In this document: one piece after another, positions 1-64,000 of the stretch
Layout of the letters: every line of letters begins with the position of its first letter
Position numbering within the stretch: the first letter of the stretch is position 1
Source of the DNA: Paenisporosarcina sp. FSL H8-0542
GTDB taxonomy: Bacteria; Bacillota; Bacilli; Bacillales_A; Planococcaceae
Assembly: GCF_038632915.1 (NCBI RefSeq)
Contig: NZ_CP152050.1
Span: 3,193,001 to 3,257,000 of the forward strand
Direction of reading: 5' to 3'
DNA: 64,000 nt
Program-made: the position numbers and the translations under genes
Notes under the pieces: model-generated
Seen by the model: the letters and a program-made list of their open reading frames with translations, nothing else
What the model was told of the DNA's origin: nothing
Databases searched by the model: none

Positions 1-285
1 ATGTGGAAACAAGTTATAGTGCTGGAAAACCATCGCTGACTTTCTTCTAAATAGATCAATCGTTCTTTTAGGGACAGATTTCGAGAAATCCGCCGTCTGG
101 TCATCGATTGTAATACTGCCTGAAGTCGGAACTTCCAATATATTTAAGCATCGAAGCAATGTCGTCTTGCCTGATCCAGAAGGGCCAATAACCACAATAA
201 CTTCGCCTTTATTAACTTGCAGGTCGATTCCTTTTAAAACTTCTAGATCGCCAAATTGTTTTTTTAATCCATTTATTGAAATCAT
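1..285 (-). CDS. tcyC: Amino acid ABC transporter ATP-binding protein (TcyC-like), 3' end cut by window
   Basis: This is the cytoplasmic ATPase subunit of a polar amino acid importer. Only the first 95 codons lie in the window; the family is usually about 245 residues. Visible are the Walker A GPSGSGKT at residues 34-41 and the Q-loop VFQHYNLFPH at 86-95; the signature motif and Walker B lie off the edge. The ATG at 285 has AAAGGAG upstream at good spacing. It follows the permease by 26 bp and the binding protein precedes both, so the three form one leftward operon. The cystine assignment rests on the binding protein and on subunit lengths, so it is an inference. Confidence 0.85.
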   Translation of the reverse strand, partial: MISINGLKKQFGDLEVLKGIDLQVNKGEVIVVIGPSGSGKTTLLRCLNILEVPTSGSITIDDQTADFSKSVPKRTIDLFRRKSAMVFQHYNLFPH

Positions 286-311
286 CTCTTACTCCTTTCT
301 TCATCCTTTTG

Positions 312-1013
312 TTATCTCGATACATAGCGATCGAAGCGATGTTCCAGTCGACCTTGGATAAGCGAAAGGAAGAAACAAATAATCCAATAAAGAATCGCTA
401 CTTCTGTATATAACAGTAAAACTTCATAATTTGTTGCCGCAATTTCCTGGGCTCTTCTGAACATTTCCGTTACGAGAATCAGAGATGCCAATGATGTATC
501 TTTTACCAAACTGATGAATGTATTCGACAGTGGTGGAATGGACACACGGGTTGCTTGTGGCAAAATCACGCGCTTCAAAGTTTGAGAGTAAGACATCCCA
601 ATCATATGTGCAGCTTCCCACTGACCTTTAGGTATAGAGAGAATGGCCGCACGAATTACTTCTGAAGCATAGGCGCCAACGTTTAAGGAAAATCCGATTA
701 CCGCTGCTGGAAATGGATCAATGACAATTCCTACAGAACCCAATCCATAAAATAAAATGAACAACTGTACCAATAATGGCGTACCGCGAATCGCAGACAC
801 GTAAAAACGGGCAATCCATTGAAACGGCTTAACGGTCGAGATTCTCCCCAATGCCGTCAGTATGGCTAACGCAAGTCCTAATATAAAGGAGATTAAAGAC
901 AATGGAAGCGTATATACAACAGCCCCCTCCAGCAAAGGCAGGAGGGATGATTGCGCGATATCTAGATAGCGCTCCATTTTTTCAGGGTCGACGAAAAAAC
1001 TATTCCAAGACAT
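312..1013 (-). CDS. tcyB: Amino acid ABC transporter permease (TcyB-like)
   Basis: Integral membrane subunit of a polar amino acid importer. The protein is about 233 residues with roughly five hydrophobic segments. It carries the EAA-type loop for ATPase contact (EAAHMIGMSYSQTLKRVILP) and the SAIRGTPLLVQLF segment typical of the HisMQ/GlnP permease family. I take the ATG at 1013 (MSWNSFF), which overlaps the end of the binding-protein gene by 14 bp. An in-frame start at 1061 would extend deep into that gene. No strong ribosome binding site precedes 1013, so translation is probably coupled to the upstream gene. The substrate is inferred to be cystine. Confidence 0.85.
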   Translation of the reverse strand: MSWNSFFVDPEKMERYLDIAQSSLLPLLEGAVVYTLPLSLISFILGLALAILTALGRISTVKPFQWIARFYVSAIRGTPLLVQLFILFYGLGSVGIVIDPFPAAVIGFSLNVGAYASEVIRAAILSIPKGQWEAAHMIGMSYSQTLKRVILPQATRVSIPPLSNTFISLVKDTSLASLILVTEMFRRAQEIAATNYEVLLLYTEVAILYWIICFFLSLIQGRLEHRFDRYVSR

Positions 1014-1821
1014 TTTCGCCGAACCATTTTTCCGAGATTTCGTCGTACGTGCCGTCTTCAATCATTTCGTTCAAGGCTTTGTTTACAGCCTCCACTAAAG
1101 TTTCATTACCTTTGCGGAACATTAATCCACTTTGAGCCACGTCGTCTGCTTCATCTACAATTTGAATTTTTGCATTCGGTTTTTGTTTTTGGAAATCCAA
1201 AACGGAAAGTTTATCATTAATCGTTGCATCTACACGTTGAGAGTTCAACAATTCAATTGCTTGGTTAAATCCATCTATGCCTACCAATTCTGCACCATAA
1301 GATTTAGCGAGTTCAGCATAGTTACTTGTTAATGACTGCGCTGATTTCAGCCCTTTAAGATCTTCAAAGCTTTTTACTTCTTTGTTATCTGCATGTGTCA
1401 CTAGTACAGCTGCTGAAGAAATATACGGCTCCGAGAAATCATATTTCGCTAGTCGTTCTTCTTTAATTCCTACTTGGTTAGCTATCATGTCAAAACGTTT
1501 AGAATCTAAACCTGCGAACATTGCATCCCACTGTGTTTCCATGAATTTCGGTTCCACGCCTAGACGTGATGCGATTTCTTCAGCAATTTCTACGTCAAAT
1601 CCAGTTAACTTACCACTTTCATCATGGTATGTGAATGGTGGGTAAGTTCCTTCAGTACCAATTAATAATTCCCCATCTTTTTTCACTTTCGCTAACAAAT
1701 CGCTTTCAGATGAACTTGTGTTCTTTTCATCTTTAGATGCGTTATCGTCCTTCGAACCGCAAGCTGATAGCATAAAGACTGCCGTAAGTAGCAGTGCTAA
1801 TAATGTAGTTAATTTCTTCAT
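1000..1821 (-). CDS. tcyA: Amino acid (probably cystine) ABC transporter substrate-binding lipoprotein (TcyA-like)
   Basis: Extracellular solute-binding protein, family 3 (SBP_bac_3), anchored to the outer face of the membrane. The N-terminus is a lipoprotein signal with lipobox LSAC, lipidated Cys at residue 21, then a Ser/Asp/Lys-rich linker. The mature part shows the family landmarks GTEGTYPPFTY, GFDVEIAEEIASRLG and WDAMFAGLDSKRFDMIANQVG. Length is 273 residues, like Bacillus TcyA. It is the first gene of the leftward transporter operon, with a strong ribosome binding site (AGGAGG) before the ATG at 1821. The ligand cannot be proven from sequence; another polar amino acid is possible. Confidence 0.85.
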   Translation of the reverse strand: MKKLTTLLALLLTAVFMLSACGSKDDNASKDEKNTSSSESDLLAKVKKDGELLIGTEGTYPPFTYHDESGKLTGFDVEIAEEIASRLGVEPKFMETQWDAMFAGLDSKRFDMIANQVGIKEERLAKYDFSEPYISSAAVLVTHADNKEVKSFEDLKGLKSAQSLTSNYAELAKSYGAELVGIDGFNQAIELLNSQRVDATINDKLSVLDFQKQKPNAKIQIVDEADDVAQSGLMFRKGNETLVEAVNKALNEMIEDGTYDEISEKWFGENVLE

Positions 1822-1867
1822 TTTTATTAATTCCTCCTAATTCATATAGACTTACTTGGTATTACTA

Positions 1868-1896
1868 ATCTTATAACATCGGATTAATTGCGTCAA
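1868..1896 (-). promoter_or_regulatory. Candidate sigma-A promoter of the tcy-like operon
   Basis: Read leftward: -35 TTGACG (1896-1891), a 17-bp spacer, and -10 TAAGAT (1873-1868), about 45 bp before the start codon at 1821. The spacing is canonical and both boxes are near consensus. I saw no T-box or S-box leader between promoter and gene. The rest of the 1822-2228 gap holds only the pepF promoter. Confidence 0.6.
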
Positions 1897-2181
1897 AACA
1901 AAAATCTCAGTGCATTAAAACGCGAATAATTAAGAATTATCTCATTAATTCTGTCTCTTACTATGATGATGGAAATGAACCATTTCTATCCTGCTTTTTT
2001 GGTATTTTTTTTGATCATATACACTTGTTATCCCCGTTTACATATTGATGAAACTTAATCTTTTAAAGACATACGGTGAACAGAGCTTAAAAAATTCAGG
2101 GTTTAGGAAATCTATTAATTCCATTTAATTTTTCAAACAATAAAACTTTATAAAAAGAGTGAATTTTTCAATAAATAAAGA

Positions 2182-2187
2182 TATAAT
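2182..2187 (+). promoter_or_regulatory. Candidate -10 box of pepF
   Basis: A perfect TATAAT lies 42 bp before the pepF start. The matching -35 region is weak, so only the -10 box is supported. Confidence 0.4.
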
Positions 2188-2228
2188 AGTTTTTAGTTCG
2201 ACATCCGTGATAAAAGGGAGAGATGAAA

Positions 2229-4049
2229 ATGGTTCAAAGTTTACCTGCACGTTCAGATGTCAAAAGAGAAGAAACGTGGAATTTACAAGATTTGTTCACT
2301 TCAGAAGAAGCTTATCAAGATGCAATTGTCGCGCTTGAAAAAGAAGTGGATGCTTTCCATCAACAATTCAAAGGTCAGATTAAAGATGCACATTCTGCTG
2401 AAGAAGCATTAAAAGGATATGAAAGCTTATATAAAATGTTCGTTCCACTTGGCACCTATGCCGGCCTTGCATACAGTACTGATCAAACAGACAGTGATGC
2501 ACAAATGCGTTCTGCTCGATTCGGTTCAGTGTCAGCGAGCTTAAGCAGTAAATTATCTTTTGTGGATAGTGAATTACTGGAGTTGCCTGTGGAAGTTTTG
2601 GAAGAAGCAATGAAAAACGCAACTGAATTCGGACATTATTTGAAGACATTGATTCGCAAAAAACCACATCAGCTTCATCCTGAAGTGGAAAAAACATTGG
2701 CTGCATACTCTTCTTCATTTGATGGTCCTTACGAGTTGTATAATACGACGAAAATGGTCGATTTATCCTTTGAAGATTTTGAAGTGAATGGTAAAAAATA
2801 TCCGTTAAGCTATGTGCTTTTTGAAGGCGATTGGGAAGCGGAGACAGATACCGATGTTCGCCGTGCTGCATTTAAAGCATTTTCAAATCAACTGAAAAAC
2901 TATCAGCATACAACAGCAAAAACGTACGATATGAATTTACAAATCGAAAAAACAACGTCTGATTTACGTGGCTATGACAATATTTTTGATTATTTGTTGT
3001 TTGGTCAGGAAGTGGATAAGTCATTGTTTGACCGTCAAATCGACTTGATTATGACTGAGCTTGCACCACATATGCGTAAGTATGCGAAATTGCTTCAAGA
3101 TGTTCACGGATTGGAAGAAATGACTTTTGCGGACTTGAAGATTCCATTGGATCCTTCATATGAACCAAAAATCACGATCGAAGAATCCAAGAAATATATG
3201 AACGATGCACTTGCGATACTGGGTGATGACTATTTGGACATGGTCAACCGTTCATTCGATGAACGCTGGATTGACTTTGCACAAAATAAAGGGAAATCTA
3301 CTGGTGCTTTCTGCTCCAGCCCGTACGGTTTCCATCCTTACATTTTAATTTCATGGTCAAGCCGTATGAATGAAGTATTCGTGTTAGCACATGAACTGGG
3401 ACATGCAGGTCATTTCTACAATGCCCATAAAAATCAAAATGTCTTTAACTCCCGACCATCCTTATACTTCATTGAAGCACCATCGACGATGAATGAAATG
3501 CTGATGGCGAACCATTTGCTGGAAAACTCGGACGATCCGAAGTTCAAGCGATGGGTCATTTCTTCTATCGTGGCACGCACTTACTACCACAACTTCGTGA
3601 CACATTTACTTGAAGCTGCTTATCAACGTAAAGTCTATGAACGCGTGGATGCAGGTAAAAACGTCAATGCGGGGATTTTGAATGAAATCAAACGAGGTGT
3701 ACTGGAAGAATTCTGGGGAGATGCAGTTGAAATCACGCCAGGAGCTGAATTGACATGGATGCGCCAACCTCATTATTATATGGGCTTGTATCCATACACT
3801 TACAGCGCTGGACTGACAATTTCTACACAAGTTTCAAAACGGATTTTAGAAGAAGGCGAACCGGCTGTAGCTCAGTGGTTGGAAGTTCTTCAAGCAGGCG
3901 GTACGAAGTCGCCAGTTGAACTTGCTCAAATGGCAGGCGTTGACATTACAACAGAACAACCGCTTCGTGACACAATTGCCTACATCGGCGAATTAATTGA
4001 TGAATTGGTGAAACTGACAAAAGAAATCGAAGCAGTACCAGCAAAATAA
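2229..4049 (+). CDS. pepF: Oligoendopeptidase F (M3 metallopeptidase)
   Basis: Cytoplasmic zinc peptidase that cleaves short peptides, belonging to the M3 (thimet oligopeptidase/PepF) family. The zinc motif HELGH is visible inside VLAHELGHAGHF at about residue 387, with the downstream glutamate helix FIEAPSTMNEMLM giving the third ligand. The full length of about 606 residues matches the family. The ATG at 2229 is preferred because the AAAGGGAG ribosome binding site sits 8 bp upstream of it but only 2 bp from the in-frame ATG at 2223. It is monocistronic and ends at a perfect hairpin. A role in peptide turnover is general family knowledge. Confidence 0.93.
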   Translation: MVQSLPARSDVKREETWNLQDLFTSEEAYQDAIVALEKEVDAFHQQFKGQIKDAHSAEEALKGYESLYKMFVPLGTYAGLAYSTDQTDSDAQMRSARFGSVSASLSSKLSFVDSELLELPVEVLEEAMKNATEFGHYLKTLIRKKPHQLHPEVEKTLAAYSSSFDGPYELYNTTKMVDLSFEDFEVNGKKYPLSYVLFEGDWEAETDTDVRRAAFKAFSNQLKNYQHTTAKTYDMNLQIEKTTSDLRGYDNIFDYLLFGQEVDKSLFDRQIDLIMTELAPHMRKYAKLLQDVHGLEEMTFADLKIPLDPSYEPKITIEESKKYMNDALAILGDDYLDMVNRSFDERWIDFAQNKGKSTGAFCSSPYGFHPYILISWSSRMNEVFVLAHELGHAGHFYNAHKNQNVFNSRPSLYFIEAPSTMNEMLMANHLLENSDDPKFKRWVISSIVARTYYHNFVTHLLEAAYQRKVYERVDAGKNVNAGILNEIKRGVLEEFWGDAVEITPGAELTWMRQPHYYMGLYPYTYSAGLTISTQVSKRILEEGEPAVAQWLEVLQAGGTKSPVELAQMAGVDITTEQPLRDTIAYIGELIDELVKLTKEIEAVPAK

Positions 4050-4060
4050 ATTGAGCATAA

Positions 4061-4099
4061 AAAACGAACCTTGGTCTATATTTGACCAAGGTTCGTTTT
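4061..4099. terminator. Bidirectional intrinsic terminator
   Basis: A perfect 16-bp stem (4061-4076 with 4084-4099), 7-nt loop, A-run on one side and T-run on the other. It separates convergent pepF and the DMT permease gene and can serve both strands. Confidence 0.85.
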
Positions 4100-4115
4100 G
4101 CTTCTGACATTTCAA

Positions 4116-5060
4116 TTATTTTCTAACGATAGCGACCTGGACACTCTTTTTCCCAAACAGCTGGAATTTTCCTAGGAACGGCTTCGCTTTAAAATATGTA
4201 AACAATAAGCAACCCGTGATAACTATCAAACTTCCCATTCCTTGTATCCAAGTCATACGTTCCCCTAGTAAAAGATAAGCAAGAATGGCGGTGAAAATCG
4301 GATTAAAATTCAGGAAAATGCCTGACGTCGTTGCACCTATTTTTTGAACAGCTATGTTCCATAACAACATACAGATTACCGTAGAGACGACCCCGGTATA
4401 AAGAACTGATTGAATGAAAGGTGTATCCATGTTGCTAATAGCAAAGTCCTTCATATTAAATGGGATTAACATCATTACGCCAAAAACCCCAGAATACAAT
4501 GTAGCTTTCAAAGGTGTTGTATATTTCATCGCCCACTTACTGATAACCGAATACACCCCCCACATACATACCGCAGCCATCATTAATAAGTCGCCTTTAT
4601 TGAAACCTATGGAAAAAAGTACTTCGACATGTCCTTTTGTAAGAACCAACAATACACCCGTGAAAGAAATAAACATAGAACCTATCTGGAATCTGTTGAT
4701 TTTCTCCTTTAAAAACACGAATGAAAACAAGGCAATGGAAAACATATTAAATGTTGAAATCAATCCTACATTTGTTGCAGACGTGAAATTCAAAGACAGG
4801 AATTGAAAAAGGTTAAATAAAACAACTCCTGTTGCCCCCATTAATACGAGTGGCAAGACGGCTTTTCGGGAAAGCACGAGACTCTTCTCTTTCCACCACA
4901 CAATTGGAATCAGGCAGATAACAGCGATTAACCATCTCAATGTCGTTAACGTTACTGGAGAAGCATGGTCCACTAATGATTTCCCTACAACAAAATTGCC
5001 ACCCCACAACAAGCTTGTAAACAACAACAATAGATAATAAATGTGTGGTATATCATCCAC
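4116..5060 (-). CDS. DMT-superfamily (EamA) permease
   Basis: Drug/metabolite transporter of the inner membrane with ten predicted hydrophobic helices in two EamA repeats. The first has LLWGGNFVVGKSL near residue 18 and LSLNFTSATNVGLISTFNMF; the second has MWGVYSVISKWAM and a final LNFNPIFTAILAYLLLGE. The length of 314 residues is typical. The start at 5060 has GAGGGGG directly upstream. An Lrp/AsnC-type regulator is divergently transcribed 174 bp away, a common arrangement for amino acid exporters, so export of an amino acid or related metabolite is a reasonable inference. The substrate is unknown. Confidence 0.8.
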   Translation of the reverse strand: MDDIPHIYYLLLLFTSLLWGGNFVVGKSLVDHASPVTLTTLRWLIAVICLIPIVWWKEKSLVLSRKAVLPLVLMGATGVVLFNLFQFLSLNFTSATNVGLISTFNMFSIALFSFVFLKEKINRFQIGSMFISFTGVLLVLTKGHVEVLFSIGFNKGDLLMMAAVCMWGVYSVISKWAMKYTTPLKATLYSGVFGVMMLIPFNMKDFAISNMDTPFIQSVLYTGVVSTVICMLLWNIAVQKIGATTSGIFLNFNPIFTAILAYLLLGERMTWIQGMGSLIVITGCLLFTYFKAKPFLGKFQLFGKKSVQVAIVRK

Positions 5061-5234
5061 CCCCTCTTCCTATTAAATTAATTTTAGCACCTTTATAGTT
5101 TTTACAATATATTATTTTGTCATATCCGTTGAATTCAAAATAAACAAAAGAATATACTATAGATACTTAATATTATTCCATTAAACACTTAACCAAGAGG
5201 CTTTTTTGGAATAAAAAAGAAAGAGGTAAAATCC

Positions 5235-5714
5235 ATGGAATCATTGATTAGTAAAGTACTCGATCCAATTGATATTCAAATTCTCGATATTCTGCAAAGA
5301 CAAGCGAATATCAGCAACGCAGAGCTCGGTCGACGTGTCAGTCTGTCCCCCCCTGCTACGCATGCGCGCATAAGAAGGCTGGAAACCGAAGGATATATCA
5401 ATAGACAAGTCGCCATTCTCGATCAGCAAAAACTCGGTTTCGACCTCTTGTGCTACATCTTTATCAGCACCGATATCCATCAGGCAGAGAAACTTGAAAT
5501 TTTGGAAAAGAATTTGGAAGCCCTCCCCGCTGTTTTGGAATGTCATTGCCTGACTGGCGAATACGATTATTTATTAAAAGTAGCGAACAGGAACCGCCAT
5601 GAACTCGAACAATTCATTCGCAAACTGAATAAACTAGGCATCTCTCGAATCCAGACCAGTCTTGCCTTACGGGAAATCAAACACTCCACCGTTTTGCCCA
5701 TCAATAATCTATAA
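5235..5714 (+). CDS. Lrp/AsnC-family transcriptional regulator
   Basis: DNA-binding regulator with an N-terminal winged helix-turn-helix (LDILQRQANISNAELGRRVSLSPP split over residues 18-41) and a C-terminal RAM/ligand-binding domain (HCLTGEYDYLLKVA, about residues 103-116). The length of 159 residues is usual for the family. GAAAGAGGT precedes the ATG at 5235. It is divergent from the DMT permease gene at 4116-5060, so it probably controls that gene and itself in response to an amino acid. The effector cannot be read from sequence. Confidence 0.88.
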   Translation: MESLISKVLDPIDIQILDILQRQANISNAELGRRVSLSPPATHARIRRLETEGYINRQVAILDQQKLGFDLLCYIFISTDIHQAEKLEILEKNLEALPAVLECHCLTGEYDYLLKVANRNRHELEQFIRKLNKLGISRIQTSLALREIKHSTVLPINNL

Positions 5715-5743
5715 ATAATTTAAATTTTCATTTCATATAAAAA

Positions 5744-5767
5744 AGCGGCAGTTAAAAATCTGCCGCT
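5744..5767 (-). terminator. Intrinsic terminator of the kinase-like gene
   Basis: 8-bp GC-rich stem (AGCGGCAG / CTGCCGCT). On the minus strand it is followed by TTTTTTATA. It lies just downstream of the leftward gene 5794-6420. Confidence 0.75.
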
Positions 5768-5793
5768 CGCTGCATAATAAATATTAATATTAT

Positions 5794-6420
5794 TTATCCG
5801 ATTTTCGATGATGACAACTGATGCGGAATCAGATGTTTTTTATAGAAGAAAGCTAATGTGTTCATAACGCCAGCCGGAATTTTTTTCGGAAAGAATCGCT
5901 TCGTATAAAATTGTAGATATACCGCTTTTAAATCATTCCATTGGGAACAATCTTTTGTTTGCCTGAAACGAGCGACATCAATTAGCTTGATGTCGTTATT
6001 TGCAGTAATAATAATATTCCTTAAGTGAATATCTGAAGGATTCAGCCCCTTCTTTAATGCCATTGATAAAGCCCGATCAATCTCATCAATATGGCCGGAA
6101 GTAATGGGAATGCCTTGATTAACACATTTAAAAAGAGTACGTCCTTCTATATAATCCATAACAATATAGTTCTGTCCGGTATCATAAATGCTCGGGAAAT
6201 ACGAAATACCATGCAGTTCTTTATAGATATCCGCCTCTTCTTTTGCAATGTATGTGAATTCCGGAAAAAAGATTTTAATGGCTTTACTGGAAGACTTAAT
6301 CCGAAAGACAAAAGCACTTCTTCCGGTACCTACGAGTGTCAATGTATTGTCATAACTGAGAAGTCGATTTTTTTTTGCGGAAATGACGACTGAATTTGCA
6401 AGTTCTTGATAAGTTTTCAA
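5794..6420 (-). CDS. Serine/threonine-kinase-like protein (YrzF type)
   Basis: A 208-residue protein with a reduced protein-kinase fold. A glycine-rich loop VGTGRSAFVF and the AIKIFF lysine segment are near the N-terminus, the hinge reads YIVMDYIEGRTL, and the catalytic loop region is GLNPSDIHLRNIII followed by KLIDVARF where DFG is expected. The HRD and DFG motifs are therefore altered, but the core Asp and Asn residues are present. The start is most likely the TTG at 6420, which has GAAAGGGGGG 7 bp upstream; an ATG at 6471 has no such site. It resembles Bacillus YrzF. The substrate is unknown. Confidence 0.7.
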   Translation of the reverse strand: MKTYQELANSVVISAKKNRLLSYDNTLTLVGTGRSAFVFRIKSSSKAIKIFFPEFTYIAKEEADIYKELHGISYFPSIYDTGQNYIVMDYIEGRTLFKCVNQGIPITSGHIDEIDRALSMALKKGLNPSDIHLRNIIITANNDIKLIDVARFRQTKDCSQWNDLKAVYLQFYTKRFFPKKIPAGVMNTLAFFYKKHLIPHQLSSSKIG

Positions 6421-6472
6421 ACTTAGACCCCCCTTTCTATTATAATCAACAAAAAGAGACGTTATAACCAAA

Positions 6473-6500
6473 AGACCTCACCAAATAATTGGTAAGGTCT
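6473..6500 (-). terminator. Intrinsic terminator of the small hydrophilic protein gene
   Basis: Stem AGACCT(c)ACCA / TGGT(a)AGGTCT with a T-run on the minus strand, 48 bp past the stop of the gene at 6548-6814. Confidence 0.65.
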
Positions 6501-6547
6501 CGCAAACAACTTAATGTTAGTTGCCATCAAAGCCGAGGAAAAATAAC

Positions 6548-6814
6548 CTAATTAAAGTTGCGCCCTTGCTTATTGGCAATGTCATACGTCAAATCATTTA
6601 AGTTCTGTTCATTTTGGTTTGCATTGGATTGATTGTTCAATTCTTTTTCACCTTGAATATCCTGCTGTTGATTATTGCGATACTGTTCCACACGATTGTC
6701 GTGCAATTTTTGATTTTGTTTTAACTCTTTTTCGTTTTCTTCTTGCTGTTTCTGCCGTTTTTCAATTTCTATAGGCTCTGGCTCAAATTCAGGAAACTTC
6801 TCTTTTTCACTCAT
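6548..6814 (-). CDS. Small, highly charged hydrophilic protein of unknown function
   Basis: An 88-residue protein made almost entirely of Glu, Lys, Gln and Asn (for example KRQKQQEENEKELKQNQ), with no membrane segment and a Gln/Asn-rich C-terminal half. It is probably largely disordered or a short coiled coil. The ATG at 6814 has AAAGGAGG upstream at good spacing, which argues for a real gene; longer in-frame starts lack a site. It has its own terminator. I do not recognise the family. Composition is like small spore-associated or stress proteins, but that is only an impression. Confidence 0.6.
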   Translation of the reverse strand: MSEKEKFPEFEPEPIEIEKRQKQQEENEKELKQNQKLHDNRVEQYRNNQQQDIQGEKELNNQSNANQNEQNLNDLTYDIANKQGRNFN

Positions 6815-6959
6815 GATAAATGCCTCCTTTAGAATCTTCATCTTATGCTTATTATTCCCTTCAATTTGGAGGTAAAACATATGGCTTGTAAAACATATTT
6901 AATGTCCTATATATATTGTCTTATAGAAACATTTTCATACAAACAACAGGAGGTTCTTC

Positions 6960-7394
6960 ATGGTATATACATATATTGACGGTATTCCCGAAGAAAAGTA
7001 TATGATTGGCATTCAACAACTTCATCAACACGTGTTCGAAGGAGCAGAACTCTCTCTAGAGGAATTGCACAACAAGCATAACTTACTTACATGCCTTGTA
7101 GTTTCCAATGATGAAGTAATCGGTTTTAAAATGGGATATGAACTCAGCCCCGATATATTTTATAGCTGGCTTGGTGGTGTACACAGTTCTTATCGCGAAC
7201 AAGGAATTGCTTCCAAACTAATGGCACTTCAACACAAGCTACTTAAGAATGCCGAATACAAAACGGTTCAAACGAAATCCAGAAATAATCGAAAAGAAAT
7301 GCTGATTCTTAACATCAAACATGGTTTTAATATCATTTCCACGTATACGAGTGCTAAAGGGAAACATAAGATTATTTTGGAGAAAGATTTATAA
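6960..7394 (+). CDS. GNAT-family N-acetyltransferase
   Basis: A 144-residue acetyl-CoA-dependent acetyltransferase. The acetyl-CoA binding loop reads HSSYREQGIASKLM (about residues 78-91), preceded by the beta-4 segment FYSWLGGVH, and a C-terminal beta strand FNIISTYTSAKGKHKIILEK completes the fold. AACAGGAGG precedes the ATG at 6960. The acceptor is unknown. A TTG-started frame at 7321-7515 overlaps its end but is only a shadow. Confidence 0.8.
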   Translation: MVYTYIDGIPEEKYMIGIQQLHQHVFEGAELSLEELHNKHNLLTCLVVSNDEVIGFKMGYELSPDIFYSWLGGVHSSYREQGIASKLMALQHKLLKNAEYKTVQTKSRNNRKEMLILNIKHGFNIISTYTSAKGKHKIILEKDL

Positions 7395-7544
7395 GAACTT
7401 CACTATCCTTATCGCCATTTTACGGATAAACAATTGTAAGAGTCGTCTCATCCTTTCGACTGAAATGTGCGTGATAATGCTTATATTACCAACGGTAGTG
7501 GTAGACTCATGGTAGACACTCAATGGACAAGGGGCTCGATTAAT

Positions 7545-8528
7545 ATGAAAGTATATGATGTAACAATAATAGGCGCAGGTCCTGCTGGATTATTTACAGC
7601 TTTCTATGGCGGTATGCGTCAAATGTCAGTCAAAATAATTGAAAGTTTACCCAATGTAGGTGGCCAATTAACCGCACTCTATCCGGAAAAATACATATAC
7701 GATATTGCTGGATTTCCTAAAGTGCGTGCAAAAGAATTAGTAGCCAATTTATCCGAGCAACTATCTATTTTCTCACCCACTATCGTCACAGATCAGTCCG
7801 TGGAAGATATGACAAGACTTGAAGATGGTACATGGCAACTGACAACTGAAAAAGAGAAGCACTTATCAAAATCAGTCATTTTCACTACTGGGAATGGCGC
7901 GTTTGAACCAAAGCGACTGGAACTCGAAGAAGCAGCCAAATACGAAGGTACGCAACTTCATTATTTTGTAGATGACATGGGCAAATTTGCAGGAAAAGAC
8001 GTTGTATTATTTGGTGGAGGGGACTCAGCTGTCGATTGGGCACTCATGCTTGAACCCATCGCGAAAACAGTCACTCTCGTACATCGACGTGATTCTTTCC
8101 GCGCGCACGAACATAGCTTGGATTTGCTTCATCAATCATCTGTCGTCATCAAAACACCATTTGTAGTGGATCATTTTGAACCAGAAGGTGATACGTTTAC
8201 GCATGTGGCAGTCCGAAAATCAGATGGTGATATTGAATTACTAAAGGCAGATTATGTCATTGTCAATTATGGATTCCGCTCACATATTGGCAACATGAAA
8301 AATTGGGGCATGGAGATGGAACGACATGCAATCAAAGTCAATTCCAGTATGGAAACGACTCTGCCGGGCGTTTACGCAGTCGGGGACAGCAACACGTATG
8401 AAGGTAAAGTTAAACTTATCGCCTGTGGATTCGGCGAAGCACCTATTGCCATTAATTCCGCGAAACACTTCGTGGATCCAGAAACAAAGAAACATATGAA
8501 GCATTCAACCGATTTATTTTCGCATTAA
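7545..8528 (+). CDS. yumC: Ferredoxin--NADP(+) reductase, thioredoxin-reductase-like (YumC type)
   Basis: FAD- and NADPH-dependent flavoprotein that reduces ferredoxin or flavodoxin. The FAD motif GAGPAGL is at residues 11-17, the NADPH motif [13 protein letters not shown] is near residue 160, and the C-terminal FAD motif VYAVGD is near 282. The redox CxxC of thioredoxin reductase is absent, as expected for YumC/FNR2. The protein is about 327 residues. The ATG at 7545 has AAGGGG 10 bp upstream; the in-frame start at 7467 would add an unrelated tail. It ends at a strong bidirectional hairpin. Confidence 0.9.
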
Positions 8529-8534
8529 ACTAAA

Positions 8535-8571
8535 AAAGAGCAGTGAATTCATGAAGAATTCACTGCTCTTT
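8535..8571. terminator. Bidirectional intrinsic terminator
   Basis: Perfect 16-bp stem (8535-8550 with 8556-8571) and 5-nt loop between convergent yumC and the YczE-like membrane protein gene. Confidence 0.85.
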
Positions 8572-8586
8572 ATCTATTTATACACT

Positions 8587-9213
8587 CTATAGCAAAACAG
8601 ACTCATTACATAAACGTTCACGTAACTTCGTTACCGGTCGATAGAAGAACTGAATCATTGGACCAATCATAAGAGTCACAAAAATAGTACCCAATCCAAT
8701 TGGGCCACCGAGAATGAACGCAATCACCAACACGCCAAGCTCCATCATGGTTTTAGAGACAGCCATGCTTTTGCCAGTCAAAGTTTGAATTGCCATCATC
8801 AAAGTATCCATAGGGTTACGTGCAATTTTCGACTGCAAGTAACAGGCAATTCCTACTGCAATCACTGCAATACCGCCAACCAACATGGCAAATCGAATTG
8901 GAAGAATCGGTGCCTGATAGTTAGCAAAAACAAATAACAACCAGAAATCAATCAAAAAACCAACCGTTACTACAGGGATTACTGCAGAAATATCAATTCG
9001 CTCTCTTAATAGAAGAGCATTGATTAAAATAAGTAATATCCCTACAATAAAGACCCACGCACCGACACTTAGGCCAAAAAGATTATTTAGCCCTACGTAC
9101 ATGGCATCCCATGCTCCAGCCCCTAAATCAGCCAATATTATTAAACTAATGCCCAAAGACAGAAAGGTTAATCCAATTAAATAAAATATAGCTACAATAC
9201 TTCGATTTTTCAT
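8587..9213 (-). CDS. YczE/YyaS/YitT-family integral membrane protein
   Basis: A 208-residue membrane protein with about five hydrophobic helices. The N-terminal LGISLIILADLGAGAWDAMYVGL is followed by a second similar half containing IARNPMDTLMMAIQ, a pattern typical of YczE/YitT proteins. The ATG at 9213 has AAAGGAG upstream and is preferred to the longer in-frame start at 9291. It ends at the shared hairpin with yumC. The transport or regulatory role of this family is not established. Confidence 0.75.
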   Translation of the reverse strand: MKNRSIVAIFYLIGLTFLSLGISLIILADLGAGAWDAMYVGLNNLFGLSVGAWVFIVGILLILINALLLRERIDISAVIPVVTVGFLIDFWLLFVFANYQAPILPIRFAMLVGGIAVIAVGIACYLQSKIARNPMDTLMMAIQTLTGKSMAVSKTMMELGVLVIAFILGGPIGLGTIFVTLMIGPMIQFFYRPVTKLRERLCNESVLL

Positions 9214-9301
9214 AAAAACTCCTTTACATTCCGCAAAAATGAATGATTGAATCATCTTATCATGAAATAAACTGTATTCCCAATTTTTCAATTCACAAAA
9301 A

Positions 9302-9335
9302 ATAGCCTTTTCACTGTTTCAGTGAAAAAGCTATG
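9302..9335 (-). terminator. Intrinsic terminator downstream of the PfpI remnant
   Basis: 15-nt arms (atagc..cactg / cagtg..gctat, one mismatch) followed on the minus strand by TTTTTTG. It has outlived most of the gene it served. Confidence 0.7.
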
Positions 9336-9384
9336 ACATTATTCAAAATAGAATAGCAGTGCACAAAATCGCATGCAGTCCTAT

Positions 9385-9606
9385 TTATGAACCTAATTTT
9401 TCTATTAATTCTTTTACAACCATTTTGGAGTGGATTGTGGATTTTGACCTGTCATCAATTTGCCATCCACCACAGATTTCTCAGACCAATTTTGCCCCGT
9501 CTCTACTGTTGCACTGACCCGCTTTCCTTCAACCAATGGTTCGCCATTTGAAAGCGTTGCACCTACTAATCCAGCTGGACCATGACAAACTGACACTACG
9601 TATTTA
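9385..9606 (-). pseudogene. Remnant of a DJ-1/PfpI-family protein
   Basis: The decoded fragment begins VVSVCHGPAGLVGA, the nucleophile elbow of class I glutamine-amidotransferase-like PfpI proteins. It continues NGEPLVEGKRVSA, then jumps to TGQNWSEKSVVDGKLMTGQNPQS. Compared with the family, the first half of the protein is missing and a short stretch is lost after KRVSA. The C-terminal end needs a frame change (after QNPQS the helix MVVKELIEKLG lies in another frame). The fragment starts right after the stop of the M50-like gene and keeps a terminator. It is a decayed gene, not a functional one. Confidence 0.75.
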
Positions 9607-9627
9607 TCCTCTCATCACGAATAGGGA

Positions 9628-10110
9628 TTACATCGTAGGATTATTTTTAAATGGTTTCTTACGTATGAGATTCCAAACAGCCATTCCGTCACTCGGGTTC
9701 TCCCCATGCCATATGGGAAATAGTGAAAAGAAAATGAAATAGAAAGAGAAATAAACGAATTGATACAAGAAAATGCCGGGTTCCAGTTCACGCATCAAAA
9801 TCAAGCCATTCAACAGTAATATAGCGGTCAAATTAAAAAGCGATCCACCCAAGTAGACCAAAATCAGCTGCCATCTACGTCTCTTTTTAGCCAAAGAAAT
9901 ATATTCACACCAACCATCATAAAAGTACAACCGTCGTATATGTAGAGGTCCAATCTTCGTCAAAATTTTTCCCGATCCAATGTGCATATTTACCTTTCCT
10001 CCAAAAATGCGCGCGAAAAACATATGACCCATTTGATGAAGAATTGTCACAAGAGGCATCACCAAGAAAAATGAAAAGAAAAATTTCCACATATCATTAA
10101 ATCCAAACAT
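9628..10110 (-). CDS. M50 (site-2 protease)-like membrane protein with altered zinc motif
   Basis: A 160-residue membrane protein with hydrophobic helices at about residues 8-26, 80-105 and 115-135. The first helix carries TILHQMGHMFFARIFGGKV, the position of the HExxH zinc site of site-2 proteases, but Glu is replaced by Gln. The second M50 motif is recognisable near the C-terminus as NPSDG. The ATG at 10110 follows GCGGGTGG at workable spacing. The glutamate is the general base in active enzymes, so this member is probably catalytically dead or strongly impaired. I do not recognise a named gene. Confidence 0.65.
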   Translation of the reverse strand: MFGFNDMWKFFFSFFLVMPLVTILHQMGHMFFARIFGGKVNMHIGSGKILTKIGPLHIRRLYFYDGWCEYISLAKKRRRWQLILVYLGGSLFNLTAILLLNGLILMRELEPGIFLYQFVYFSFYFIFFSLFPIWHGENPSDGMAVWNLIRKKPFKNNPTM

Positions 10111-10305
10111 TATGCCACCCGCTTTCCAGTGTTGAATTGAGGTCAGTGTAAAAGATGCCAAGCATGAATACAAATATTATCCTCCAAATTCCTGTGGTAA
10201 TAATGTCCACCTACGTACTCCTCAACACCTTTAGTCTGGTATTATTTATCATCTATTTAATATTACTGGAATATGATATAAATTAAAATTAATGCTAAAT
10301 TCAAA

Positions 10306-10321
10306 GTGCAATATATCACAT
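10306..10321 (+). promoter_or_regulatory. Candidate operator upstream of the GntR gene
   Basis: GTGCAATATATCACAT matches the half-site of the perfect palindrome found upstream of brnQ. It lies just upstream of the TATAAT at 10337-10342, overlapping the -35 region of the GntR gene, a position suited to autorepression. Confidence 0.55.
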
Positions 10322-10400
10322 ACAGAGTATTTGTTGTATAATGGAAGAAATCATCCATTTTTATACATATTATTTCTTGATAGGAAAGGTTGTTACCTAT

Positions 10401-11063
10401 ATGCCGATACCCACTAATCATGCCAAACCCATTCGCATCTCTGCCAAAGAGAATGCTTTTAACCAGTTGCAGCAATGGATTATTGACGGTACATTACGTC
10501 CTGAAGAAAAATTGAACGATACGGAATTGGCTCAAGCATTGGGTGTCAGCCGAACACCTATCCGAGAGTCGTTACAATTGCTTGAAGTTCAAGGTTTCGT
10601 TGAAATGTTTCCCGGAAAAGCCACGCAGGTCACAACTGTGAGAAAAGAAGACATTAAAGATCTCCTTCCTCCGTTAGCCGCGTTGCAGGCACTGTCTGCC
10701 GAATTAGCCATACCCAACTTAGATAAAAAAACGATTCATAACATGGAAGATACAAATGAACGATTTTCACATGCAATCCAAACAAAAGACTATTTTTCAG
10801 CCTTGAAAATTGATGAAGAGTTTCATCAAATTATTGTAGATGCCGCAAACAATCCCTATATCACATCGATGGTTGCTAATTTACAAGCCCATGTACTCAG
10901 ACAGTTCTTCCATAATTCAATCGTTTTGACGACCCATTCTATTAAGGAGCATGCTACCATCATCGAATTATTAAAAAAACGTGATGCCGCATCCGTCTCC
11001 CAAGTGATGCGGGACAACTGGCTACGTGCAATAGAAGAATTTTATACTCGTGAAGAACTATAA
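10401..11063 (+). CDS. GntR-family transcriptional regulator with FCD domain
   Basis: A 220-residue regulator. The winged helix-turn-helix spans about residues 15-75 (LNDTELAQALGVSRTPIRES), followed by an all-helical FCD effector domain with a plausible metal-binding set (the DEEFHQII segment and later His residues). The ATG at 10401 has AGGAAAGG upstream; the longer frame from 10341 begins inside the promoter. Its own promoter and the upstream region of brnQ share the TGCAATATAT operator, so it probably represses both. The effector may be a branched-chain amino acid derivative, but that is inference. Confidence 0.85.
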   Translation: MPIPTNHAKPIRISAKENAFNQLQQWIIDGTLRPEEKLNDTELAQALGVSRTPIRESLQLLEVQGFVEMFPGKATQVTTVRKEDIKDLLPPLAALQALSAELAIPNLDKKTIHNMEDTNERFSHAIQTKDYFSALKIDEEFHQIIVDAANNPYITSMVANLQAHVLRQFFHNSIVLTTHSIKEHATIIELLKKRDAASVSQVMRDNWLRAIEEFYTREEL

Positions 11064-11115
11064 AAAAACCCTCAAATCTTGATACTTTAAAAGTATCTGA
11101 GATTTGAGGGTTTTT
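11064..11115. terminator. Bidirectional intrinsic terminator
   Basis: A 16-bp stem (11064-11079 with 11100-11115) with an inner ATACTTTAAAAGTAT palindrome, between the convergent GntR gene and brnQ. Confidence 0.85.
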
Positions 11116-11124
11116 AGGTTAAAA

Positions 11125-12483
11125 TCATTGTGAATAAGCGAGTGAAGCTTTTCTTACGTAAGCGAGAATTCCTGTAATCACCATGACAATGAGCACAGGA
11201 ATCAGCCAGCCCAGACCTTGTTCATAAAAAGGCAAGTAGTTTTCATAAAACGAAATGACTGGTTTCATCCAATCGAAATACTCCATGTTTAATGAAGTGC
11301 ATAACGTTTTCAGTCCATCTATGCTGCTCACCATCAATGTAACGACCGTTGCCGAAACATAAACCATGCGCGAATGCTTAAACAACGGTGATGCGAACGT
11401 TAAGATAATCAAGACGATTGCCAACGGATACAAGAACATCAACACGGGAATCGAGTACGTAATAATGTTCGATAAGCCGAAATTGGCTATGATAAATGAA
11501 AATGTTGAAAAACCGATGATGAATAATTTATAACTCACCTTAGGGAATAGGCTATGGAAATACTCCCCACATGCCGTAATCAGACCGATACTAGTCGTTA
11601 AACAGGCAAGAAAAATAATGACAGCCATCATTAGGGTACCAAATGTTCCAAAATAATAAGCGGCTGTATTAGTAAGCACTGGTCCACCAGTATCAAATAA
11701 ACCAAACATTTCCGTACTCGTCGCTCCTAAATATGCAACACCTACATAAATCACGCCAAGTAAGACAGTAGCTACTGCGCCTGATTTAGCTGTAGCCTTT
11801 AAAATTCCACGAGTGGATGTAACACCCATTTTTCGAATAATATCAATGACGATAATCCCGAATACCAGTGATGCTAGCGCATCCATCGTATTATAGCCTT
11901 CAGTGAAGCCTTTCATGAATGCACCATTGGCATATGAGTCTTGAGGTGCTTGGATCGAGCCAAGCGGATTAACGATTACCATGACAAGTAAAGTTCCTAG
12001 CAGTACTAAAATAGCTGGAGATAATAACTTCCCGATACGATCAACCATTTTCGACGGATTCAGAGATAACCAAAGTGTTATAGCAAAGAAAATGATGGTG
12101 AAGACAATTAACCCAATCTGTTCATGGCCTGCTCCTAAAAATGGAGCCACACCGATATCATAAGAAACCGCACCAGTTCTAGGAATTGCGAATAACGGTC
12201 CGATTGTCAAATACAGCAAGGCAGTGAAAATGACGCCATATACCGGATGGATACGGCTTGCAAGGTCTTGTAAACTGCGACTTCCTGAATAGCCCATTGC
12301 GAGTATGCCAAGAAACGGTAAACCAATTCCAGTTAATAAAAATCCAGCTACTGCCAACCATACATTCGTGCCTGCATTTTGACCAAGAGTTGCCGGGAAT
12401 ATTAAGTTTCCTGCACCAAAGAATAAAGCGAACAGCATCAATCCAATGACAGAGTATGCTGATAACGATAATTTTTTATCCAT
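11125..12483 (-). CDS. brnQ: Branched-chain amino acid:cation symporter BrnQ
   Basis: A 452-residue inner-membrane symporter for leucine, isoleucine and valine of the LIVCS family, with about twelve hydrophobic helices. Landmarks are LMLFALFFGAGNLIFPATLG near the N-terminus and AIPRTGAVSYDIGVAPF near residue 105. The ATG at 12483 has GCAGGAGGT 7 bp upstream; the start at 12501 would place the ribosome binding site inside the gene. It converges on the GntR gene and carries two copies of the same operator half-site in its leader, so the two genes probably form a local regulon. Confidence 0.92.
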   Translation of the reverse strand: MDKKLSLSAYSVIGLMLFALFFGAGNLIFPATLGQNAGTNVWLAVAGFLLTGIGLPFLGILAMGYSGSRSLQDLASRIHPVYGVIFTALLYLTIGPLFAIPRTGAVSYDIGVAPFLGAGHEQIGLIVFTIIFFAITLWLSLNPSKMVDRIGKLLSPAILVLLGTLLVMVIVNPLGSIQAPQDSYANGAFMKGFTEGYNTMDALASLVFGIIVIDIIRKMGVTSTRGILKATAKSGAVATVLLGVIYVGVAYLGATSTEMFGLFDTGGPVLTNTAAYYFGTFGTLMMAVIIFLACLTTSIGLITACGEYFHSLFPKVSYKLFIIGFSTFSFIIANFGLSNIITYSIPVLMFLYPLAIVLIILTFASPLFKHSRMVYVSATVVTLMVSSIDGLKTLCTSLNMEYFDWMKPVISFYENYLPFYEQGLGWLIPVLIVMVITGILAYVRKASLAYSQ

Positions 12484-12524
12484 TTTGTTTACCTCCTGCA
12501 ATTTAAAAACTGTAGTTTATGCAA

Positions 12525-12540
12525 CTCCGATATATTGCAT
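12525..12540 (-). promoter_or_regulatory. Second operator half-site in the brnQ leader
   Basis: On the minus strand ATGCAATATATCGGAG shares 12 of its first 13 bases with the operator in front of the GntR gene (GTGCAATATATCA). It overlaps a possible brnQ -10 box (CAATAT, 17 bp after CTGACA). Confidence 0.5.
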
Positions 12541-12585
12541 ACTGAAACTATCACTGTCAGTAATCCTACTCTCTTTTTAAATGAA

Positions 12586-12601
12586 ATGCAATATATTGCA
12601 T
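12586..12601 (-). promoter_or_regulatory. Perfect palindromic operator upstream of brnQ
   Basis: ATGCAATATATTGCAT is a perfect 16-bp palindrome about 100 bp before the brnQ start. The half-site TGCAATAT recurs at 12525-12540 and in front of the GntR gene, which makes a specific protein-binding site likely. Confidence 0.6.
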
Positions 12602-12723
12602 AAAATATTTAAAATTTTTATATAATTAATGTAAAAATCCACCTAAATAATATATCTGACGCTCCTTGAGACAAAATGATGCCTTCTCTGTTGCGCATTT
12701 GGCTTGTCTAGACGAGTATGCTT

Positions 12724-12785
12724 GTTCAGGTTGACAGTTCGGCGATCCAGGTAGACAGAATGTGGGGTCAGGTTGCACAAAATCT
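12724..12785 (-). repeat. 21-bp phased intergenic repeat array, locus A
   Basis: On the minus strand the cores GTGCAACCTG, TGTCTACCTGG and TGTCAACCTG are spaced exactly 21 bp apart (CAGG on the plus strand at 12727, 12748 and 12769). The unit is the one seen near 21.3 and 51.9 kb. No open frame or gene covers it. Confidence 0.75.
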
Positions 12786-12807
12786 TTAAACGTTCATATA
12801 AACAAAA

Positions 12808-12836
12808 ACGTCTGCCTCCAAAAAGAAGGCAGACGT
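12808..12836 (-). terminator. Intrinsic terminator after the flavoprotein remnant
   Basis: 10-bp stem ACGTCTGCCT / AGGCAGACGT followed on the minus strand by TTTTTGTTT. It lies just past the remnant at 12864-12920. Confidence 0.75.
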
Positions 12837-12863
12837 CTCATTATGATTATGTTTGATAAATTA

Positions 12864-12920
12864 CTAGCCGTCGCCACTTCCAGCAAGCCCTGCTCCCACA
12901 ACAATTACATCAACCTTCAT
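12864..12920 (-). pseudogene. Remnant of an FAD-binding oxidoreductase (N-terminal tip only)
   Basis: Reading leftward from an ATG at 12920 gives MKVDVIVVGAGLAG, a textbook Rossmann FAD-binding start of flavoprotein dehydrogenases. It then breaks after four more residues (SGDG, stop). A terminator follows at once, so it looks like a gene that lost its body by internal deletion and kept its start and its terminator. There is no good ribosome binding site. Confidence 0.55.
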
Positions 12921-13230
12921 ACCAATACACCACATTGAATTAAGTTCATTTGGATACCTATTTGAGAAAATATGGACGTTATCCGTTAAAGGTTTTTTCG
13001 ATATCTGGATTAAGTGGGGGGATATCGAGAATTCAGTGATGGATATCTCCATTTCACATAGGCTTATCCAGCATTCGCCATTCCTTTCTCCATTTCACCC
13101 CCACTTATCTAAAATTCACTTTTCCTACACAATTTAACAGTCTGATTTCCCTGTTAGCACTGTTCATTTCATCACTTTTATGCTATATTTATTGATTGAA
13201 TTACCATAAAATTAAGGTGGTTAAATTAAA

Positions 13231-14205
13231 ATGGAAAACAATGCTTATCAAGTCTTGTTATATTATAAATATGTATTAATAGATGAACCTGAATTATTCG
13301 CACAAACTCACTTGGCTGCGTGTAAAGAAATCGGCTTATTGGGTCGTATTCTTGTATCTCATGAAGGAATTAACGGAACCGTTTCTGGAACCATCGAACA
13401 GACCCAAGCCTACATGGATATGATGAAGAGTGATGAACGTTTTGCAGATATGATGTGGAAAATTGATGCAGCGGAAGGTCATGCGTTTAAAAAAATGCAT
13501 GTACGTGCGAAAAATGAAGTGGTACATCTTGGTCTTGGAGAAGATGATATCAACCCGAACGAAATTACTGGTCAATACTTGTCCCCAACAGAATTCTACG
13601 AAAAAATGCAACAGGACGATACAATTGTCATCGATGCACGCAATGACTATGAATTCGATCTAGGTCATTTCCGTGGGGCAGTTCGTCCAGAAATTAAAAA
13701 CTTCCGTGATTTGCCACAATGGATGCGCGAAAACAAAGAACAATTCGAAGGTAAAAAGATTTTGACTTACTGCACAGGCGGAATTCGTTGTGAGAAATTC
13801 TCCGGTTGGTTAGTCAAAGAAGGTTACGAAGATGTGGGTCAACTTCACGGTGGAATCCACACTTACGGTAATGACCCAGAAGTGAAAGGTCAGCTTTGGG
13901 ACGGACAAATGTATGTCTTTGACGAACGCATTGCTGTGCCGATAAACAAAGTCGAGCACGTAATCGTAGGAAAAGATCATTTCGATGGTACACCTTGTGA
14001 GCGTTACGTAAACTGTGCTAACCCAGAATGTAATGATAAAATTCTTTGTTCAGAAGAAAACGAGCACTTGTATTTGCGCAGCTGTTCGGATGCTTGCCGC
14101 ACGAATCCACGCAACCGTTATATCGTGGAGCATACCTTAAGCGAAGAGCAAGTTCAAGCTAGACTTGAAGAAGTTGTACGCGTAAAAAGTAACGTAATAG
14201 CATAA
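13231..14205 (+). CDS. trhO: tRNA uridine(34) hydroxylase TrhO (rhodanese domain)
   Basis: A 324-residue enzyme that uses O2 to hydroxylate U34 of certain tRNAs, the first step to 5-methoxyuridine or cmo5U. It has an N-terminal acylphosphatase-like region, a rhodanese domain with the active-site loop [15 protein letters not shown] near residue 180, and a C-terminal Cys-rich tail ([18 protein letters not shown] and later RSCSDACR). AAGGTGGT precedes the ATG. It is monocistronic with its own hairpin. Confidence 0.93.
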
Positions 14206-14232
14206 ACAATGGAATTCATTTCCCGAATTTAC

Positions 14233-14275
14233 AAAGAGAGACGCAATGTGATTTTGTCATTTCGCGTCTCTCTTT
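14233..14275 (+). terminator. Intrinsic terminator of trhO
   Basis: 12-bp stem AAAGAGAGACGC / GCGTCTCTCTTT with a T-rich tail, 28 bp past the trhO stop. Confidence 0.75.
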
Positions 14276-14412
14276 ATCTTTACTTATCACTGTTCCAACT
14301 AACACCTCATAAAAGTCACGACTTAAATCCACGAGTTATAGTTTATGATTTATTTCCAGAAACGAGAGCATCCTTTCACTAAGAGACAATAACTGGGGAG
14401 CCCACACAACAA

Positions 14413-14450
14413 AAAAGTCGCCACCCCATACATAGGGATTGGCGACTTTT
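14413..14450 (-). terminator. Intrinsic terminator of the DegV gene
   Basis: 11-bp stem AAAAGTCGCCA / TGGCGACTTTT. A-rich on the plus side, so the minus strand ends in a T-run. It is directly downstream of the leftward gene 14467-15309. Confidence 0.8.
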
Positions 14451-14466
14451 TACGTTATAAATATTC

Positions 14467-15309
14467 TTATTCTCCTAACCAAGCAAGACCGACAGTTCCT
14501 CTTCCCGTATGAGTGCCTGGCACGGGACTAAGTTCTGTTGTAGAGAAAATAATCTGAGGATGTTGCGTTTGAAGTTCTTTTTTCAATTGAGTCGCTTCTT
14601 TCAAATTATCCGCGTGGAGGACAGTCACTTCTTTTACGTGATTTTTTTCGGCTTCTAAATAGTCGGCCATTTTGGCGATGGCACGCTTATGACTTCGTAC
14701 TTTATCGGACAGCACTGCACGTCCTTCATGAAATTTCAAGACGACTTTCATATTCAATAGAGTTGCAAACACGGCTTGTGAACCCGTTACACGCCCACCT
14801 TTGTGGAGTTGTTCAAGGCTGCCAGGCGTTAAGAACAGGCGACCTTTTGCAGGCAACGTCTTGATTTCAGTAACGATTTCTTCAAACGTTTTTCCTTGTT
14901 GCTCTAACGCCACAGCACGCTCCACCATTTTTCCAAGTGGAAATGATCCAATTTGAGAATCCAGAACAAACGCATCTACTCCAGCTTCTTTTGTCGCCGA
15001 GACTGCGCCACTATACGCACCAGTCAATGCACCTGTCGCATGAATGGCAATAACGTGCTTGTATTTGTTTTTTATTTCATTAAACAGCTCCAGCATTTCG
15101 CCTGGAGAAGGTTGTGAAGTTTTAGGTAAATCATTAACGGACGCAAGTTTTTTATAAAATTCGCTTGAACTGATTTCAACGTTTTCTTTGTAAGCGGTTT
15201 CTCCGAAAATAACGAATAACGGTACCACATAGATATTATGTTTTTCTATAAATTCTGTAGACAGGGTAGCAGTTGAATCCGTAACCCATGCAATATTTGA
15301 TTGGTTCAT
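14467..15309 (-). CDS. DegV-family fatty-acid-binding protein
   Basis: A 280-residue cytoplasmic DegV protein of the FakB type; such proteins bind a fatty acid and present it to the FakA kinase. Signs are WVTDSTATL at the N-terminus, TSQPSPGEMLELF near residue 90 and IAIHATGALTGAYSGA near 115. The C-terminal half has SFPLGKMVERA and GTHTGRGTVGLAW at the end. AAAGGAG lies 8 bp before the ATG at 15309, whereas the ATG at 15315 would be only 2 bp away. No fakA is nearby. Confidence 0.88.
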   Translation of the reverse strand: MNQSNIAWVTDSTATLSTEFIEKHNIYVVPLFVIFGETAYKENVEISSSEFYKKLASVNDLPKTSQPSPGEMLELFNEIKNKYKHVIAIHATGALTGAYSGAVSATKEAGVDAFVLDSQIGSFPLGKMVERAVALEQQGKTFEEIVTEIKTLPAKGRLFLTPGSLEQLHKGGRVTGSQAVFATLLNMKVVLKFHEGRAVLSDKVRSHKRAIAKMADYLEAEKNHVKEVTVLHADNLKEATQLKKELQTQHPQIIFSTTELSPVPGTHTGRGTVGLAWLGE

Positions 15310-15539
15310 GGCCATAGCTCCTTTAAATACCACTTAAGTGATTAATGAAAATGGTTAATTTAGGAAATCAACAGGATGAATGGAGACTCCTTTGAATGTA
15401 TTAGTATGGTAAGAAGCAATGTTTTTCACAAGTGTAAATATCATAAGAGTAGTATGACAAACGTCATGTTTACAAAGAAATATATGCGATTGTCATTAAC
15501 TGTACACATACACTTTTTAAATATCCCATTATATAGAAA

Positions 15540-15571
15540 AATCCAAACCAGGTAATTTCCTGATTTGGATT
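15540..15571 (-). terminator. Intrinsic terminator of the 58-codon gene
   Basis: 13-nt arms with one mismatch (AATCCAA..CCAGG / CCTG..TTGGATT) followed on the minus strand by TTTTTC. It lies 20 bp after the stop at 15591. Confidence 0.7.
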
Positions 15572-15590
15572 CTTGTTGCCAATATGCTGA

Positions 15591-15767
15591 TTATGAAAGT
15601 TCCTGATATTTTGCTTGAAATTTTCCTTCTACTACATCAGTATGGTACATCGCTTTAAGGGCGAAATCTTTTTCAAGCTCATGTTCTTTCATGATTTGCT
15701 TTAAGCGTATCTTCAGTTCCTCATTTTCTTTTACGAGTTGCTTCATTTTCGATTTTACGAATTTCAA
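15591..15767 (-). CDS. Small charged coiled-coil-like protein, TTG start
   Basis: A 58-codon frame starts at TTG 15767 with AAAAGGAGG 8 bp upstream, a near-ideal ribosome binding site. Its product begins MKFVKSKMKQLVKENEEL and ends EGKFQAKYQELS. The middle is rich in Lys and Glu with heptad-like Leu/Ile spacing, suggesting a short coiled coil. It has its own terminator. I do not recognise it. Site, frame and terminator together make a real gene likely. Confidence 0.65.
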   Translation of the reverse strand: MKFVKSKMKQLVKENEELKIRLKQIMKEHELEKDFALKAMYHTDVVEGKFQAKYQELS

Positions 15768-15838
15768 TTAAAGGTCCTCCTTTTCCGTTTGTTTTGGTCA
15801 CGTCCAATTAACCTTGTATTGCTTATACTAGCACAAAA

Positions 15839-15871
15839 AAGTACCTCTCAGTCATAAACCGAGAGATACTT
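15839..15871 (-). terminator. Intrinsic terminator of the pxp operon
   Basis: 11-nt arms with one mismatch (AAGTA..CTCTC / GAGAG..TACTT) and TTTTTTG on the minus strand, 36 bp past the ycsI stop. Confidence 0.75.
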
Positions 15872-15906
15872 CAGTAATTGTGGATGTTCAAAGTTAGCAG
15901 TTAGAA

Positions 15907-16680
15907 TCAAATCACGCTCATATGTTCACTTTTTAAATCTGTGATGAACATATGACCAGGTGCGTGAGTGATCATCAATGGAGGCTTCATATGCATAGCA
16001 ATTGCTTGGGGTGTCACACCACATGCCCAAAAGACGGGTACTTCTCCGTCTTTAATCGTCACTGCATCGCCAAAATCCGGATGTTGAATGTCCTTTATAC
16101 CGATTGATTCTGGATTTCCGATATGTATCGGTGCACCGTGAACCGATGGAAAACGACTGGTGACTTGAACTGCCCGAATGACATCCGCTTCTTTCATTGG
16201 ACGCATGCTGACGACTGTCGGTCCCGCAAATTTGCCTGCAGGCGACGTTTCAATTGATGTTTTATACATAGGCACATTAACGCCTTCTTCATTGTGTCTC
16301 ATAGGAATGCCATTTTTAATTAGCGCATCTTCGAATGTGAAGCTGCAGCCAATCAGGAAACCGACCATTTCGTCAGTCCAATACTCTTTAATATCTGTAG
16401 GCTCATCCACGACTTCTCCATTACGATAGACGCGGTATCTAGGTAAATCTGTACGTAAATCAGCTTTGGGTGCAGACATTTTCGGAATATACGAACCTGC
16501 GTCTGTGACGTCAATTAGCGGACAAGATTTGGGATTTCTTTGACAGAACAATAGAAAATCAAAAGCCAAATCTTCCGGTAAAATAACCAGATTTGCTTGA
16601 ATGTACTCTTCACACAACCCAGAAGTTGGTGAAGAAATCTCACCACTGCGCATCTTTCCTCTTATTTCAGATGGTTGCAT
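15907..16680 (-). CDS. ycsI: YcsI-type putative hydro-lyase (D-glutamate cyclase family)
   Basis: A 257-residue protein of the DUF1445/YcsI family, which also covers the D-glutamate cyclase domain. Conserved stretches include [17 protein letters not shown] at the N-terminus, [14 protein letters not shown] near residue 60, and [19 protein letters not shown] with [11 protein letters not shown] toward the end. The ATG at 16680 has GAAAGGGGG upstream; the ORF extends to 16752 but has no site there. It is the last gene of the pxp operon. If the family activity holds, it would make 5-oxoproline from D-glutamate for the neighbouring enzymes; this is inference. Confidence 0.85.
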
Positions 16681-16824
16681 CAAGTTAAACCCCCTTTCTT
16701 TTAAGGCATTATAAGAAGGATGATAAATATCGAAATAGCGCATTTGCGGCATGCATCACATCAAAGAGAGTGTTGGCTCATGCGGAACATGCCGCTAATG
16801 GAAATGTACGATTAACAGCGATTT

Positions 16825-18030
16825 CTATTTAAACAATTGAGGAATTCCTTCAATTAAGGTGTAAACACCCATAATCGACATCGCGATAACAATAATGATT
16901 CCAAAAATAGTCATCCACAATGGATGTTTGTAGTCACCTACAATTTTCGTTTTATACGCCGCAATAAGCATAACGCCTAACGCAATCGGTAAAATCAAAC
17001 CATTTACAGATCCAACTAGTACAAGAATACTGACCGGACGACCGACGAATACAAAGACGATGGTTGAAATCGCAATAAACGCGATAATGATTTTTTGATG
17101 ATGCTTTTCTAACCACGGATGGAATGTACGGATGAATGAAACGGATGTATAGGCCGCACCTACTACGGAAGTAACTGCTGCTGCCCACATTACTATCCCG
17201 AAAATTTTATAACCAAAGTTACCAGCTGCCAATTGGAAAACAGATGCAGGTGGATTAGAAGGATCAAGTTTTAACCCCTGTGACACAACACCAAGTACGG
17301 CAAGGAACAAGGCAATTCGCATAATAGCAGTAACTACAATTGCAAATACTGCACTACGGTTCACTTCAGGAAGCGAGTCTACACCTTTGACACCTGCATC
17401 AATCAATCGGTGACCTCCGGCAAAGGTGATATAACCCCCTACCGTTCCCCCTACTAATGTTACAATCGCCAAAATATCAATCTTGTCTGGAACAAAAGTT
17501 TTCACAACAGCTTCTCCTACTGGAGGCGATGCAGTAAACATGACATATACAGTTAATGCAATCATGATGAAACCTAATATTTGCGCGAATTTATCCATCG
17601 CTTTGCCCGCTTCTTTAACAACAAAAATACCGATGGCAAGAATTCCGCTGAGAATGGCTCCCGTCTGTGCAGAGATTCCGAATAAAACATTTACTCCAAG
17701 ACCAGCACCTGCAATATTTCCGATATTGAATGCAAGACCACCCATAACAATTAAAATTGCAAGAAAGTAACCAAGGCCCGGCAATATATCGTTTGCAATA
17801 TCCTGTGCCCGTTTTTCAGAGACGGCAATGATTCGCCAAATGTTCAACTGAGCGCCGATATCGATAATAATGGAAATCAGAATCACGAATCCGAAACTTG
17901 CAAGAAGGGATTCGGTAAAGACAGTCGTTTGAGTTAAAAATCCTGGACCTATCGCAGAAGTCGCCATCAGGAAGGCTGCACCTAGCAATAAACTCCTGTT
18001 TGTGTTTTTCAATTTGTTCTCAGTTTTCAT
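16825..18030 (-). CDS. NRAMP-like transporter (YcsG type) of the pxp operon
   Basis: A 401-residue inner-membrane protein with about eleven helices, related to NRAMP/MntH. In true metal transporters the first helix carries DPGN and helix six MPH. Here the corresponding segment reads SAIGPGFLTQTT, and helix six shows GGTVGGYITFAGGH without the Met-Pro-His. The metal-binding residues therefore appear absent. AAGGGGGATCC precedes the ATG at 18030. It sits between pxpA and ycsI in one operon, so 5-oxoproline or a related acid is a better guess for cargo than a divalent metal. Databases would call it a divalent metal transporter. Confidence 0.8.
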   Translation of the reverse strand: MKTENKLKNTNRSLLLGAAFLMATSAIGPGFLTQTTVFTESLLASFGFVILISIIIDIGAQLNIWRIIAVSEKRAQDIANDILPGLGYFLAILIVMGGLAFNIGNIAGAGLGVNVLFGISAQTGAILSGILAIGIFVVKEAGKAMDKFAQILGFIMIALTVYVMFTASPPVGEAVVKTFVPDKIDILAIVTLVGGTVGGYITFAGGHRLIDAGVKGVDSLPEVNRSAVFAIVVTAIMRIALFLAVLGVVSQGLKLDPSNPPASVFQLAAGNFGYKIFGIVMWAAAVTSVVGAAYTSVSFIRTFHPWLEKHHQKIIIAFIAISTIVFVFVGRPVSILVLVGSVNGLILPIALGVMLIAAYKTKIVGDYKHPLWMTIFGIIIVIAMSIMGVYTLIEGIPQLFK

Positions 18031-18048
18031 GTGGATCCCCCTTATGAT

Positions 18049-18825
18049 TTATTTGAACTCTGAAATTTTTTGAATATCAATTCCAGATGAATTCAAGTCT
18101 TGAGAAATACGTTGTGCAAAATCGAGTGCATGCAGCCCATCTCCATGAATACACACAGTGTCGGCTTGAATCAAAACTTCTTTTCCGCTGATACTTGTGA
18201 CCTTGCCTTCTTTAACCATTCGAACGACTTGGTGAATGGCTGTTTCCGTATCCGTAATCAGTGCATTAGCTTCTTTTCGGTTCGTCAATGTTCCATCTGC
18301 TTGATAAGTACGATCGGAGAAGACTTCATTCGCAGTGCGTAAACCAATCTTCTCACCTGCTTTGACGATTTCACTACCGGATAAACCAAAGAGAACCAAC
18401 TCAGGGTTCACCGCATAAACCGCTTCGGCAATTGCTTCAGATAACGACGCATCGGTAGCCGCCATGTTGAATAACGCACCATGTGGCTTGACGTGTTGCA
18501 TCACGCCACCCTCCGCTTTTACAAAGCCAAACAATGCCCCAATTTGATAGACCACGATTTCATAAGCTTCCTGAGGTGTAACTGAAAAATTTCTTCTACC
18601 AAAGCCAGTCAAATCTTGAAATCCAGGATGCGCACCAATGCCTACGCCTTTTTCGAGTGCGAGTTTGACCGTTTTGCGCATCGTGGAAGGATCGCCTGCA
18701 TGAAATCCACACGCGATATTTGCAGATGTCACAAAATCCAGTATCTCTTCATCGTTTCCCATTTTGTAGGCACCAAAGCTCTCACCCATATCACAATTTA
18801 AATCGACTTGATACTTCATTTTCAT
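18049..18825 (-). CDS. pxpA: 5-oxoprolinase subunit A
   Basis: LamB/YcsF-family subunit of the ATP-dependent prokaryotic 5-oxoprolinase PxpABC, which opens 5-oxoproline to glutamate. The N-terminus reads [14 protein letters not shown], followed by [15 protein letters not shown] near residue 36 and [12 protein letters not shown] near 115, all hallmarks. The protein is 258 residues. Its ATG at 18825 overlaps the pxpC stop in ATGA, with AAGGAGGG just upstream; a second ATG 6 bp further in has better spacing and could be the true start. Confidence 0.93.
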
Positions 18826-19832
18826 GTACCCTCCTTAAATTTAAGTGAAATGGATTGCGTTAATTGATCGATCAATTTTCTCTGCTCAATCATTGATTTT
18901 TGTGATTCTTCCAAAGATATTTTTTCAAAACGAATGGTTTCCCCAGGCTTCAGCTGGCTCACTTTCGGCAAATCAATAAATGCAACTTGTCCTATTTTTG
19001 GATAGCCACCAGTCGTTTGTCGGTCTGCCATCAAAATGATGGGTTGTCCATCGGGGGGCACTTGGATGGAACCAAATGACACTGCCTCTGAAAGCAATTC
19101 TTTCGGTACTTCTAATCTAAGTTCAGTTCCTTTCAATCGATAACCCATCCGATCAGAATCTGAAGTGATTTGGAAAACTTGATTAAGGAAATCATCTTTA
19201 CTTTTTTTAGAGAATAAATGTGCTTGTCTTCCTTCTATGACACGCACCGTCTCATCCTTTTGATAGCTGGGAATTGCTTCGGACTTTAATGTCCATTCCA
19301 CTTGCATAAATGACCTATCGTTTATTTCTTTAGAGAGCTTGTTGATAAAACCTTTAACTTGTTGTGGGGCGTCATTAACCGGAATAACATCTCCTCTTTG
19401 CAAGGCTCTTCCGTTAAACCCTCCGATACTCGCTCGTATATAGGTAGACTGACTCCCCATCACTTTAGGTACAGCAACACCTCCAGCAACCGCCATATAC
19501 GTTCGGCAACCTGTTACAGGCTTTCCAAAAATCAGCTTGCAACCTTTTCTGGCAAAAATCGGGCGCCACATTTTTATGGGTACACCATCAATGACGGGTG
19601 ATAGATTCGCGCCAGTTAATGCAAATAAACAGTCTTCAAGAAATGTTATATGTGGGCCCATTAATGTAATTTCGATCGTTGCTTTCGTCTCTTCATTGCC
19701 GACCAATATGTTCGCCAGACGATGTGCATAAGAATCCATAACGCCACTAACAATAACGCCATATTTTTGAAAACCATTCCTGCCAAGATCTTGAACAGTC
19801 GTTTGCAAACCTTCCTTATCAATCATCAGCAT
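18822..19832 (-). CDS. pxpC: 5-oxoprolinase subunit C (KipA/biotin-dependent carboxyltransferase-like)
   Basis: A 336-residue subunit of PxpABC, of the allophanate-hydrolase C-terminal type. Landmarks are [18 protein letters not shown] near the N-terminus, [18 protein letters not shown] and [19 protein letters not shown] toward the end. The ATG at 19832 has GGGAGGGG 7 bp upstream and overlaps the end of pxpB by 14 bp; the in-frame start at 19856 lies deeper in pxpB. Tight overlap on both sides shows translational coupling within the operon. Confidence 0.93.
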
Positions 19833-20517
19833 GAGTTGTCCCCTCCCATTCTGCATACTCCGATTCTGTTATTGGCTTGAAGACTATGAGATCTCCCGCT
19901 TGGAGCAAGCTTGGAACGTCTTCATGCGGAAGGAATAAATCCATCGGCGTCCGACCGATCAATTGCCAGCCACCAGGCGTCTCAATCGGATAAACACCAG
20001 TCTGCATTCCAGCAATTCCGACAGACCGTTCAGGGATACGGAGCCTAGGAGTCGAGCGACGAGGAGCAGCAATTTTTTCGGACATGCCTCCAATAAACGG
20101 GAACCCTGGGGCAAATCCAATCATATTCACTTCATATGTACCCGAAGAATGAATGGCAATCACTTCTTCAACTTTTAATTGATTATGTGACGCAACAAAC
20201 TCGAGATCCGGTCCGTGCTCGCCTCCATAGCAAACGGGAATCTCAATGGTCCGTTGGTCTACTTTTTCCGAATCATTGTTATTGTGCAGTATCTTGGTTA
20301 GACAATCCTTCATATCTTCAAATTGATTGTCGGCAGACACTCTATAAAAAACAGTGACGGTCGTAAATGCAGGAATTACTTCTACAACTGAGTCAATAGA
20401 AGCTTGTTCGATTCTACGGGTGATTGACCGTACCAGGTTGGTTGCTTCTTTTGTAATTTCTTGTCCAACTTCTAAGACAATTGCTTCTTCTCCAAGTGGT
20501 GAATAGGTGATTTCCAT
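19819..20517 (-). CDS. pxpB: 5-oxoprolinase subunit B (KipI)
   Basis: A 232-residue first gene of the pxp operon. The C-terminal cyclophilin-like domain shows VCYGGEHGPDLEFVA near residue 100, then MIGFAPGFPFIGGM and RLRIPERSVGIAGMQTG, the conserved KipI/PxpB motifs. In Bacillus the orthologue is also known as an inhibitor of sporulation kinase KinA; that role is not tested here, but a KinB-like kinase lies elsewhere in the window. GGAAG precedes the ATG at 20517; the start at 20535 has no site. Confidence 0.92.
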   Translation of the reverse strand: MEITYSPLGEEAIVLEVGQEITKEATNLVRSITRRIEQASIDSVVEVIPAFTTVTVFYRVSADNQFEDMKDCLTKILHNNNDSEKVDQRTIEIPVCYGGEHGPDLEFVASHNQLKVEEVIAIHSSGTYEVNMIGFAPGFPFIGGMSEKIAAPRRSTPRLRIPERSVGIAGMQTGVYPIETPGGWQLIGRTPMDLFLPHEDVPSLLQAGDLIVFKPITESEYAEWEGTTHADD

Positions 20518-20532
20518 CTTTACACTTCCAAA

Positions 20533-20547
20533 CATTTTCTGAAATAT
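20533..20547 (-). promoter_or_regulatory. Candidate CodY-box in front of pxpB
   Basis: On the minus strand ATATTTCAGAAAATG matches the CodY consensus AATTTTCWGAAAATT at 12 of 15 positions. It lies 16 bp upstream of the pxpB start, where CodY could block expression in rich medium. Confidence 0.35.
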
Positions 20548-20656
20548 ACGATAATTATAAAGAAGAATATATGGGGATACAACCGTAAATTAATAAATAT
20601 GCACATATTGTATTGAAAATACAAATATTTCAAGTTCTGTCGGAATTACAAGATTC

Positions 20657-20672
20657 GTATGTTTGAACATAC
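20657..20672. repeat. Inverted repeat between pxpB and the divergent small gene
   Basis: GTATGTT TG AACATAC is a perfect 7-bp dyad, 61 bp upstream of the small gene at 20733 and 140 bp from pxpB. It has no T-tail, so an operator is likelier than a terminator. Confidence 0.4.
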
Positions 20673-20732
20673 ACATTTGGGGAAATATTCAACTACAACA
20701 CTTTTACTAAAATAAATCAGGAGGGTTTGATA

Positions 20733-20918
20733 ATGAAAAGAAATACGATGGCATTGGCAGCACTTGGACTTGGAGCGGCTTTCCTAATGCGCAACAAAGA
20801 TTCTCGAGAAAAACTTAAAGGGCAAGTCAACGAATTCACGAAAAATGGTAATGGTAAAGGCATGCTTGATCAAGTCATGAATGCCTTTGATAAGAAAAAA
20901 ACAACGACAACGATATAA
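20733..20918 (+). CDS. Small protein with N-terminal hydrophobic helix
   Basis: A 61-residue protein. The start MKRNTMALAALGLGAAFLM is a single hydrophobic, Gly/Ala-rich segment, followed by a basic/polar tail with DSREKLKGQV and a C-terminal DKKKTTTTI. It resembles small YtxH-like membrane-tethered proteins. AGGAGGG lies 7 bp before the ATG at 20733; the TTG at 20727 lacks proper spacing. It is followed by a strong bidirectional terminator. Function unknown. Confidence 0.65.
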   Translation: MKRNTMALAALGLGAAFLMRNKDSREKLKGQVNEFTKNGNGKGMLDQVMNAFDKKKTTTTI

Positions 20919-20954
20919 GAATTTTTAAAAAGGCACTTTACAAAATTAGTGTAT

Positions 20955-21005
20955 AAAAAGAGGCCATTCCAACGTTGAAATTTCAACTAGGATTGGCCTC
21001 TTTTT
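20955..21005. terminator. Bidirectional intrinsic terminator
   Basis: 12-bp stem AAAAAGAGGCCA / TGGCCTCTTTTT with an inner TTGAAATTTCAA palindrome, between two convergent small genes. Confidence 0.85.
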
Positions 21006-21009
21006 CTAT

Positions 21010-21183
21010 TCAGTTTAATTTATTTTTAGTTTTCTCATCTTTCTTCTTGATGCCTTTAACGCCTTCTAATCCACTTGCTTTGTCTGCTTTGTTGAACTCT
21101 TCGTTGTACAACACTTCCTGCGCAGCGGACAAACCATTATTTTCTTCAGACATTTGCTGATGTGGAGGTTTTCTTTCACTCAT
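21010..21183 (-). CDS. Small hydrophilic protein of unknown function
   Basis: A 57-codon frame from ATG 21183, preceded by AGAGGAG at 9 bp. The product starts MSERKPPHQQMSEENNGL, has a mixed middle (AAQEVLYNEEFNKADKAS) and a Lys-rich end. It contains no Cys and no hydrophobic segment. It shares a terminator with the convergent gene at 20733. Its composition is like that of small stress or spore proteins. I do not recognise a family. Confidence 0.6.
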   Translation of the reverse strand: MSERKPPHQQMSEENNGLSAAQEVLYNEEFNKADKASGLEGVKGIKKKDEKTKNKLN

Positions 21184-21289
21184 TTTCGAATTCTCCTCTC
21201 TTACTTATTGAAAACCTTAGTTTGTCCTTAGTGAACTTTCTTTATTCCTCCTATTTTTTTATCAAAGGCAAGTACCCGAAAACTCGGGA

Positions 21290-21375
21290 AAGCATTTTGT
21301 GCAACCTGGAAGGCATTTTGTGCAACCTGGAAGGCATTTCTGTCTACCTGGAGTTCCTTTCTGTCTACCTGGAAC
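21290..21375 (+). repeat. 21-bp phased intergenic repeat array, locus B
   Basis: Four units with CCTGG at 21305, 21326, 21347 and 21368, exactly 21 bp apart. The first two have the core TGTGCAACCTGG and the last two TGTCTACCTGG. It lies in a 349-bp gap between two leftward genes; no gene covers it. Confidence 0.85.
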
Positions 21376-21475
21376 TAAAACACAGTCTCACCCTGTTGAT
21401 TGATTGCGTCTCCTTAGCACGTGCTGCTTGGGGCGAACATCATATCGAAATTATTGAAGATAATTAAGAATTAGA

Positions 21476-21510
21476 AACACCCCCGTAGAAAAAAGTTCTA
21501 CGGGGGTGTT
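21476..21510. terminator. Intrinsic terminator, strong hairpin
   Basis: 15-bp perfect stem AACACCCCCGTAGAA / TTCTACGGGGGTGTT, loop AAAAG. On the plus strand a T-run follows; on the minus strand it ends the FAD oxidoreductase gene. Confidence 0.8.
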
Positions 21511-21532
21511 CGTTTTTTTGTAACTCATACGG

Positions 21533-22651
21533 TTAGTCTATAATTGCACCTGACACATCGTACAAAGCCAAATCGATATCGACTTGTTCATCAAGCGCGA
21601 GCTTCGACAGTTGTGCACCTAGAAATGGTCCGATAGTTAATCCCGATGCCCCAAGCCCGTTGGCGAGAAGAAGTCCTTCCCAACCCGGAACCTTCCCGAT
21701 GATCGGCAGAAAATTAGGTGTAAATGGACGGAAACCGACACGGGTTTCAACAAATGTACTATCTGCTAATCCAGGTGCCACGGACAACGCTTTGTGAAAG
21801 ACTTCATGTAAACCGCCTGCAGTGACGCGTAAATCAAACTCTTCATGGTCTTCATGGGTGGCGCCTATTACCATTTGGCCGTTATCAAAAGCGAGAATAT
21901 ATTGATCATTTGGAGGCATTACAACGGGCCAATCATCCGTTTTCATATTTTCCATTTGAAGATGGACGATTTGTGCTTTTTGGGAGGAGAGCTGAAATTC
22001 AATACCCATTGGTTTTAATAATTGATCCGCCCACGCTCCGGCAGTAATGATTATCTTTTCAGCACTGTAACGTTCATTGCCGACACGAACTCCAGTGATA
22101 GCTGGATCATCAAATTCAATTTCAGCAGAGCCCTGAATGAATGTTGCTCCATGCTTTTTTGCCGAATTGATTAAGGCTTGTCGGAGCGCCCTTCCGTTGA
22201 CTCGAGCAGCTCCACTAACATAAACCGCTCCAAATTCTTCAGCTAACGGAGGAAATAGAGAACCCGTTTCATTCGGCGTCAGTTGAAGAACTTCTCCAAT
22301 TTCCGTTGCATCCTCTCTTCTTGTAACCGCGCGTTCTTCCATTTTGATGAGTTTGCTTTGATCTGTATGCAGACTGAGGGCTCCCACGCGTTTGTATCCC
22401 GTATCTGTTTCACCATCTTCTTCAAGTTGGGCTATCAGTCCCTCATAATAGGCCGCCCCACTTTTAGCGAGAGAGTACCATGCTTTATTACGTCTTTGTG
22501 AAATCCACGGACATATAATACCTGCTGCGGCGTCCGTTGCTTGTCCTTTATCAAAGCGATCCACGACGGTAACTGTTGCACCCGTTTTAGCTAGGTGATA
22601 AGCAGTTGAAGCCCCTAAAATTCCAGCACCGATAATGATATATTTTTTCAT
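21533..22651 (-). CDS. FAD-dependent amino acid oxidase/dehydrogenase (DAO family)
   Basis: A 372-residue flavoprotein of the DadA/glycine oxidase group. The N-terminal FAD motif is GAGILGASTAYHLA, followed by VVDRFDKGQATDAAAG. The C-terminal part shows FRPFTPNFLPIIGKVPG and LLLANGLGASGLTIGP, the usual FAD-binding and active-site end of this family. The ATG at 22651 has AAAAGGTG upstream; the longer frame from 22714 is not supported. Soluble or membrane-associated. Likely substrate is glycine or a D-amino acid; the exact one cannot be read. Confidence 0.85.
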   Translation of the reverse strand: MKKYIIIGAGILGASTAYHLAKTGATVTVVDRFDKGQATDAAAGIICPWISQRRNKAWYSLAKSGAAYYEGLIAQLEEDGETDTGYKRVGALSLHTDQSKLIKMEERAVTRREDATEIGEVLQLTPNETGSLFPPLAEEFGAVYVSGAARVNGRALRQALINSAKKHGATFIQGSAEIEFDDPAITGVRVGNERYSAEKIIITAGAWADQLLKPMGIEFQLSSQKAQIVHLQMENMKTDDWPVVMPPNDQYILAFDNGQMVIGATHEDHEEFDLRVTAGGLHEVFHKALSVAPGLADSTFVETRVGFRPFTPNFLPIIGKVPGWEGLLLANGLGASGLTIGPFLGAQLSKLALDEQVDIDLALYDVSGAIID

Positions 22652-22894
22652 GAAAGCACCTTTTCCCAATTGAATTTCTACAATCATTTTACACGTTTGA
22701 ACACAGAGTCTCAAAACGACTGTATCTATCTGAACAAATGTGCACTATCAAAGTATCTTAACAAGCTAAAAAACCCCTGCCGTGAGATACAGGCATTTGC
22801 GCGCCTTCCTCTTCGACAAGGGAATTTTATCGTATGACAATATTATATTGTTTCAACAGTTGAGTGTATCTAGATGAAATAGAGTATTGTGGCT

Positions 22895-23080
22895 TCACCC
22901 TACTTCTTGATATGGAAACATCCCTTGATATTGATTCAAGAGTTGATCCAGTTCTTGACTACAAGTCACCACCAATGAATGTGTGTAGCCTAATTGCTTA
23001 GCCTTTTTGTACATGTCTTTCTTTTTACGGTTAATTTGTTTCAATAAAAGATGTTGCTTATACACTGTCTTTGTTCTCAT
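22895..23080 (-). CDS. Spo0E-family aspartyl-phosphate phosphatase (small)
   Basis: A 61-residue protein of two helices. The C-terminal helix carries SQELDQLLN, matching the SxELD signature of Spo0E-like phosphatases that remove phosphate from Spo0A and delay sporulation. The first helix (LLLKQINRKKKDMYKKAK) fits the partner helix. GGAGG lies upstream of the ATG at 23080 at good spacing. It is monocistronic. Whether it acts on Spo0A or another regulator is open. Confidence 0.8.
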   Translation of the reverse strand: MRTKTVYKQHLLLKQINRKKKDMYKKAKQLGYTHSLVVTCSQELDQLLNQYQGMFPYQEVG

Positions 23081-23376
23081 CTGTTTACATCCTCCAACTG
23101 GTTTAGCTTTTATTCATGAAATCACTTATTTACCAACTTAAAATTTTCACGTAAAAGTAAATTTATGTATTAATTATTTAACCAATTATTTACTGAGATA
23201 AACTTCCTTTTAAAACTTTAATCGATTAAATTATATTTTTTTTTCGAAATGACCAAATTTCTTTATTTTCTAGCAGTAATTAATTGGCGGCAGTTTTACA
23301 CCTGCGGCTTTGTTTGGAGCGGAGTTGATTGATCATTTGACGGGATCGGGCACCTTTCAAATGAATTTAACAAAAA

Positions 23377-23404
23377 AAACAGGCCAATATCTCCCGGCCT
23401 GTTT
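23377..23404 (-). terminator. Intrinsic terminator of the luciferase-like gene
   Basis: 9-bp stem AAACAGGCC / GGCCTGTTT with a T-run on the minus strand. The rest of the 23081-23412 gap is AT-rich and shows nothing else I can support. Confidence 0.75.
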
Positions 23405-23412
23405 CCTGTTTC

Positions 23413-24426
23413 TTATTGAAGTTCATCCATCGCTTCTTTCAGTATCTCATAAGAACGTTTTCGTGCTTCCCGATCGTAAATGTACGTCACAGCCATCAAT
23501 TCGTCCACTTGGAATGTGTCCTGGAATCTTTTCAGTTGTTTCTGAATTGCATTCTTGTCACCTTTAAAGGAATATGTAGACATACTGCGGACGGCGCTTT
23601 CTTCAAATGAATTCCATAAACCGTCCATTGATTCTACCGGAGGCTTCAAGAATTCCTCTGTGCGTCTCACCACGTTTAAATAGAACCGATTAGTTGAAGT
23701 GGAAAGTTTAGTGGCTTCTTCAATCGTATCCGCCGCTACGACATTTACACAAACCATCACGTATGGCTCGCTTAAATACTCAGACGGCGTAAATTGATTG
23801 CGGTATATCTGAAGTGCTTGCTCGAGTTGAGCCGGTGCAAAATGGGCTGCAAATACATATGGCAATCCAAGTCTTGCAGCCAGCGAAGCACTTGATGTAC
23901 TAGAACCGAGAATGTAGATTGGCACTTTGGCATCTACACCTGGAAATGCACGAACTTCCCCTTGCTGCTCAATGGAACTGAAATATTGTTGCAGTTCCAC
24001 TACATCTTGAGGAAACGCGAAAGCAGTTTCCTGTGTTGTTCTACGAAGTGCATGCGCGGTACGCATATCTGTTCCAGGTGCTCGACCGAGACCCAAGTCT
24101 ACTCGTTTCGGATATATGGCTTCTAATGTTCCGAATTGCTCTGCTACAACCAATGGTGCATGATTCGGCAACATAATTCCACCTGACCCTACTCGAATGG
24201 ATTGAGTATTTTCCAACACATGTCCTATAAGAACTGACGTAGCTGAACTAATTACTGCAGGCATATTGTGATGTTCAGTTAACCAATAACGTTGATAACC
24301 AAGTTTTTCTGTATGTTGAGCTAAATTGACCAAATCGCCAATTGCTTCTTTATGTGTTTGTCCTTCAAGTACAGCAACCAAATCCAATACGGAAACTGGA
24401 ATAGATTTTTCATTTAAAGTCATCAT
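23413..24426 (-). CDS. LLM-class (luciferase-like) flavin-dependent oxidoreductase
   Basis: A 337-residue FMN- or F420-type monooxygenase-like protein. It begins [16 protein letters not shown] and shows [23 protein letters not shown] near residue 45, then [21 protein letters not shown] and [12 protein letters not shown], all classic for this bacterial luciferase-like subfamily. The start is one of two adjacent ATGs at 24426/24423, with AAAGGA upstream. The substrate is unknown. It is monocistronic, and the 374-bp gap to proline dehydrogenase holds no recognisable gene. Confidence 0.88.
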
Positions 24427-24803
24427 CAAAATCCTTTCGCAAAACTAATATCTTGAGTTGATAATATATCGATGAGATTTATACATCAAGCTATCTGCCT
24501 ACGAGAAACTTCCTCCCTTAAACAACTCATGAGAAAGTGACTTTAAGATGTGTATGATCAGCATTTTCTATAAATAAAAATCAGTTATTTCTGATATCGT
24601 TCTGTTCTGATGTTTTTCAGATAGTATTAAAGAGTAGGTTTACGATTAAAAGGAAAGAATTTCCGTACAATCTCAATACGTTTAGTGTACATGTTCGTGA
24701 AAAAAGATTTATAATAAAACGATATCATTATACACATGATAGGATTAGTGATTTTACGGATGCAAGACAACATATAATGAATTTTTTTTAGGAGGCAAAA
24801 ATC

Positions 24804-25778
24804 ATGTTAAAAGATGTATTTATGGCTTTATCAAAAAACCAATTGCTGACGAGTGCGGCTAAAAAATATGGTTTGAAATTAGGCGCACAAACTGTTGTCG
24901 CTGGAACAAATGTTGAAGATACAATCAAAAGTATTCGTGAGTTAAACGCGTTGGGCATCAGTGCAACCGTTGATAACTTGGGCGAATTCGTTTTCGAAAG
25001 ATCGGAAGCTTTGAAAGCTAAAGAAAGCATTTTGGAAGTAATCGAAGCAATTCAAGCAAATGGTGTGGACGCTCACATTTCTTTGAAACCAACTCAACTT
25101 GGTCTCGATATCGATTATGATTTCTGTTATGACAACTTACATGAAATCGTTGCTGCAGCGAGCAAGTATGACATGCACATCAACCTTGACATGGAAGATT
25201 ATGGTCACCTTCAACCTTCATTTGATCTAATCGATACTCTTTCTGAACAGTACAGCAATGTCGGCACAGTAATTCAAGCTTACTTCTACCGTGCACAAGA
25301 CGATATCGAAAAATATAAAGATATGCGTTTACGTATTGTAAAAGGCGCTTACAAAGAATCTGCTGAACACGCTTACCAAACAAAACAAGAAATTGATGCC
25401 AACTACATCAAACTGATTGAGTATCATTTACTGAATGGTAAATTCTCTTCAATCGCGACACATGACCACAATGTTATCAATCATGTGAAGAAGTTTGTAA
25501 AAGACAATCAAATTTCAAACGACAAATTTGAATTCCAAATGTTGTATGGTTTCCGCAAAGACATGCAAGTGGATTTAGCGAAACAAGGATACAACTTCTG
25601 CACATACGTACCATTCGGAGATGATTGGTATGGTTACTTCATGAGAAGATTAGCTGAACGTCCGCAAAACTTGAACTTGGTTGTCAAACAAGTATTCAAT
25701 AAACGCACAAATACTGCTATCGGAGTCTTTGCTGGCGCTTTCGCATTGAGCCGTATTGTTTCAAAAAAGAAGAAGTAA
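24804..25778 (+). CDS. Proline dehydrogenase
   Basis: A 324-residue FAD enzyme that oxidises proline to pyrroline-5-carboxylate, the first step of proline use as carbon or nitrogen source. Visible are the TIM-barrel strands (HISLKPTQLGLDIDYDF near residue 91), MHINLDMEDYGHL, RLRIVKGAYKE and TYVPFGDDWYGYFMRRLAERP, where the last holds the substrate-binding arginines. TAGGAGG precedes the ATG. The partner P5C dehydrogenase is not in the window. The very C-terminus ends in a Lys-rich tail after a hydrophobic stretch. Confidence 0.93.
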   Translation: MLKDVFMALSKNQLLTSAAKKYGLKLGAQTVVAGTNVEDTIKSIRELNALGISATVDNLGEFVFERSEALKAKESILEVIEAIQANGVDAHISLKPTQLGLDIDYDFCYDNLHEIVAAASKYDMHINLDMEDYGHLQPSFDLIDTLSEQYSNVGTVIQAYFYRAQDDIEKYKDMRLRIVKGAYKESAEHAYQTKQEIDANYIKLIEYHLLNGKFSSIATHDHNVINHVKKFVKDNQISNDKFEFQMLYGFRKDMQVDLAKQGYNFCTYVPFGDDWYGYFMRRLAERPQNLNLVVKQVFNKRTNTAIGVFAGAFALSRIVSKKKK

Positions 25779-25787
25779 AATAAGTGT

Positions 25788-25809
25788 ACTGCCCTTTTTT
25801 AAGGGCAGT
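25788..25809 (+). terminator. Intrinsic terminator of proline dehydrogenase
   Basis: 9-bp stem ACTGCCCTT / AAGGGCAGT, TTTT loop, followed by a run of T. 10 bp past the stop. Confidence 0.85.
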
Positions 25810-25963
25810 TTTTTTATGCCAATTCATCATTTTTTACCCATTGTACGGAGTCTTTAGACTCAAATGAAAAATCCCTCAATTTACCTGTATTTATGCAAAA
25901 CTATCCATGGTAAATTAAGATGTATTTGAAAATAGTTTTATCCATTAATAGGAGGAAAGATCA

Positions 25964-26887
25964 ATGTTTACTAGTCTTAAAAAATTTATTGCTGCTAGCT
26001 TAGTAGCTGTCCTGGCAGTATCTGCCATCGTTCCATCTGCTTCTGCAGCGGAACACCAATTTACGGATGTTAATTCAAGTTATGATGAAGCTGTCAGCTT
26101 CTTTTATGAATATGAATTAATCAAAGGAACAACTCCTACCACTTTCGGAACAGATTTAAATATCAAACGTGGAGATGCTGCTGTCATTTTGGCAAACACG
26201 CTTGGTCTTGATGTCGATAATGCACCATCTGCAGGATTCAAAGATTTAAACCCACGTGTCCAAGGTGCAGTAAATGCTTTGGCTGAAGAAGGAATTATCT
26301 CGGGAGTATCTAAAGATAAATTCGGTCCAGATCAACTGTTGAGCCGAGGCGCAATGGCGAAGTTATTGACTATTTCATTCGGACTTGAAGATTATGCAGA
26401 AACAACACCATTCACGGATGCTGTTGGGGTATTTACACCTTATATTGAAGCTTTATATGGCTCAGGAATCACAAATGGTAAAACAGCAACTTCATTTGGT
26501 ACGAATGACAACATCAAACGTGGTGAATTTGCCAACCTTCTATACAATACAATTATGTTCTCTTTCTATATGCCTTTTGCAGAATCAGCTAAAATTCTGA
26601 CTTCGACAACGATTGAAATCAAAATGGAAGAAGCTGCACCTAAAGAATATTCAGTTACAGAACTTGCAGAAATGTTCTTCATTGAAGCGTATTTCAAAGA
26701 TGGTTCAGTAAAAGAACTTCAGTTTGTTGGAACTTCATTATCTGATGATCGTACAACTTTAGTAGTGGAACTTTCTGCAGACAGCTCATTGGCTGGCAAA
26801 AAAGGGAAAATCGAAATTGACGGATTGAATGAAATTGATTTTGATTACACAACACCTGTTGCACCACCAGTTGAAGAAACAAAATAA
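25964..26887 (+). CDS. S-layer-homology (SLH) domain surface protein
   Basis: A 307-residue secreted protein. Signal peptide with hydrophobic core LVAVLAVSAIV and cleavage after ASA at residue 28. Three SLH repeats follow: HQFTDVNSSY... (about 31-80), GFKDLNPRVQGAVNALAEEG... (about 86-140) and PFTDAVGVFTPYIEALYGSG... (about 146-200). Such domains bind pyruvylated wall polymer. The remainder is a beta-rich C-terminal region (ILTSTTIEIKMEEAAP and later VVELSADSSLAGKKG), perhaps a bacterial Ig-like domain. GGAGG precedes the ATG. Confidence 0.88.
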   Translation: MFTSLKKFIAASLVAVLAVSAIVPSASAAEHQFTDVNSSYDEAVSFFYEYELIKGTTPTTFGTDLNIKRGDAAVILANTLGLDVDNAPSAGFKDLNPRVQGAVNALAEEGIISGVSKDKFGPDQLLSRGAMAKLLTISFGLEDYAETTPFTDAVGVFTPYIEALYGSGITNGKTATSFGTNDNIKRGEFANLLYNTIMFSFYMPFAESAKILTSTTIEIKMEEAAPKEYSVTELAEMFFIEAYFKDGSVKELQFVGTSLSDDRTTLVVELSADSSLAGKKGKIEIDGLNEIDFDYTTPVAPPVEETK

Positions 26888-26894
26888 TAAACAT

Positions 26895-26926
26895 AACTCA
26901 TCCTCAGATATTAATGAGGATGAGTT
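26895..26926 (+). terminator. Intrinsic terminator of the SLH gene
   Basis: 12-bp stem AACTCATCCTCA / TGAGGATGAGTT followed by a T-run. Confidence 0.85.
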
Positions 26927-27080
26927 TTTTTGTGTTATTTGTCACGACCAGATGGATTTTTACACATTGTATAAGAATAAGCGTTTAATCTGTTGGAATG
27001 GTGGAAACCACTTATGAAAGACTTTTGTACATACAGATTACACGTTGACAGGAAACTCACCTTAAAGGAGAAGAAATACA

Positions 27081-27710
27081 ATGGGAATTCATCGATTTTT
27101 TACGAGCATGAACGATTTAGAACGTATCATACGCTGTCCAGGAAAATTTAAATTTGAAGAGCATAATGTTGCCGCACATAGTTGGAAAGTGTCCCAATAC
27201 GCCATGTTTTTTGCTACGATTGAAGAAAATAAAGGAGAAGTCATCGATTGGAAAGCGCTGTACGAGAAAACGATTAACCACGATTTCGCGGAAGTTTTCA
27301 TTGGAGACATTAAAACACCAGTCAAACACGCCTCGCCTGAGCTGAAGCAAATGATTGCCCATGTGGAAGATAAAATGATGGAAAAATTCATATTGGAAGA
27401 AATCCCCGAAGAATTTCAACCCGTTTTCTTTCATCGTATGAAAGAGGGAAAAGATGCTACCATCGAAGGACGGATTCTTGAATTTGCCGATAAACTCGAT
27501 CAGTTTTATGAGTCCTTTGCCGAATTGAAGCGAGGCAATACCGACCCAGAATTTATCCTCATGTATCAGGAAGCATTGACGAAATTAATAAAATTGCCGT
27601 TACCGGCAAGTGTTGCTTATTTCCGTGATATTATGCTCGAAGACGTGAAACGGGAAGATACGGCACTCGATGTTAAAGCATTTACTCTTAAAGTACTACA
27701 GACCCCATGA
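27081..27710 (+). CDS. HD-domain phosphohydrolase (YfbR-like)
   Basis: A 209-residue HD-superfamily metal-dependent phosphohydrolase. First ligand in HNVAAHSWKV (residue 35), the HD pair in INHDFAEVFIGD (residue 69), and the distal Asp in LEFADKLDQFYES. This pattern matches YfbR-like 5'-deoxynucleotidases and related YwqE/HD enzymes, so nucleotide pool control is a plausible role. AAAGGAG lies upstream of the ATG. No neighbour gives further context. Confidence 0.82.
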   Translation: MGIHRFFTSMNDLERIIRCPGKFKFEEHNVAAHSWKVSQYAMFFATIEENKGEVIDWKALYEKTINHDFAEVFIGDIKTPVKHASPELKQMIAHVEDKMMEKFILEEIPEEFQPVFFHRMKEGKDATIEGRILEFADKLDQFYESFAELKRGNTDPEFILMYQEALTKLIKLPLPASVAYFRDIMLEDVKREDTALDVKAFTLKVLQTP

Positions 27711-27894
27711 CAAATTTAGCCTGTTTCATGAACATACTGGAAACGTAACTATATATTGATGTCTAGCCAACTCTGATAACCATGTTAGACTTAAAAGGTA
27801 GACGGAAGAGGATGCGCATCGTCTTTCGTCCTACAAATATTTCATATTATGTTTCAACACATAACCTACCTGTTTTGTGTTATGTGGTCTGTGG

Positions 27895-27928
27895 AAAAAA
27901 CGTCCGGAGTGGTTGCCGGACGTTTTTT
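27895..27928. terminator. Bidirectional intrinsic terminator
   Basis: 13-bp perfect stem AAAAAACGTCCGG / CCGGACGTTTTTT between the HD gene and the convergent asparagine synthetase. Confidence 0.85.
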
Positions 27929-27964
27929 TATGTATTTTTTTACTAAGTCTTTTCAATATCCGCC

Positions 27965-29827
27965 TTAACGATTAAATTCATAAATATTCTCTACATAAAC
28001 TTGATGCCAAACCATAAAGATAAGAATCGTCCAAAGCTTCCGGCTATTGTCTTTTTTATTGTTCACGTGATCCGCTAGTAAATTAAACACTTCCTGTTTA
28101 TTGAAAATAGTTTCTGTTTGGCTGATATGTATTAAGTCCATTGCCCATTCATATAACTCATCTTTTAACCAATGACGAATGGGAACAGGGAAACCGAGCT
28201 TTTTCCGTTCCACCACATGTTCAGGCACGAGTCCTTCTGCTGCTTTTCTCAAGATGTATTTGGTTGAATGGTTTTTTATTTTCAGGTAGGTATGTAGCTT
28301 CGATGCTACTTCGAAAACGTGTTTATCTAGAAATGGAACACGCAATTCAAGTGAATGGGCCATTGTCATCTTATCTGCTTTGACTAATATATCGCCCTTT
28401 AGCCATGTGTGGATATCTATATTTTGCATTTTCGTGACCGAATCATAACTCATTGATTGTTGATAAATTGGCTTTGTGATGGTTGTATAATCCAAATTCG
28501 ATTTATAGGTTCGAAGCAATTTCCTTTTCTCATTTTCTTCAAACATCTTGGCATTTCCAATATATCGTTCTTCCAACGGTGTAGTCCCGCGTTCAATGAA
28601 GCTTTTCCCTTTAAATCCTTCAGGAAATATACGACTGAGGACTTTCAATATTTCTTTAAACCGTGGAGAAATATGATTAAACATCCTTAGAGAATGCGGT
28701 TCTCGATAAATATTATAGCCACCGAATAACTCATCTGCCCCTTCTCCTGACAATACAACTTTTACATGCCTTGCCGCTTCCCTTGCCACGAAGTATAGCG
28801 GAACTAATGCCGGATCGGCCAAGGGGTCATCTAAATGCCAAACGATTTTAGGAAGTTCTTCAAGAAATTCCTGTGATGAAATCATATAGCTGATATTTTC
28901 TAATTGGAGGACATTTGCTGTTTCTTGTGCGACATTTACCTCACTGTAACCACTTTTTTCAAAACCGACCGTAAACGTTTTCAGCCGTGGATTCACTTCC
29001 TTTGCCAATGAGACAATAAAGGACGAATCAATCCCTCCTGAAAGAAATGCCCCCACCGGTACATCACTGCGCATATGAACATGAACTGAATCGGTTAATA
29101 CTTCGCGGATCTCATGGATTAGTTGATTTTCTGAAGAATGAACTTGCTGGAATTTCGGGGTCCAGAAAGAATGAATTTCCATTGGTTGCTCCGGTTTCTT
29201 AGTGAAATAATGACCAGCCGGCAACTTTTTAATCAATCTCGTCATGGTGTTGGGTTCAGGTACATATTGGAAGCTCAGATAATGATGAAGTGAATCGTCA
29301 TCCAGTTCATCGGATTCGACATAAAGGATTGCTTTCTTCTCAGAAGAAAAATACGTCATTTCCTCATTTTCTAAGTAAAAGAAGGGCTTAATGCCGAAAT
29401 GATCCCGAGCTCCGAATAAGTGTTGTTCCTCTTTGTCCCAAATGACAAATGCAAACATCCCTCTTAATTTGTGCACCATTTTTTCTTTAAGCTCACTATA
29501 TAAGGTAAGAAGGACTTCCGTATCCGATTCACTAGAAAATTCATGACCTTTGGCTATTTGTTCTTCCCGTAGTTCAACGTGGTTATAAATTTCTCCATTA
29601 AAGATAATCCAGTAACATTCATCCTCATAAGAGAACGGTTGATGACCACCTTCGATATCTAGTATACTCAGCCTTCTAAATCCAAAGCTTACATATTCAT
29701 CAACAAAACACCCTTTGTCGTCAGGCCCTCTATGGGCAAGTAATGAAATAATTTCATTCATTTCCTGCGTTCTTAGGTCACTTGTTTCTTGAGGTTGATT
29801 ATACAAAAACCCTACAAATCCACACAT
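27965..29827 (-). CDS. asnB: Asparagine synthetase, glutamine-hydrolysing (AsnO-like)
   Basis: A 620-residue enzyme converting aspartate to asparagine with glutamine and ATP. The N-terminal glutaminase domain begins MCGFVGF with Cys2 as nucleophile, then SLLAHRGPDDKG and FGFRRLSI. The synthetase domain has the PP-loop LSGGIDSSFIVSLA near residue 262, DEPLADPA-like LDDPLADPALVP and SGEGADELFGGY. The length and the standalone position resemble Bacillus AsnO, the sporulation-linked paralogue; which paralogue it is cannot be proven. GCAGGAG precedes the ATG. Confidence 0.92.
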   Translation of the reverse strand: MCGFVGFLYNQPQETSDLRTQEMNEIISLLAHRGPDDKGCFVDEYVSFGFRRLSILDIEGGHQPFSYEDECYWIIFNGEIYNHVELREEQIAKGHEFSSESDTEVLLTLYSELKEKMVHKLRGMFAFVIWDKEEQHLFGARDHFGIKPFFYLENEEMTYFSSEKKAILYVESDELDDDSLHHYLSFQYVPEPNTMTRLIKKLPAGHYFTKKPEQPMEIHSFWTPKFQQVHSSENQLIHEIREVLTDSVHVHMRSDVPVGAFLSGGIDSSFIVSLAKEVNPRLKTFTVGFEKSGYSEVNVAQETANVLQLENISYMISSQEFLEELPKIVWHLDDPLADPALVPLYFVAREAARHVKVVLSGEGADELFGGYNIYREPHSLRMFNHISPRFKEILKVLSRIFPEGFKGKSFIERGTTPLEERYIGNAKMFEENEKRKLLRTYKSNLDYTTITKPIYQQSMSYDSVTKMQNIDIHTWLKGDILVKADKMTMAHSLELRVPFLDKHVFEVASKLHTYLKIKNHSTKYILRKAAEGLVPEHVVERKKLGFPVPIRHWLKDELYEWAMDLIHISQTETIFNKQEVFNLLADHVNNKKDNSRKLWTILIFMVWHQVYVENIYEFNR

Positions 29828-29911
29828 AATAATCTCCTGCCTACGTATATTTCCAACGATAATGATTGATATGCGGGCTGCCTTTCACCTATGTTCAAAA
29901 TTTGTGTACTT

Positions 29912-30280
29912 TTAAACAACCATCATTTCTTTCAGTGCTGTAGAGAATTCTGAGTTCTGTATTTCAATTGTGGCTTGGTTTACTAAATGTGCAAGAAACG
30001 CTTCTTCATCAAAATCTTCAATATCGATTTCGAATCGGTCCAATTCCAACTGGACTTCTTCGTTAATATTCGTTTCAATTTCAATTAAATCCGAAAAAAT
30101 CAAGCCCCATCTTTTCTCTTCATATAATGTTCCAGCAATTTTTATGATAGTTGAACTGACCGTGGAAGATGGAACAGAGTAATGATTCTTAATCCAGATA
30201 GATGTCTCATCATGATTTGCAACAAATTCTAGAACTTCATATCCTAAATCAAAATTCTTCTTAAACTCTACTTTGTTCAT
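29912..30280 (-). CDS. Acidic protein of unknown function
   Basis: A 122-residue acidic protein. The N-terminal half reads KKNFDLGYEVLEFVANH and SSTIIKIAGTLYEEKRWGL; the C-terminal half is very acidic (ELDRFEIDIEDFDEEAFLAH). No signal peptide, no Cys, no membrane segment. GGGAGG stands 7 bp before the ATG at 30280, so it is expressed. It lies between the Kdp operon and asparagine synthetase on the same strand. I do not recognise the family. Confidence 0.6.
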   Translation of the reverse strand: MNKVEFKKNFDLGYEVLEFVANHDETSIWIKNHYSVPSSTVSSTIIKIAGTLYEEKRWGLIFSDLIEIETNINEEVQLELDRFEIDIEDFDEEAFLAHLVNQATIEIQNSEFSTALKEMMVV

Positions 30281-30351
30281 AATCTACCTCCCCAATTTTT
30301 AATAGATTACTGTCACTATATCCATTTAATCCAGAGATTATACCAATTTAC

Positions 30352-30400
30352 TATGTTGTTCTACTCTATTATTTTTTCTTAAATAGAGTAGAACAACATA
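30352..30400. repeat. 19-bp perfect inverted repeat without T-tail
   Basis: TATGTTGTTCTACTCTATT (30352-30370) and its exact reverse complement (30382-30400) flank an 11-nt T-rich loop. It lies between the kdpD-like gene and the acidic protein gene. Neither strand has a T-run after the stem, so it is not a standard terminator. Confidence 0.7.
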
Positions 30401-30470
30401 TCAACCAATGTGCTATTTTCAAACATTAAGAGTTTGGTAAACTTGATAGAATATGTTTTTGCTCACAGCT

Positions 30471-32822
30471 TCAAAAATTTTTGTCTTTTTCAGACTTATA
30501 ATCAGCAACAACTAACACATCTAAATGTCGGACTAAACGCAATAGCTTTTGAACTACCGATCCTTTCATGATTTCTTCCACACGTGTTCTAGCTGACTGT
30601 CCAATAATGACTTGTGTTGCTTTTCTTTCATTTAGCTTTTGAACTAATTCATACACGACTTTTCTTCGATGCGATGTTTCATATATCTCAAACTCTCCGC
30701 CAAGTCTTTCTGTTAATGACTTCACTTTATTTGACATAGATTCCTCTGATTCTGAAAGAGCAGCATGATCTTTTACATAAATTACATACCACCTGGCTTT
30801 CAATCGATAAGCAATACGGAATCCCCTTCGAATTAGCCGTTCACTGTCATTCCCTAAATTTACACAAACAAATATTATTTCCTGTTTCCGCCAAGGCCCT
30901 CTTAACGTTCGACTTCTCTCCAGAGACTCCAATCTCTCGTCAACATCATCTGCTACTTCACGTAGCGCCAATTCCCGTAACGCAATCAAGTTACCTGTTC
31001 TAAAAAAATTATTTAAGGATTGTTCAATTTTCGTTGCAGCATATATATTCCCTTGCCGCATCCGTGTTCTTAAAGCTTTAGCTGAAATATCGATTAATTC
31101 TATTTCATCTGCCATTCGAAGAATATTGTCTGGAACCGTTTCGCGAACTCGCACTCCCGTAATTTGTTCAACACTATCGTTTAAACTTTCCAAGTGTTGA
31201 ATGTTCATAGTAGAAATCACTGAAATACCTGACTTTATTATTTCTTCGACATCCATATATCTTTTTGAATACTTACTAGTAGGAATATTCGTATGGGCGA
31301 TTTCATCGACAAGAACAACCTCAGGGTTACGCTTTAAAATAGCTTCTGTATCCATTTCTTCTAAAATGACATGTTTATACTTCACTTTTTTTCTAGGAAT
31401 GAACTCAAGGGTACCAACTTGTTCCAGCGTTTCTTTTCTTCCGTGGGTTTCCAATAAGCCTATCACTACGTCAATTCCATTTCGCTTCAAGATATTTGCT
31501 TCACGAAGCATCGTGAATGTCTTACCAACTCCTGGGGCAGAGCCGATGTAAACCTTTAAGGTGCCATTTTTAATTTTATGTACCTCATTTTCAAGTTCTT
31601 TATGTGATAGTCGTCGGTATGGATCTGACGTCGGAATTTCTGATTTTTTTGCAGGTAGAATCCGTTCTCCTTCTTTTTCTGCACGATCTGCTACGATAAA
31701 TAAATCTATATTTTTTGTTTTTCGTAGTATTTTGTTCAAAATTGACCCATACATCACTTCTTCCAATCTGCTACGTTTTGTTTGCCCCACGACTATACGG
31801 GTGATTTTTTTCTTCGTAGCGTAATTGTAAATTTCATCAGCTACATCCTCATTTATAATAGGACGTTCTTCAAAAGAACCACCTATTTTTCCCACAAGTT
31901 TTTTTATCTCGCGTCTGAACGATTCTTCATTTTTGGTGAGGTTTCTTTTTGATGAACGAAAACAGACAACAAGGAGTTCTGCTCCTAGTCGCTTGGCTAT
32001 TTGTTGGCCTCGACGGATTAAGATGGACCCGTTCCAATGGTATTGAACGGATACCAAAATTTTTTCAGAGGCACCTGATGCTCCTAACATCCCTTGTTTT
32101 TCTCTATAAGAATCCAATACCTCATTTACTTCTTCTGCTACAAACCTTAATGAGAGCTCTCTAAGAACCGCAAGATTGTCACGCAAATATAATTTATCTC
32201 TTCCTTTTGATGTAACAATGGTTCTTTCAATTGTTCCATCATGTAATCGCTTTAGTATGGATTCAGGGGTCACATCAATGAGTTTTACTTCATCAGCTAA
32301 ATCTAATGTATCTTCGGGGACACAATGATCAACCTGTACGCGAACACCTAAAGTTTCTTCAGCTACTTCTCGTACACCTTGCAAATCATAAATATTGACC
32401 GTTGTAATCACACTTATTTTTTTATTGATTAATTCTAAAACATCGTCTAATCTTGTTTTATTTTTAGCTTGTGGGGAATTTCGATGTGCTAACTCATCTA
32501 CAAGAACTAATTCAGGATTTCGCGCAAGAATCGCTTCCATATCTAAATCACATTTTATTATTCCTTCATTGTTCCACTCAATCGGAGCAATATTTTCAAG
32601 CTGTCCAGTTTGTTCAACTGTTTTTGGATGGTTCGATACACTAACTAGTCCAACCACGACATCTATCCCACTCTTTTTCATTGCATTCCCTTCTAGTAAC
32701 ATATGATAGGTTTTACCTGACCCGCTCACTGCTCCTAAAATAATTTTCAAGTGACCTTTATTTACTTTCACTATTTCCTGAAGCAGTGCTTCAGGTGACT
32801 TCCTCCGAAATTGGTCTACCAT
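30471..32822 (-). CDS. Tandem KdpD sensor-module protein lacking the kinase
   Basis: 783 residues made of two consecutive KdpD N-terminal units. Copy 1: Walker A GAVSGSGKT (30-38), Walker B VLVDELAH (106-113), Usp domain about 253-379. Copy 2: Walker A GSAPGVGKT (427-435), ETHGR (458-462), LVDEIAH (504-510), Usp about 648-773. Copy 2 is closer to canonical KdpD; copy 1 has lost ETHGR. There are no transmembrane helices, no GAF domain and no histidine kinase, and kdpE is absent. Single truncated KdpD proteins are known in other bacteria, but a tandem form is unusual. I do not see the SxS...FTAxY c-di-AMP motif of S. aureus KdpD in either copy. GGAAGG precedes the ATG. Confidence 0.88.
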   Translation of the reverse strand: MVDQFRRKSPEALLQEIVKVNKGHLKIILGAVSGSGKTYHMLLEGNAMKKSGIDVVVGLVSVSNHPKTVEQTGQLENIAPIEWNNEGIIKCDLDMEAILARNPELVLVDELAHRNSPQAKNKTRLDDVLELINKKISVITTVNIYDLQGVREVAEETLGVRVQVDHCVPEDTLDLADEVKLIDVTPESILKRLHDGTIERTIVTSKGRDKLYLRDNLAVLRELSLRFVAEEVNEVLDSYREKQGMLGASGASEKILVSVQYHWNGSILIRRGQQIAKRLGAELLVVCFRSSKRNLTKNEESFRREIKKLVGKIGGSFEERPIINEDVADEIYNYATKKKITRIVVGQTKRSRLEEVMYGSILNKILRKTKNIDLFIVADRAEKEGERILPAKKSEIPTSDPYRRLSHKELENEVHKIKNGTLKVYIGSAPGVGKTFTMLREANILKRNGIDVVIGLLETHGRKETLEQVGTLEFIPRKKVKYKHVILEEMDTEAILKRNPEVVLVDEIAHTNIPTSKYSKRYMDVEEIIKSGISVISTMNIQHLESLNDSVEQITGVRVRETVPDNILRMADEIELIDISAKALRTRMRQGNIYAATKIEQSLNNFFRTGNLIALRELALREVADDVDERLESLERSRTLRGPWRKQEIIFVCVNLGNDSERLIRRGFRIAYRLKARWYVIYVKDHAALSESEESMSNKVKSLTERLGGEFEIYETSHRRKVVYELVQKLNERKATQVIIGQSARTRVEEIMKGSVVQKLLRLVRHLDVLVVADYKSEKDKNF

Positions 32823-32850
32823 GTATCAATCACCTTCCTTTTGCAAGGTA

Positions 32851-32880
32851 AAAAGAGAGAGTCATTTCACTCTCCCTTTT
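32851..32880 (-). terminator. Terminator-like hairpin between kdpC and the kdpD-like gene
   Basis: On the minus strand 12-nt arms AAAAGGGAGAGT / ACTCTCTCTTTT pair fully if one G-U is allowed, ending in five T. It sits in the 71-bp gap after kdpC and may attenuate read-through into the sensor gene. Confidence 0.55.
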
Positions 32881-32893
32881 CTCCTACTTATCG

Positions 32894-33445
32894 CTATTCA
32901 TCAAGAGCCAAATTGAGATTCAATACATTTACACGTGGTTCACCAAACACACCTAACTGACGTCCTTCCGTATGTTCCTTAATTATTGTTAATAATTCTT
33001 CTTCACTAACTCCCCTTTCAGCTGCAATTCGAGGAACCTGTATCTCAGCAGCTAATGGTGAAATATGTGGATCCAGTCCTGATCCAGAGTTGGTTAATAA
33101 ATCTGCTGGAATATCTTTCTTTTGAATATCAGGATTATTTTTTAGAAATATGTCAATATCCGATTTAGTTCGTTCAATCATATCTTCATTCGAAGGCGCA
33201 TAGTTTCCGGACCCAGAACCTGCTGCGTTATTATCTATAGAAGAAACTCTTCCAGAAAAGTACTTTGGGTCATTAAATGTTTGGCCGATTAGCTCAGATC
33301 CAACTACTTTCCCATCTTGATCCGTCAATAAGCTTCCCTCTGCTTTTGCTGGCATAATTAGTTGCGAAAAACCTGTCATCGCCAATGGGTAACCTACCCC
33401 ACATATAAAAAGTAACACGAGCGTTAATCGTAAGTTTTTTAACAT
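32894..33445 (-). CDS. kdpC: Potassium-transporting ATPase subunit C
   Basis: A 183-residue subunit that stabilises ATP binding in the KdpFABC pump. One N-terminal membrane helix (LRLTLVLLFICGVGYPLAMTG), then the periplasm-facing domain with SELIGQTFNDPKYFSGRVSS near residue 50 and SGSGLDPHISPLAAEIQVPRIA near 120, both highly conserved in KdpC. The end VNVLNLNLALDE is typical. AAAGGTG precedes the ATG. Fifth structural gene of the operon; 26 bp after kdpB. Confidence 0.95.
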   Translation of the reverse strand: MLKNLRLTLVLLFICGVGYPLAMTGFSQLIMPAKAEGSLLTDQDGKVVGSELIGQTFNDPKYFSGRVSSIDNNAAGSGSGNYAPSNEDMIERTKSDIDIFLKNNPDIQKKDIPADLLTNSGSGLDPHISPLAAEIQVPRIAAERGVSEEELLTIIKEHTEGRQLGVFGEPRVNVLNLNLALDE

Positions 33446-33471
33446 GATTCGTCACCTTTGCCTTCATTATT

Positions 33472-35511
33472 TTATGTTAAATTTATCAAAACTAGCATCA
33501 AGTCAATTATTTTTATACCAATAAAAGGAATCATAACTCCGCCAAACCCATAAATAAACAGGTTGCGGTTTAAAAGCTTAGTCGAGCTCATCGGAACATA
33601 TTTTACGCCCTTCATTGCTAAAGGAATCAACAAAGGAATGATGATGGCATTGAAGATCAGTGCAGACAATATCGCACTTTGCGGTGTTGCCAAATTCATA
33701 ATGTTCAGAGCAGCCATTTGAGGAATAGCTACCATGAACATCGCAGGAATGATGGCAAAGTATTTTGCTACATCGTTTGCAATACTGAAGGTTGTCAATG
33801 CTCCCCTTGTCATTAACAACTGCTTTCCGATTCCCACTACTTCAATGATTTTTGTTGGATCCGAGTCTAAATCAACCATATTAGCAGCTTCTTTAGCAGC
33901 AGTTGTTCCACTATTCATGGCAAGACCAACATCTGCTTGAGCAAGAGCTGGGGCATCGTTGGTTCCATCACCTGTCATCGCAACAAGTTTACCCTCAGAT
34001 TGCTCTTTTTTTATAACAGCAATTTTATCTTCTGGTTTTGCCTCTGCAATAAAATCATCAACCCCGGCTTCGCGGGCAATAGTTGCAGCTGTTAAAGGAT
34101 TATCGCCAGTACACATCACCGTTTTTATTCCCATTTTTCTTAGTTCATCAAAACGCTCTTTCATTCCTGGTTTAACTGTATCTTTTAAATAAATTAATCC
34201 TAAAATTCGGTTACCATCTGCTACGGCAAGCGGCGTACCACCTTCCATCGCAATTTCCTTCGTTTTCTCATCCAAATCACTTGGAACTGTTCCACCTTTT
34301 TTCATTACGTAATCTTTGATGGCATTGACTGCACCTTTACGGACTTGACGCCCGTTTGCAAAGTTCGTTCCACTCATTCTCGTCTCCGCTTTAAACTCTA
34401 CCCCCTCAGATCCGGCTACATTTAGTTCTGATACAGAAACACCCATTTTTCTTGCTAACTCAACGACTGATCGGCCTTCTGGCGTCTCGTCATAGAGTGA
34501 AGTATGAAGAGCCACTTTATTTAATTCTTTTTGATTTACATTTTCTACTGGAATAAACGTTGCAGCCATTCGGTTACCAAATGTAATTGTTCCTGTTTTA
34601 TCAAGGATGATTGTGTTAATGTCACCAGCAGCTTCTACTGCTTTACCTGACATGGCAATCACGTTAAACTGTGTAACCCGATCCATTCCTGCAATACCAA
34701 TAGCTGAAAGAAGGCCCCCAATGGTTGTTGGAATTAAACAAACTAGCAAGGCAATTAGTGTTGAGATCGGAATGGTCGCATCCACATAAGATGCAATGGG
34801 TAATAATGTTGTACAAACAATTAGAAAGATTAACGTTAAACTAACGAGCAATGTATTCAGTGCAATTTCATTCGGTGTTTTTTGACGTTTCGCCCCTTCA
34901 ACCAAACTAATCATTCGATCAAGGAAAGATTCACCTGGATCTGTCGTTATACGAATTTTGATGCTATCACTTATTACTCGTGTACCACCAGTTACCGAGC
35001 AGAAGTCACCGCCTGATTCTTTAATGACAGGTGCAGATTCACCAGTAATTGCTGACTCGTCAACAGAAGCAACACCTTCAATAATTTCTCCATCACTCGG
35101 GATCAATTCGTTCGCTTCAACAACAACGATGTCCCCTTTTCTTAAGTCAGTTGAGCTGACCATTTTAAAGCTTCCATCTTTTTGGAGCAGCTTTGCTTTT
35201 GTATCTTGTTTTGTTTTTTTCAAGCTGTCCGCTTGCGCTTTTCCTCTTCCTTCAGCCAAAGCTTCTGCGAAGTTGGCAAATAGAATAGTAACCAATAGGA
35301 TAAAGCTGACGATTCCGTTGTAAAAGGCATTGGACTCTCCGCCAAACATCGTTGGAAAAATTGTTAGAAATAACGTAACAATAAATCCTATTTCAACGAC
35401 GAACATGACTGGATTTTTCGCCATAAGTCGTGGATCAAGTTTTTTAAATGAATCAATTATTGCCCGCTTGACAATATCATTAGTCAGCGTAACTTTACGC
35501 GTTGTGTTCAT
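33472..35511 (-). CDS. kdpB: Potassium-transporting ATPase subunit B
   Basis: A 679-residue P-type ATPase subunit that hydrolyses ATP for K+ uptake. Phosphorylation motif DKTGT (near residue 304), actuator TGES, and hinge [18 protein letters not shown] near 520 are all intact. About seven membrane helices. AAGGAG precedes the ATG at 35511. Between kdpA and kdpC as usual. Confidence 0.97.
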
Positions 35512-35543
35512 TGGGGTACTCCTTTATGTTCTATTTTCTTTGC

Positions 35544-37217
35544 TTATCGAATAGTTAACCATTCAGCAATCGGCCCTAACGCAAGTACAGGGAAAAATGT
35601 AAGCGCACCTACGATGACAACTGTTGCCAGTAAGATGACCAGGAATGTGCTGTTGTCTGTTTTAAAAGTACCCATTGTTTCGGGAACCGGTTTTTTGGCT
35701 AGTAATGAACCAGCTACTGCAATCATCGCAATCATTGAGAAGTAACGGCCAAATAACATAACCAAACCAGTTGAGATATTCCAAAACGGCGTGTTATCTC
35801 CTAACCCCTCAAATCCAGAACCATTGTTTGCTGCCGAAGATGTAAACTCATAAACAACCTGAGAAATCCCGTGATATCCTGGATTCGAAATCGCTGATGA
35901 GCCCATCTCAGTAGCCAATGCGATTGCTGTGGGAACAAGAATAATTAACGGATGAATCAATATGGTAATCGCAATCAATTTCATTTCTTTTGCTTCGATT
36001 TTTCTTCCTAAAAACTCGGGTGTACGACCTACCATCAATCCTGCCAGGAATACGGCAAGAATAGAGTACATCATGATATTGATGAAGCCTACTCCATCTC
36101 CACCGAATACACTGTTGAACATCATTAACACTAATGGAACGAAGCCTCCTAGGGGTGTCAATGTATCGTGCATGTTATTAACTGTTCCTGTCGTCGCTGC
36201 GGTTGTAACTGTGGTAAACAAGGCACTTTGAGCAATTCCAAAACGAACCTCTTTGCCTTCCATACTTCCATTTTCTTGAGAAAGACCAATTTTCTCCAGT
36301 TCCGGATTTCCATTTGCTTCACTAAAATAAGTAAGTGATAAAAAGGCGAGGAACATGAGTCCCATGGTTGAAAATAGGATGACCCCTTGTTTACGGCTTT
36401 TAGCCATTGCTCCGAATGCAAATGGCAAAGCAGTTGGAATCAAGAACATGGCCAGAATCTCTATGACATTTGAAAATGGTGTTGGATTTTCAAAAGGATG
36501 AGCCGAGTTAACACCAAAGAATCCTCCACCGTTTGTACCTAAGTGTTTAATTGATTCCAGCGCTGCAACAGGTCCACGCGCAATTTGCTGCATCGCACCT
36601 TCAACTGTTGTCGCGGATATTGTGGCACCCATCGTTTGCGGAACACCCTGACCAACTAGAAGCAGTCCTACAACTATGGATAACGGGATTAAGATACGTG
36701 TATTTGCCCGTACTAGGTCAACATAAAAGTTCCCGACACTTTTTTGACCAGTGATTCCACGCATGAATGCCAAACATAAGGCAAGACCCGTTGCCGGTGT
36801 TGTAAACATCAAAAATATAATGACGGTCATTTGGGAGAAGTAAGATAACCCTGATTCCCCGCTATAATGCTGTAAGTTCGTATTCGTCAAGAAGCTAACT
36901 ACTGTATTGAAGGCTAAGAGAGGATCCATTGCAGCAATCCCACTTGGATTGGCCGGTAATATCCCTTGCAAACGAATAATGGTGTAACAAGTGGCAAACA
37001 TGACGATGTTACTAATCAATAAAGCTTTTGCATATTGTTTCCAGTTCATGCTCATTATCGAGATACCCGACATCTTATAAATGGCTTTTTCTACGCCACC
37101 AAAAACTTTATCAAGCTTTGTTTCTTCCAAAGAAAATACTTTGGCAATATAGCGCCCCATCGGAATTGCCAGTAGCACAACCAGTAGTAATACAATTCCT
37201 ATTTGTAAAAAATCCAT
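35544..37217 (-). CDS. kdpA: Potassium-transporting ATPase subunit A
   Basis: A 557-residue membrane subunit that selects K+, with about ten helices. The selectivity-filter stretches are visible: TNTNLQHYSGE, LGTNGGGFFGVNSAHPFENP, TTGTVNNMHDTLTPLGG and TSSAANNGSGFEGL. The ATG at 37217 has GGAGG 8 bp upstream; the ORF start at 37232 would put that site inside the gene. Confidence 0.97.
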   Translation of the reverse strand: MDFLQIGIVLLLVVLLAIPMGRYIAKVFSLEETKLDKVFGGVEKAIYKMSGISIMSMNWKQYAKALLISNIVMFATCYTIIRLQGILPANPSGIAAMDPLLAFNTVVSFLTNTNLQHYSGESGLSYFSQMTVIIFLMFTTPATGLALCLAFMRGITGQKSVGNFYVDLVRANTRILIPLSIVVGLLLVGQGVPQTMGATISATTVEGAMQQIARGPVAALESIKHLGTNGGGFFGVNSAHPFENPTPFSNVIEILAMFLIPTALPFAFGAMAKSRKQGVILFSTMGLMFLAFLSLTYFSEANGNPELEKIGLSQENGSMEGKEVRFGIAQSALFTTVTTAATTGTVNNMHDTLTPLGGFVPLVLMMFNSVFGGDGVGFINIMMYSILAVFLAGLMVGRTPEFLGRKIEAKEMKLIAITILIHPLIILVPTAIALATEMGSSAISNPGYHGISQVVYEFTSSAANNGSGFEGLGDNTPFWNISTGLVMLFGRYFSMIAMIAVAGSLLAKKPVPETMGTFKTDNSTFLVILLATVVIVGALTFFPVLALGPIAEWLTIR

Positions 37218-37243
37218 TTTTGTTTCCTCCATCTATTAAAAAA

Positions 37244-37321
37244 TTAATACTTCTCAGGATGAATTAAGGCATCGATTAGGTAAACTGTTAGTCCTCCGAC
37301 TAGAATCAATAAGAAAATCAT
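37244..37321 (-). CDS. kdpF: Potassium-transporting ATPase subunit F
   Basis: A 25-residue single-helix peptide, MIFLLILVGGLTVYLIDALI then HPEKY. This is the classic KdpF signature (helix plus L-x-x-P-E at the end), a lipid-like stabiliser of the complex. Too short for standard gene finders. Its ATG overlaps the stop of the preceding 34-codon gene by one base (TAATG), so the two are translationally coupled. kdpA follows 26 bp later. Confidence 0.9.
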   Translation of the reverse strand: MIFLLILVGGLTVYLIDALIHPEKY

Positions 37322-37425
37322 TACTTTCCGCTTCCTTGTTCATCTACAACTTTGTCGCAAAAATGAATGAACCCCAAAAATACTGCAAAAGATGAAATAA
37401 TTAATGCAATTGAAACGATATCCAT
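37321..37425 (-). CDS. 34-residue membrane peptide upstream of kdpF
   Basis: A 34-codon frame from ATG 37425 with AGAGAGGGAG upstream. It has one hydrophobic helix (MDIVSIALIISSFAVFLGF) followed by IHFCDKVVDEQGSGK. The F-x-x-C-D-K end is reminiscent of small unnamed peptides found beside kdpF in other genomes, as far as I recall. Its stop overlaps the kdpF start, so it is co-translated with the pump. Role unknown; an extra small subunit of the Kdp complex is an attractive guess. Confidence 0.7.
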   Translation of the reverse strand: MDIVSIALIISSFAVFLGFIHFCDKVVDEQGSGK

Positions 37426-37453
37426 ACTTTATCTCCCTCTCTTTATTTGTGAA

Positions 37454-37480
37454 TTATATTTTCTCAAGCTCCGTCTTCAA
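37454..37480 (-). other. Possible 8-residue leader ORF with an exceptionally strong ribosome binding site
   Basis: AAAGGAGGTGAT (37494-37483) is a full complement to the 3' end of 16S rRNA. It is followed by TTG 37480 and a frame of eight codons (MKTELEKI) before TAA. It lies in the kdp leader, 28 bp before the 34-residue peptide. It may be a leader peptide, a ribosome standby site or a relic. Confidence 0.4.
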
Positions 37481-37868
37481 AAATCACCTCCTTTAAAATT
37501 GTCCGTACAAAACGCACATCTTTGAATGGTCTCGAGCGTTTGCCTGGAAACAAAAAATAGGCCAATGTTTACTTCTTCCCCACAGTTAAATTCAAACAAA
37601 TCCATCTCAATCCACACCCCAGTGGGATGTGTCGATGAAAATTTTTGAAATTCAACTTTGTTGGAGAAAAAGTACACATTGGCCTACTTAACGCCCAGCA
37701 AGCAATAGCTCTAGCTCTCTTTGCGTTCTGTCTTCCTGTTTCCTTTTTCAAAAGTTCAGTTAAAGCGCCTTAAGAAGTTGGCACTCTAGCTAAAAATCAT
37801 ATATTAATAAACATATAAAAAGACCTACTACAGTCCCCGAGCTTCCTTTTCCGCCTAAAAAAGGCAAC

Positions 37869-37916
37869 AAAAAAAGACTCCCGAAATCAAGGTGGTCTTG
37901 TGACCTCCTCCGCTTT
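37869..37916 (-). terminator. Expression platform of the c-di-AMP riboswitch (probable terminator)
   Basis: Right after the aptamer, the minus strand has a GGAGGaGGTC / GACCaCCTT-like hairpin and then seven consecutive T at 37875-37869. The stem does not abut the T-run perfectly, so the exact fold is uncertain. Confidence 0.5.
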
Positions 37917-38041
37917 AGCCGACGAAGTTAGCTGACGGGTAGGATGGCGAAAGAGCATCTCATCCTTTCTACAGACAAATGTAGAATTAACCCCAAAAAA
38001 TTGGTTCCTCCGTTCCTGATTGCTCAGGACTAAGCCGATAT
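37917..38041 (-). ncRNA. c-di-AMP (ydaO/yuaA) riboswitch controlling kdp
   Basis: Read leftward, the leader shows the conserved blocks of the ydaO/yuaA class: GGCTTAGTCCTGAGC then GGAACGGAGGAACCAA, TTTGGGGTTAAT, and finally CCTACCCGTCAGCTAAC followed by TTCGTCGGC. Order and spacing fit the c-di-AMP aptamer. A T-run follows, so ligand binding would be expected to end transcription before kdp. High c-di-AMP signals ample K+, which suits a K+ pump. The coding region begins about 490 bp downstream, so the leader is long. Confidence 0.87.
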
Positions 38042-38292
38042 GTTATTTTCTGTTAATAAAATGTATATTACTCTTGACCCTTTTTTATGTATACAGGTAA
38101 TTAGAACTATTTTAGACTTTTGAATGTTCAATATCAATCGGAAAATTCAAAGTTCCTATTATTCAGGAATTTTTACGTTTGTATTTTAACTGTGTGACTA
38201 TAAAAATAAATTCATATTGACAACTTTAACAACACCTCAGTAAGATAAGTCGTTAAGAAGATGTAAAATATAGTCCACCGGAGGAAATACAG

Positions 38293-38661
38293 TTGCCAAT
38301 CTCACAGAAGAAAAAGTTAGAAGCTGATTTAAGTGAAGCATTTATAAAGCTGCAACGAGAATTACTCGGTCGTGGCCCACAAGAAACGAAGACCTATATT
38401 GTAGGAGATATGGTGATTGCACGATTTAAAGGGGTTCTTACCGTGGAAGAAAAACATCTTGTTTCTCATGACAACGGACGGAAACTGGTTAAACAGATGC
38501 GACAAGTCCTGCGCGAAATGTACAGTAAGGATTTTGAGGGCATAGTTGAAAAATGTACAGGTTGTAAGGTACTCTCAAGCCATGCAGATATAAGTACCAA
38601 GATGGGTGAACGAATTGAAGTTTTTATTGTGGACAAGGACTTGGAGAAATCTTTAGATTAA
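38293..38661 (+). CDS. DUF2294-family protein
   Basis: A 122-residue cytoplasmic protein. Features: RELLGRGPQETKTYIVGDMVIARFKGVLT near residue 22-50, and KCTGCKVLSSHADISTKMGERIEVFIVD near the end, both typical of DUF2294 (annotated in some genomes as Na-translocating decarboxylase-related, without proof). It starts at TTG 38293 with CCGGAGG upstream. Divergent from the kdp leader. Function unknown. Confidence 0.8.
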   Translation: MPISQKKKLEADLSEAFIKLQRELLGRGPQETKTYIVGDMVIARFKGVLTVEEKHLVSHDNGRKLVKQMRQVLREMYSKDFEGIVEKCTGCKVLSSHADISTKMGERIEVFIVDKDLEKSLD

Positions 38662-38884
38662 ATACGATAAAAAAATAATAAGATTCATGTTTCAAACCTA
38701 TTCATTTGTATGTGATTTTTCGACGATTACTTTTCCACATTTTACCAATACCTCACTATGGCAAAGGATGGTTTCTGACCAAACTCTTTTGTTTTTATTC
38801 TCCTTCCTTGAATCCTCTTGCCAGCTTGTCGTGGGAGAATTATTCAGTTTAGATGCTGCCTCCCAACGATTTCGAAAATAGAAA

Positions 38885-38917
38885 AGAATCCAGCAAATTA
38901 CTTACATGCTGGATTCT
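38885..38917 (-). terminator. Intrinsic terminator of the 99-residue protein gene
   Basis: 11-bp stem AGAATCCAGCA / TGCTGGATTCT, T-rich on the minus strand. The gap 38662-38960 holds no convincing gene otherwise. Confidence 0.7.
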
Positions 38918-38960
38918 ATTATCTAATTTAGTGATAGAAATAAGAAAATACGAATTTCAA

Positions 38961-39260
38961 TCAAGCTTTTGATTTTTCATGAAATGACTGCAAAACCTGC
39001 TTTAACGCATCTCTGAACTCAGGTTCTGTAAACTTTTTAATGCTTATGAACTGTCTTTTATCCATACGATGACGATATTCAGACAAATAGCCAACAAATA
39101 AATAACCATTTCCCGATAAATGCAATTCTTGTAATACATTCTCTTTGCGAATTGGACTATTGGGATAATAATAGGTCGAGCGATTATTCGAGACTTCTTT
39201 ACGCTTTAACTCTGGAAACTCATCTAAGACATTTACTACCTGTTCATAAGACATCGGCAT
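38961..39260 (-). CDS. Hypothetical basic protein
   Basis: A 99-residue protein: YEQVVNVLDEFPELKRKEVS at the start, a Tyr/Pro/Asn-rich stretch (STYYYPNSPIRKE), then NGYLFVGYLSEYRH and an amphipathic C-terminal helix EFRDALKQVLQSFHEK. AAGGGAG precedes the ATG at 39260. It looks like a small soluble alpha/beta protein. I do not recognise a family. Confidence 0.6.
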   Translation of the reverse strand: MPMSYEQVVNVLDEFPELKRKEVSNNRSTYYYPNSPIRKENVLQELHLSGNGYLFVGYLSEYRHRMDKRQFISIKKFTEPEFRDALKQVLQSFHEKSKA

Positions 39261-39532
39261 GTTTTAGCTCTCCCTTGTTCAGAGTATTATTTCTTTCCTC
39301 TCATTTCGAAATATGCCCCTAAATAAGATTTTTCATCCTGACAAGTAATGCTGTAATTAAAAGTTACTAGAAGTCTATACACATAATGAAAAGTTCAGCC
39401 TCCCTCGCTAGCCTTATCATTGTAAATAGACCGAAAATTCCACGAATGGTGTCCCATTCATGAGTTCGTAATTATTTTCTGACAACTTTCATATACTACT
39501 TCTAAAAAACTATATTAGGGGAGTATTTGACG

Positions 39533-39679
39533 ATGAAACCTGAATATGTGAGTCAAAAGGAAATGGAATTACGTCAAAATCAAGATTTTATTGCTTCTCA
39601 AAATATGGTCGCTGAAGGTGCACCCATTTATCATCTGGATAAAGACGATACAGGAGTTGAAAAAGATGATACACTTTAA
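39533..39679 (+). CDS. Small acidic protein of unknown function
   Basis: A 48-codon frame from ATG 39533 with GGGGAG upstream at 9 bp. Product begins MKPEYVSQKEMELRQNQ and ends DKDDTGVEKDDTL. Entirely hydrophilic. It stands alone between the 99-residue protein and the BsuPI gene and has a terminator of its own. I do not recognise a family. Confidence 0.5.
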   Translation: MKPEYVSQKEMELRQNQDFIASQNMVAEGAPIYHLDKDDTGVEKDDTL

Positions 39680-39722
39680 TTCTCGGGCACCAATAATCTT
39701 CATAAAATAATAATCAAAAAAC

Positions 39723-39745
39723 CCAGTAACTATTAGAGTCACTGG
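39723..39745 (+). terminator. Intrinsic terminator of the 48-codon gene
   Basis: CCAGT(a)ACT / AGT(c)ACTGG stem followed by ATTTCTTTTTT. Confidence 0.6.
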
Positions 39746-39873
39746 ATTTCTTTTTTATTGGCTCTTTAAAATTTTATTGTTGTTTATCCTACATTTGCGC
39801 TTTTTGGAGAAGTACCGAAAAAATAACGAACTCGTTTAATCATTATAAGTAAGGGGTATCATTTCATGGAGAA

Positions 39874-40347
39874 TTGCTGTCCAATTTTCGGATGATTTTC
39901 GTCGTAAGGAACCATAAAACTTTAAATAAGGAGGTTAGGGTCATAACAGAATTGAAATGGGATGGAAAAGTCACCGCAGATGTAGATCAAGCTACGTTTA
40001 CTTTTACAGTTAAAAATAATAGTGAGCAGCCAATAATTCTAGAATTCCCAACGAGTCAGTCTTATGACTATTCAGTGTATAATGCCCAAGGAGAACGAGT
40101 GTATCATTTTAGTAAAGGGAAAATGTTTCTCCAAGCACTTCAATATAAAACGTTAAACAAAGGAGAACAAATTCAATTTGAAAGTATCTGGAATTACAAA
40201 ACGAATGAAGCGGAGAGAGTGCCGGCAGGAATGTATACAGTAAACGCAATATTGACCATTCGGAAAATAAATGACACACTCGTTCATTCACAGCCTTCTA
40301 CTACGTTTGAATTTTATATTCCGGCTGAAAATACTGCTTTCAAATAG
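39874..40347 (+). CDS. BsuPI-domain protein (proteinase-inhibitor-like)
   Basis: Up to 157 residues; the real domain begins around WDGKVTADVDQATFTFTVKN. The BsuPI fold is an Ig-like beta sandwich; the pattern PTSQSYDYSVYNAQGERVYHFS and VPAGMYTVNAIL matches. The start is unclear: AAGGAGG at 39929-39935 is followed by GTC ATA ACA rather than a good start codon, so the gene may start further upstream at 39874 or at TTG 39952. No signal peptide. A related BsuPI lipoprotein lies at 51137. Confidence 0.65.
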   Translation: MLSNFRMIFVVRNHKTLNKEVRVITELKWDGKVTADVDQATFTFTVKNNSEQPIILEFPTSQSYDYSVYNAQGERVYHFSKGKMFLQALQYKTLNKGEQIQFESIWNYKTNEAERVPAGMYTVNAILTIRKINDTLVHSQPSTTFEFYIPAENTAFK

Positions 40348-40442
40348 TGTAAATTGAGGGAAAGTGTAAACTAATACAATATAAGTTGAGAGCTCTTTGT
40401 TTTCGATTGAACGGGAGTTAAAATAAGTATCAATGGGTTAAT

Positions 40443-40492
40443 AGCAACACTAAAGGACTGACGATGAATATCGTCAGTCCTTTAGTGTTGCT
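40443..40492. repeat. 23-bp perfect inverted repeat with tetraloop, no T-tail
   Basis: A 23-bp perfect stem (40443-40465 with 40470-40492) closed by the tetraloop GAAT, between convergent BsuPI and NlpC/P60 genes. It is longer than ordinary terminators and lacks a T-run on either side. Confidence 0.7.
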
Positions 40493-40544
40493 GGTAAAAT
40501 ATCACATAAATTAGATGCGCTTTTCTAGAAATATGGGATGAATA

Positions 40545-41141
40545 TTAAAGTACTCTTTGTGCCCACATGAAGTGTTTTTGTGTCCATGGTCCCCAGACAG
40601 AAAAAGTTTTTACACTGTTTGCCGTGTTTAGATTGCTGATCCATTGTCCATTCCCCATATAAATCCCTACATGAGAAATAGTTTTGCCGTTGCTCGCAAA
40701 GAACATTAAATCCCCTTTTTTCATATTCTTAAATGAAATTGACGTTCCGATATGTGATTGCTCACGGCTAGTTCTAGGCAAGTTCACGCCAAATTTAGCA
40801 TAGACATGTTTAGTCCAGCTACTACAATCTGCTTTGTAAGGTGCTAGGCTATAATCTGCTCCGTACACGTATTTTGTTTGTGTTTTAAGAACCTTTGCAT
40901 AGTCAACAAGATCAGATGGTTTGTCCGGTGTTCTAACAACAATAGATTGACCAATATTAAGTTGATGAGGATTTTTGATTTGCGGATTTAATGATCGCAA
41001 ATCCTGATAGCCCATTCTGTATTTATAAGCAATGCCGTTTAATGTATCACCTTTATGCACTGAATATGTTGCACCTGCGACTCCTGAAAATGAAAACGCT
41101 AACATAAATGATAGAATCAAAATTCTTGTAAGCTTTTTAAT
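40545..41141 (-). CDS. LysM plus NlpC/P60 cell-wall endopeptidase, probable ATT start
   Basis: Secreted peptidoglycan hydrolase of about 198 residues. Signal peptide, then a LysM repeat (TYSVHKGDTLNGIAYKY), then an NlpC/P60 domain with the catalytic Cys in KADCSSWT (C106) and His in ISHVGIYMG (H157). A start at TTG 41120 has no ribosome binding site. Seven codons upstream an ATT at 41141 lies 10 bp after GAGGAG and gives MKKLTRILILSFMLAF, a perfect signal peptide; the next codons upstream reach a stop. A sequencing indel near 41142 is the alternative, since an ATG directly beside GAGGAG is out of frame. Confidence 0.8.
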   Translation of the reverse strand: MKKLTRILILSFMLAFSFSGVAGATYSVHKGDTLNGIAYKYRMGYQDLRSLNPQIKNPHQLNIGQSIVVRTPDKPSDLVDYAKVLKTQTKYVYGADYSLAPYKADCSSWTKHVYAKFGVNLPRTSREQSHIGTSISFKNMKKGDLMFFASNGKTISHVGIYMGNGQWISNLNTANSVKTFSVWGPWTQKHFMWAQRVL

Positions 41142-41498
41142 AGAAGTTCATCTCCTCGTGAATAATTAGTTGGTATTTTTTTCTTACACTTGGTACAAAT
41201 TTTGAAATATGTTTTGGTAAGGTCTACTATGTAAAAATATGTAGGTAGAGCGCTTGCAAACTGTTGGCTCATTGATTTAAAGCTACAGTACGAAGGGTCG
41301 TTATGTATTTGGCTTAACTTTTTTTTGAGTATAGCATGCAAATTATATAGGAAGTGGTGGTAATTATTACCGAACATTATTTCCCCTACAACTGTCCACA
41401 CTTCCAATATTTACTGGCAGGTAAACTTTAAAGATTTCAATTAAACTATTGGCTAGAAATTAAATTTTCTTTAATAAATCAAGTATTTTTACATACAA

Positions 41499-41529
41499 AA
41501 AACCAGTATCTCGATGAGGTACTGGTTTT
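41499..41529 (-). terminator. Intrinsic terminator of the sbcDC operon
   Basis: 10-bp stem AAAACCAGTA / TACTGGTTTT, T-run on the minus strand, about 70 bp past the sbcC stop. The gap 41142-41498 shows no other gene I can support. Confidence 0.75.
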
Positions 41530-41601
41530 AGATCTGTAGTTTTATTCAAGGAAGTTGTTCTGCTAACAATCAGACAACCACCATCCGAAACACGAGTTTA
41601 A

Positions 41602-44600
41602 TCACTTAATAACAAATCGTGTCTCGCTATAGCCTTCTTTCGACTTTCTCACTTCCAATATCGCTGGAATAGCTGTTTTCAATTCCTGAACATGAGAAAT
41701 GACGCCAATCATACGACCTGATTTTTGCAAGTCGATTAGTGTGTCGATTGATTTGTTCAATGATTCTTCGTCTAGCGATCCAAATCCTTCATCAATGAAC
41801 ATCGTATCGATGGAAACATTGCCTTGGAAGCTTTGAATGACATCGGCCATACCTAACGCTAAGCACAATGAGGCGTTAAATTTCTCTCCTCCGGAAAGCG
41901 TTTTGACATCGCGTGTTTGTCCCGTATAGGCATCATAAACATCTAGTCCCAAACCACTTTGTCTTCCTCTTGCTTCTTGACGTTCACTTCGAATCAAATG
42001 GAACTGTCCATTCGATAAGTTCTTCAATCGTTCATTCGCCGACACAATAATTTGTTCAAGGTATTCAATCTGCAAGTAGCGTTCAAATGAAATCTTCATT
42101 CCATTTTGGCCTCTGATCACGTCATACAAGTCGGTGATTTGATTGAATTCCTGTTCTTTCGCAATGGCTTTTTTACTGGATAACACTATGCTACTGATTA
42201 GATTGTTCGCTGCTTTTTTAAAGTCATTTGATTGATTTACTTCCTGTAAAGCCTTTTCATAAACTACTTTCAAAGAAGCCAGTTCATTTTGCAAATCGTT
42301 TAAATCGACTTTCGTTTTGTTAGTAAGTTTTATGGACAATTCAGCCACTTGTTCAATCAGTGTATGTCGAGATTGTTTAAACTCCAGAATCTGCTCTTTC
42401 AATGAAGTTCTCTCTGAATCTCTTAACTTCGCTTGTTGATAAGGTTCATCTGATTCAAAAGCCGAGGACTCGAGGGCCTTCTTAAATGCAACATTTGCCT
42501 TATCTAGTTTAGCCTGTGTCTCTTGCAAAGCTTGTTCGGTATGTGCAATCGTCAAAATAGAAGAAGCATGTTGTTCCCTAGCTTCTTGACGAAGTTGTTG
42601 CACCGCTTTCCATGCATTTTCAAGATTGGTTTTGCGTTCACTTGTTTCACGTACTTGTTGTTCTAATTGAGACAAGATGCGCACTTCGGCTGGAATCGAT
42701 TGTAATTTATCTTCATAAATCGCTTTGCTTTTTTCGTAAATAGATTGTGCTTCTTGATGATTTTTTGTTATCTCAACTTTTTTAACATCCAACTCTTGTA
42801 CAGCTAGTGACAGCTCTTGGTGTTGTTGTTTTATTTTTCGAAGCACGTCTTTATCTTTTCGCATTTGACTCACTTCAACATCAAATTTAAGACGAGATTC
42901 ATCCAAAGTTTCATAGACCTTATCAGAATGCGTTAAATCAACACCGAACCCAGCTACTTCTTGCCCTTTAATCGAGAGTTGCTCCATCATAGCGTTTTGT
43001 TTGGCTGAAGCATTTCGATAGGAACTGTCTACTTGATTCAAAGTCAATTTTACTTGATCCAGTTGTTCCTTCGAAGGAGCAATAGTTTGATCTTGCTCGT
43101 TCTTATTTGGATGCTCCACACTGCCACATACTGGACATGCATCTCCGTCATGTAAATGAGCCGCTAAAACTCGAGCTTGATTAGCAAACCATTCATTTTC
43201 AAGCGTCGTGTACTCTGTTTTCACCGTATTATAGCGTGTTTCTTTATCAAGAGTTTCAGTTTCTAGTGTTTTCATTGATTGCTGAATGGACAGAAACTCT
43301 TTTAACACTCGGCATTGTTCATTTAACTCGCTAAGTTTTTGTAACTTATCATCAAATGGAATCAACTGATTTTCGAGCCGATCCATATCAAGCTTTATAG
43401 CTGTAACAGCTTCATTTTTAGAGTTTATTTGTTCCTCGATTTCCTTGACGTTTACTGATAATTTATCGACTTCATTCTCCATAACTTTTAACTCGGACTC
43501 TTTCGAAGTCATATCTTTTACTATTGGCAAGAAATCATATAAACGGACAAGTGACTCGCTTAATTTTTCACGAATCTCCTGCTTGTTCTCTTCTTCAATA
43601 TATTGAAGGTTCATCTGCTCTAACTTTTCCTTCGCTTTTGCCTCTGAAGTAACCGCTCCATCCCAAAGCTGCTGTTTCTCCAGTACTTCTTTTTGAAGTT
43701 CTTTATAGTTTCGTTCGATCCCTTCGATTACGCTTGCTCGTTCTGCCTGTTCAAGCTGCTTTTCTTTGCCTTCAAATAAAGGTAACTGGTCCGTCAACGC
43801 CTGCAGCTTCTGTTCTTTTGTTTCCCATTCCTCAAATCGTTCATTTAAGCTTTTGGCTTCATGGAATTCACCTGACTTACTTGTATGGTTCTGGTAAGCA
43901 TCTTCGTATTTAAAGTGATCTTGGCGAATTTTCTCTTCATAGAAAGAAGCCTCTTCTTCCAATCCCGAAATGACTTGGTGAATATTGTAGTGTTCCTGAG
44001 CAAGCACCTCAAATATGGTGGATTCGCGTTTCGGAAACGATGCAGCGATATTTTGAATGTAACTGTTAATCGTGCGTTGCTCAATTTTCAATTCTTCTTC
44101 AGCAAGTGCTTTCTTTGTCTTAAGTCGTTCACTAATCATTTTATAAGGCTCGGTTTTAAAGATTTTCCGTAGAATATCTTCTTTGTTTTCTGTCTCAGAA
44201 GTTAGTAATTTTCGAAACTCGCCTTGTGGCAGCATCACAATCTGGATGAACTGATTTTTTGTTAGCCCAATAATTTCATCGACTTTATCATTAATTTCTG
44301 ACACGATTTGCCGTTCAACACATGGAACTTCACGGTCTATTAGCTTTTCATAAAACTCATATTTTTCACCCGTCGCTCCTTTATTGCCTTTTTTCACATG
44401 CCCTATTTGGCGTAGGATTCGATACGTTCGCTGATGCATTTCAAATACCAGCTCTACAGATGTATGGACATGGTCCTCTGCAAAGTCACTGCGCATTATA
44501 CGTGATTCACTTCGATCCGAACCACTTGCCGAACCATATAAGGCAAAGCAAATCCCATCAAAGATGGTTGTCTTGCCCGCTCCGGTGCTGCCGGATACGA

Positions 44601-44694
44601 CAAATAATTGGTTGCCTTTAAGTTCTTTGAAATCAATAATTTCGGTATGTTTATAAGGACCAAAAGCGGTCATCTTTAAGGTAATGGGTCTCAT
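41602..44694 (-). CDS. sbcC: DNA repair exonuclease SbcC (ATPase subunit)
   Basis: A 1030-residue SMC-like ATPase, partner of SbcD, that processes hairpins and blocked DNA ends. Walker A GSTGAGKT at 35-42, long coiled coils, zinc hook CPVCG near residue 518, second coiled coil, then signature LSGGEKF near 932 and Walker B MFIDEGFGSLD near 965. Its ATG overlaps the sbcD stop (ATGA), so the genes are coupled. Confidence 0.95.
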   Translation of the reverse strand: MRPITLKMTAFGPYKHTEIIDFKELKGNQLFVVSGSTGAGKTTIFDGICFALYGSASGSDRSESRIMRSDFAEDHVHTSVELVFEMHQRTYRILRQIGHVKKGNKGATGEKYEFYEKLIDREVPCVERQIVSEINDKVDEIIGLTKNQFIQIVMLPQGEFRKLLTSETENKEDILRKIFKTEPYKMISERLKTKKALAEEELKIEQRTINSYIQNIAASFPKRESTIFEVLAQEHYNIHQVISGLEEEASFYEEKIRQDHFKYEDAYQNHTSKSGEFHEAKSLNERFEEWETKEQKLQALTDQLPLFEGKEKQLEQAERASVIEGIERNYKELQKEVLEKQQLWDGAVTSEAKAKEKLEQMNLQYIEEENKQEIREKLSESLVRLYDFLPIVKDMTSKESELKVMENEVDKLSVNVKEIEEQINSKNEAVTAIKLDMDRLENQLIPFDDKLQKLSELNEQCRVLKEFLSIQQSMKTLETETLDKETRYNTVKTEYTTLENEWFANQARVLAAHLHDGDACPVCGSVEHPNKNEQDQTIAPSKEQLDQVKLTLNQVDSSYRNASAKQNAMMEQLSIKGQEVAGFGVDLTHSDKVYETLDESRLKFDVEVSQMRKDKDVLRKIKQQHQELSLAVQELDVKKVEITKNHQEAQSIYEKSKAIYEDKLQSIPAEVRILSQLEQQVRETSERKTNLENAWKAVQQLRQEAREQHASSILTIAHTEQALQETQAKLDKANVAFKKALESSAFESDEPYQQAKLRDSERTSLKEQILEFKQSRHTLIEQVAELSIKLTNKTKVDLNDLQNELASLKVVYEKALQEVNQSNDFKKAANNLISSIVLSSKKAIAKEQEFNQITDLYDVIRGQNGMKISFERYLQIEYLEQIIVSANERLKNLSNGQFHLIRSERQEARGRQSGLGLDVYDAYTGQTRDVKTLSGGEKFNASLCLALGMADVIQSFQGNVSIDTMFIDEGFGSLDEESLNKSIDTLIDLQKSGRMIGVISHVQELKTAIPAILEVRKSKEGYSETRFVIK

Positions 44695-45881
44695 ATTTTC
44701 AGCCCTTCTTTCTTACCTGGGCTAGTGATTTCCTGTTGCTCCAGTAAGAACTCTTGAAGCACTTCTTTAAAAATATCCTCAGTTTCTTCCGATGCAGGTA
44801 CCCCTTTTACTTCTTCGTAAAAAGCGTTAAATAACGCTAAGTCATCCATTTTACGACGTGAACCTACCGTGGTTTCTTCATTATCTTTTACAGCAGACAA
44901 TAGTTTACGTTCTACATGCATTGCATTTGGGTAAACCGAGCGAATCTTTTCCATAGGGAATAAAATCGGTGTTTCATCCAGCAATTTCACAAACACATAA
45001 TCGTGATTCATTTCATGCTGTAAAATGTCTTCCATTTTCCCTTCAACGGTGCGAATGTCACGTTTAGGTTTGAGTAAACGCTTTTCTACACTGACATTTC
45101 CAAGCTCGTCCATCTGAACAATATGGAAACCTTTTTGATGATGCTCTTCAGAAATCGAATATTTCAGTGGAGATCCCGAATAGCGGACCGTCTCATTCAA
45201 AACATAATGTGCTTGATGCAAATGTCCAAGTGCCGTGTAGTGGAACTTTTTGAAGTGTGAAGCACTTACATACTCCGCTCCACCAATTGCAAGCGGCCGC
45301 TCCGAATCACTCGTGTTTTGATCTTCTTCCCCGTGAGGTGTCACAAAGGCGTGTCCTACCAGCACATGTCTCTTAGATAAATCCATCGAAGACTCAATAT
45401 GTGCAACCATTTTCTTCATGGCATCATCATGTGTGCGGATCTCTTCATCTTCTAATACATGCCGAACTTGAGAAGGATCAGCATACGGAACTAGATGGAA
45501 ATGAACTTCTCCGTGTGCATCCTGTAGCACAATCGGCTCTAATTCTTTCTTCAATTGACCCGTAATATAAAAACCATTCGATTTCATCATACGGCTACCA
45601 AAGTTCAAACGCCCCGGGCTATCATGGTTCCCCGAAACGGCAATGACAGGTGTTTTCAGTTTCAATACAATCGTTTCAAGTACTTCGTCCAACAAATTCA
45701 CCGCGTCCGTCGGCGGTACTGCCCGGTCGTATAAGTCTCCCGCGATAATAACGGCATCCGGTTTTTCTTCGGCAATCGCCTCAGTAAATTGTCGTAACAC
45801 GTATCGTTGTTCGTCCGTCATTGAAACTCCTTGTACTAACTTACCTAAATGCCAATCGGCTGTGTGGAAAAATTTCATCAT
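44691..45881 (-). CDS. sbcD: DNA repair exonuclease SbcD (nuclease subunit)
   Basis: A 396-residue calcineurin-like metallonuclease that cuts DNA ends with SbcC. Metal motifs: HTADWHLG (residues 6-13), AGDLYDR (47-53), SGNHD (83-87), and later VGHAFVTPHG and LGHLHQAH. AAAGGAG precedes two adjacent ATG codons at 45881/45878. First gene of the pair. Confidence 0.95.
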   Translation of the reverse strand: MMKFFHTADWHLGKLVQGVSMTDEQRYVLRQFTEAIAEEKPDAVIIAGDLYDRAVPPTDAVNLLDEVLETIVLKLKTPVIAVSGNHDSPGRLNFGSRMMKSNGFYITGQLKKELEPIVLQDAHGEVHFHLVPYADPSQVRHVLEDEEIRTHDDAMKKMVAHIESSMDLSKRHVLVGHAFVTPHGEEDQNTSDSERPLAIGGAEYVSASHFKKFHYTALGHLHQAHYVLNETVRYSGSPLKYSISEEHHQKGFHIVQMDELGNVSVEKRLLKPKRDIRTVEGKMEDILQHEMNHDYVFVKLLDETPILFPMEKIRSVYPNAMHVERKLLSAVKDNEETTVGSRRKMDDLALFNAFYEEVKGVPASEETEDIFKEVLQEFLLEQQEITSPGKKEGLKI

Positions 45882-46023
45882 GTGCTCCTTTCATCATTCA
45901 TCTGGATTATTATTCTCAGTAGTTTCTCTACATTTATCTTACCTATATATTAAGCCAACAAGATTTCCAAAATAAGTATTATTATACATGATTACGATCA
46001 AGTTCTTGGAATCAAAAGAAAAA

Positions 46024-46053
46024 ACACCAGTAAGATATGAATCTTACCAGTGT
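46024..46053 (-). terminator. Intrinsic terminator of the DUF3817 gene
   Basis: 13-nt arms that pair fully in minus-strand RNA with two G-U pairs, followed by TTTTTTC. It touches the stop of the gene 46054-46350. Confidence 0.7.
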
Positions 46054-46350
46054 CTATGCTGTTTCCAATTTTTGAAGCTTGCGATCGAATATGATATTGC
46101 CAAACGGAATGAAGGCAACAATCACAGCGATAACACTATAAATAAACGGCCATCTTACGATAAAAGTCATGTACGCAATTACCAGGCAATAGCTGACAAA
46201 CAGAAACCCGTGGATTGAACCAACGACTCTCACAGCTTCTGGCATTCCAAAGAAATATTTTAATGGCATCGCCAGGAATAATAAGATTAATAGAGAACTG
46301 CCTTCCAATAATCCCATGAATCGAAATCGCTTAAGTGGTTTTTCAGACAT
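46054..46350 (-). CDS. DUF3817 (YdzA-like) membrane protein
   Basis: A 98-residue protein with three hydrophobic helices: FMGLLEGSSLLILLFLAMPLKY, IHGFLFVSYCLVIAY and FIYSVIAVIVAFIPFGNIIF. This spacing and the GSIHG motif are typical of DUF3817. GCAGGAGGGG precedes the ATG at 46350. Inner membrane, role unknown. Confidence 0.8.
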   Translation of the reverse strand: MSEKPLKRFRFMGLLEGSSLLILLFLAMPLKYFFGMPEAVRVVGSIHGFLFVSYCLVIAYMTFIVRWPFIYSVIAVIVAFIPFGNIIFDRKLQKLETA

Positions 46351-46474
46351 TATAACCCCTCCTGCTTTCTACACCCCTCATTATAGAGAGGCGTGGGGTA
46401 GAGTGTACAGTCATACCGTCCTAATCAAGTGATTTTAATCGAAAGGGTCTTCAAAGATTTGTCACAGTTATGGT

Positions 46475-47341
46475 CTACTTATTTACGACAGGAATCCAGA
46501 TCTCTGAATAATAATCCGCCTGACTGGCATCTTCGATCGAATAAACTTCCATTTCAGCCGAACCGCTTGGGCGATAAGAGCTCGACGGGAACCATTCGCT
46601 GTAGATTTTCTCCCACATTGATTGAATTGCTTGAGGCATCGGGCCTACTACTTCAAAAACAGCATAAGTCGCCGCGGGGATTTCCATACGGTCATAACGT
46701 GCTGGAATCTCTTCTCCATCATAAGCAGTAGCAATCCAATACTCTAAAGTACTTGCAGCTGTATCAATCATGCGACAGACTCCAAGCATTCCTTGCACTG
46801 CGCCATTATTCAACGCGACCAATTCGTCATCCACTCCGTTTTGATGAACTTCTTGCCACATTTTTGGAATCTCTCGTGTATTTTCCCCGTTTTCACACGA
46901 GAACTCTCTTTTCACACCAATAATCGGAAATGCCTCTTTTTCTTCTATTCGTACCTTCATCGGTAACGCCCCTTTCAATTGTACAGAGATGACCAAACGA
47001 TTGTAGGAAGTGAATCCTTTGTTCGAAGATCGAGCTTCCGATGGCGACAACCCATGCTGCCGCTTGAATGCCTTCGCAAAAGATTCCGGCGTCTCATACC
47101 CGTATTTCAATGCTACATCGATGACTCGCGCATCCGTCAAAGCAAGCTCCTCCGCAGCAAGAGTCAATCGGCGGCGACGCACATACTCCATTACACTCAT
47201 GTCTGTCAGAACCATGAAAATTCTTTGAAAATGAAATACAGATACATTCGCCTCTGCAGCGGCATCCTCCATTTTGAAAGCAGTCTCTAAATGATTCTCC
47301 AAATAATCTATTGAGCGTTGCAGTGCTTCTATCCAACTCAT
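46475..47341 (-). CDS. AraC-family regulator with GyrI-like effector domain
   Basis: A 288-residue protein of the Rob/MarA-like type. Two helix-turn-helix motifs lie in the first 110 residues (MEDAAAEANVSVFHFQRIF and ARVIDVALKYGYETPESFAKAF). Residues 125-288 form a GyrI-like ligand-binding domain (MKVRIEEKEAFPIIGVKREF and PAATYAVFEVVGPMPQAIQSMW). CGAGGTG precedes the ATG at 47341. Such proteins sense small hydrophobic drugs or metabolites; the target genes are not apparent. Confidence 0.88.
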   Translation of the reverse strand: MSWIEALQRSIDYLENHLETAFKMEDAAAEANVSVFHFQRIFMVLTDMSVMEYVRRRRLTLAAEELALTDARVIDVALKYGYETPESFAKAFKRQHGLSPSEARSSNKGFTSYNRLVISVQLKGALPMKVRIEEKEAFPIIGVKREFSCENGENTREIPKMWQEVHQNGVDDELVALNNGAVQGMLGVCRMIDTAASTLEYWIATAYDGEEIPARYDRMEIPAATYAVFEVVGPMPQAIQSMWEKIYSEWFPSSSYRPSGSAEMEVYSIEDASQADYYSEIWIPVVNK

Positions 47342-47403
47342 TCCATCACCTCGTAAATTTATCTTATTCCTATTTCGACATTGAATCCTGTCTTTTCCTG
47401 CTC

Positions 47404-47478
47404 GATTCGGACAGGTGGATGATTTTCGCCATATTTATCGGACTCTCGGTCTGATTTTTTGGCGTTGATGTCTGAAAA
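47404..47478 (+). repeat. Possible degenerate 21-bp repeat, locus E
   Basis: GTCTGA recurs at 47449 and 47470, 21 bp apart, with CGGACAG and CGGACTC nearby and out of exact phase. It could be a decayed relative of arrays A-D. Weak. Confidence 0.25.
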
Positions 47479-47497
47479 ACCTTCATTTGATCTAAAA

Positions 47498-47525
47498 AAT
47501 CTCCCTCTAAAAAACGAGAGAGATT
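47498..47525 (-). terminator. Intrinsic terminator of the VanZ gene
   Basis: 10-nt arms AATCTCcCTC / GAGaGAGATT with a T-run on the minus strand, 17 bp past the stop. Confidence 0.65.
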
Positions 47526-47541
47526 ACATATTAGATATTGG

Positions 47542-48306
47542 TTAACTTGTAGTCTTATAAAATATCGTCAATCTGGATAACTTAGCTACTCGCATCAAGA
47601 GCTTGATGAATAAGAATCCAACCGCCGCACCAATCGTATTGAGAATAATGTCGTCAATATCAAATTGGCCAATTTGAAGAATAAACTGTAACACTTCAAT
47701 AGTAAACGCTATGAACATGCTACCCACAAACACTTGAGTGAATGATTGATATTTTTTAAATAAGATGGGAAGGAAAATGCCCAGAGGGATAAAAATCAAC
47801 ACATTCCCTAACGTATTGTTGATGATAATGTCCACATTGAATTTATCCGCACCCATTAAATATTCAAAAGTATTTCCAAATGGGATCAAATTCGAATTTT
47901 GTTGCCATGTGGCTAAATCAAAGAATCCATTAGATTCTGGCGAGATATAAAAGTATTTATTGAAATCACTTTTGTAATTAATGATTATCGATAATATCCT
48001 CAAGAAAAGTAAGTTACTTAGAACAATTAAAGAATAGATGCCAAATAAAAGCCAATTAATCTTTCTGAACATTTTATAGTATGGAAATATAGAGTGTTGG
48101 AATCCTTCTTCTATACTTTTCTCATCCCCAAAGCTTTGCAATGCTTTTTGTGTGGATTCTGAATCCGAATATCCCTGCTCCAGAAATTCCTGTTTCAATA
48201 AAAGGATATGCCCTGTCATTTCTTCAGTCATTTCACTTTTTTCATGTTCATCGCAATTAAGATCACTTACGATCTTCCTAATGTAGGCTTCAATGGTTTG
48301 ATCCAC
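47542..48306 (-). CDS. VanZ-family membrane protein with N-terminal permease-prefix domain
   Basis: A 254-residue protein in two parts. Residues 1-75 are a soluble helical prefix (YIRKIVSDLNCDEHEKSEM, ALQSFGDEKSIEEGF) like the DUF1700/permease-prefix domain. Residues 80-254 are a VanZ domain with four helices (NTLGNVLIFIPLGIFLPILF, IAFTIEVLQFILQIGQFDIDDII). I take GTG 48306 (GGAGGG, 6 bp upstream); it overlaps the PadR gene by 40 bp. An ATG at 48324 in frame is possible. Partner of the PadR gene. Confidence 0.78.
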   Translation of the reverse strand: MDQTIEAYIRKIVSDLNCDEHEKSEMTEEMTGHILLLKQEFLEQGYSDSESTQKALQSFGDEKSIEEGFQHSIFPYYKMFRKINWLLFGIYSLIVLSNLLFLRILSIIINYKSDFNKYFYISPESNGFFDLATWQQNSNLIPFGNTFEYLMGADKFNVDIIINNTLGNVLIFIPLGIFLPILFKKYQSFTQVFVGSMFIAFTIEVLQFILQIGQFDIDDIILNTIGAAVGFLFIKLLMRVAKLSRLTIFYKTTS

Positions 48307-48629
48307 GCTATTCCCTCCGAACATACTTTGATTAAGTCACTTATCTTCTCCCATTCTTGTAACTTCCGAGCCAACTCTTTTTTCCCCGAATCTGTAATAC
48401 GATAATATTTCCTTCTGGCACCGACCTCTGGATTATCCCAATAAGATTCAAGCCATTTTTTGTTTTCCAAACGTTTCAAAGCTGGATATAATGTTCCCTC
48501 ACCCATGTTGTAAAGTTCTCCACTATTATGTTTTAATGTCTTCACCATTTCATAACCGTACATGTCTCTTGTATTTACAATGGACAGAAGTAATATATCG
48601 ATACTGCCTTTCATGATTTCCTTATCCAT
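48267..48629 (-). CDS. PadR-family transcriptional regulator
   Basis: A 120-residue winged-helix protein. Helix-turn-helix in ILLLSIVNTRDMYGYEMVKTL, recognition part MGEGTLYPALKRLENKKW, wing RRKYYRITDSGKKEL. AAGGTGGGG precedes the ATG at 48629. Directly overlaps the VanZ/prefix gene, a typical PadR-plus-prefix pair in which the regulator represses the operon. Effector unknown. Confidence 0.88.
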   Translation of the reverse strand: MDKEIMKGSIDILLLSIVNTRDMYGYEMVKTLKHNSGELYNMGEGTLYPALKRLENKKWLESYWDNPEVGARRKYYRITDSGKKELARKLQEWEKISDLIKVCSEGIAWIKPLKPTLGRS

Positions 48630-48791
48630 TAACACCCCACCTTATGATTAATAACTTTTTACATCGTAACACGATGTATGTTGTTCTACAATGTTTATCA
48701 AGAATATTTTTCCATAATTATTTTTAAGTGAATGACTTCCTTTAATTAGTATGGTTAAATGACTTCAATAGCGCTAAAAAGGAGAATACCA

Positions 48792-49121
48792 ATGATCATT
48801 CACGGACATCTAGTAAAAGGGAATGATGTCGATAACGAAACACGTTGCCTTCATTACCATTCAGAAATCGATCGAATCGCCATCAAGTTTTATTGTTGCG
48901 ATACCTATTATCCTTGTTTCTCCTGCCACGAAGAGGTTGGATGCGATTCTCCTCAAGTTTGGCCAATTGAACAGTTCAATCAAAAAGCTATATTGTGTGG
49001 CGCTTGCGGACATGAATTGACCATTGATGAGTATCTGTCTTGTAACTCCACTTGTCCTTCATGTCATAGTGCATTCAATCCGGGATGTAGCCTTCATAAG
49101 CATCTATATTTCGAGACGTAA
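48792..49121 (+). CDS. CHY zinc-finger protein
   Basis: A 109-residue zinc-binding protein. Cys/His pattern: CLHYHSEIDRIAIKF, CCDTYYPCFSCHEE, CGACGHELTIDEYL, CPSCHSAFNPGC, matching the bacterial CHY-type finger (about three zinc sites). AAGGAG precedes the ATG at 48792; the start at 48759 has no site. In Bacillus such proteins are uncharacterised. Confidence 0.85.
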   Translation: MIIHGHLVKGNDVDNETRCLHYHSEIDRIAIKFYCCDTYYPCFSCHEEVGCDSPQVWPIEQFNQKAILCGACGHELTIDEYLSCNSTCPSCHSAFNPGCSLHKHLYFET

Positions 49122-49127
49122 ATGAAA

Positions 49128-49165
49128 GAACGTAAGGAACTTCCTAAACAAGACGTTCCTCTTTT
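49128..49165 (+). terminator. Intrinsic terminator of the CHY gene
   Basis: AGGAAC / GTTCCT hairpin followed by CTTTTT. Confidence 0.6.
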
Positions 49166-49290
49166 TATACGATTCCCTTTATATTTCAGTCATTTGACGG
49201 AGGGGAACGAAGAACCATTGGATGAAAGTGCACGATTATAATAAAGACCATTATTTTGCCACACTCAGAAATGCAAATTAAATAGAAACC

Positions 49291-49327
49291 AAAAAGGACC
49301 ATTCTATGATTAGAAAAGGTCCTTTTT
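49291..49327. terminator. Terminator-like hairpin in the 49.2-49.6 kb gap
   Basis: 10-bp stem AAAAAGGACC / GGTCCTTTTT. The gene it serves is not evident. The rest of the 49166-49550 stretch contains no recognisable gene. Confidence 0.55.
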
Positions 49328-49550
49328 CTATGATTAGGAAACTGTAGTCCCCAAAACTATGAGTTCTAACAATTACTAGTTCTTTTGCTCGGTTAAATAG
49401 TAGTGTTGTGCACCTTACACTAGCGCTAAACGCACGTTTCGAATGAGACAGCAAATATGAAAACCACCTGCTTGATGGTCTCAAAATTCACGCTCATATT
49501 GTAGCATAGAGCAAATGAACTCTCTCGCTTTTCACTCTTTAACATAGCCA

Positions 49551-49610
49551 TTTATACTCTATTTCTATTTCAAAATTAAATAGATTCTTTTATTCTATTA
49601 GCCCACTCAC
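49551..49610 (+). repeat. Flanking direct repeat, left copy
   Basis: About 60 bp with TTTATACTCTATTTC at the start and TTCTATTAGCCC near the end; nearly the same text recurs at 50061-50120 on the other side of the gene 49655-50029. A third short piece (TTTTTATACTCTATT) lies at 49621-49635. Confidence 0.7.
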
Positions 49611-49654
49611 TTTTCTATCATTTTTATACTCTATTAACAAAGGAGGTGAAAATA

Positions 49655-50029
49655 TTGCCTTATAAAAAACATCATGCACCACATTGTAGCAAGTGTCCGA
49701 AACGACCTGGAAATGATCGCTTTAAAGTCTTAACGTTTGAAAACTGTGCCCCTTTCGCTGGTACCTCGAACACAGTTGCTAACATCATTTTTGACGTAGA
49801 ACCAAATTCCTTGCCCGTTGTTTTGGCTGGAACAATTGAGAACTTCAGCAATGACGGAATTAACGTCATTTTTGAAAGAAGCTCTGGAAATATCACGCGT
49901 ACTATTTTAGCCCATTCATCTTTGTCATTTATTTATGACGACGTAACGCGTATCTCAGTCTTCGGTTTCGGTCAAGCGTACACTGGATCTTTCAAGTTCC
50001 AAGCTACGTATACGTTTGAAGTTGAATAA
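49655..50029 (+). CDS. Possible spore-surface/appendage-like protein, unknown family
   Basis: 124 residues from TTG 49655, with AAAGGAGG 8 bp upstream; the GTG at 49646 is too close to the site. The N-terminus is short and Cys/His/Lys-rich (HHAPHCSKCPKRPGNDRF), followed by an all-beta body (FDVEPNSLPVVLAGTIENF, NVIFERSSGNITRTI, ISVFGFGQAYTGSFKFQ). The Cys-rich N-terminus plus a small jellyroll-like body recalls the S-Ena endospore appendage family (DUF3992), but I cannot confirm it. Direct repeats flank the gene. Confidence 0.5.
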   Translation: MPYKKHHAPHCSKCPKRPGNDRFKVLTFENCAPFAGTSNTVANIIFDVEPNSLPVVLAGTIENFSNDGINVIFERSSGNITRTILAHSSLSFIYDDVTRISVFGFGQAYTGSFKFQATYTFEVE

Positions 50030-50060
50030 CTTCATTCAAGAACAGGCATGTCTATTTTTC

Positions 50061-50120
50061 TTTTATGCTCTATTTCAATTGATCTATTTATAGAATCTTT
50101 TTTCTATTAGCCCTTACATT
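50061..50120 (+). repeat. Flanking direct repeat, right copy
   Basis: TTTATGCTCTATTTC at the start and TTCTATTAGCCC near the end. See the left copy at 49551-49610. Confidence 0.7.
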
Positions 50121-50121
50121 A

Positions 50122-50970
50122 CTATCTCGCACTAAAAACGAAAGTAGACAACGATTGTAAAGAAGGATAATTCTTTACGGCTTCTTCCAACAAATTCACT
50201 TCGGATTTGATTAGCTCTTTTAATTTCAATGGCATATGGTTAATTTCCTCGAGTTCTTTTTGGTAATCACTTAAAGTCATATCAACTTCCCATTTCCCAT
50301 CTTGGAGCTTTGTAGAAGATATGGATTGCTCATCGTTAATCGTCCAACCAGCACTCTCAGCAATAGTCGTTAAATCTTTTGGTGTGAACAATGTCCGTAC
50401 ATTTGAGAAGCTGTTCTCTTTGAAGCACTCGTATTGAGCTTGAATATGCACCGCTAAAAAATGAGGATATTGCTCAATGTTTTGAAGTCGTGGATCCCAT
50501 TCAGCAAAACACAATTGTTTCGCCCATTTCTTCGTTTTCTCCAACAATGCTTGTAATTCATCTGCCGATTTCAAATACCAGGAACAATGCGACAGAACAA
50601 CGTAATCAAATGAGTTTTCAGGAAAATCGACTTCTGAAGCTAACACATCCAATTCAAACTCCATGCGTATTTGTTTTCCGAGCTTTGACTTCATTAAATA
50701 TTCTGCTGCGTCTCCAACAGTTATTGGACTTCCATAACTAGGTGGAGCAATGTCCACTCCGTGCACAAAGCCTCTATCCCCTACTAAATACGCAAGAACC
50801 GCCGTCGTATCACCTTGTCCACAGCCTATCTCAAGTACACGACTACCTTCTCGAATTCCCCAAAACTCTACAAGCTTCAGGCGGTGTTCAGTTTGCACGA
50901 ACTGTACGTCTCTCATATGTACATTCGTCGCCATACAGTCCACTATGTGTCGAGTTTTTTCAATGCTCAT
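50122..50970 (-). CDS. Class I SAM-dependent methyltransferase
   Basis: A 282-residue methyltransferase. SAM motif I VLEIGCGQGDTTAVLA near residue 40, motif II GVDIAPPSYGSP, motif IV FDYVVLSHCSWYL near 123. AGAGGTG precedes the ATG at 50970. The C-terminal part is helical. The acceptor is unknown. Monocistronic, divergent from the BsuPI lipoprotein. Confidence 0.85.
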   Translation of the reverse strand: MSIEKTRHIVDCMATNVHMRDVQFVQTEHRLKLVEFWGIREGSRVLEIGCGQGDTTAVLAYLVGDRGFVHGVDIAPPSYGSPITVGDAAEYLMKSKLGKQIRMEFELDVLASEVDFPENSFDYVVLSHCSWYLKSADELQALLEKTKKWAKQLCFAEWDPRLQNIEQYPHFLAVHIQAQYECFKENSFSNVRTLFTPKDLTTIAESAGWTINDEQSISSTKLQDGKWEVDMTLSDYQKELEEINHMPLKLKELIKSEVNLLEEAVKNYPSLQSLSTFVFSAR

Positions 50971-51136
50971 CGGACACCTCTTTTTTGTTTTATCATATCA
51001 TTCCATCTTTAATTCGGTTGATTATCCATTGGAGAATGTAGGTCAAAAATCCTTTTTATTCAATTTTCTATCTTTTCCCGTAACTCTTTTTGCTTTCTCA
51101 CGGTCTAATTAGTATTAATGAAAGGTGGTTTTAAAG

Positions 51137-51862
51137 ATGAAAAATATGCTGAAAGTGACTTCAACAGCAATCGTCCTCATCGCATTGGGAGGCTGTGGAA
51201 CATCTGCAAATACAAGTGATTCAGAAGAAGGAAACACAGGCTCTGGAAATGAAAATAACGAAATCGTCGCTGGCTCCGTTGTGCCAAGTCTGTCAGAAGA
51301 AAGTACAGATGGCGCCCACCAATTTGTTTTCCAGTTGAGGAATGACAAAGAGGAAGACGTTAAATTATCGATGAATAGTTCGCAGTTGTTTGATTATCAA
51401 CTAATCGATAGCTCAGATACAGTTGTTTACAAGGATTCCGATAACAAGATGTACGCACAAATGTTGCAGGAAAAAATCTTGAAACCCGGTGAAATTCTTG
51501 AGATGAAGTTTGATGCAACGGAAGGTCTCTCTAAGTTGCCTGCTGGAAAATACACACTTGAGGTTTGGTCAACTGCCAATGAAGCTGAAGATTGGAAGGC
51601 CTCCACAGAAGTAAGTTGGGATGGCACTGGTTCTTCATCTGCTGGAGATAAATTGAAGGTTGAAGAAACATCAGTTACTTATGTGGGACTCCAGGATGTG
51701 AACTCCATCGAAGTGAAAAACGAACAAAATGAAGCGGAAGCAATGAGATTGTCTGAAACAGCGAAACCATTCTTTGCTGAATTGGAAGAAGGCGCAAAAA
51801 TTAAAGTATTCTACGTGATCATTGATGGACAAAAAGTCATTCAATCTGCAGAAAAAGAATAA
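51137..51862 (+). CDS. BsuPI-domain lipoprotein
   Basis: A 241-residue lipoprotein. Signal with lipobox LGGC (lipidated Cys near residue 20), then an acidic, Gly/Asn-rich linker. A BsuPI domain follows (HQFVFQLRNDKEEDVKLS, SSQLFDYQLIDSSDTVVYK, LPAGKYTLEVW). The C-terminal 70 residues are a further small beta domain (VEETSVTYVGLQDVNSIEV). AAAGGTGG precedes the ATG at 51137. Related to the 39874 gene by the shared domain. Role at the cell surface, perhaps inhibition of a protease. Confidence 0.85.
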   Translation: MKNMLKVTSTAIVLIALGGCGTSANTSDSEEGNTGSGNENNEIVAGSVVPSLSEESTDGAHQFVFQLRNDKEEDVKLSMNSSQLFDYQLIDSSDTVVYKDSDNKMYAQMLQEKILKPGEILEMKFDATEGLSKLPAGKYTLEVWSTANEAEDWKASTEVSWDGTGSSSAGDKLKVEETSVTYVGLQDVNSIEVKNEQNEAEAMRLSETAKPFFAELEEGAKIKVFYVIIDGQKVIQSAEKE

Positions 51863-51879
51863 ACCACTGCAAAAAAATT

Positions 51880-51915
51880 AGGACCGAATCAGTCTTTTTG
51901 AACTGATTCGGTCCT
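51880..51915 (+). terminator. Intrinsic terminator of the BsuPI lipoprotein
   Basis: 14-bp stem AGGACCGAATCAGT / ACTGATTCGGTCCT followed by TTTTTG. Confidence 0.85.
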
Positions 51916-51928
51916 TTTTGTTGGTGCG

Positions 51929-52000
51929 AAAATCATTTTGTGCAACCTGGCGAGGCATTCTGTCTACCTGGACCCTTAATCTGTCTACCTGGACCCTGAT
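51929..52000 (+). repeat. 21-bp phased intergenic repeat array, locus C
   Basis: CCTGG at 51946, 51967 and 51988, exactly 21 bp apart. One TGTGCAACCTGG and two TGTCTACCTGG cores, the same text as locus B. Just past the terminator of the BsuPI lipoprotein. Confidence 0.85.
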
Positions 52001-52048
52001 TTCTCGATTTTCTTCTACCATAGTGGAAAATCTTTATGAAACTCATTC

Positions 52049-52330
52049 TTAGTGAGATTTCAAACTGAATAAAATCAAAAGAATTCCACTGAAGAGACAA
52101 ATCATTTTGGTTAACGGGATTTTATCGGCTAGTCCAACTAATCCAATTCCTGTGGTAAGGATTAAAATAGTAGGCCCCACTAAAGCGAGTAGAGTATTAA
52201 TATAAAACGCTTTCTCCAAGTCATTGAATTTGAGCATTAATAAAGCCGCTGTTACTTCTACACTTCCCCCAATAAGTCGTAATACTATCATGAAAAGAAG
52301 TGCCTTCTCAATATGATTGATCTTGATCAC
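52049..52330 (-). CDS. yqhV: YqhV (DUF2619) membrane protein
   Basis: A 93-residue protein with three membrane helices: KALLFMIVLRLIGGSVEVTA, FYINTLLALVGPTILILTTG, MICLFSGILLILFSLKS. This matches Bacillus YqhV in length and pattern. It starts at GTG 52330 with GGGAGAAG just upstream. Role unknown; in Bacillus the gene lies near the spoIIIA operon. Confidence 0.8.
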   Translation of the reverse strand: MIKINHIEKALLFMIVLRLIGGSVEVTAALLMLKFNDLEKAFYINTLLALVGPTILILTTGIGLVGLADKIPLTKMICLFSGILLILFSLKSH

Positions 52331-52582
52331 CTTCTCCCGGGTAAACGTTTTCTATGTAATATCAACCTGCTTTCTACTATATGTATGCACGACCGTAAAT
52401 ATTGAAAATTAACTTTTTAAATTGAAGTATCCTTCTCTACCACCTACAACCCTTCGTATAAATATGCATTTTTTTATACATAAAAAAGAGAAATACATAA
52501 AACATTAGCACTCACAACTCCTCTTAATGCCTTTACCACAACTTTTTACCTATAAAGTTCTGAAAAATTAAATTTTTAATTT

Positions 52583-52611
52583 TTGAATAAAAATGCTTCA
52601 CAACTTATAAA
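52583..52611 (+). promoter_or_regulatory. artPQR promoter with ARG-box-like operator
   Basis: -35 TTGAAT (52583-52588), 17-bp spacer, -10 TATAAA (52606-52611). Overlapping it, TGAATAAAAATGC at 52584-52596 matches the ArgR/AhrC ARG box (TGAATAAAAATTC-like). Occupancy would block the promoter. The start codon is 56 bp downstream of the -10 box. Confidence 0.55.
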
Positions 52612-52666
52612 TATCGTGATAAACTCCATTTAACACAAAACTATATATTAACGGGAGTGATTATAC

Positions 52667-53452
52667 ATGATGAAAAAATGGAGTTTAATTGGAACACTTA
52701 CACTTGGAGCAATGCTTATGAGCGCGTGTGGAGACACCGCTTCGAATGATACAGGAAATGATACGGCAGGTTCTGGTGATAAAAAAGTATTGGAAATGGC
52801 TACATCTGCAGACTTCCCTCCTTTTGAATCACGAAATACAGCGGGTGAATTCGAAGGATTTGATATTGATTTGGCCAACTACATTGCAGACGAACTAGGA
52901 TATGAGCTTAAAATTAATGACATGAAGTTTGATGGTTTAATTGGCGCTTTGCAAAGCGATCGAATCGATATGGTACTATCCGGTATGTCTGCAACTGAGG
53001 ACCGTAAAAAAAATGTTGATTTTTCTACTGAATATAACCAATCTGGCGAAATGTTCGTTACATTAAAGGATTCGGATATTAAAACAATTGAAGATTTGGA
53101 AGGCAAGAAACTTGGTGTCCAACTTGGTACTATCCAAGAAGACGGCGCTAACAAAATCAAAAAAGATACAGTCGACTTTGAAATCAAAGCTGTCGATAGT
53201 GCCAACGTATTAATTCAGGAATTGTTGTCAAACCGAATTGATGTTGCTTACATGGATAAAGCGGTCGCTGAAGGATTTATTGCTGAACAGAATCTGGTTG
53301 GTTTTGACGACACTACGTCAAGCTCTCCAGGGATGGCAGTGGCTTTCCCTAAAGGAAGCGAACTGACTGAAAAAGTGAATGAGGTTCTAAAAGAAGCGGA
53401 AGAAAACGGAAAACTACAGGAATTAAAAGACAAGTGGTTGTCTGAAGAATAA
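52667..53452 (+). CDS. artP: Amino acid (probably arginine) ABC transporter substrate-binding lipoprotein
   Basis: A 261-residue SBP_bac_3 lipoprotein with signal LIGTLTLGAMLMSAC and lipidated Cys near residue 19-20, then a Thr/Gly/Asn-rich linker. Landmarks: TSADFPPFESRNTAGEFEGFDIDLANYIA, MVLSGMSATEDRKKNVDFS, LQELKDKWLS at the end. Length, the ARG-box in the promoter and the order with the next two genes fit Bacillus ArtP(YqiX). Glutamine or another basic/polar amino acid is possible. Confidence 0.82.
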   Translation: MMKKWSLIGTLTLGAMLMSACGDTASNDTGNDTAGSGDKKVLEMATSADFPPFESRNTAGEFEGFDIDLANYIADELGYELKINDMKFDGLIGALQSDRIDMVLSGMSATEDRKKNVDFSTEYNQSGEMFVTLKDSDIKTIEDLEGKKLGVQLGTIQEDGANKIKKDTVDFEIKAVDSANVLIQELLSNRIDVAYMDKAVAEGFIAEQNLVGFDDTTSSSPGMAVAFPKGSELTEKVNEVLKEAEENGKLQELKDKWLSEE

Positions 53453-53513
53453 AAAGTCAATAAAGACTTACTGAATCAAACAAAAAGAGAAAAATAGAAA
53501 TGAGGTGTAAGGC

Positions 53514-54179
53514 ATGAATTTGGACTTTACGCAAATCACGCCTTATATTCCTTTTATGTTAGAAGGAATTTGGGTAACGTTAAAATTTGTCGCCGTCGCA
53601 TTAATCGTTGGATTTATCCTCGGAACGATATTGGCATTGTTCAAAATTAGTCACATTAAGCCATTAAATTGGTTTGCTCGTGCGTATACTTCGATTTTCA
53701 GAGGAACGCCATTAATTCTACAGTTGATGACATTTTATTTTGCCGTCCCTCAACTGACAGGCTATGATATCTCTCCATTTTTATCAGCCGTTTTGGCTTT
53801 TGGATTGAATTCTGCTGCCTACATTTCTGAAATCATCCGTGCCGGTATTCAGGCAGTGGATCGAGGACAGACAGAAGCCGCTATGGCATTGGGTGTTCCA
53901 TACAGACAAATGATGAAAGACATTATTTTACCGCAAGCAATGAAAAACATTCTACCGGCACTCATGAATGAAGTCATCACTCTGACGAAAGAGTCCGCGC
54001 TTGTTTCAACGATTTCCGTATTGGATTTAATGCGTCGTGCACAAGTAGTTGGTGCGGATATTTACCGTAATTTCGAACCGCTGCTGTTCGTCGGCTTTAT
54101 CTATTGGATCATGGTCGTTGGTCTATCGACAATCGGTCGAATGATTGAAAGGAGGTTGAAGGTCAGTGATCAAAATTGA
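53514..54179 (+). CDS. artQ: Amino acid ABC transporter permease (ArtQ-like)
   Basis: A 221-residue permease with about five helices. Contains [20 protein letters not shown], the coupling-loop motif [22 protein letters not shown] and a C-terminal [15 protein letters not shown] precedes the ATG at 53514, 61 bp after artP. Its end overlaps the next gene by 14 bp. Confidence 0.85.
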
Positions 54180-54888
54180 GAAACTATCTAAAAAATTCGG
54201 CAACAACGAAGTACTGCATGATATTTCCACTGAGATTGCCAAAGGAGAAGTTGTTTCCATTATCGGACCTTCAGGCTCTGGAAAATCAACGTTTCTACGT
54301 TGCATGAATATGTTGGAAACACCAACGTCAGGTAAGATACTGATTGAAAACCAAGACCTAACCGATTCAAAAACGCCGATTCATAAGTTGAGACAACAAA
54401 TTGGCATGGTTTTTCAACACTTCCACTTGTTTCCTCACCTTACCGTTCTTGAGAATTTAACGTATGCACCAATGAAAGCTAAAGGCGTTAAAAAGCCAGA
54501 TGCTGAGGAAAAGGCACGACAACTGCTGAAAAAAGTAGGCTTATCCGAGAAAGAAAAGGCTTATCCAGGTAGTCTTTCAGGGGGTCAGAAACAACGTGTC
54601 GCTATCGCCCGTGCGCTTGCCATGGAACCTGAGCTCATGTTGTTCGATGAACCTACATCAGCTCTTGATCCAGAAATGGTGAAAGAAGTATTGGATGTCA
54701 TGAAAGATCTTGCCAAGTCTGGGATGACGATGGTCGTGGTCACACATGAAATGGGCTTTGCCCGCGAAGTTGCTGACCGCATTCTGTTCCTTGATCATGG
54801 TGTTTTACTAGAAGAAGGCAAACCAGCTGAATTTTTTACTCAGCCACAAACGGCGAGAGCAAAAGAATTTCTGGATAAGATCTTATAA
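54166..54888 (+). CDS. artR: Amino acid ABC transporter ATP-binding protein (ArtR-like)
   Basis: A 240-residue ATPase. Walker [10 protein letters not shown] (residues 36-44), Q-loop [12 protein letters not shown], signature LSGGQKQRV, Walker [16 protein letters not shown], switch His in VTHEMG. Starts at GTG 54166 with AAAGGAGG upstream, overlapping artQ. Energises uptake by ArtPQ. Confidence 0.88.
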
Positions 54889-54910
54889 TTAATGATATTG
54901 AGTAAAACGC

Positions 54911-55036
54911 TTAATGGTCGGAAATTACTTGTGACTGGACAATAACGTCGGTTGAGTGGTCAAAAAATAAGACTGAATGGACAATAACCCGCTCCGACTG
55001 GTCGAAAACCTAAGCTGAATGGTCAAAATCTAAAAA
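54911..55036 (+). repeat. 21-bp phased intergenic repeat array, locus D
   Basis: Six units with TGGWC at 54915, 54936, 54957, 54978, 54999 and 55020, exactly 21 bp apart. Units read like TGAATGGACAATAACC or TGAGTGGTCAAAAAATAAG. The text differs from loci A-C but the 21-bp period is the same. Located between artR and the terminator shared with aceA. Confidence 0.85.
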
Positions 55037-55043
55037 TGCATGT

Positions 55044-55073
55044 AAAACCAGTAGGCATATGCTCTACTGGTTT
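55044..55073. terminator. Bidirectional intrinsic terminator
   Basis: 11-bp stem AAAACCAGTAG / CTACTGGTTTT, T-run on plus. It can end both artPQR and the convergent aceA. Confidence 0.8.
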
Positions 55074-55088
55074 TTTCTTGATATATTA

Positions 55089-56372
55089 TTAATCTTGTTG
55101 GAACTGCTCTGCTTCAGTAGAACCGGTTAACGCAGTCGTCGACGATGTGCCTCCTGAAATAACAAGCGATACCTCATCAAAGTAACCTGTTCCCACCTCG
55201 CGTTGGTGACGGGTAGCCGTGTAACCACTTTCTTCAGCCGCAAACTCAGCTTCCTGCAACTCAGAATAAGCAGCCATTCCCCGCTCCTTGTACCCTTTTG
55301 CTAGCTCAAACATCCCGTAATTCAGAACATGGAATCCAGCAAGTGTGACGAATTGAAATTTGTACCCCATCTTACCTAGCTCTTGCTGGAAGTTGGCAAT
55401 CGTTTCTTCATCCAATTTCTTTTTCCAGTTAAACGATGGCGAGCAGTTGTATGCCAGAAGTTTCCCGGGAAATTTATCGTGAATTGCTTCTGCAAACTTC
55501 CTTGCTTCATCCAAGTTTGGCTCGGACGTTTCGCACCAGATTAAGTCGGCATATGGAGCATACGCAAGTCCCCTAGCGATTGCCTGGTCAATTCCATCGT
55601 TTGTATGGTAAAAACCTTCCGGCGTCCGCTCACCCGTAATGAATGGATGATCATATGGATCCACATCACTCGTAATCAAATTTGCCGCATTCGCATCCGT
55701 CCGCGCAATGATAACCGTTGGAACACCCATCACGTCAGCAGCCAAACGGGCAGCAATGAGATTGCGGACGGCTGTTTGTGTTGGAAGTAATACTTTCCCA
55801 CCCAAGTGACCACATTTCTTTTCTGAGGATAATTGGTCTTCCAAATGCACACCACCGGCCCCAGCTTCGATCATTGATTTGGTCAACTCAAATACATTCA
55901 ATGTTCCGCCAAAACCTGCTTCCATATCCGCTACAATGGGGGCGTACCAATATGTATCGCCCTTTCCTTCAGCTTGCTGAATTTGATCAGCACGTTGTAA
56001 CGCCTGATTAATTCTTTTCACTACCTGAGGTACGCTGTTGCTCGGATATAAACTTTGATCGGGATACATGTGCCCAGAGAGATTGGCATCTGCAGCCACT
56101 TGCCAACCACTTAAGTAGATTGCCTTCAACCCCGCCTTTACCTGCTGCATCGCCTGGTTTCCTGTCAGCGCGCCTAGTGCATTGACGTAGTCCTCCGTAT
56201 TGACAAGCTCCCAGAGACGCTTAGCACCTAAAGTTGCAAGTGTCTGTTCAATGACGATGGACCCTCTTAACTTTACGACATCTTCCGTGCTATATGGTCG
56301 TTCCACTCCTTGCCAGCGGCTGGAACTCCAACTCTCCTTTAATTGGTCAGCTTGTTGTTTCCGGTTTATCAT
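55089..56372 (-). CDS. aceA: Isocitrate lyase
   Basis: A 427-residue enzyme that splits isocitrate to succinate and glyoxylate, first step of the glyoxylate shunt. Catalytic loop [11 protein letters not shown] near residue 186, [15 protein letters not shown] near 220, and [16 protein letters not shown] near 315, all diagnostic. The ATG at 56372 has AGGAGATT upstream; the frame extends to 56396 without better evidence. With glcB next door the shunt is complete for growth on acetate or fatty acids. Confidence 0.96.
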
Positions 56373-56435
56373 GTCACAATCTCCTCTTTCATTCATTTTA
56401 TTATCAAATGGTTTTAAAACAGTTGACTGGAAAAA

Positions 56436-56594
56436 TTAGTCCAAATCTGCGCAACATTGAATCGACTCTTTGAAACTATCAAATTCCTGTCCGCAAGCGA
56501 GGCAAATATTCAATGGTTTTCTATCCATTTTGGATTGATACATAACAGTTGGTGTAATCTCGTTTGTATTGATATCCGGTTGATTTTCAAACAC
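56436..56594 (-). CDS. Small Cys-rich protein between aceA and glcB
   Basis: A 52-codon frame from GTG 56594 with GGAGGAAACC upstream. It has one CxxC (NICLACGQEFDSF) and a CC near the end (QCCADLD), a minimal zinc-ribbon-like pattern. The first half is polar and shows no helix signal. It lies 63 bp upstream of aceA and 15 bp after the glcB stop, so the three genes probably share transcription. Unknown function; a short regulator of the shunt enzymes is conceivable. Confidence 0.6.
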   Translation of the reverse strand: MFENQPDINTNEITPTVMYQSKMDRKPLNICLACGQEFDSFKESIQCCADLD

Positions 56595-56609
56595 GAGGTT
56601 TCCTCCTTT

Positions 56610-58799
56610 TCATTTTTCTTTACTCAAAAGTTTGCTATTTTCACTAGAATTTTGCGCTTTATATTGCAGTCTTCTGCGATGCAATATTGGCTCCGTATAC
56701 CCACTCGGCTGGTCTTTCCCGTCAAAAATAAGTTCACAAGCTGCTTGAAAAGCAATAGATACATCAAAATCAGCAGACATTGGATGATACATCGGGTCCT
56801 CCCCGTTTTGCTCATCTACTATTTTGGCCATTCGCTTTAAAGTCTCCAAAACTTGCTCTTTTGTACAAATTCCGTGTTGTAGCCAATTTGCCAAATGCTG
56901 ACTTGATATGCGCAATGTTGCACGGTCTTCCATCAATCCTACGTTATGAATGTCAGGCACTTTCGAACAGCCCACTCCCTGCTCCACCCAACGCACCACA
57001 TAGCCAAGCAGTCCTTGTGCATTGTTATCCAGTTCTTGTTGAATTGTATGTGATGACCATTCTTCCTTAGCTAAAGGAAGGGTTAAAATATCGGTCGTTC
57101 TGTCTTGAATCTCATGTTTCAGCCTATCTTGAACCTTCGTCACACAGACTTGGTGGTAATGTAGTGCATGCAAAGTTGCGGCTGTTGGAGAAGGTACCCA
57201 GGCCGTATTTCCTCCCGCTTCCAAATGACCGATTTTCAGCTCCATCATTTCCTTCATACGATCAGGCATCGCCCACATGCCTTTCCCGATTTGAGCGCGT
57301 CCCGGAAAACCACAAACCAATCCATTATCAACATTGGATTTCTCATATGACTGTAGCCATGATGAATATTTCATGTCATTTTTTTGAATGACGGGACCTG
57401 CGAGCATCGATGTATGGATTTCATCACCCGTTCGGTCCAAGAAGCCTGTATTAATAAAGACAATCCGTTCTTTTACTTCACGTATACAATTTTCAAGATT
57501 AAGAGAAGTTCTTCGCTCTTCATCCATCACGCCTATCTTTAACGTATAGCGTTCCATTCCCAGCAAATCTTCCACCTTATTAAACAGTTCATTTGCAAAG
57601 GCAACTTCAGCCGAGCCGTGCATTTTCGGCTTCACGATATAAACTGAACCTTGCTCGGAATTACGGAAACTCGCTGTTTTCAAAAGATCATGTTTTGCAA
57701 GTAAACTGGATATCACAGTATCGATTATTCCTTCCGGTACTTCCTGATTACGTTCATCAAGTACCATATTGGAAGTCATTAAGTGACCAACATTTCGTAC
57801 AATCATTAGGGAACGACCGCGTAACATTCGTTCTTCTCCAGTTGGCGTCAAGTACGAACGGTCGATGTTCAACTCCCTTACTACTTCTCGTTGCCCCTTT
57901 TTGAAAGTTGCTTTCAAAGTTCCTTTCATGAGACCAAGCCAATTTCGATACACGAGCACTTTGTCTTCCGCATCAACTGCCGCCACCGAATCTTCAAAAT
58001 CCATAATGGTCGATAAAGCCGATTCGATGAATAAATCCTTTACTCCTGCAGGGTCAGCCTTACCGATTGGATGCTGTCGATCGATTTGAATTTCCAAATG
58101 GAGACCATTGTTTCGCAGGAAAATGGATGACGGCAACGCTTTATCTCCCGTGAATCCAATAAATTTGGATGGATCCTGCAAAGCTGAATATTCGCTTCCC
58201 AAATCAACGATCAGTTGATTCTTTTCGATGCGATATCCAGTCGATTGCGTGTGAGATCCTTTTTCAAGAGGTATAATTTGGTCCAATAACTTACGGGCAT
58301 ACAAAACTACATGCTGTCCACGTAGTGGATTATACATAGTCCCTCGTTGTGCACCATTTTGTTCATCGACGACATCCGATCCGTATAGCGCATCATAAAG
58401 ACTTCCCCACCTCGCATTGGCCGCATTTATTGCATACCGGGCATTATTGACCGGTACGACAAGCTGAGGTCCCGCAAGCTTTGCAATCTCGTCATCAACT
58501 TGAGTTGTTGTAATCTGAAAAGGCTCTCCCCTTGGTTCCAAATAACCTATCTCTTTTAATAAAGCTTCATATTGCTCCCGATTCTCAAACCAATTGTGTT
58601 TGGTGTGCCAATCATTAATTTTTGCCTGCAACTGTTCTCGAACAGTCAACAGTATCCGATTGTTTGGAGCCATATCATGGATAAGCTGGCTGAATCCTTC
58701 CCAAAACCTGTCGCTTAAAACTTCACTCCCTGGCAATGCTTCCTCCTCAACAAACCGATAAAATTCATTCGCAATTTTTAAACGGTTACGCTCAATCAC
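56610..58799 (-). CDS. glcB: Malate synthase G
   Basis: A 729-residue enzyme that condenses glyoxylate and acetyl-CoA to malate. Landmarks: [19 protein letters not shown] near residue 255, [20 protein letters not shown] near 390, [31 protein letters not shown] and the C-terminal PADFDVS-like [13 protein letters not shown]. The long G isoform is distinct from the short A isoform. The start is most likely GTG 58799 (GGGAGGCGG upstream); the longer frame from 58880 has no site. Confidence 0.95.
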
Positions 58800-59152
58800 A
58801 TATCCGCCTCCCATTGTTATAGTACAGCTGATTTTTATTATTCTATTACATAACAAATACTTTCGTGCAGTCCTTTTCATCCTTTTTTATTAGTTAGTTA
58901 ATTTTATTCCTTTACAATTTGACGCTTTGACGTTTACTGATTTCACAGTGGTTTTAAAGTGAAACAAATCCCTTGCTTCAATAGTTTGCAGATGTTTCTT
59001 TTTATAAAAAACCGTGGGAATAATCGCTAAAGCGAGTCTATTCTTTATTGTGAATCCAACTAACAACAATACTTAGATGACATGCACCATACACCTAAAC
59101 CTATTATTTTCTATCACATAGATTATGTATAAAAACTAAAAGAGGCTTTGAT

Positions 59153-60442
59153 ATGAATAACACTAAACACGTAATAACGATATTGGGCAGTGCAGGCGGT
59201 GTAGCGAACGGGATACTATCAATTCTAGATACCTCCGTGCAGGATAAGCAGGATCCATTAAATGAAGTAGTGAATAATTGCTGTATTCATTTAATTGATC
59301 ATGAACAGAAAGAAGCATCTCACTTTGCTCTCTCTTATCCACACTTACAGGATAAATTTGAATATCATGAATTCAATTTGAGAGACACCGAGCAATTTAT
59401 GGCTCATTTAAGAAACACCCAGACATCTGTTGTCATTGACCTTTCTTGGGCGGATACAGTTGATATGTTGCACTGTTGTGATCAGCTCGGTGTAAGCTAT
59501 GTGAATACTGCATTGGAGAATACCATGATTGATGAGAACGAAGAATTATATGAAGGGTTTGGCTTGATTGAACGATTTAGGCATTTGGAAAAACATAAAA
59601 ATAAACTCCTGAACCACACAGCTATTATTAGTTCTGGTATGAATCCAGGTATCGTTCAGTGGATGGCTCTGGAACTTCTAAAGAAAGATTCATCAGAAAA
59701 TCAGCCAATCGGCTGTTACATCGTAGAGCATGACAACTCGTTTTATAAAAATCCTAAACTAGCCAAAAAGAATGTGATTTACACCACATGGTCAACCGAA
59801 TGTTTCCTCGACGAGGCTATTCTTAGCCATCCCATGTTCATAAAGCACCATAACCCCCTCTTCTTATATGAGAAAGTCTATGATCTTGAATTCAAGGTAA
59901 CGTTGGGAAAAAAACGATTTTGGGGCTGTTTAATGCCCCATGAAGAAGTTTGTTCACTTGGTAAGCTATATGATATGGAATTTGGATTCTTGTACAAGGT
60001 GAATGACCATACCACGAACTTGATTCGTGAAAATATAGAAGACGTGGATAAATTGTGGAATCATGAGATGAAGGTTCTCGACCCTCGAGACGCAGCATTA
60101 ACTGGCGAAGATTTAGTAGGTGTCTTGCTTGTTTATCCGGACAAAGAACGGTACATGTATAATGTATTGAACAATGAAGCCATCTTTTCTAAGTACAAAA
60201 CAAATGCAACTTATTTCCAAGTAGCCTGTGGAGTCTATGCCTCCCTAAGCGTGTTGCTCTTGGATCAAATACCTAAAGGAGCATATTATGTAGATGAATT
60301 AATATTGAATACCGAGAACAATTACGGAAAATATTTATCGCATTATATGACCGAGTTTATTACAGGAGAAAACAAACAGTCAGACGGCCTGTTACACCAA
60401 CGAATGCAAAACCTTCGAAAATCAAATACGGAAGACATTTGA
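59153..60442 (+). CDS. Homospermidine-synthase/saccharopine-dehydrogenase-like protein
   Basis: A 429-residue NAD(P)-dependent Rossmann protein. The N-terminus reads ITILGSAGGVANGILSIL (dinucleotide loop), then VVIDLSWADTVDMLHCC and SYVNTALENTM. SSGMNPGIVQWMAL near residue 160 and IVEHDNSFYKNP are as in bacterial homospermidine synthases. The C-terminal half has LTGEDLVGVLLVYPDKERYMYN. AAAGAGG precedes the ATG. It may make homospermidine or a related polyamine, or be a saccharopine-dehydrogenase relative; polyamine genes are not nearby. Stand-alone gene. Confidence 0.72.
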   Translation: MNNTKHVITILGSAGGVANGILSILDTSVQDKQDPLNEVVNNCCIHLIDHEQKEASHFALSYPHLQDKFEYHEFNLRDTEQFMAHLRNTQTSVVIDLSWADTVDMLHCCDQLGVSYVNTALENTMIDENEELYEGFGLIERFRHLEKHKNKLLNHTAIISSGMNPGIVQWMALELLKKDSSENQPIGCYIVEHDNSFYKNPKLAKKNVIYTTWSTECFLDEAILSHPMFIKHHNPLFLYEKVYDLEFKVTLGKKRFWGCLMPHEEVCSLGKLYDMEFGFLYKVNDHTTNLIRENIEDVDKLWNHEMKVLDPRDAALTGEDLVGVLLVYPDKERYMYNVLNNEAIFSKYKTNATYFQVACGVYASLSVLLLDQIPKGAYYVDELILNTENNYGKYLSHYMTEFITGENKQSDGLLHQRMQNLRKSNTEDI

Positions 60443-60579
60443 CCTCGCTTACTGTTCATTAATAAAATTTCTTACTCATTGAAAGAGCCCTTGCCTCCAA
60501 AAAGGGAAGGACGTCATTTCATGTATAATCATTTTCGTGACTAATCACCCTATTTTCTATAGTGAAATTTTGTCGTTAA

Positions 60580-60918
60580 TTATTTTATCTTCCGGAGTGT
60601 TAATAAATCCGTGTTAGAAATCACATCAATTTGATGATTGCCTTTTATGTAATAAACCGAGGAGCCTTCGCTTTCTCCTTTTTCCCACCCATTTACTTTT
60701 AGCACAAGTTCGTATGCTACCGGTATTCCATGCTCTTCGGATGCATGAGACCACTCGTACGTCTTACAATTTGTATTTTCTTCAATAAGTTCGGCATGTT
60801 TAGGTACAGGGAAGTTAAACAACTCTTTCGAAGAGTGATAGGCAAATACGGTTGTTGAATATAAACCAACCCCAATAAATACTAAGACGGCAAGCACCCA
60901 CCCAAAAATCTTCATCAT
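60580..60918 (-). CDS. Hypothetical protein with N-terminal membrane anchor
   Basis: A 112-residue protein. One N-terminal helix KIFGWVLAVLVFIGVGLYS, then an external globular part (VFAYHSSKELFNFPVPKHAEL, EENTNCKTYEWSHAS, EGSSVYYIKGNHQIDVIS). The start is one of two adjacent ATGs at 60918/60915, with GGAAGGGG upstream; the frame reaching 60990 has no site there. No family recognised. Confidence 0.65.
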   Translation of the reverse strand: MMKIFGWVLAVLVFIGVGLYSTTVFAYHSSKELFNFPVPKHAELIEENTNCKTYEWSHASEEHGIPVAYELVLKVNGWEKGESEGSSVYYIKGNHQIDVISNTDLLTLRKIK

Positions 60919-61069
60919 AAAGCTTTCCCCTTCCTCATTAAACACCCTCGAAAATTTGTAAATTATACCCATTATAATAACACACGACATATTGATTCGT
61001 TAGCATTATTTTACAATTACGAGGAAACCATGTTGGGAATATTTGATAAAGTTATCAATTTGACACAAA

Positions 61070-61101
61070 AAGATGGCTGAAAATAAATTTCCAGCCACCT
61101 T
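61070..61101 (-). terminator. Terminator-like hairpin downstream of the histidine kinase
   Basis: 10-nt arms AAGGTGGCTG / CAGCCAtCTT pair on the minus strand with one G-U, followed by TTTTTG. It is 199 bp past the kinase stop; the gap between shows no convincing gene. Confidence 0.6.
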
Positions 61102-61299
61102 AACTATATTTGATTCCTTATTCACGTATTTGTTTTATAAGGATTTTTCCATTCATCAAAAATGCATGATGTTGGGACTGCTCATCATTCAAATAAATTG
61201 GTATCAGACAAACTGTCATGCGCACACACCTAAGTATAAATGTGATGACTGGATCTTTAATTCCCCAGCTACCACTCTTTCCATATGTTACTGTTTTCT

Positions 61300-62562
61300 C
61301 TACGTCACCATTGGAAATTCAATCGTAAATATTGTGAAATTGCCGAGCTCACTCTCCACATGAATTTCCCCACCCATCCCTTTAATCAGACTGAACGATA
61401 CCATCATTCCTAGTCCTGTACCGTTGTCTTTCATCGTGAAATAAGGTTCGCCAAGACGATTGATTTGCTGTTGCGTCATGCCTTTTCCTTCATCACTTAT
61501 CGCGATGCGGACTTTAGGATATTCTACAACTGTATAAATTTCCAATTCCCCGCCTTTCTGCATGGATTCAATTCCATTTTTCACAATATTAATCAAGGAT
61601 TGTTCCAGTTTTTTTCGATCACCTGAAATATTGGCATGCCCACTTTGATCTGGGTGGTAAAAAATTTGGACATCCTGCATATTTGCCAAAGGTGTAAGAA
61701 TGTTCAAGACATTTTGAACCGCTTCATTTACGAAGACTTTTTCTACCTTATCTGGAACAGGTTTCGCAAAAGTCAAGTAATCATTAATAATATCCGATGC
61801 TCGATCGAGTTCCTGTAAAGCAGTACCGAGGTATTGTTTGATTTCTGGTGATCGTTCTTCATCATAGGATAATTGCAAAAATCCTTTGCAAGTTGTCAGC
61901 GGGTTTCTCACTTCATGGGAAATGCTCGCTGCAAGATGGCTGACTACCTCCAATTTCTCTGCTTTCATGAGCTTTTCCAACAGATCCGAGTTCATTCGGA
62001 TTACTTCAATTAGTAGAGTAACAATCACTGTTCCTAAAAAAGTGATGAAAAAAAACTGAAGCCACATATTCACACTCACGATTACATTGAAAAATAGGGA
62101 TACCACAATAAATGTGATGACCGTCGACAATAACACTAATGAACTGCTCGTCAATACCTTTTGCTCCAGCGTCATTTTCAGATAATAGCGGGAGACAAAA
62201 CTGACGGTAACCGCCAAAAGAGTGAACGTAATAATGGTTATATAAAACCCATCATTTACTCCCAACATAAAATAACGCGCTACAATCACGAATATGAGCA
62301 GTAAGAACCCATTTTTCGGCCCGCCATATAAAACACCTATAACGAATGGTATTCTCCTCAAATCCCAGATAAGACCATCCCCTACTGGAAAAGGAAATAA
62401 CATGCAAAGAAAAATGGAGAACAGGGAGAGAACCGTAAAGAGATTTTCTTTCATTTTTTCAATTCGATAAACGAACTTTAACAAATAAAACATTTGCAGT
62501 AATAATAATGGAAGAAGAATGAATAGAAAATTGATAAGTAAATCTTTCGTGATAATCTCCAT
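61300..62562 (-). CDS. Sensor histidine kinase (KinB-like)
   Basis: A 420-residue membrane kinase. Residues 1-190 hold about six helices of the 5TM-5TMR_LYT type (RRIPFVIGVLYGGPKNGFLLLI is a hallmark). HisKA domain with the phosphoaccepting His216 in SISHEVRNPLTTCKG, then HATPase motifs N (IINIVKNGIESM), G1 (ISDEGKGM) and G2 (NGTGLGMMVS). No PAS domain. Length and layout fit Bacillus KinB, which feeds Spo0A. No response regulator nearby, consistent with an orphan sporulation kinase. AGGATCGG precedes the ATG. Confidence 0.85.
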   Translation of the reverse strand: MEIITKDLLINFLFILLPLLLLQMFYLLKFVYRIEKMKENLFTVLSLFSIFLCMLFPFPVGDGLIWDLRRIPFVIGVLYGGPKNGFLLLIFVIVARYFMLGVNDGFYITIITFTLLAVTVSFVSRYYLKMTLEQKVLTSSSLVLLSTVITFIVVSLFFNVIVSVNMWLQFFFITFLGTVIVTLLIEVIRMNSDLLEKLMKAEKLEVVSHLAASISHEVRNPLTTCKGFLQLSYDEERSPEIKQYLGTALQELDRASDIINDYLTFAKPVPDKVEKVFVNEAVQNVLNILTPLANMQDVQIFYHPDQSGHANISGDRKKLEQSLINIVKNGIESMQKGGELEIYTVVEYPKVRIAISDEGKGMTQQQINRLGEPYFTMKDNGTGLGMMVSFSLIKGMGGEIHVESELGNFTIFTIEFPMVT

Positions 62563-62803
62563 TTATTCACCGATCCTTCTAATTATTTTGCTGCTATAAT
62601 ATTTGAATATTCTAACTTAGATTATCTAAAATTCCCTTGCTTAGCAATATTAATAATGATTTTCTTTCAATTCGTTTATTCTTTTTGAAAAAGAAATTAA
62701 ATCTTTTAGCAATACATTCCGACTCTCAAATGTTATAATATTCTAACTATTGTATTTTTTTAAATATAATTCAAATATTTTACATGAAAAGGGAATGAAC
62801 TTA

Positions 62804-63163
62804 TTGTTTAAAATGGGGAACAAACTAAAAGAATTAAGAACGAAAAAATGTATCACATCTGAACAGTTAGCTGAAAATCTGGATGTTGCAAAAAGCATTA
62901 TCTGGAGTTACGAACTAAATAAAAAAGAGCCAAGCAATAGTCATTTAATTAAAATTGCTGATTTTTTTGATGTCTCGGTGGATTATTTATTGGGTCGGGA
63001 ACAGAAGAACAATACGGTTAATTTTCAGTATCCTTTCGATGACATCATCGATAAATACACTTTCCTGATCGACAATCATCCGATAGGCAAAGAAGAATTG
63101 TTGGATTCAATTGCTTTTATTAAAGCCAAACGAATCATGATAGCTCAAAATCTAGTTAAATAG
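62804..63163 (+). CDS. XRE-family transcriptional regulator
   Basis: About 119 residues. Helix-turn-helix at the N-terminus (KLKELRTKKCITSEQLAENL, VAKSIIWSYELNKKEPSNSH), then FDVSVDYLLGREQ typical of the HTH_3/SinR-like group, and a C-terminal helical tail with IDNHPIGKEELLDSIAF. The likely start is TTG 62804 (AAAAGGGA 9 bp upstream); ATG 62813 or 62795 are alternatives. Target unknown. Confidence 0.8.
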   Translation: MFKMGNKLKELRTKKCITSEQLAENLDVAKSIIWSYELNKKEPSNSHLIKIADFFDVSVDYLLGREQKNNTVNFQYPFDDIIDKYTFLIDNHPIGKEELLDSIAFIKAKRIMIAQNLVK

Positions 63164-63204
63164 ATAACACCAATACATGGAGAATTTAATGGAGGCTACA
63201 AGGC

Positions 63205-64000
63205 ATGTGGGACCAACAACACGTTGAAACAGCTAGGGGAACTTTTGAGATTTTCATAAAAGGAAATGGCGCACCCATCTGTGTGACTCATTTGTATAGC
63301 GCCTATAATGCAAACGGAAATACATTTGCAAATGCATTTACTGATTATTACACTGTTTATCTCGTTAACTTGCGTGGCGCAGGCAAATCAGCCAAATACA
63401 TACGTGATGAAGATTTAAGCATAAAAGAGTCCATCGGCGATTTGGAAGCCATTCGAGAGGCGCTTCATTTCGAAAAATGGGCATTTGCTGGCCATTCCAC
63501 GGGAGGTATGCTTGGGCTCGTGTATGCCATACAAACACCACGTTCATTAACGAAAATCGTCATTGGAGGAGCTTCAGCATCTAAAGAATATATGAATCAT
63601 CCAGGAAGTATTTACTGTAAAGACAATCCGAATAACAAACGTCTGCTTGAAATACTCAGTATACTAAACTCACCCACTAGCGCTAATGAAATAAAGAGGG
63701 CTGCAGGACGGGAGTGGACCGAAATGTCCATTTACCACCCGGAGAAATACGAGGAGTATTTCAACACCCCAAATAGTGGAAGTGTAGTACCTGCGCGACT
63801 CAATTATTATTCCTACTCTGAACTGCCTAACTATGACCTTGTGCCTCACTTAAAGACGATCACTGTACCGACAACAGTTTACTGTGGTTCGTATGATGCT
63901 CAGTGTCCTTATTTGTTTTCTGAACAAATCGCACATACCATCCCAAATGCAAACTTATTTACATTTAGAGAAAGCAACCATTTCCCTTTCACTGAAGAAC
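63205..64000 (+). CDS. Alpha/beta hydrolase, 3' end cut by window
   Basis: The first 265 codons are present. Oxyanion region VTHLYSAYNANG, then YLVNLRGAGKSA, nucleophile elbow AGHSTGGMLG with Ser near residue 98, acid in YCGSYDAQCPYLF and His in RESNHFPFTEE at the edge. The set fits the prolyl-iminopeptidase/epoxide-hydrolase-like group. GGAGG precedes the ATG at 63205. Substrate unknown. Downstream of the XRE gene on the same strand by 41 bp. Confidence 0.85.
   Translation, partial: MWDQQHVETARGTFEIFIKGNGAPICVTHLYSAYNANGNTFANAFTDYYTVYLVNLRGAGKSAKYIRDEDLSIKESIGDLEAIREALHFEKWAFAGHSTGGMLGLVYAIQTPRSLTKIVIGGASASKEYMNHPGSIYCKDNPNNKRLLEILSILNSPTSANEIKRAAGREWTEMSIYHPEKYEEYFNTPNSGSVVPARLNYYSYSELPNYDLVPHLKTITVPTTVYCGSYDAQCPYLFSEQIAHTIPNANLFTFRESNHFPFTEE

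Follow-up and report, generated by a model that had tools for sequence, protein, structure and literature searches.

The window, a stretch of 64,000 nucleotides from the genome of Paenisporosarcina sp. FSL H8-0542, carries a kdp operon on its minus strand whose last gene encodes two successive KdpD/Usp units in a single chain. Proteins of this kind are referred to below as type A tandems, and a second kind found in other families as type B. The features of the locus are given here in the order of transcription, with the basis of each assignment in brackets.

37903..38046, minus strand: c-di-AMP riboswitch (RF00379), the operon leader (RNA family match, 76.4 bits)
37244..37321, minus strand: probable kdpF, a 25-aa hydrophobic ORF directly before kdpA (sequence)
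35544..37232, minus strand: kdpA (named from sequence and operon)
33472..35511, minus strand: kdpB, with the TGES serine at residue 159, codon 35035-35037 (named from ORF sequence and operon)
32894..33445, minus strand: kdpC (Pfam and NCBIfam)
32850..32881, minus strand: 13-bp hairpin whose 3' arm is U-rich, in the gap separating kdpC from the tandem gene (folding)
30471..32822, minus strand: tandem KdpD/Usp-KdpD/Usp protein, 783 aa (ORF, Pfam and NCBIfam matches)
32118..32759, minus strand: KdpD domain of module 1, about residues 22-235, with an intact ATP site but neither ETHGR nor QHLES (alignments)
32709..32735, minus strand: module 1 Walker A, residues 30-38, GAVSGSGKT (sequence)
32484..32507, minus strand: module 1 Walker B, residues 106-113, VLVDELAH, E110 present in the window (sequence)
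31689..32069, minus strand: module 1 Usp domain, about residues 252-378, the slightly more conserved Usp of type A (Pfam, conservation)
32028..32045, minus strand: QYHWNG loop of Usp 1, residues 260-265 (alignment)
30942..31568, minus strand: KdpD domain of module 2, residues 419-627, carrying the residues of the serine kinase (Pfam, alignment)
31518..31544, minus strand: module 2 Walker A, residues 427-435, GSAPGVGKT (sequence)
31437..31451, minus strand: module 2 ETHGR, residues 458-462 (sequence)
31293..31313, minus strand: module 2 Walker B, residues 504-510, LVDEIAH, with D506 and E507 (sequence)
30507..30878, minus strand: module 2 Usp domain, residues 649-772, pocket loops variable across type A (Pfam, conservation)

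The gap between kdpC and the tandem gene is 71 nt long and folds with a z-score of -5.05. A pattern scan at 32850-32881 found a terminator-like site on the plus strand only. The hairpin is possibly an attenuator, through which the regulator may be made in smaller amounts than the pump. A foldable gap at this place was also seen in several type A loci, judged by folding with no comparison to shuffled sequence. In the leader, a 34-aa hydrophobic ORF (window 37321-37425) overlaps the start of the 25-aa kdpF-like ORF.

Ser159 of the window's KdpB is the equivalent of E. coli S162. The TGES motif that contains it was present in the KdpB of 57 of the 59 sources with a KdpB ORF above 200 bits; at L137 and L143 kdpB was in pieces and without TGES, and L142 and L160, with no KdpB ORF above 200 bits, stand outside the count. 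As TGES is common to P-type ATPases, its presence in KdpB is a necessary condition only and does not discriminate. Short or split kdpA or kdpB ORFs were observed in L143, L137, L125 and L126, some of them perhaps broken genes.

Domain content and genomic setting of the tandem protein

A Pfam scan of the 783-aa protein gave two PF02702 domains (514.9 bits, best stretch 419-627) and two Usp domains (62.3 bits). The NCBIfam model NF038185, named KdpD_non_kinase, also matched twice, the whole protein scoring 800.8 bits against a cut-off of 550 and the single copies 473 and 340 bits, each below that cut-off. The copies are 38% identical (147/384). Neither DUF4118 nor a histidine kinase domain was found in the protein by the Pfam scan, and a simple hydropathy scan gave no membrane helix (best 19-residue mean of 1.16, against 2.68 for KdpA as a control). 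These results bear out a sequence-only reading of this DNA, which had described two KdpD ATPase-plus-Usp units devoid of membrane helices, had placed both Walker A and both Walker B motifs where we find them, and had noted that ETHGR is missing from copy 1 and kept in copy 2.

A frameshift dividing two genes, or an assembly artefact, was rejected as the source of the fusion: the same 783-aa ORF is present in G075, a genome of the same species (apparently Paenisporosarcina sp. HGH0030), and 58 further genomes match over the whole length. The idea that the second unit is not KdpD-like was likewise discarded, copy 2 being the more canonical unit. An AlphaFold prediction of the tandem from two alignment rows (the window and L034) had a pLDDT of 37.

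In the window's genome, a profile search found PF02702 over its cut-off in the two tandem copies only, with one further match of 19.6 bits below the cut-off, and found no match to DUF4118. No clear KdpE was detected in the genome either: the best match to E. coli KdpE scored 141 bits and the best identity was 38%, compared with 181-217 bits and 44-49% identity for control regulators adjoining kdpD in four genomes. A KdpD histidine kinase and a KdpE partner, described earlier as missing, were thus not found anywhere in the genome, and a hidden phosphorelay elsewhere in it was rejected on the same searches. Two diadenylate cyclase domain matches lay over the cut-off in this genome (154.7 and 33.3 bits), and a riboswitch was also found outside the window.

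Distribution, locus context and origin of the tandems

Among 261 genomes of the window's own family (a search at order level covered the same 261), the tandem was confined to the two genomes of the window's species. The other PF02702 matches over the cut-off in this family lay in ORFs of 877-911 aa, with one exception of 388 aa. Of the 398 genomes in the class sample, 60 by hand count matched along essentially all 783 residues, three of them with one stop inside the matched stretch. The 58 that remain after the window's genome and G075 showed whole-length identities of 47-72%. The tandem is thus neither unique to this genome nor as rare as the sequence-only reading had implied, and regulators of this sort may be common among the proteins that owe their annotation to a KdpD domain. 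Seven family codes are represented among the type A genomes.

The phylum sample, in part the same genomes as the class sample, added a type A tandem from outside the class (G652, locus L145), 68% identical to the window's, and a much more divergent tandem in G930, with 41% identity; a scan of viral contigs found no relative. Compared with the G652 operon, the window's KdpA, KdpB and KdpC scored 988, 1185 and 272 bits; compared with that of G078, from the own family, they scored 730, 1008 and 198 bits. The higher scores to the more distant genome point to a likely horizontal transfer of the operon.

Type B was sampled at 20 loci in 19 genomes, picked among the rows with two hits in the class and phylum searches. 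Seventeen of these loci were fused and three consisted of two adjacent genes, which in L127 are separated by a stop and 42 bases and in L137 and L138 overlap in different frames. Three genomes (G491, G515 and G484) were observed to carry both kinds, with type A loci L159-L161 accompanied by type B loci L134, L131 and L135.

Phylogenetic analysis of 127 units placed the first and second copies of type A, and likewise those of type B, in four supported groups (SH-aLRT 99-100, quick method), the first and second unfused genes falling with the corresponding copies of type B. Relative to the free tree, a topology with two separate duplications lost 4.5 log-likelihood units, and topologies with a single shared duplication lost 46-49, which is 42-45 below the two-duplication tree. 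A single shared duplication was nevertheless not rejected (p-AU 0.12 and 0.07); when only the first copies of the two types were held as one clade, in an earlier test, p-AU was 0.44. Holding the two type A copies together gave a likelihood above that of the free search (p-AU 0.82). From these comparisons, type A and type B tandems probably arose independently, and the unfused adjacent pairs suggest that, in type B, the two copies can work as a pair.

At 21 of 25 type A loci, the window included, the tandem gene lies less than 200 bases after kdpC on the same strand; the exceptions are L144, with a second kdpB in between, and L159-L161. A same-strand riboswitch was found upstream of kdpA at 14 of the 25, a count in which the kdpA start of L144 lies outside the fetched stretch and the riboswitch of L143 lies elsewhere in the locus. 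DUF4118 was over the cut-off in 11 of the 25 type A genomes, comprising 2 of the 14 with the riboswitch (G504, and G364 with a borderline 29.8 bits) and 9 of the 11 without it; G303 and G505 had matches under the cut-off. In some type A genomes the DUF4118 match was on another contig or beside a type B operon. Tandems therefore do not always occur with a riboswitch and without a kinase. Riboswitch and KdpDE are mutually exclusive according to Wang et al. (PMC6488665), and among the type A loci a riboswitch with no DUF4118 over the cut-off was found in 12 of 25 and DUF4118 with no upstream riboswitch in 9 of 25. In type B, 17 of 19 genomes had a DUF4118 protein in an ORF of 510-662 aa. Two same-strand c-di-AMP riboswitches before kdp were seen in L145 (about 1.35 kb apart), L151, L153, L155, L158 and L176, and a divergent pair in L154 and L156.

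Kinase-site residues and constraint in the two modules

Phosphorylation of KdpB by the KdpD domain, acting as an atypical serine kinase, was reported by Silberberg 2024 (PMC11018627). The E. coli KdpD residues named for this reaction are Walker A, D109, E110, W39 and R190, and E110A, the one E110 change tested in E. coli, abolished KdpB phosphorylation. We counted the corresponding residues in 42 type A genomes, namely 41 of the 60 from the class sample and G652. Copy 2 had Walker A, D506/E507, an aromatic residue at 436 and R587 in all 42. The description of the protein as having no kinase is accordingly to be revised, since the KdpD domain is itself a Walker-type kinase for KdpB and copy 2 has the residues needed.

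Copy 1 kept G30, G36, K37, T38, Y39, D109 and R192 in 42/42. Its E110, however, was retained in only five genomes, the window's among them, and was replaced in 37, by Gly (29), Asp (5), Gln (1), His (1) or Asn (1); counted by 90% clusters, it was kept in 3 of 29. The nucleotide site as such was common to both copies in all 42 genomes, with Walker A of the form G-x5-GKT and an adenine-holding pair (W39/R190 in E. coli) of Tyr or Phe plus Arg, which in the window are Y39/R192 and F436/R587. In the type A alignment of 25 sequences, window included, ETHxR and QHxES were present in all copies 2 and in none of the copies 1, the second copy reading exactly ETHGR in 20 of 25. The asymmetry proposed earlier for the two copies was thus upheld, by the loss of ETHGR and QHLES from copy 1 and by the replacement of E110 in most relatives. 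Over the 25 sequences, copy 1 had 44 invariant columns out of 243 in its KdpD domain and 24 out of 138 in its Usp domain, and D92, Y145 and Q274 were invariant residues specific to it (25/25).

Both type B copies retained the Asp-Glu of Walker B (17/17 each), and tandems therefore need not consist of a kinase and a pseudokinase. In the divergent tandem at L162, Lys37 of copy 1 was replaced by Asn, Arg190 by Gln and E110 by Asp, and copy 2 was intact.

Conservation was compared between the modules over 406 genome pairs, not independent of one another, from 29 type A representatives. The KdpD domain of module 1 was the less conserved in 403 of the 406 (mean identity 0.56, against 0.74 for module 2). 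The Usp domains showed the opposite order, with Usp 1 above Usp 2 in 294 of 406 pairs, although the difference in mean identity was small (0.555 and 0.515). The loop at 257-274 of Usp 1 had a mean entropy of 0.53 bits, against 0.83 in Usp 2, and within it the QYxxNG motif was close to fixed (Q260 in 41/42, Y261 and G265 in 42/42, N264 with an entropy of 0.2 bits); the matching positions of Usp 2 vary strongly across type A. This crossed constraint was not seen in type B, in which KdpD 1 fell below KdpD 2 in 142 of 153 pairs and Usp 1 exceeded Usp 2 in only 11 of 153, so the order of the units along the chain does not by itself impose the crossing. The Usp 2 loop of type B had a mean identity of 92%. 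Together with the Usp 1 loop of type A, this suggests that in each pair one Usp pocket loop is the more tightly constrained, and that it is not the same one in the two types.

Neither Usp domain of the window fits the motif (A/G/C)xSxSxxN(Y/F) given for c-di-AMP in S. aureus (PMC8214093). With the motif positions placed by eye via E. coli KdpD in an alignment without the S. aureus sequence, it was met by 0 of 106 units of types A, B and X, unfused pairs and singles, and by 10 of 21 aligned full-length KdpDs. Single-unit sequences from D. radiodurans, Picosynechococcus and Niallia taxi were used for comparison, and the short KdpDs of the first two also lacked the motif. A short KdpD from another Deinococcus (DgKdpD of D. 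geothermalis) has been reported to be stimulated by c-di-AMP (PMC11018627), so absence of the motif does not exclude this ligand; for the S. elongatus KdpD, c-di-AMP binding was suggested by DRaCALA (PMC5897029). For the ATP-binding Usp motif G-x2-G-x9-G-(S/T), G346, G359 and S360 of module 1 and G741, G754 and S755 of module 2 were present and the second Gly was absent.

Relation to known systems and proposed function

The closest described system is DgKdpD (PMC11018627), a short KdpD/Usp serine kinase whose substrate in that study was E. coli K-12 KdpFABC and which shares with the window's protein the KdpD and Usp domains, the lack of a membrane and histidine kinase half, and the Walker A/B set of copy 2. 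Short KdpDs are reported there to accompany mostly an absence of KdpE, as is the case here. In a comparison by description rather than by sequence, the window's protein differs from DgKdpD in having two fused units, one of them mostly without the catalytic Glu. The NF038185 model likewise describes one unit of 373 residues, where the 783-aa protein has two. The kdp operon of B. thuringiensis (PMC6488665) has the same gene order, a riboswitch and no KdpE, but a single truncated KdpD of 365 aa. Full-length KdpD differs further, through its DUF4118 region, its histidine kinase half and its KdpE partner, all lacking in the window. Type B probably reflects a system like the split KdpD of Alicyclobacillus acidocaldarius, known here from the title of Schleussinger 2006, given the DUF4118 ORFs in most type B genomes; the window's genome is without the DUF4118 half. 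No description of two KdpD units in one protein was found among the titles and abstract openings listed, and the phrases "duplicated KdpD" and "tandem KdpD" had 0 occurrences in one set of the papers listed. An earlier mention is possible, as Schleussinger 2006 and the supplements of PMC11018627, which classify 5495 species, lay outside the search.

We consider it rather probable, from the residues kept in each copy, that the tandem protein is a soluble serine kinase directed at KdpB, in which module 2 would be the kinase and module 1 a nucleotide-sensing, pseudokinase-like regulator. Module 2, with ATP on its Walker motifs, would phosphorylate the TGES serine (Ser159) and so turn the pump off under ample K+. 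Module 1 would bind ATP but in most relatives probably not transfer phosphate; its conserved Usp pocket would read a cytosolic nucleotide signal and gate module 2, and the module may be a built-in partner replacing a second subunit. The riboswitch would then set synthesis of the pump and the tandem protein its activity. The sequence itself shows the order of the domains, the conserved residues, the crossed constraint and the operon with its riboswitch, and searches of the genome found no KdpD histidine kinase or KdpE; that this protein binds ATP and acts as a kinase, that module 1 gates module 2, and what ligand it reads are inferred. More tentatively, the chain may represent a bacterial pseudokinase-kinase pair, in which a P-loop kinase module has a twin that kept its ATP-site residues and a dedicated nucleotide pocket (QYxxNG) but in most relatives lost the catalytic glutamate; the twin would then act as the allosteric sensor that controls phosphorylation of a P-type ATPase, possibly for a ligand other than c-di-AMP. 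The direct action on the pump envisaged by the sequence-only reading survives in this narrower form, as that of a probable post-translational brake, with the kinase activity argued from relatives. KdpD was reported as a Kdp-inhibiting serine kinase in 2024, and the control of its activity was called open there (PMC11018627). A fusion in which sensing and catalysis are seemingly parted would offer a soluble, mutable system for signalling from Usp to kinase, and would let one ask whether KdpD works as an asymmetric pair.

For the window's own copy 1, the term pseudokinase-like refers to the lost ETHGR and QHLES motifs and to its relatives. As this copy keeps E110 it may not be dead, and the Asp found in five relatives may differ in effect from E110A. 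Both modules might be active serine kinases, copy 2 acting on KdpB and copy 1 on some other protein, e.g., another K+ transporter; the E110 of the window and four other genomes and the copy-specific D92, Y145 and Q274, which could serve another target, are consistent with this, but 37 of 42 genomes have replaced E110 and yet preserved the ATP-site residues, which makes it unlikely. We judge it similarly improbable that copy 1 is a structural partner only, a scaffold or dimer mimic stabilizing copy 2 in which sensing, if any, is unimportant. An ATP site retained mostly without its catalytic Glu would suit such a role, as would the adjacent unfused pairs at 3 of 20 type B loci that group with copy 1 and copy 2, but a Usp 1 loop near-invariant at four places exceeds what is expected of a scaffold.

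The lower conservation of the copy 1 KdpD domain (56% against 74% mean identity) would also fit a decaying duplicate of little function. Against the invariant columns of both its domains, copy-1-specific residues included, and its maintenance across seven family codes, we regard decay as very improbable. Hardly credible is an action on kdp transcription as a remnant phosphorelay sensor; this is the classical role of KdpD, but searches of the genome found neither a further KdpD nor DUF4118, and KdpE was not clearly present. In B. thuringiensis, moreover, deletion of the single truncated kdpD was reported to leave kdp transcription unchanged (PMC6488665). Compared with a purely transcriptional role, the post-translational one that we favor is also made more likely by the occurrence of the tandem in both riboswitch and DUF4118 settings.
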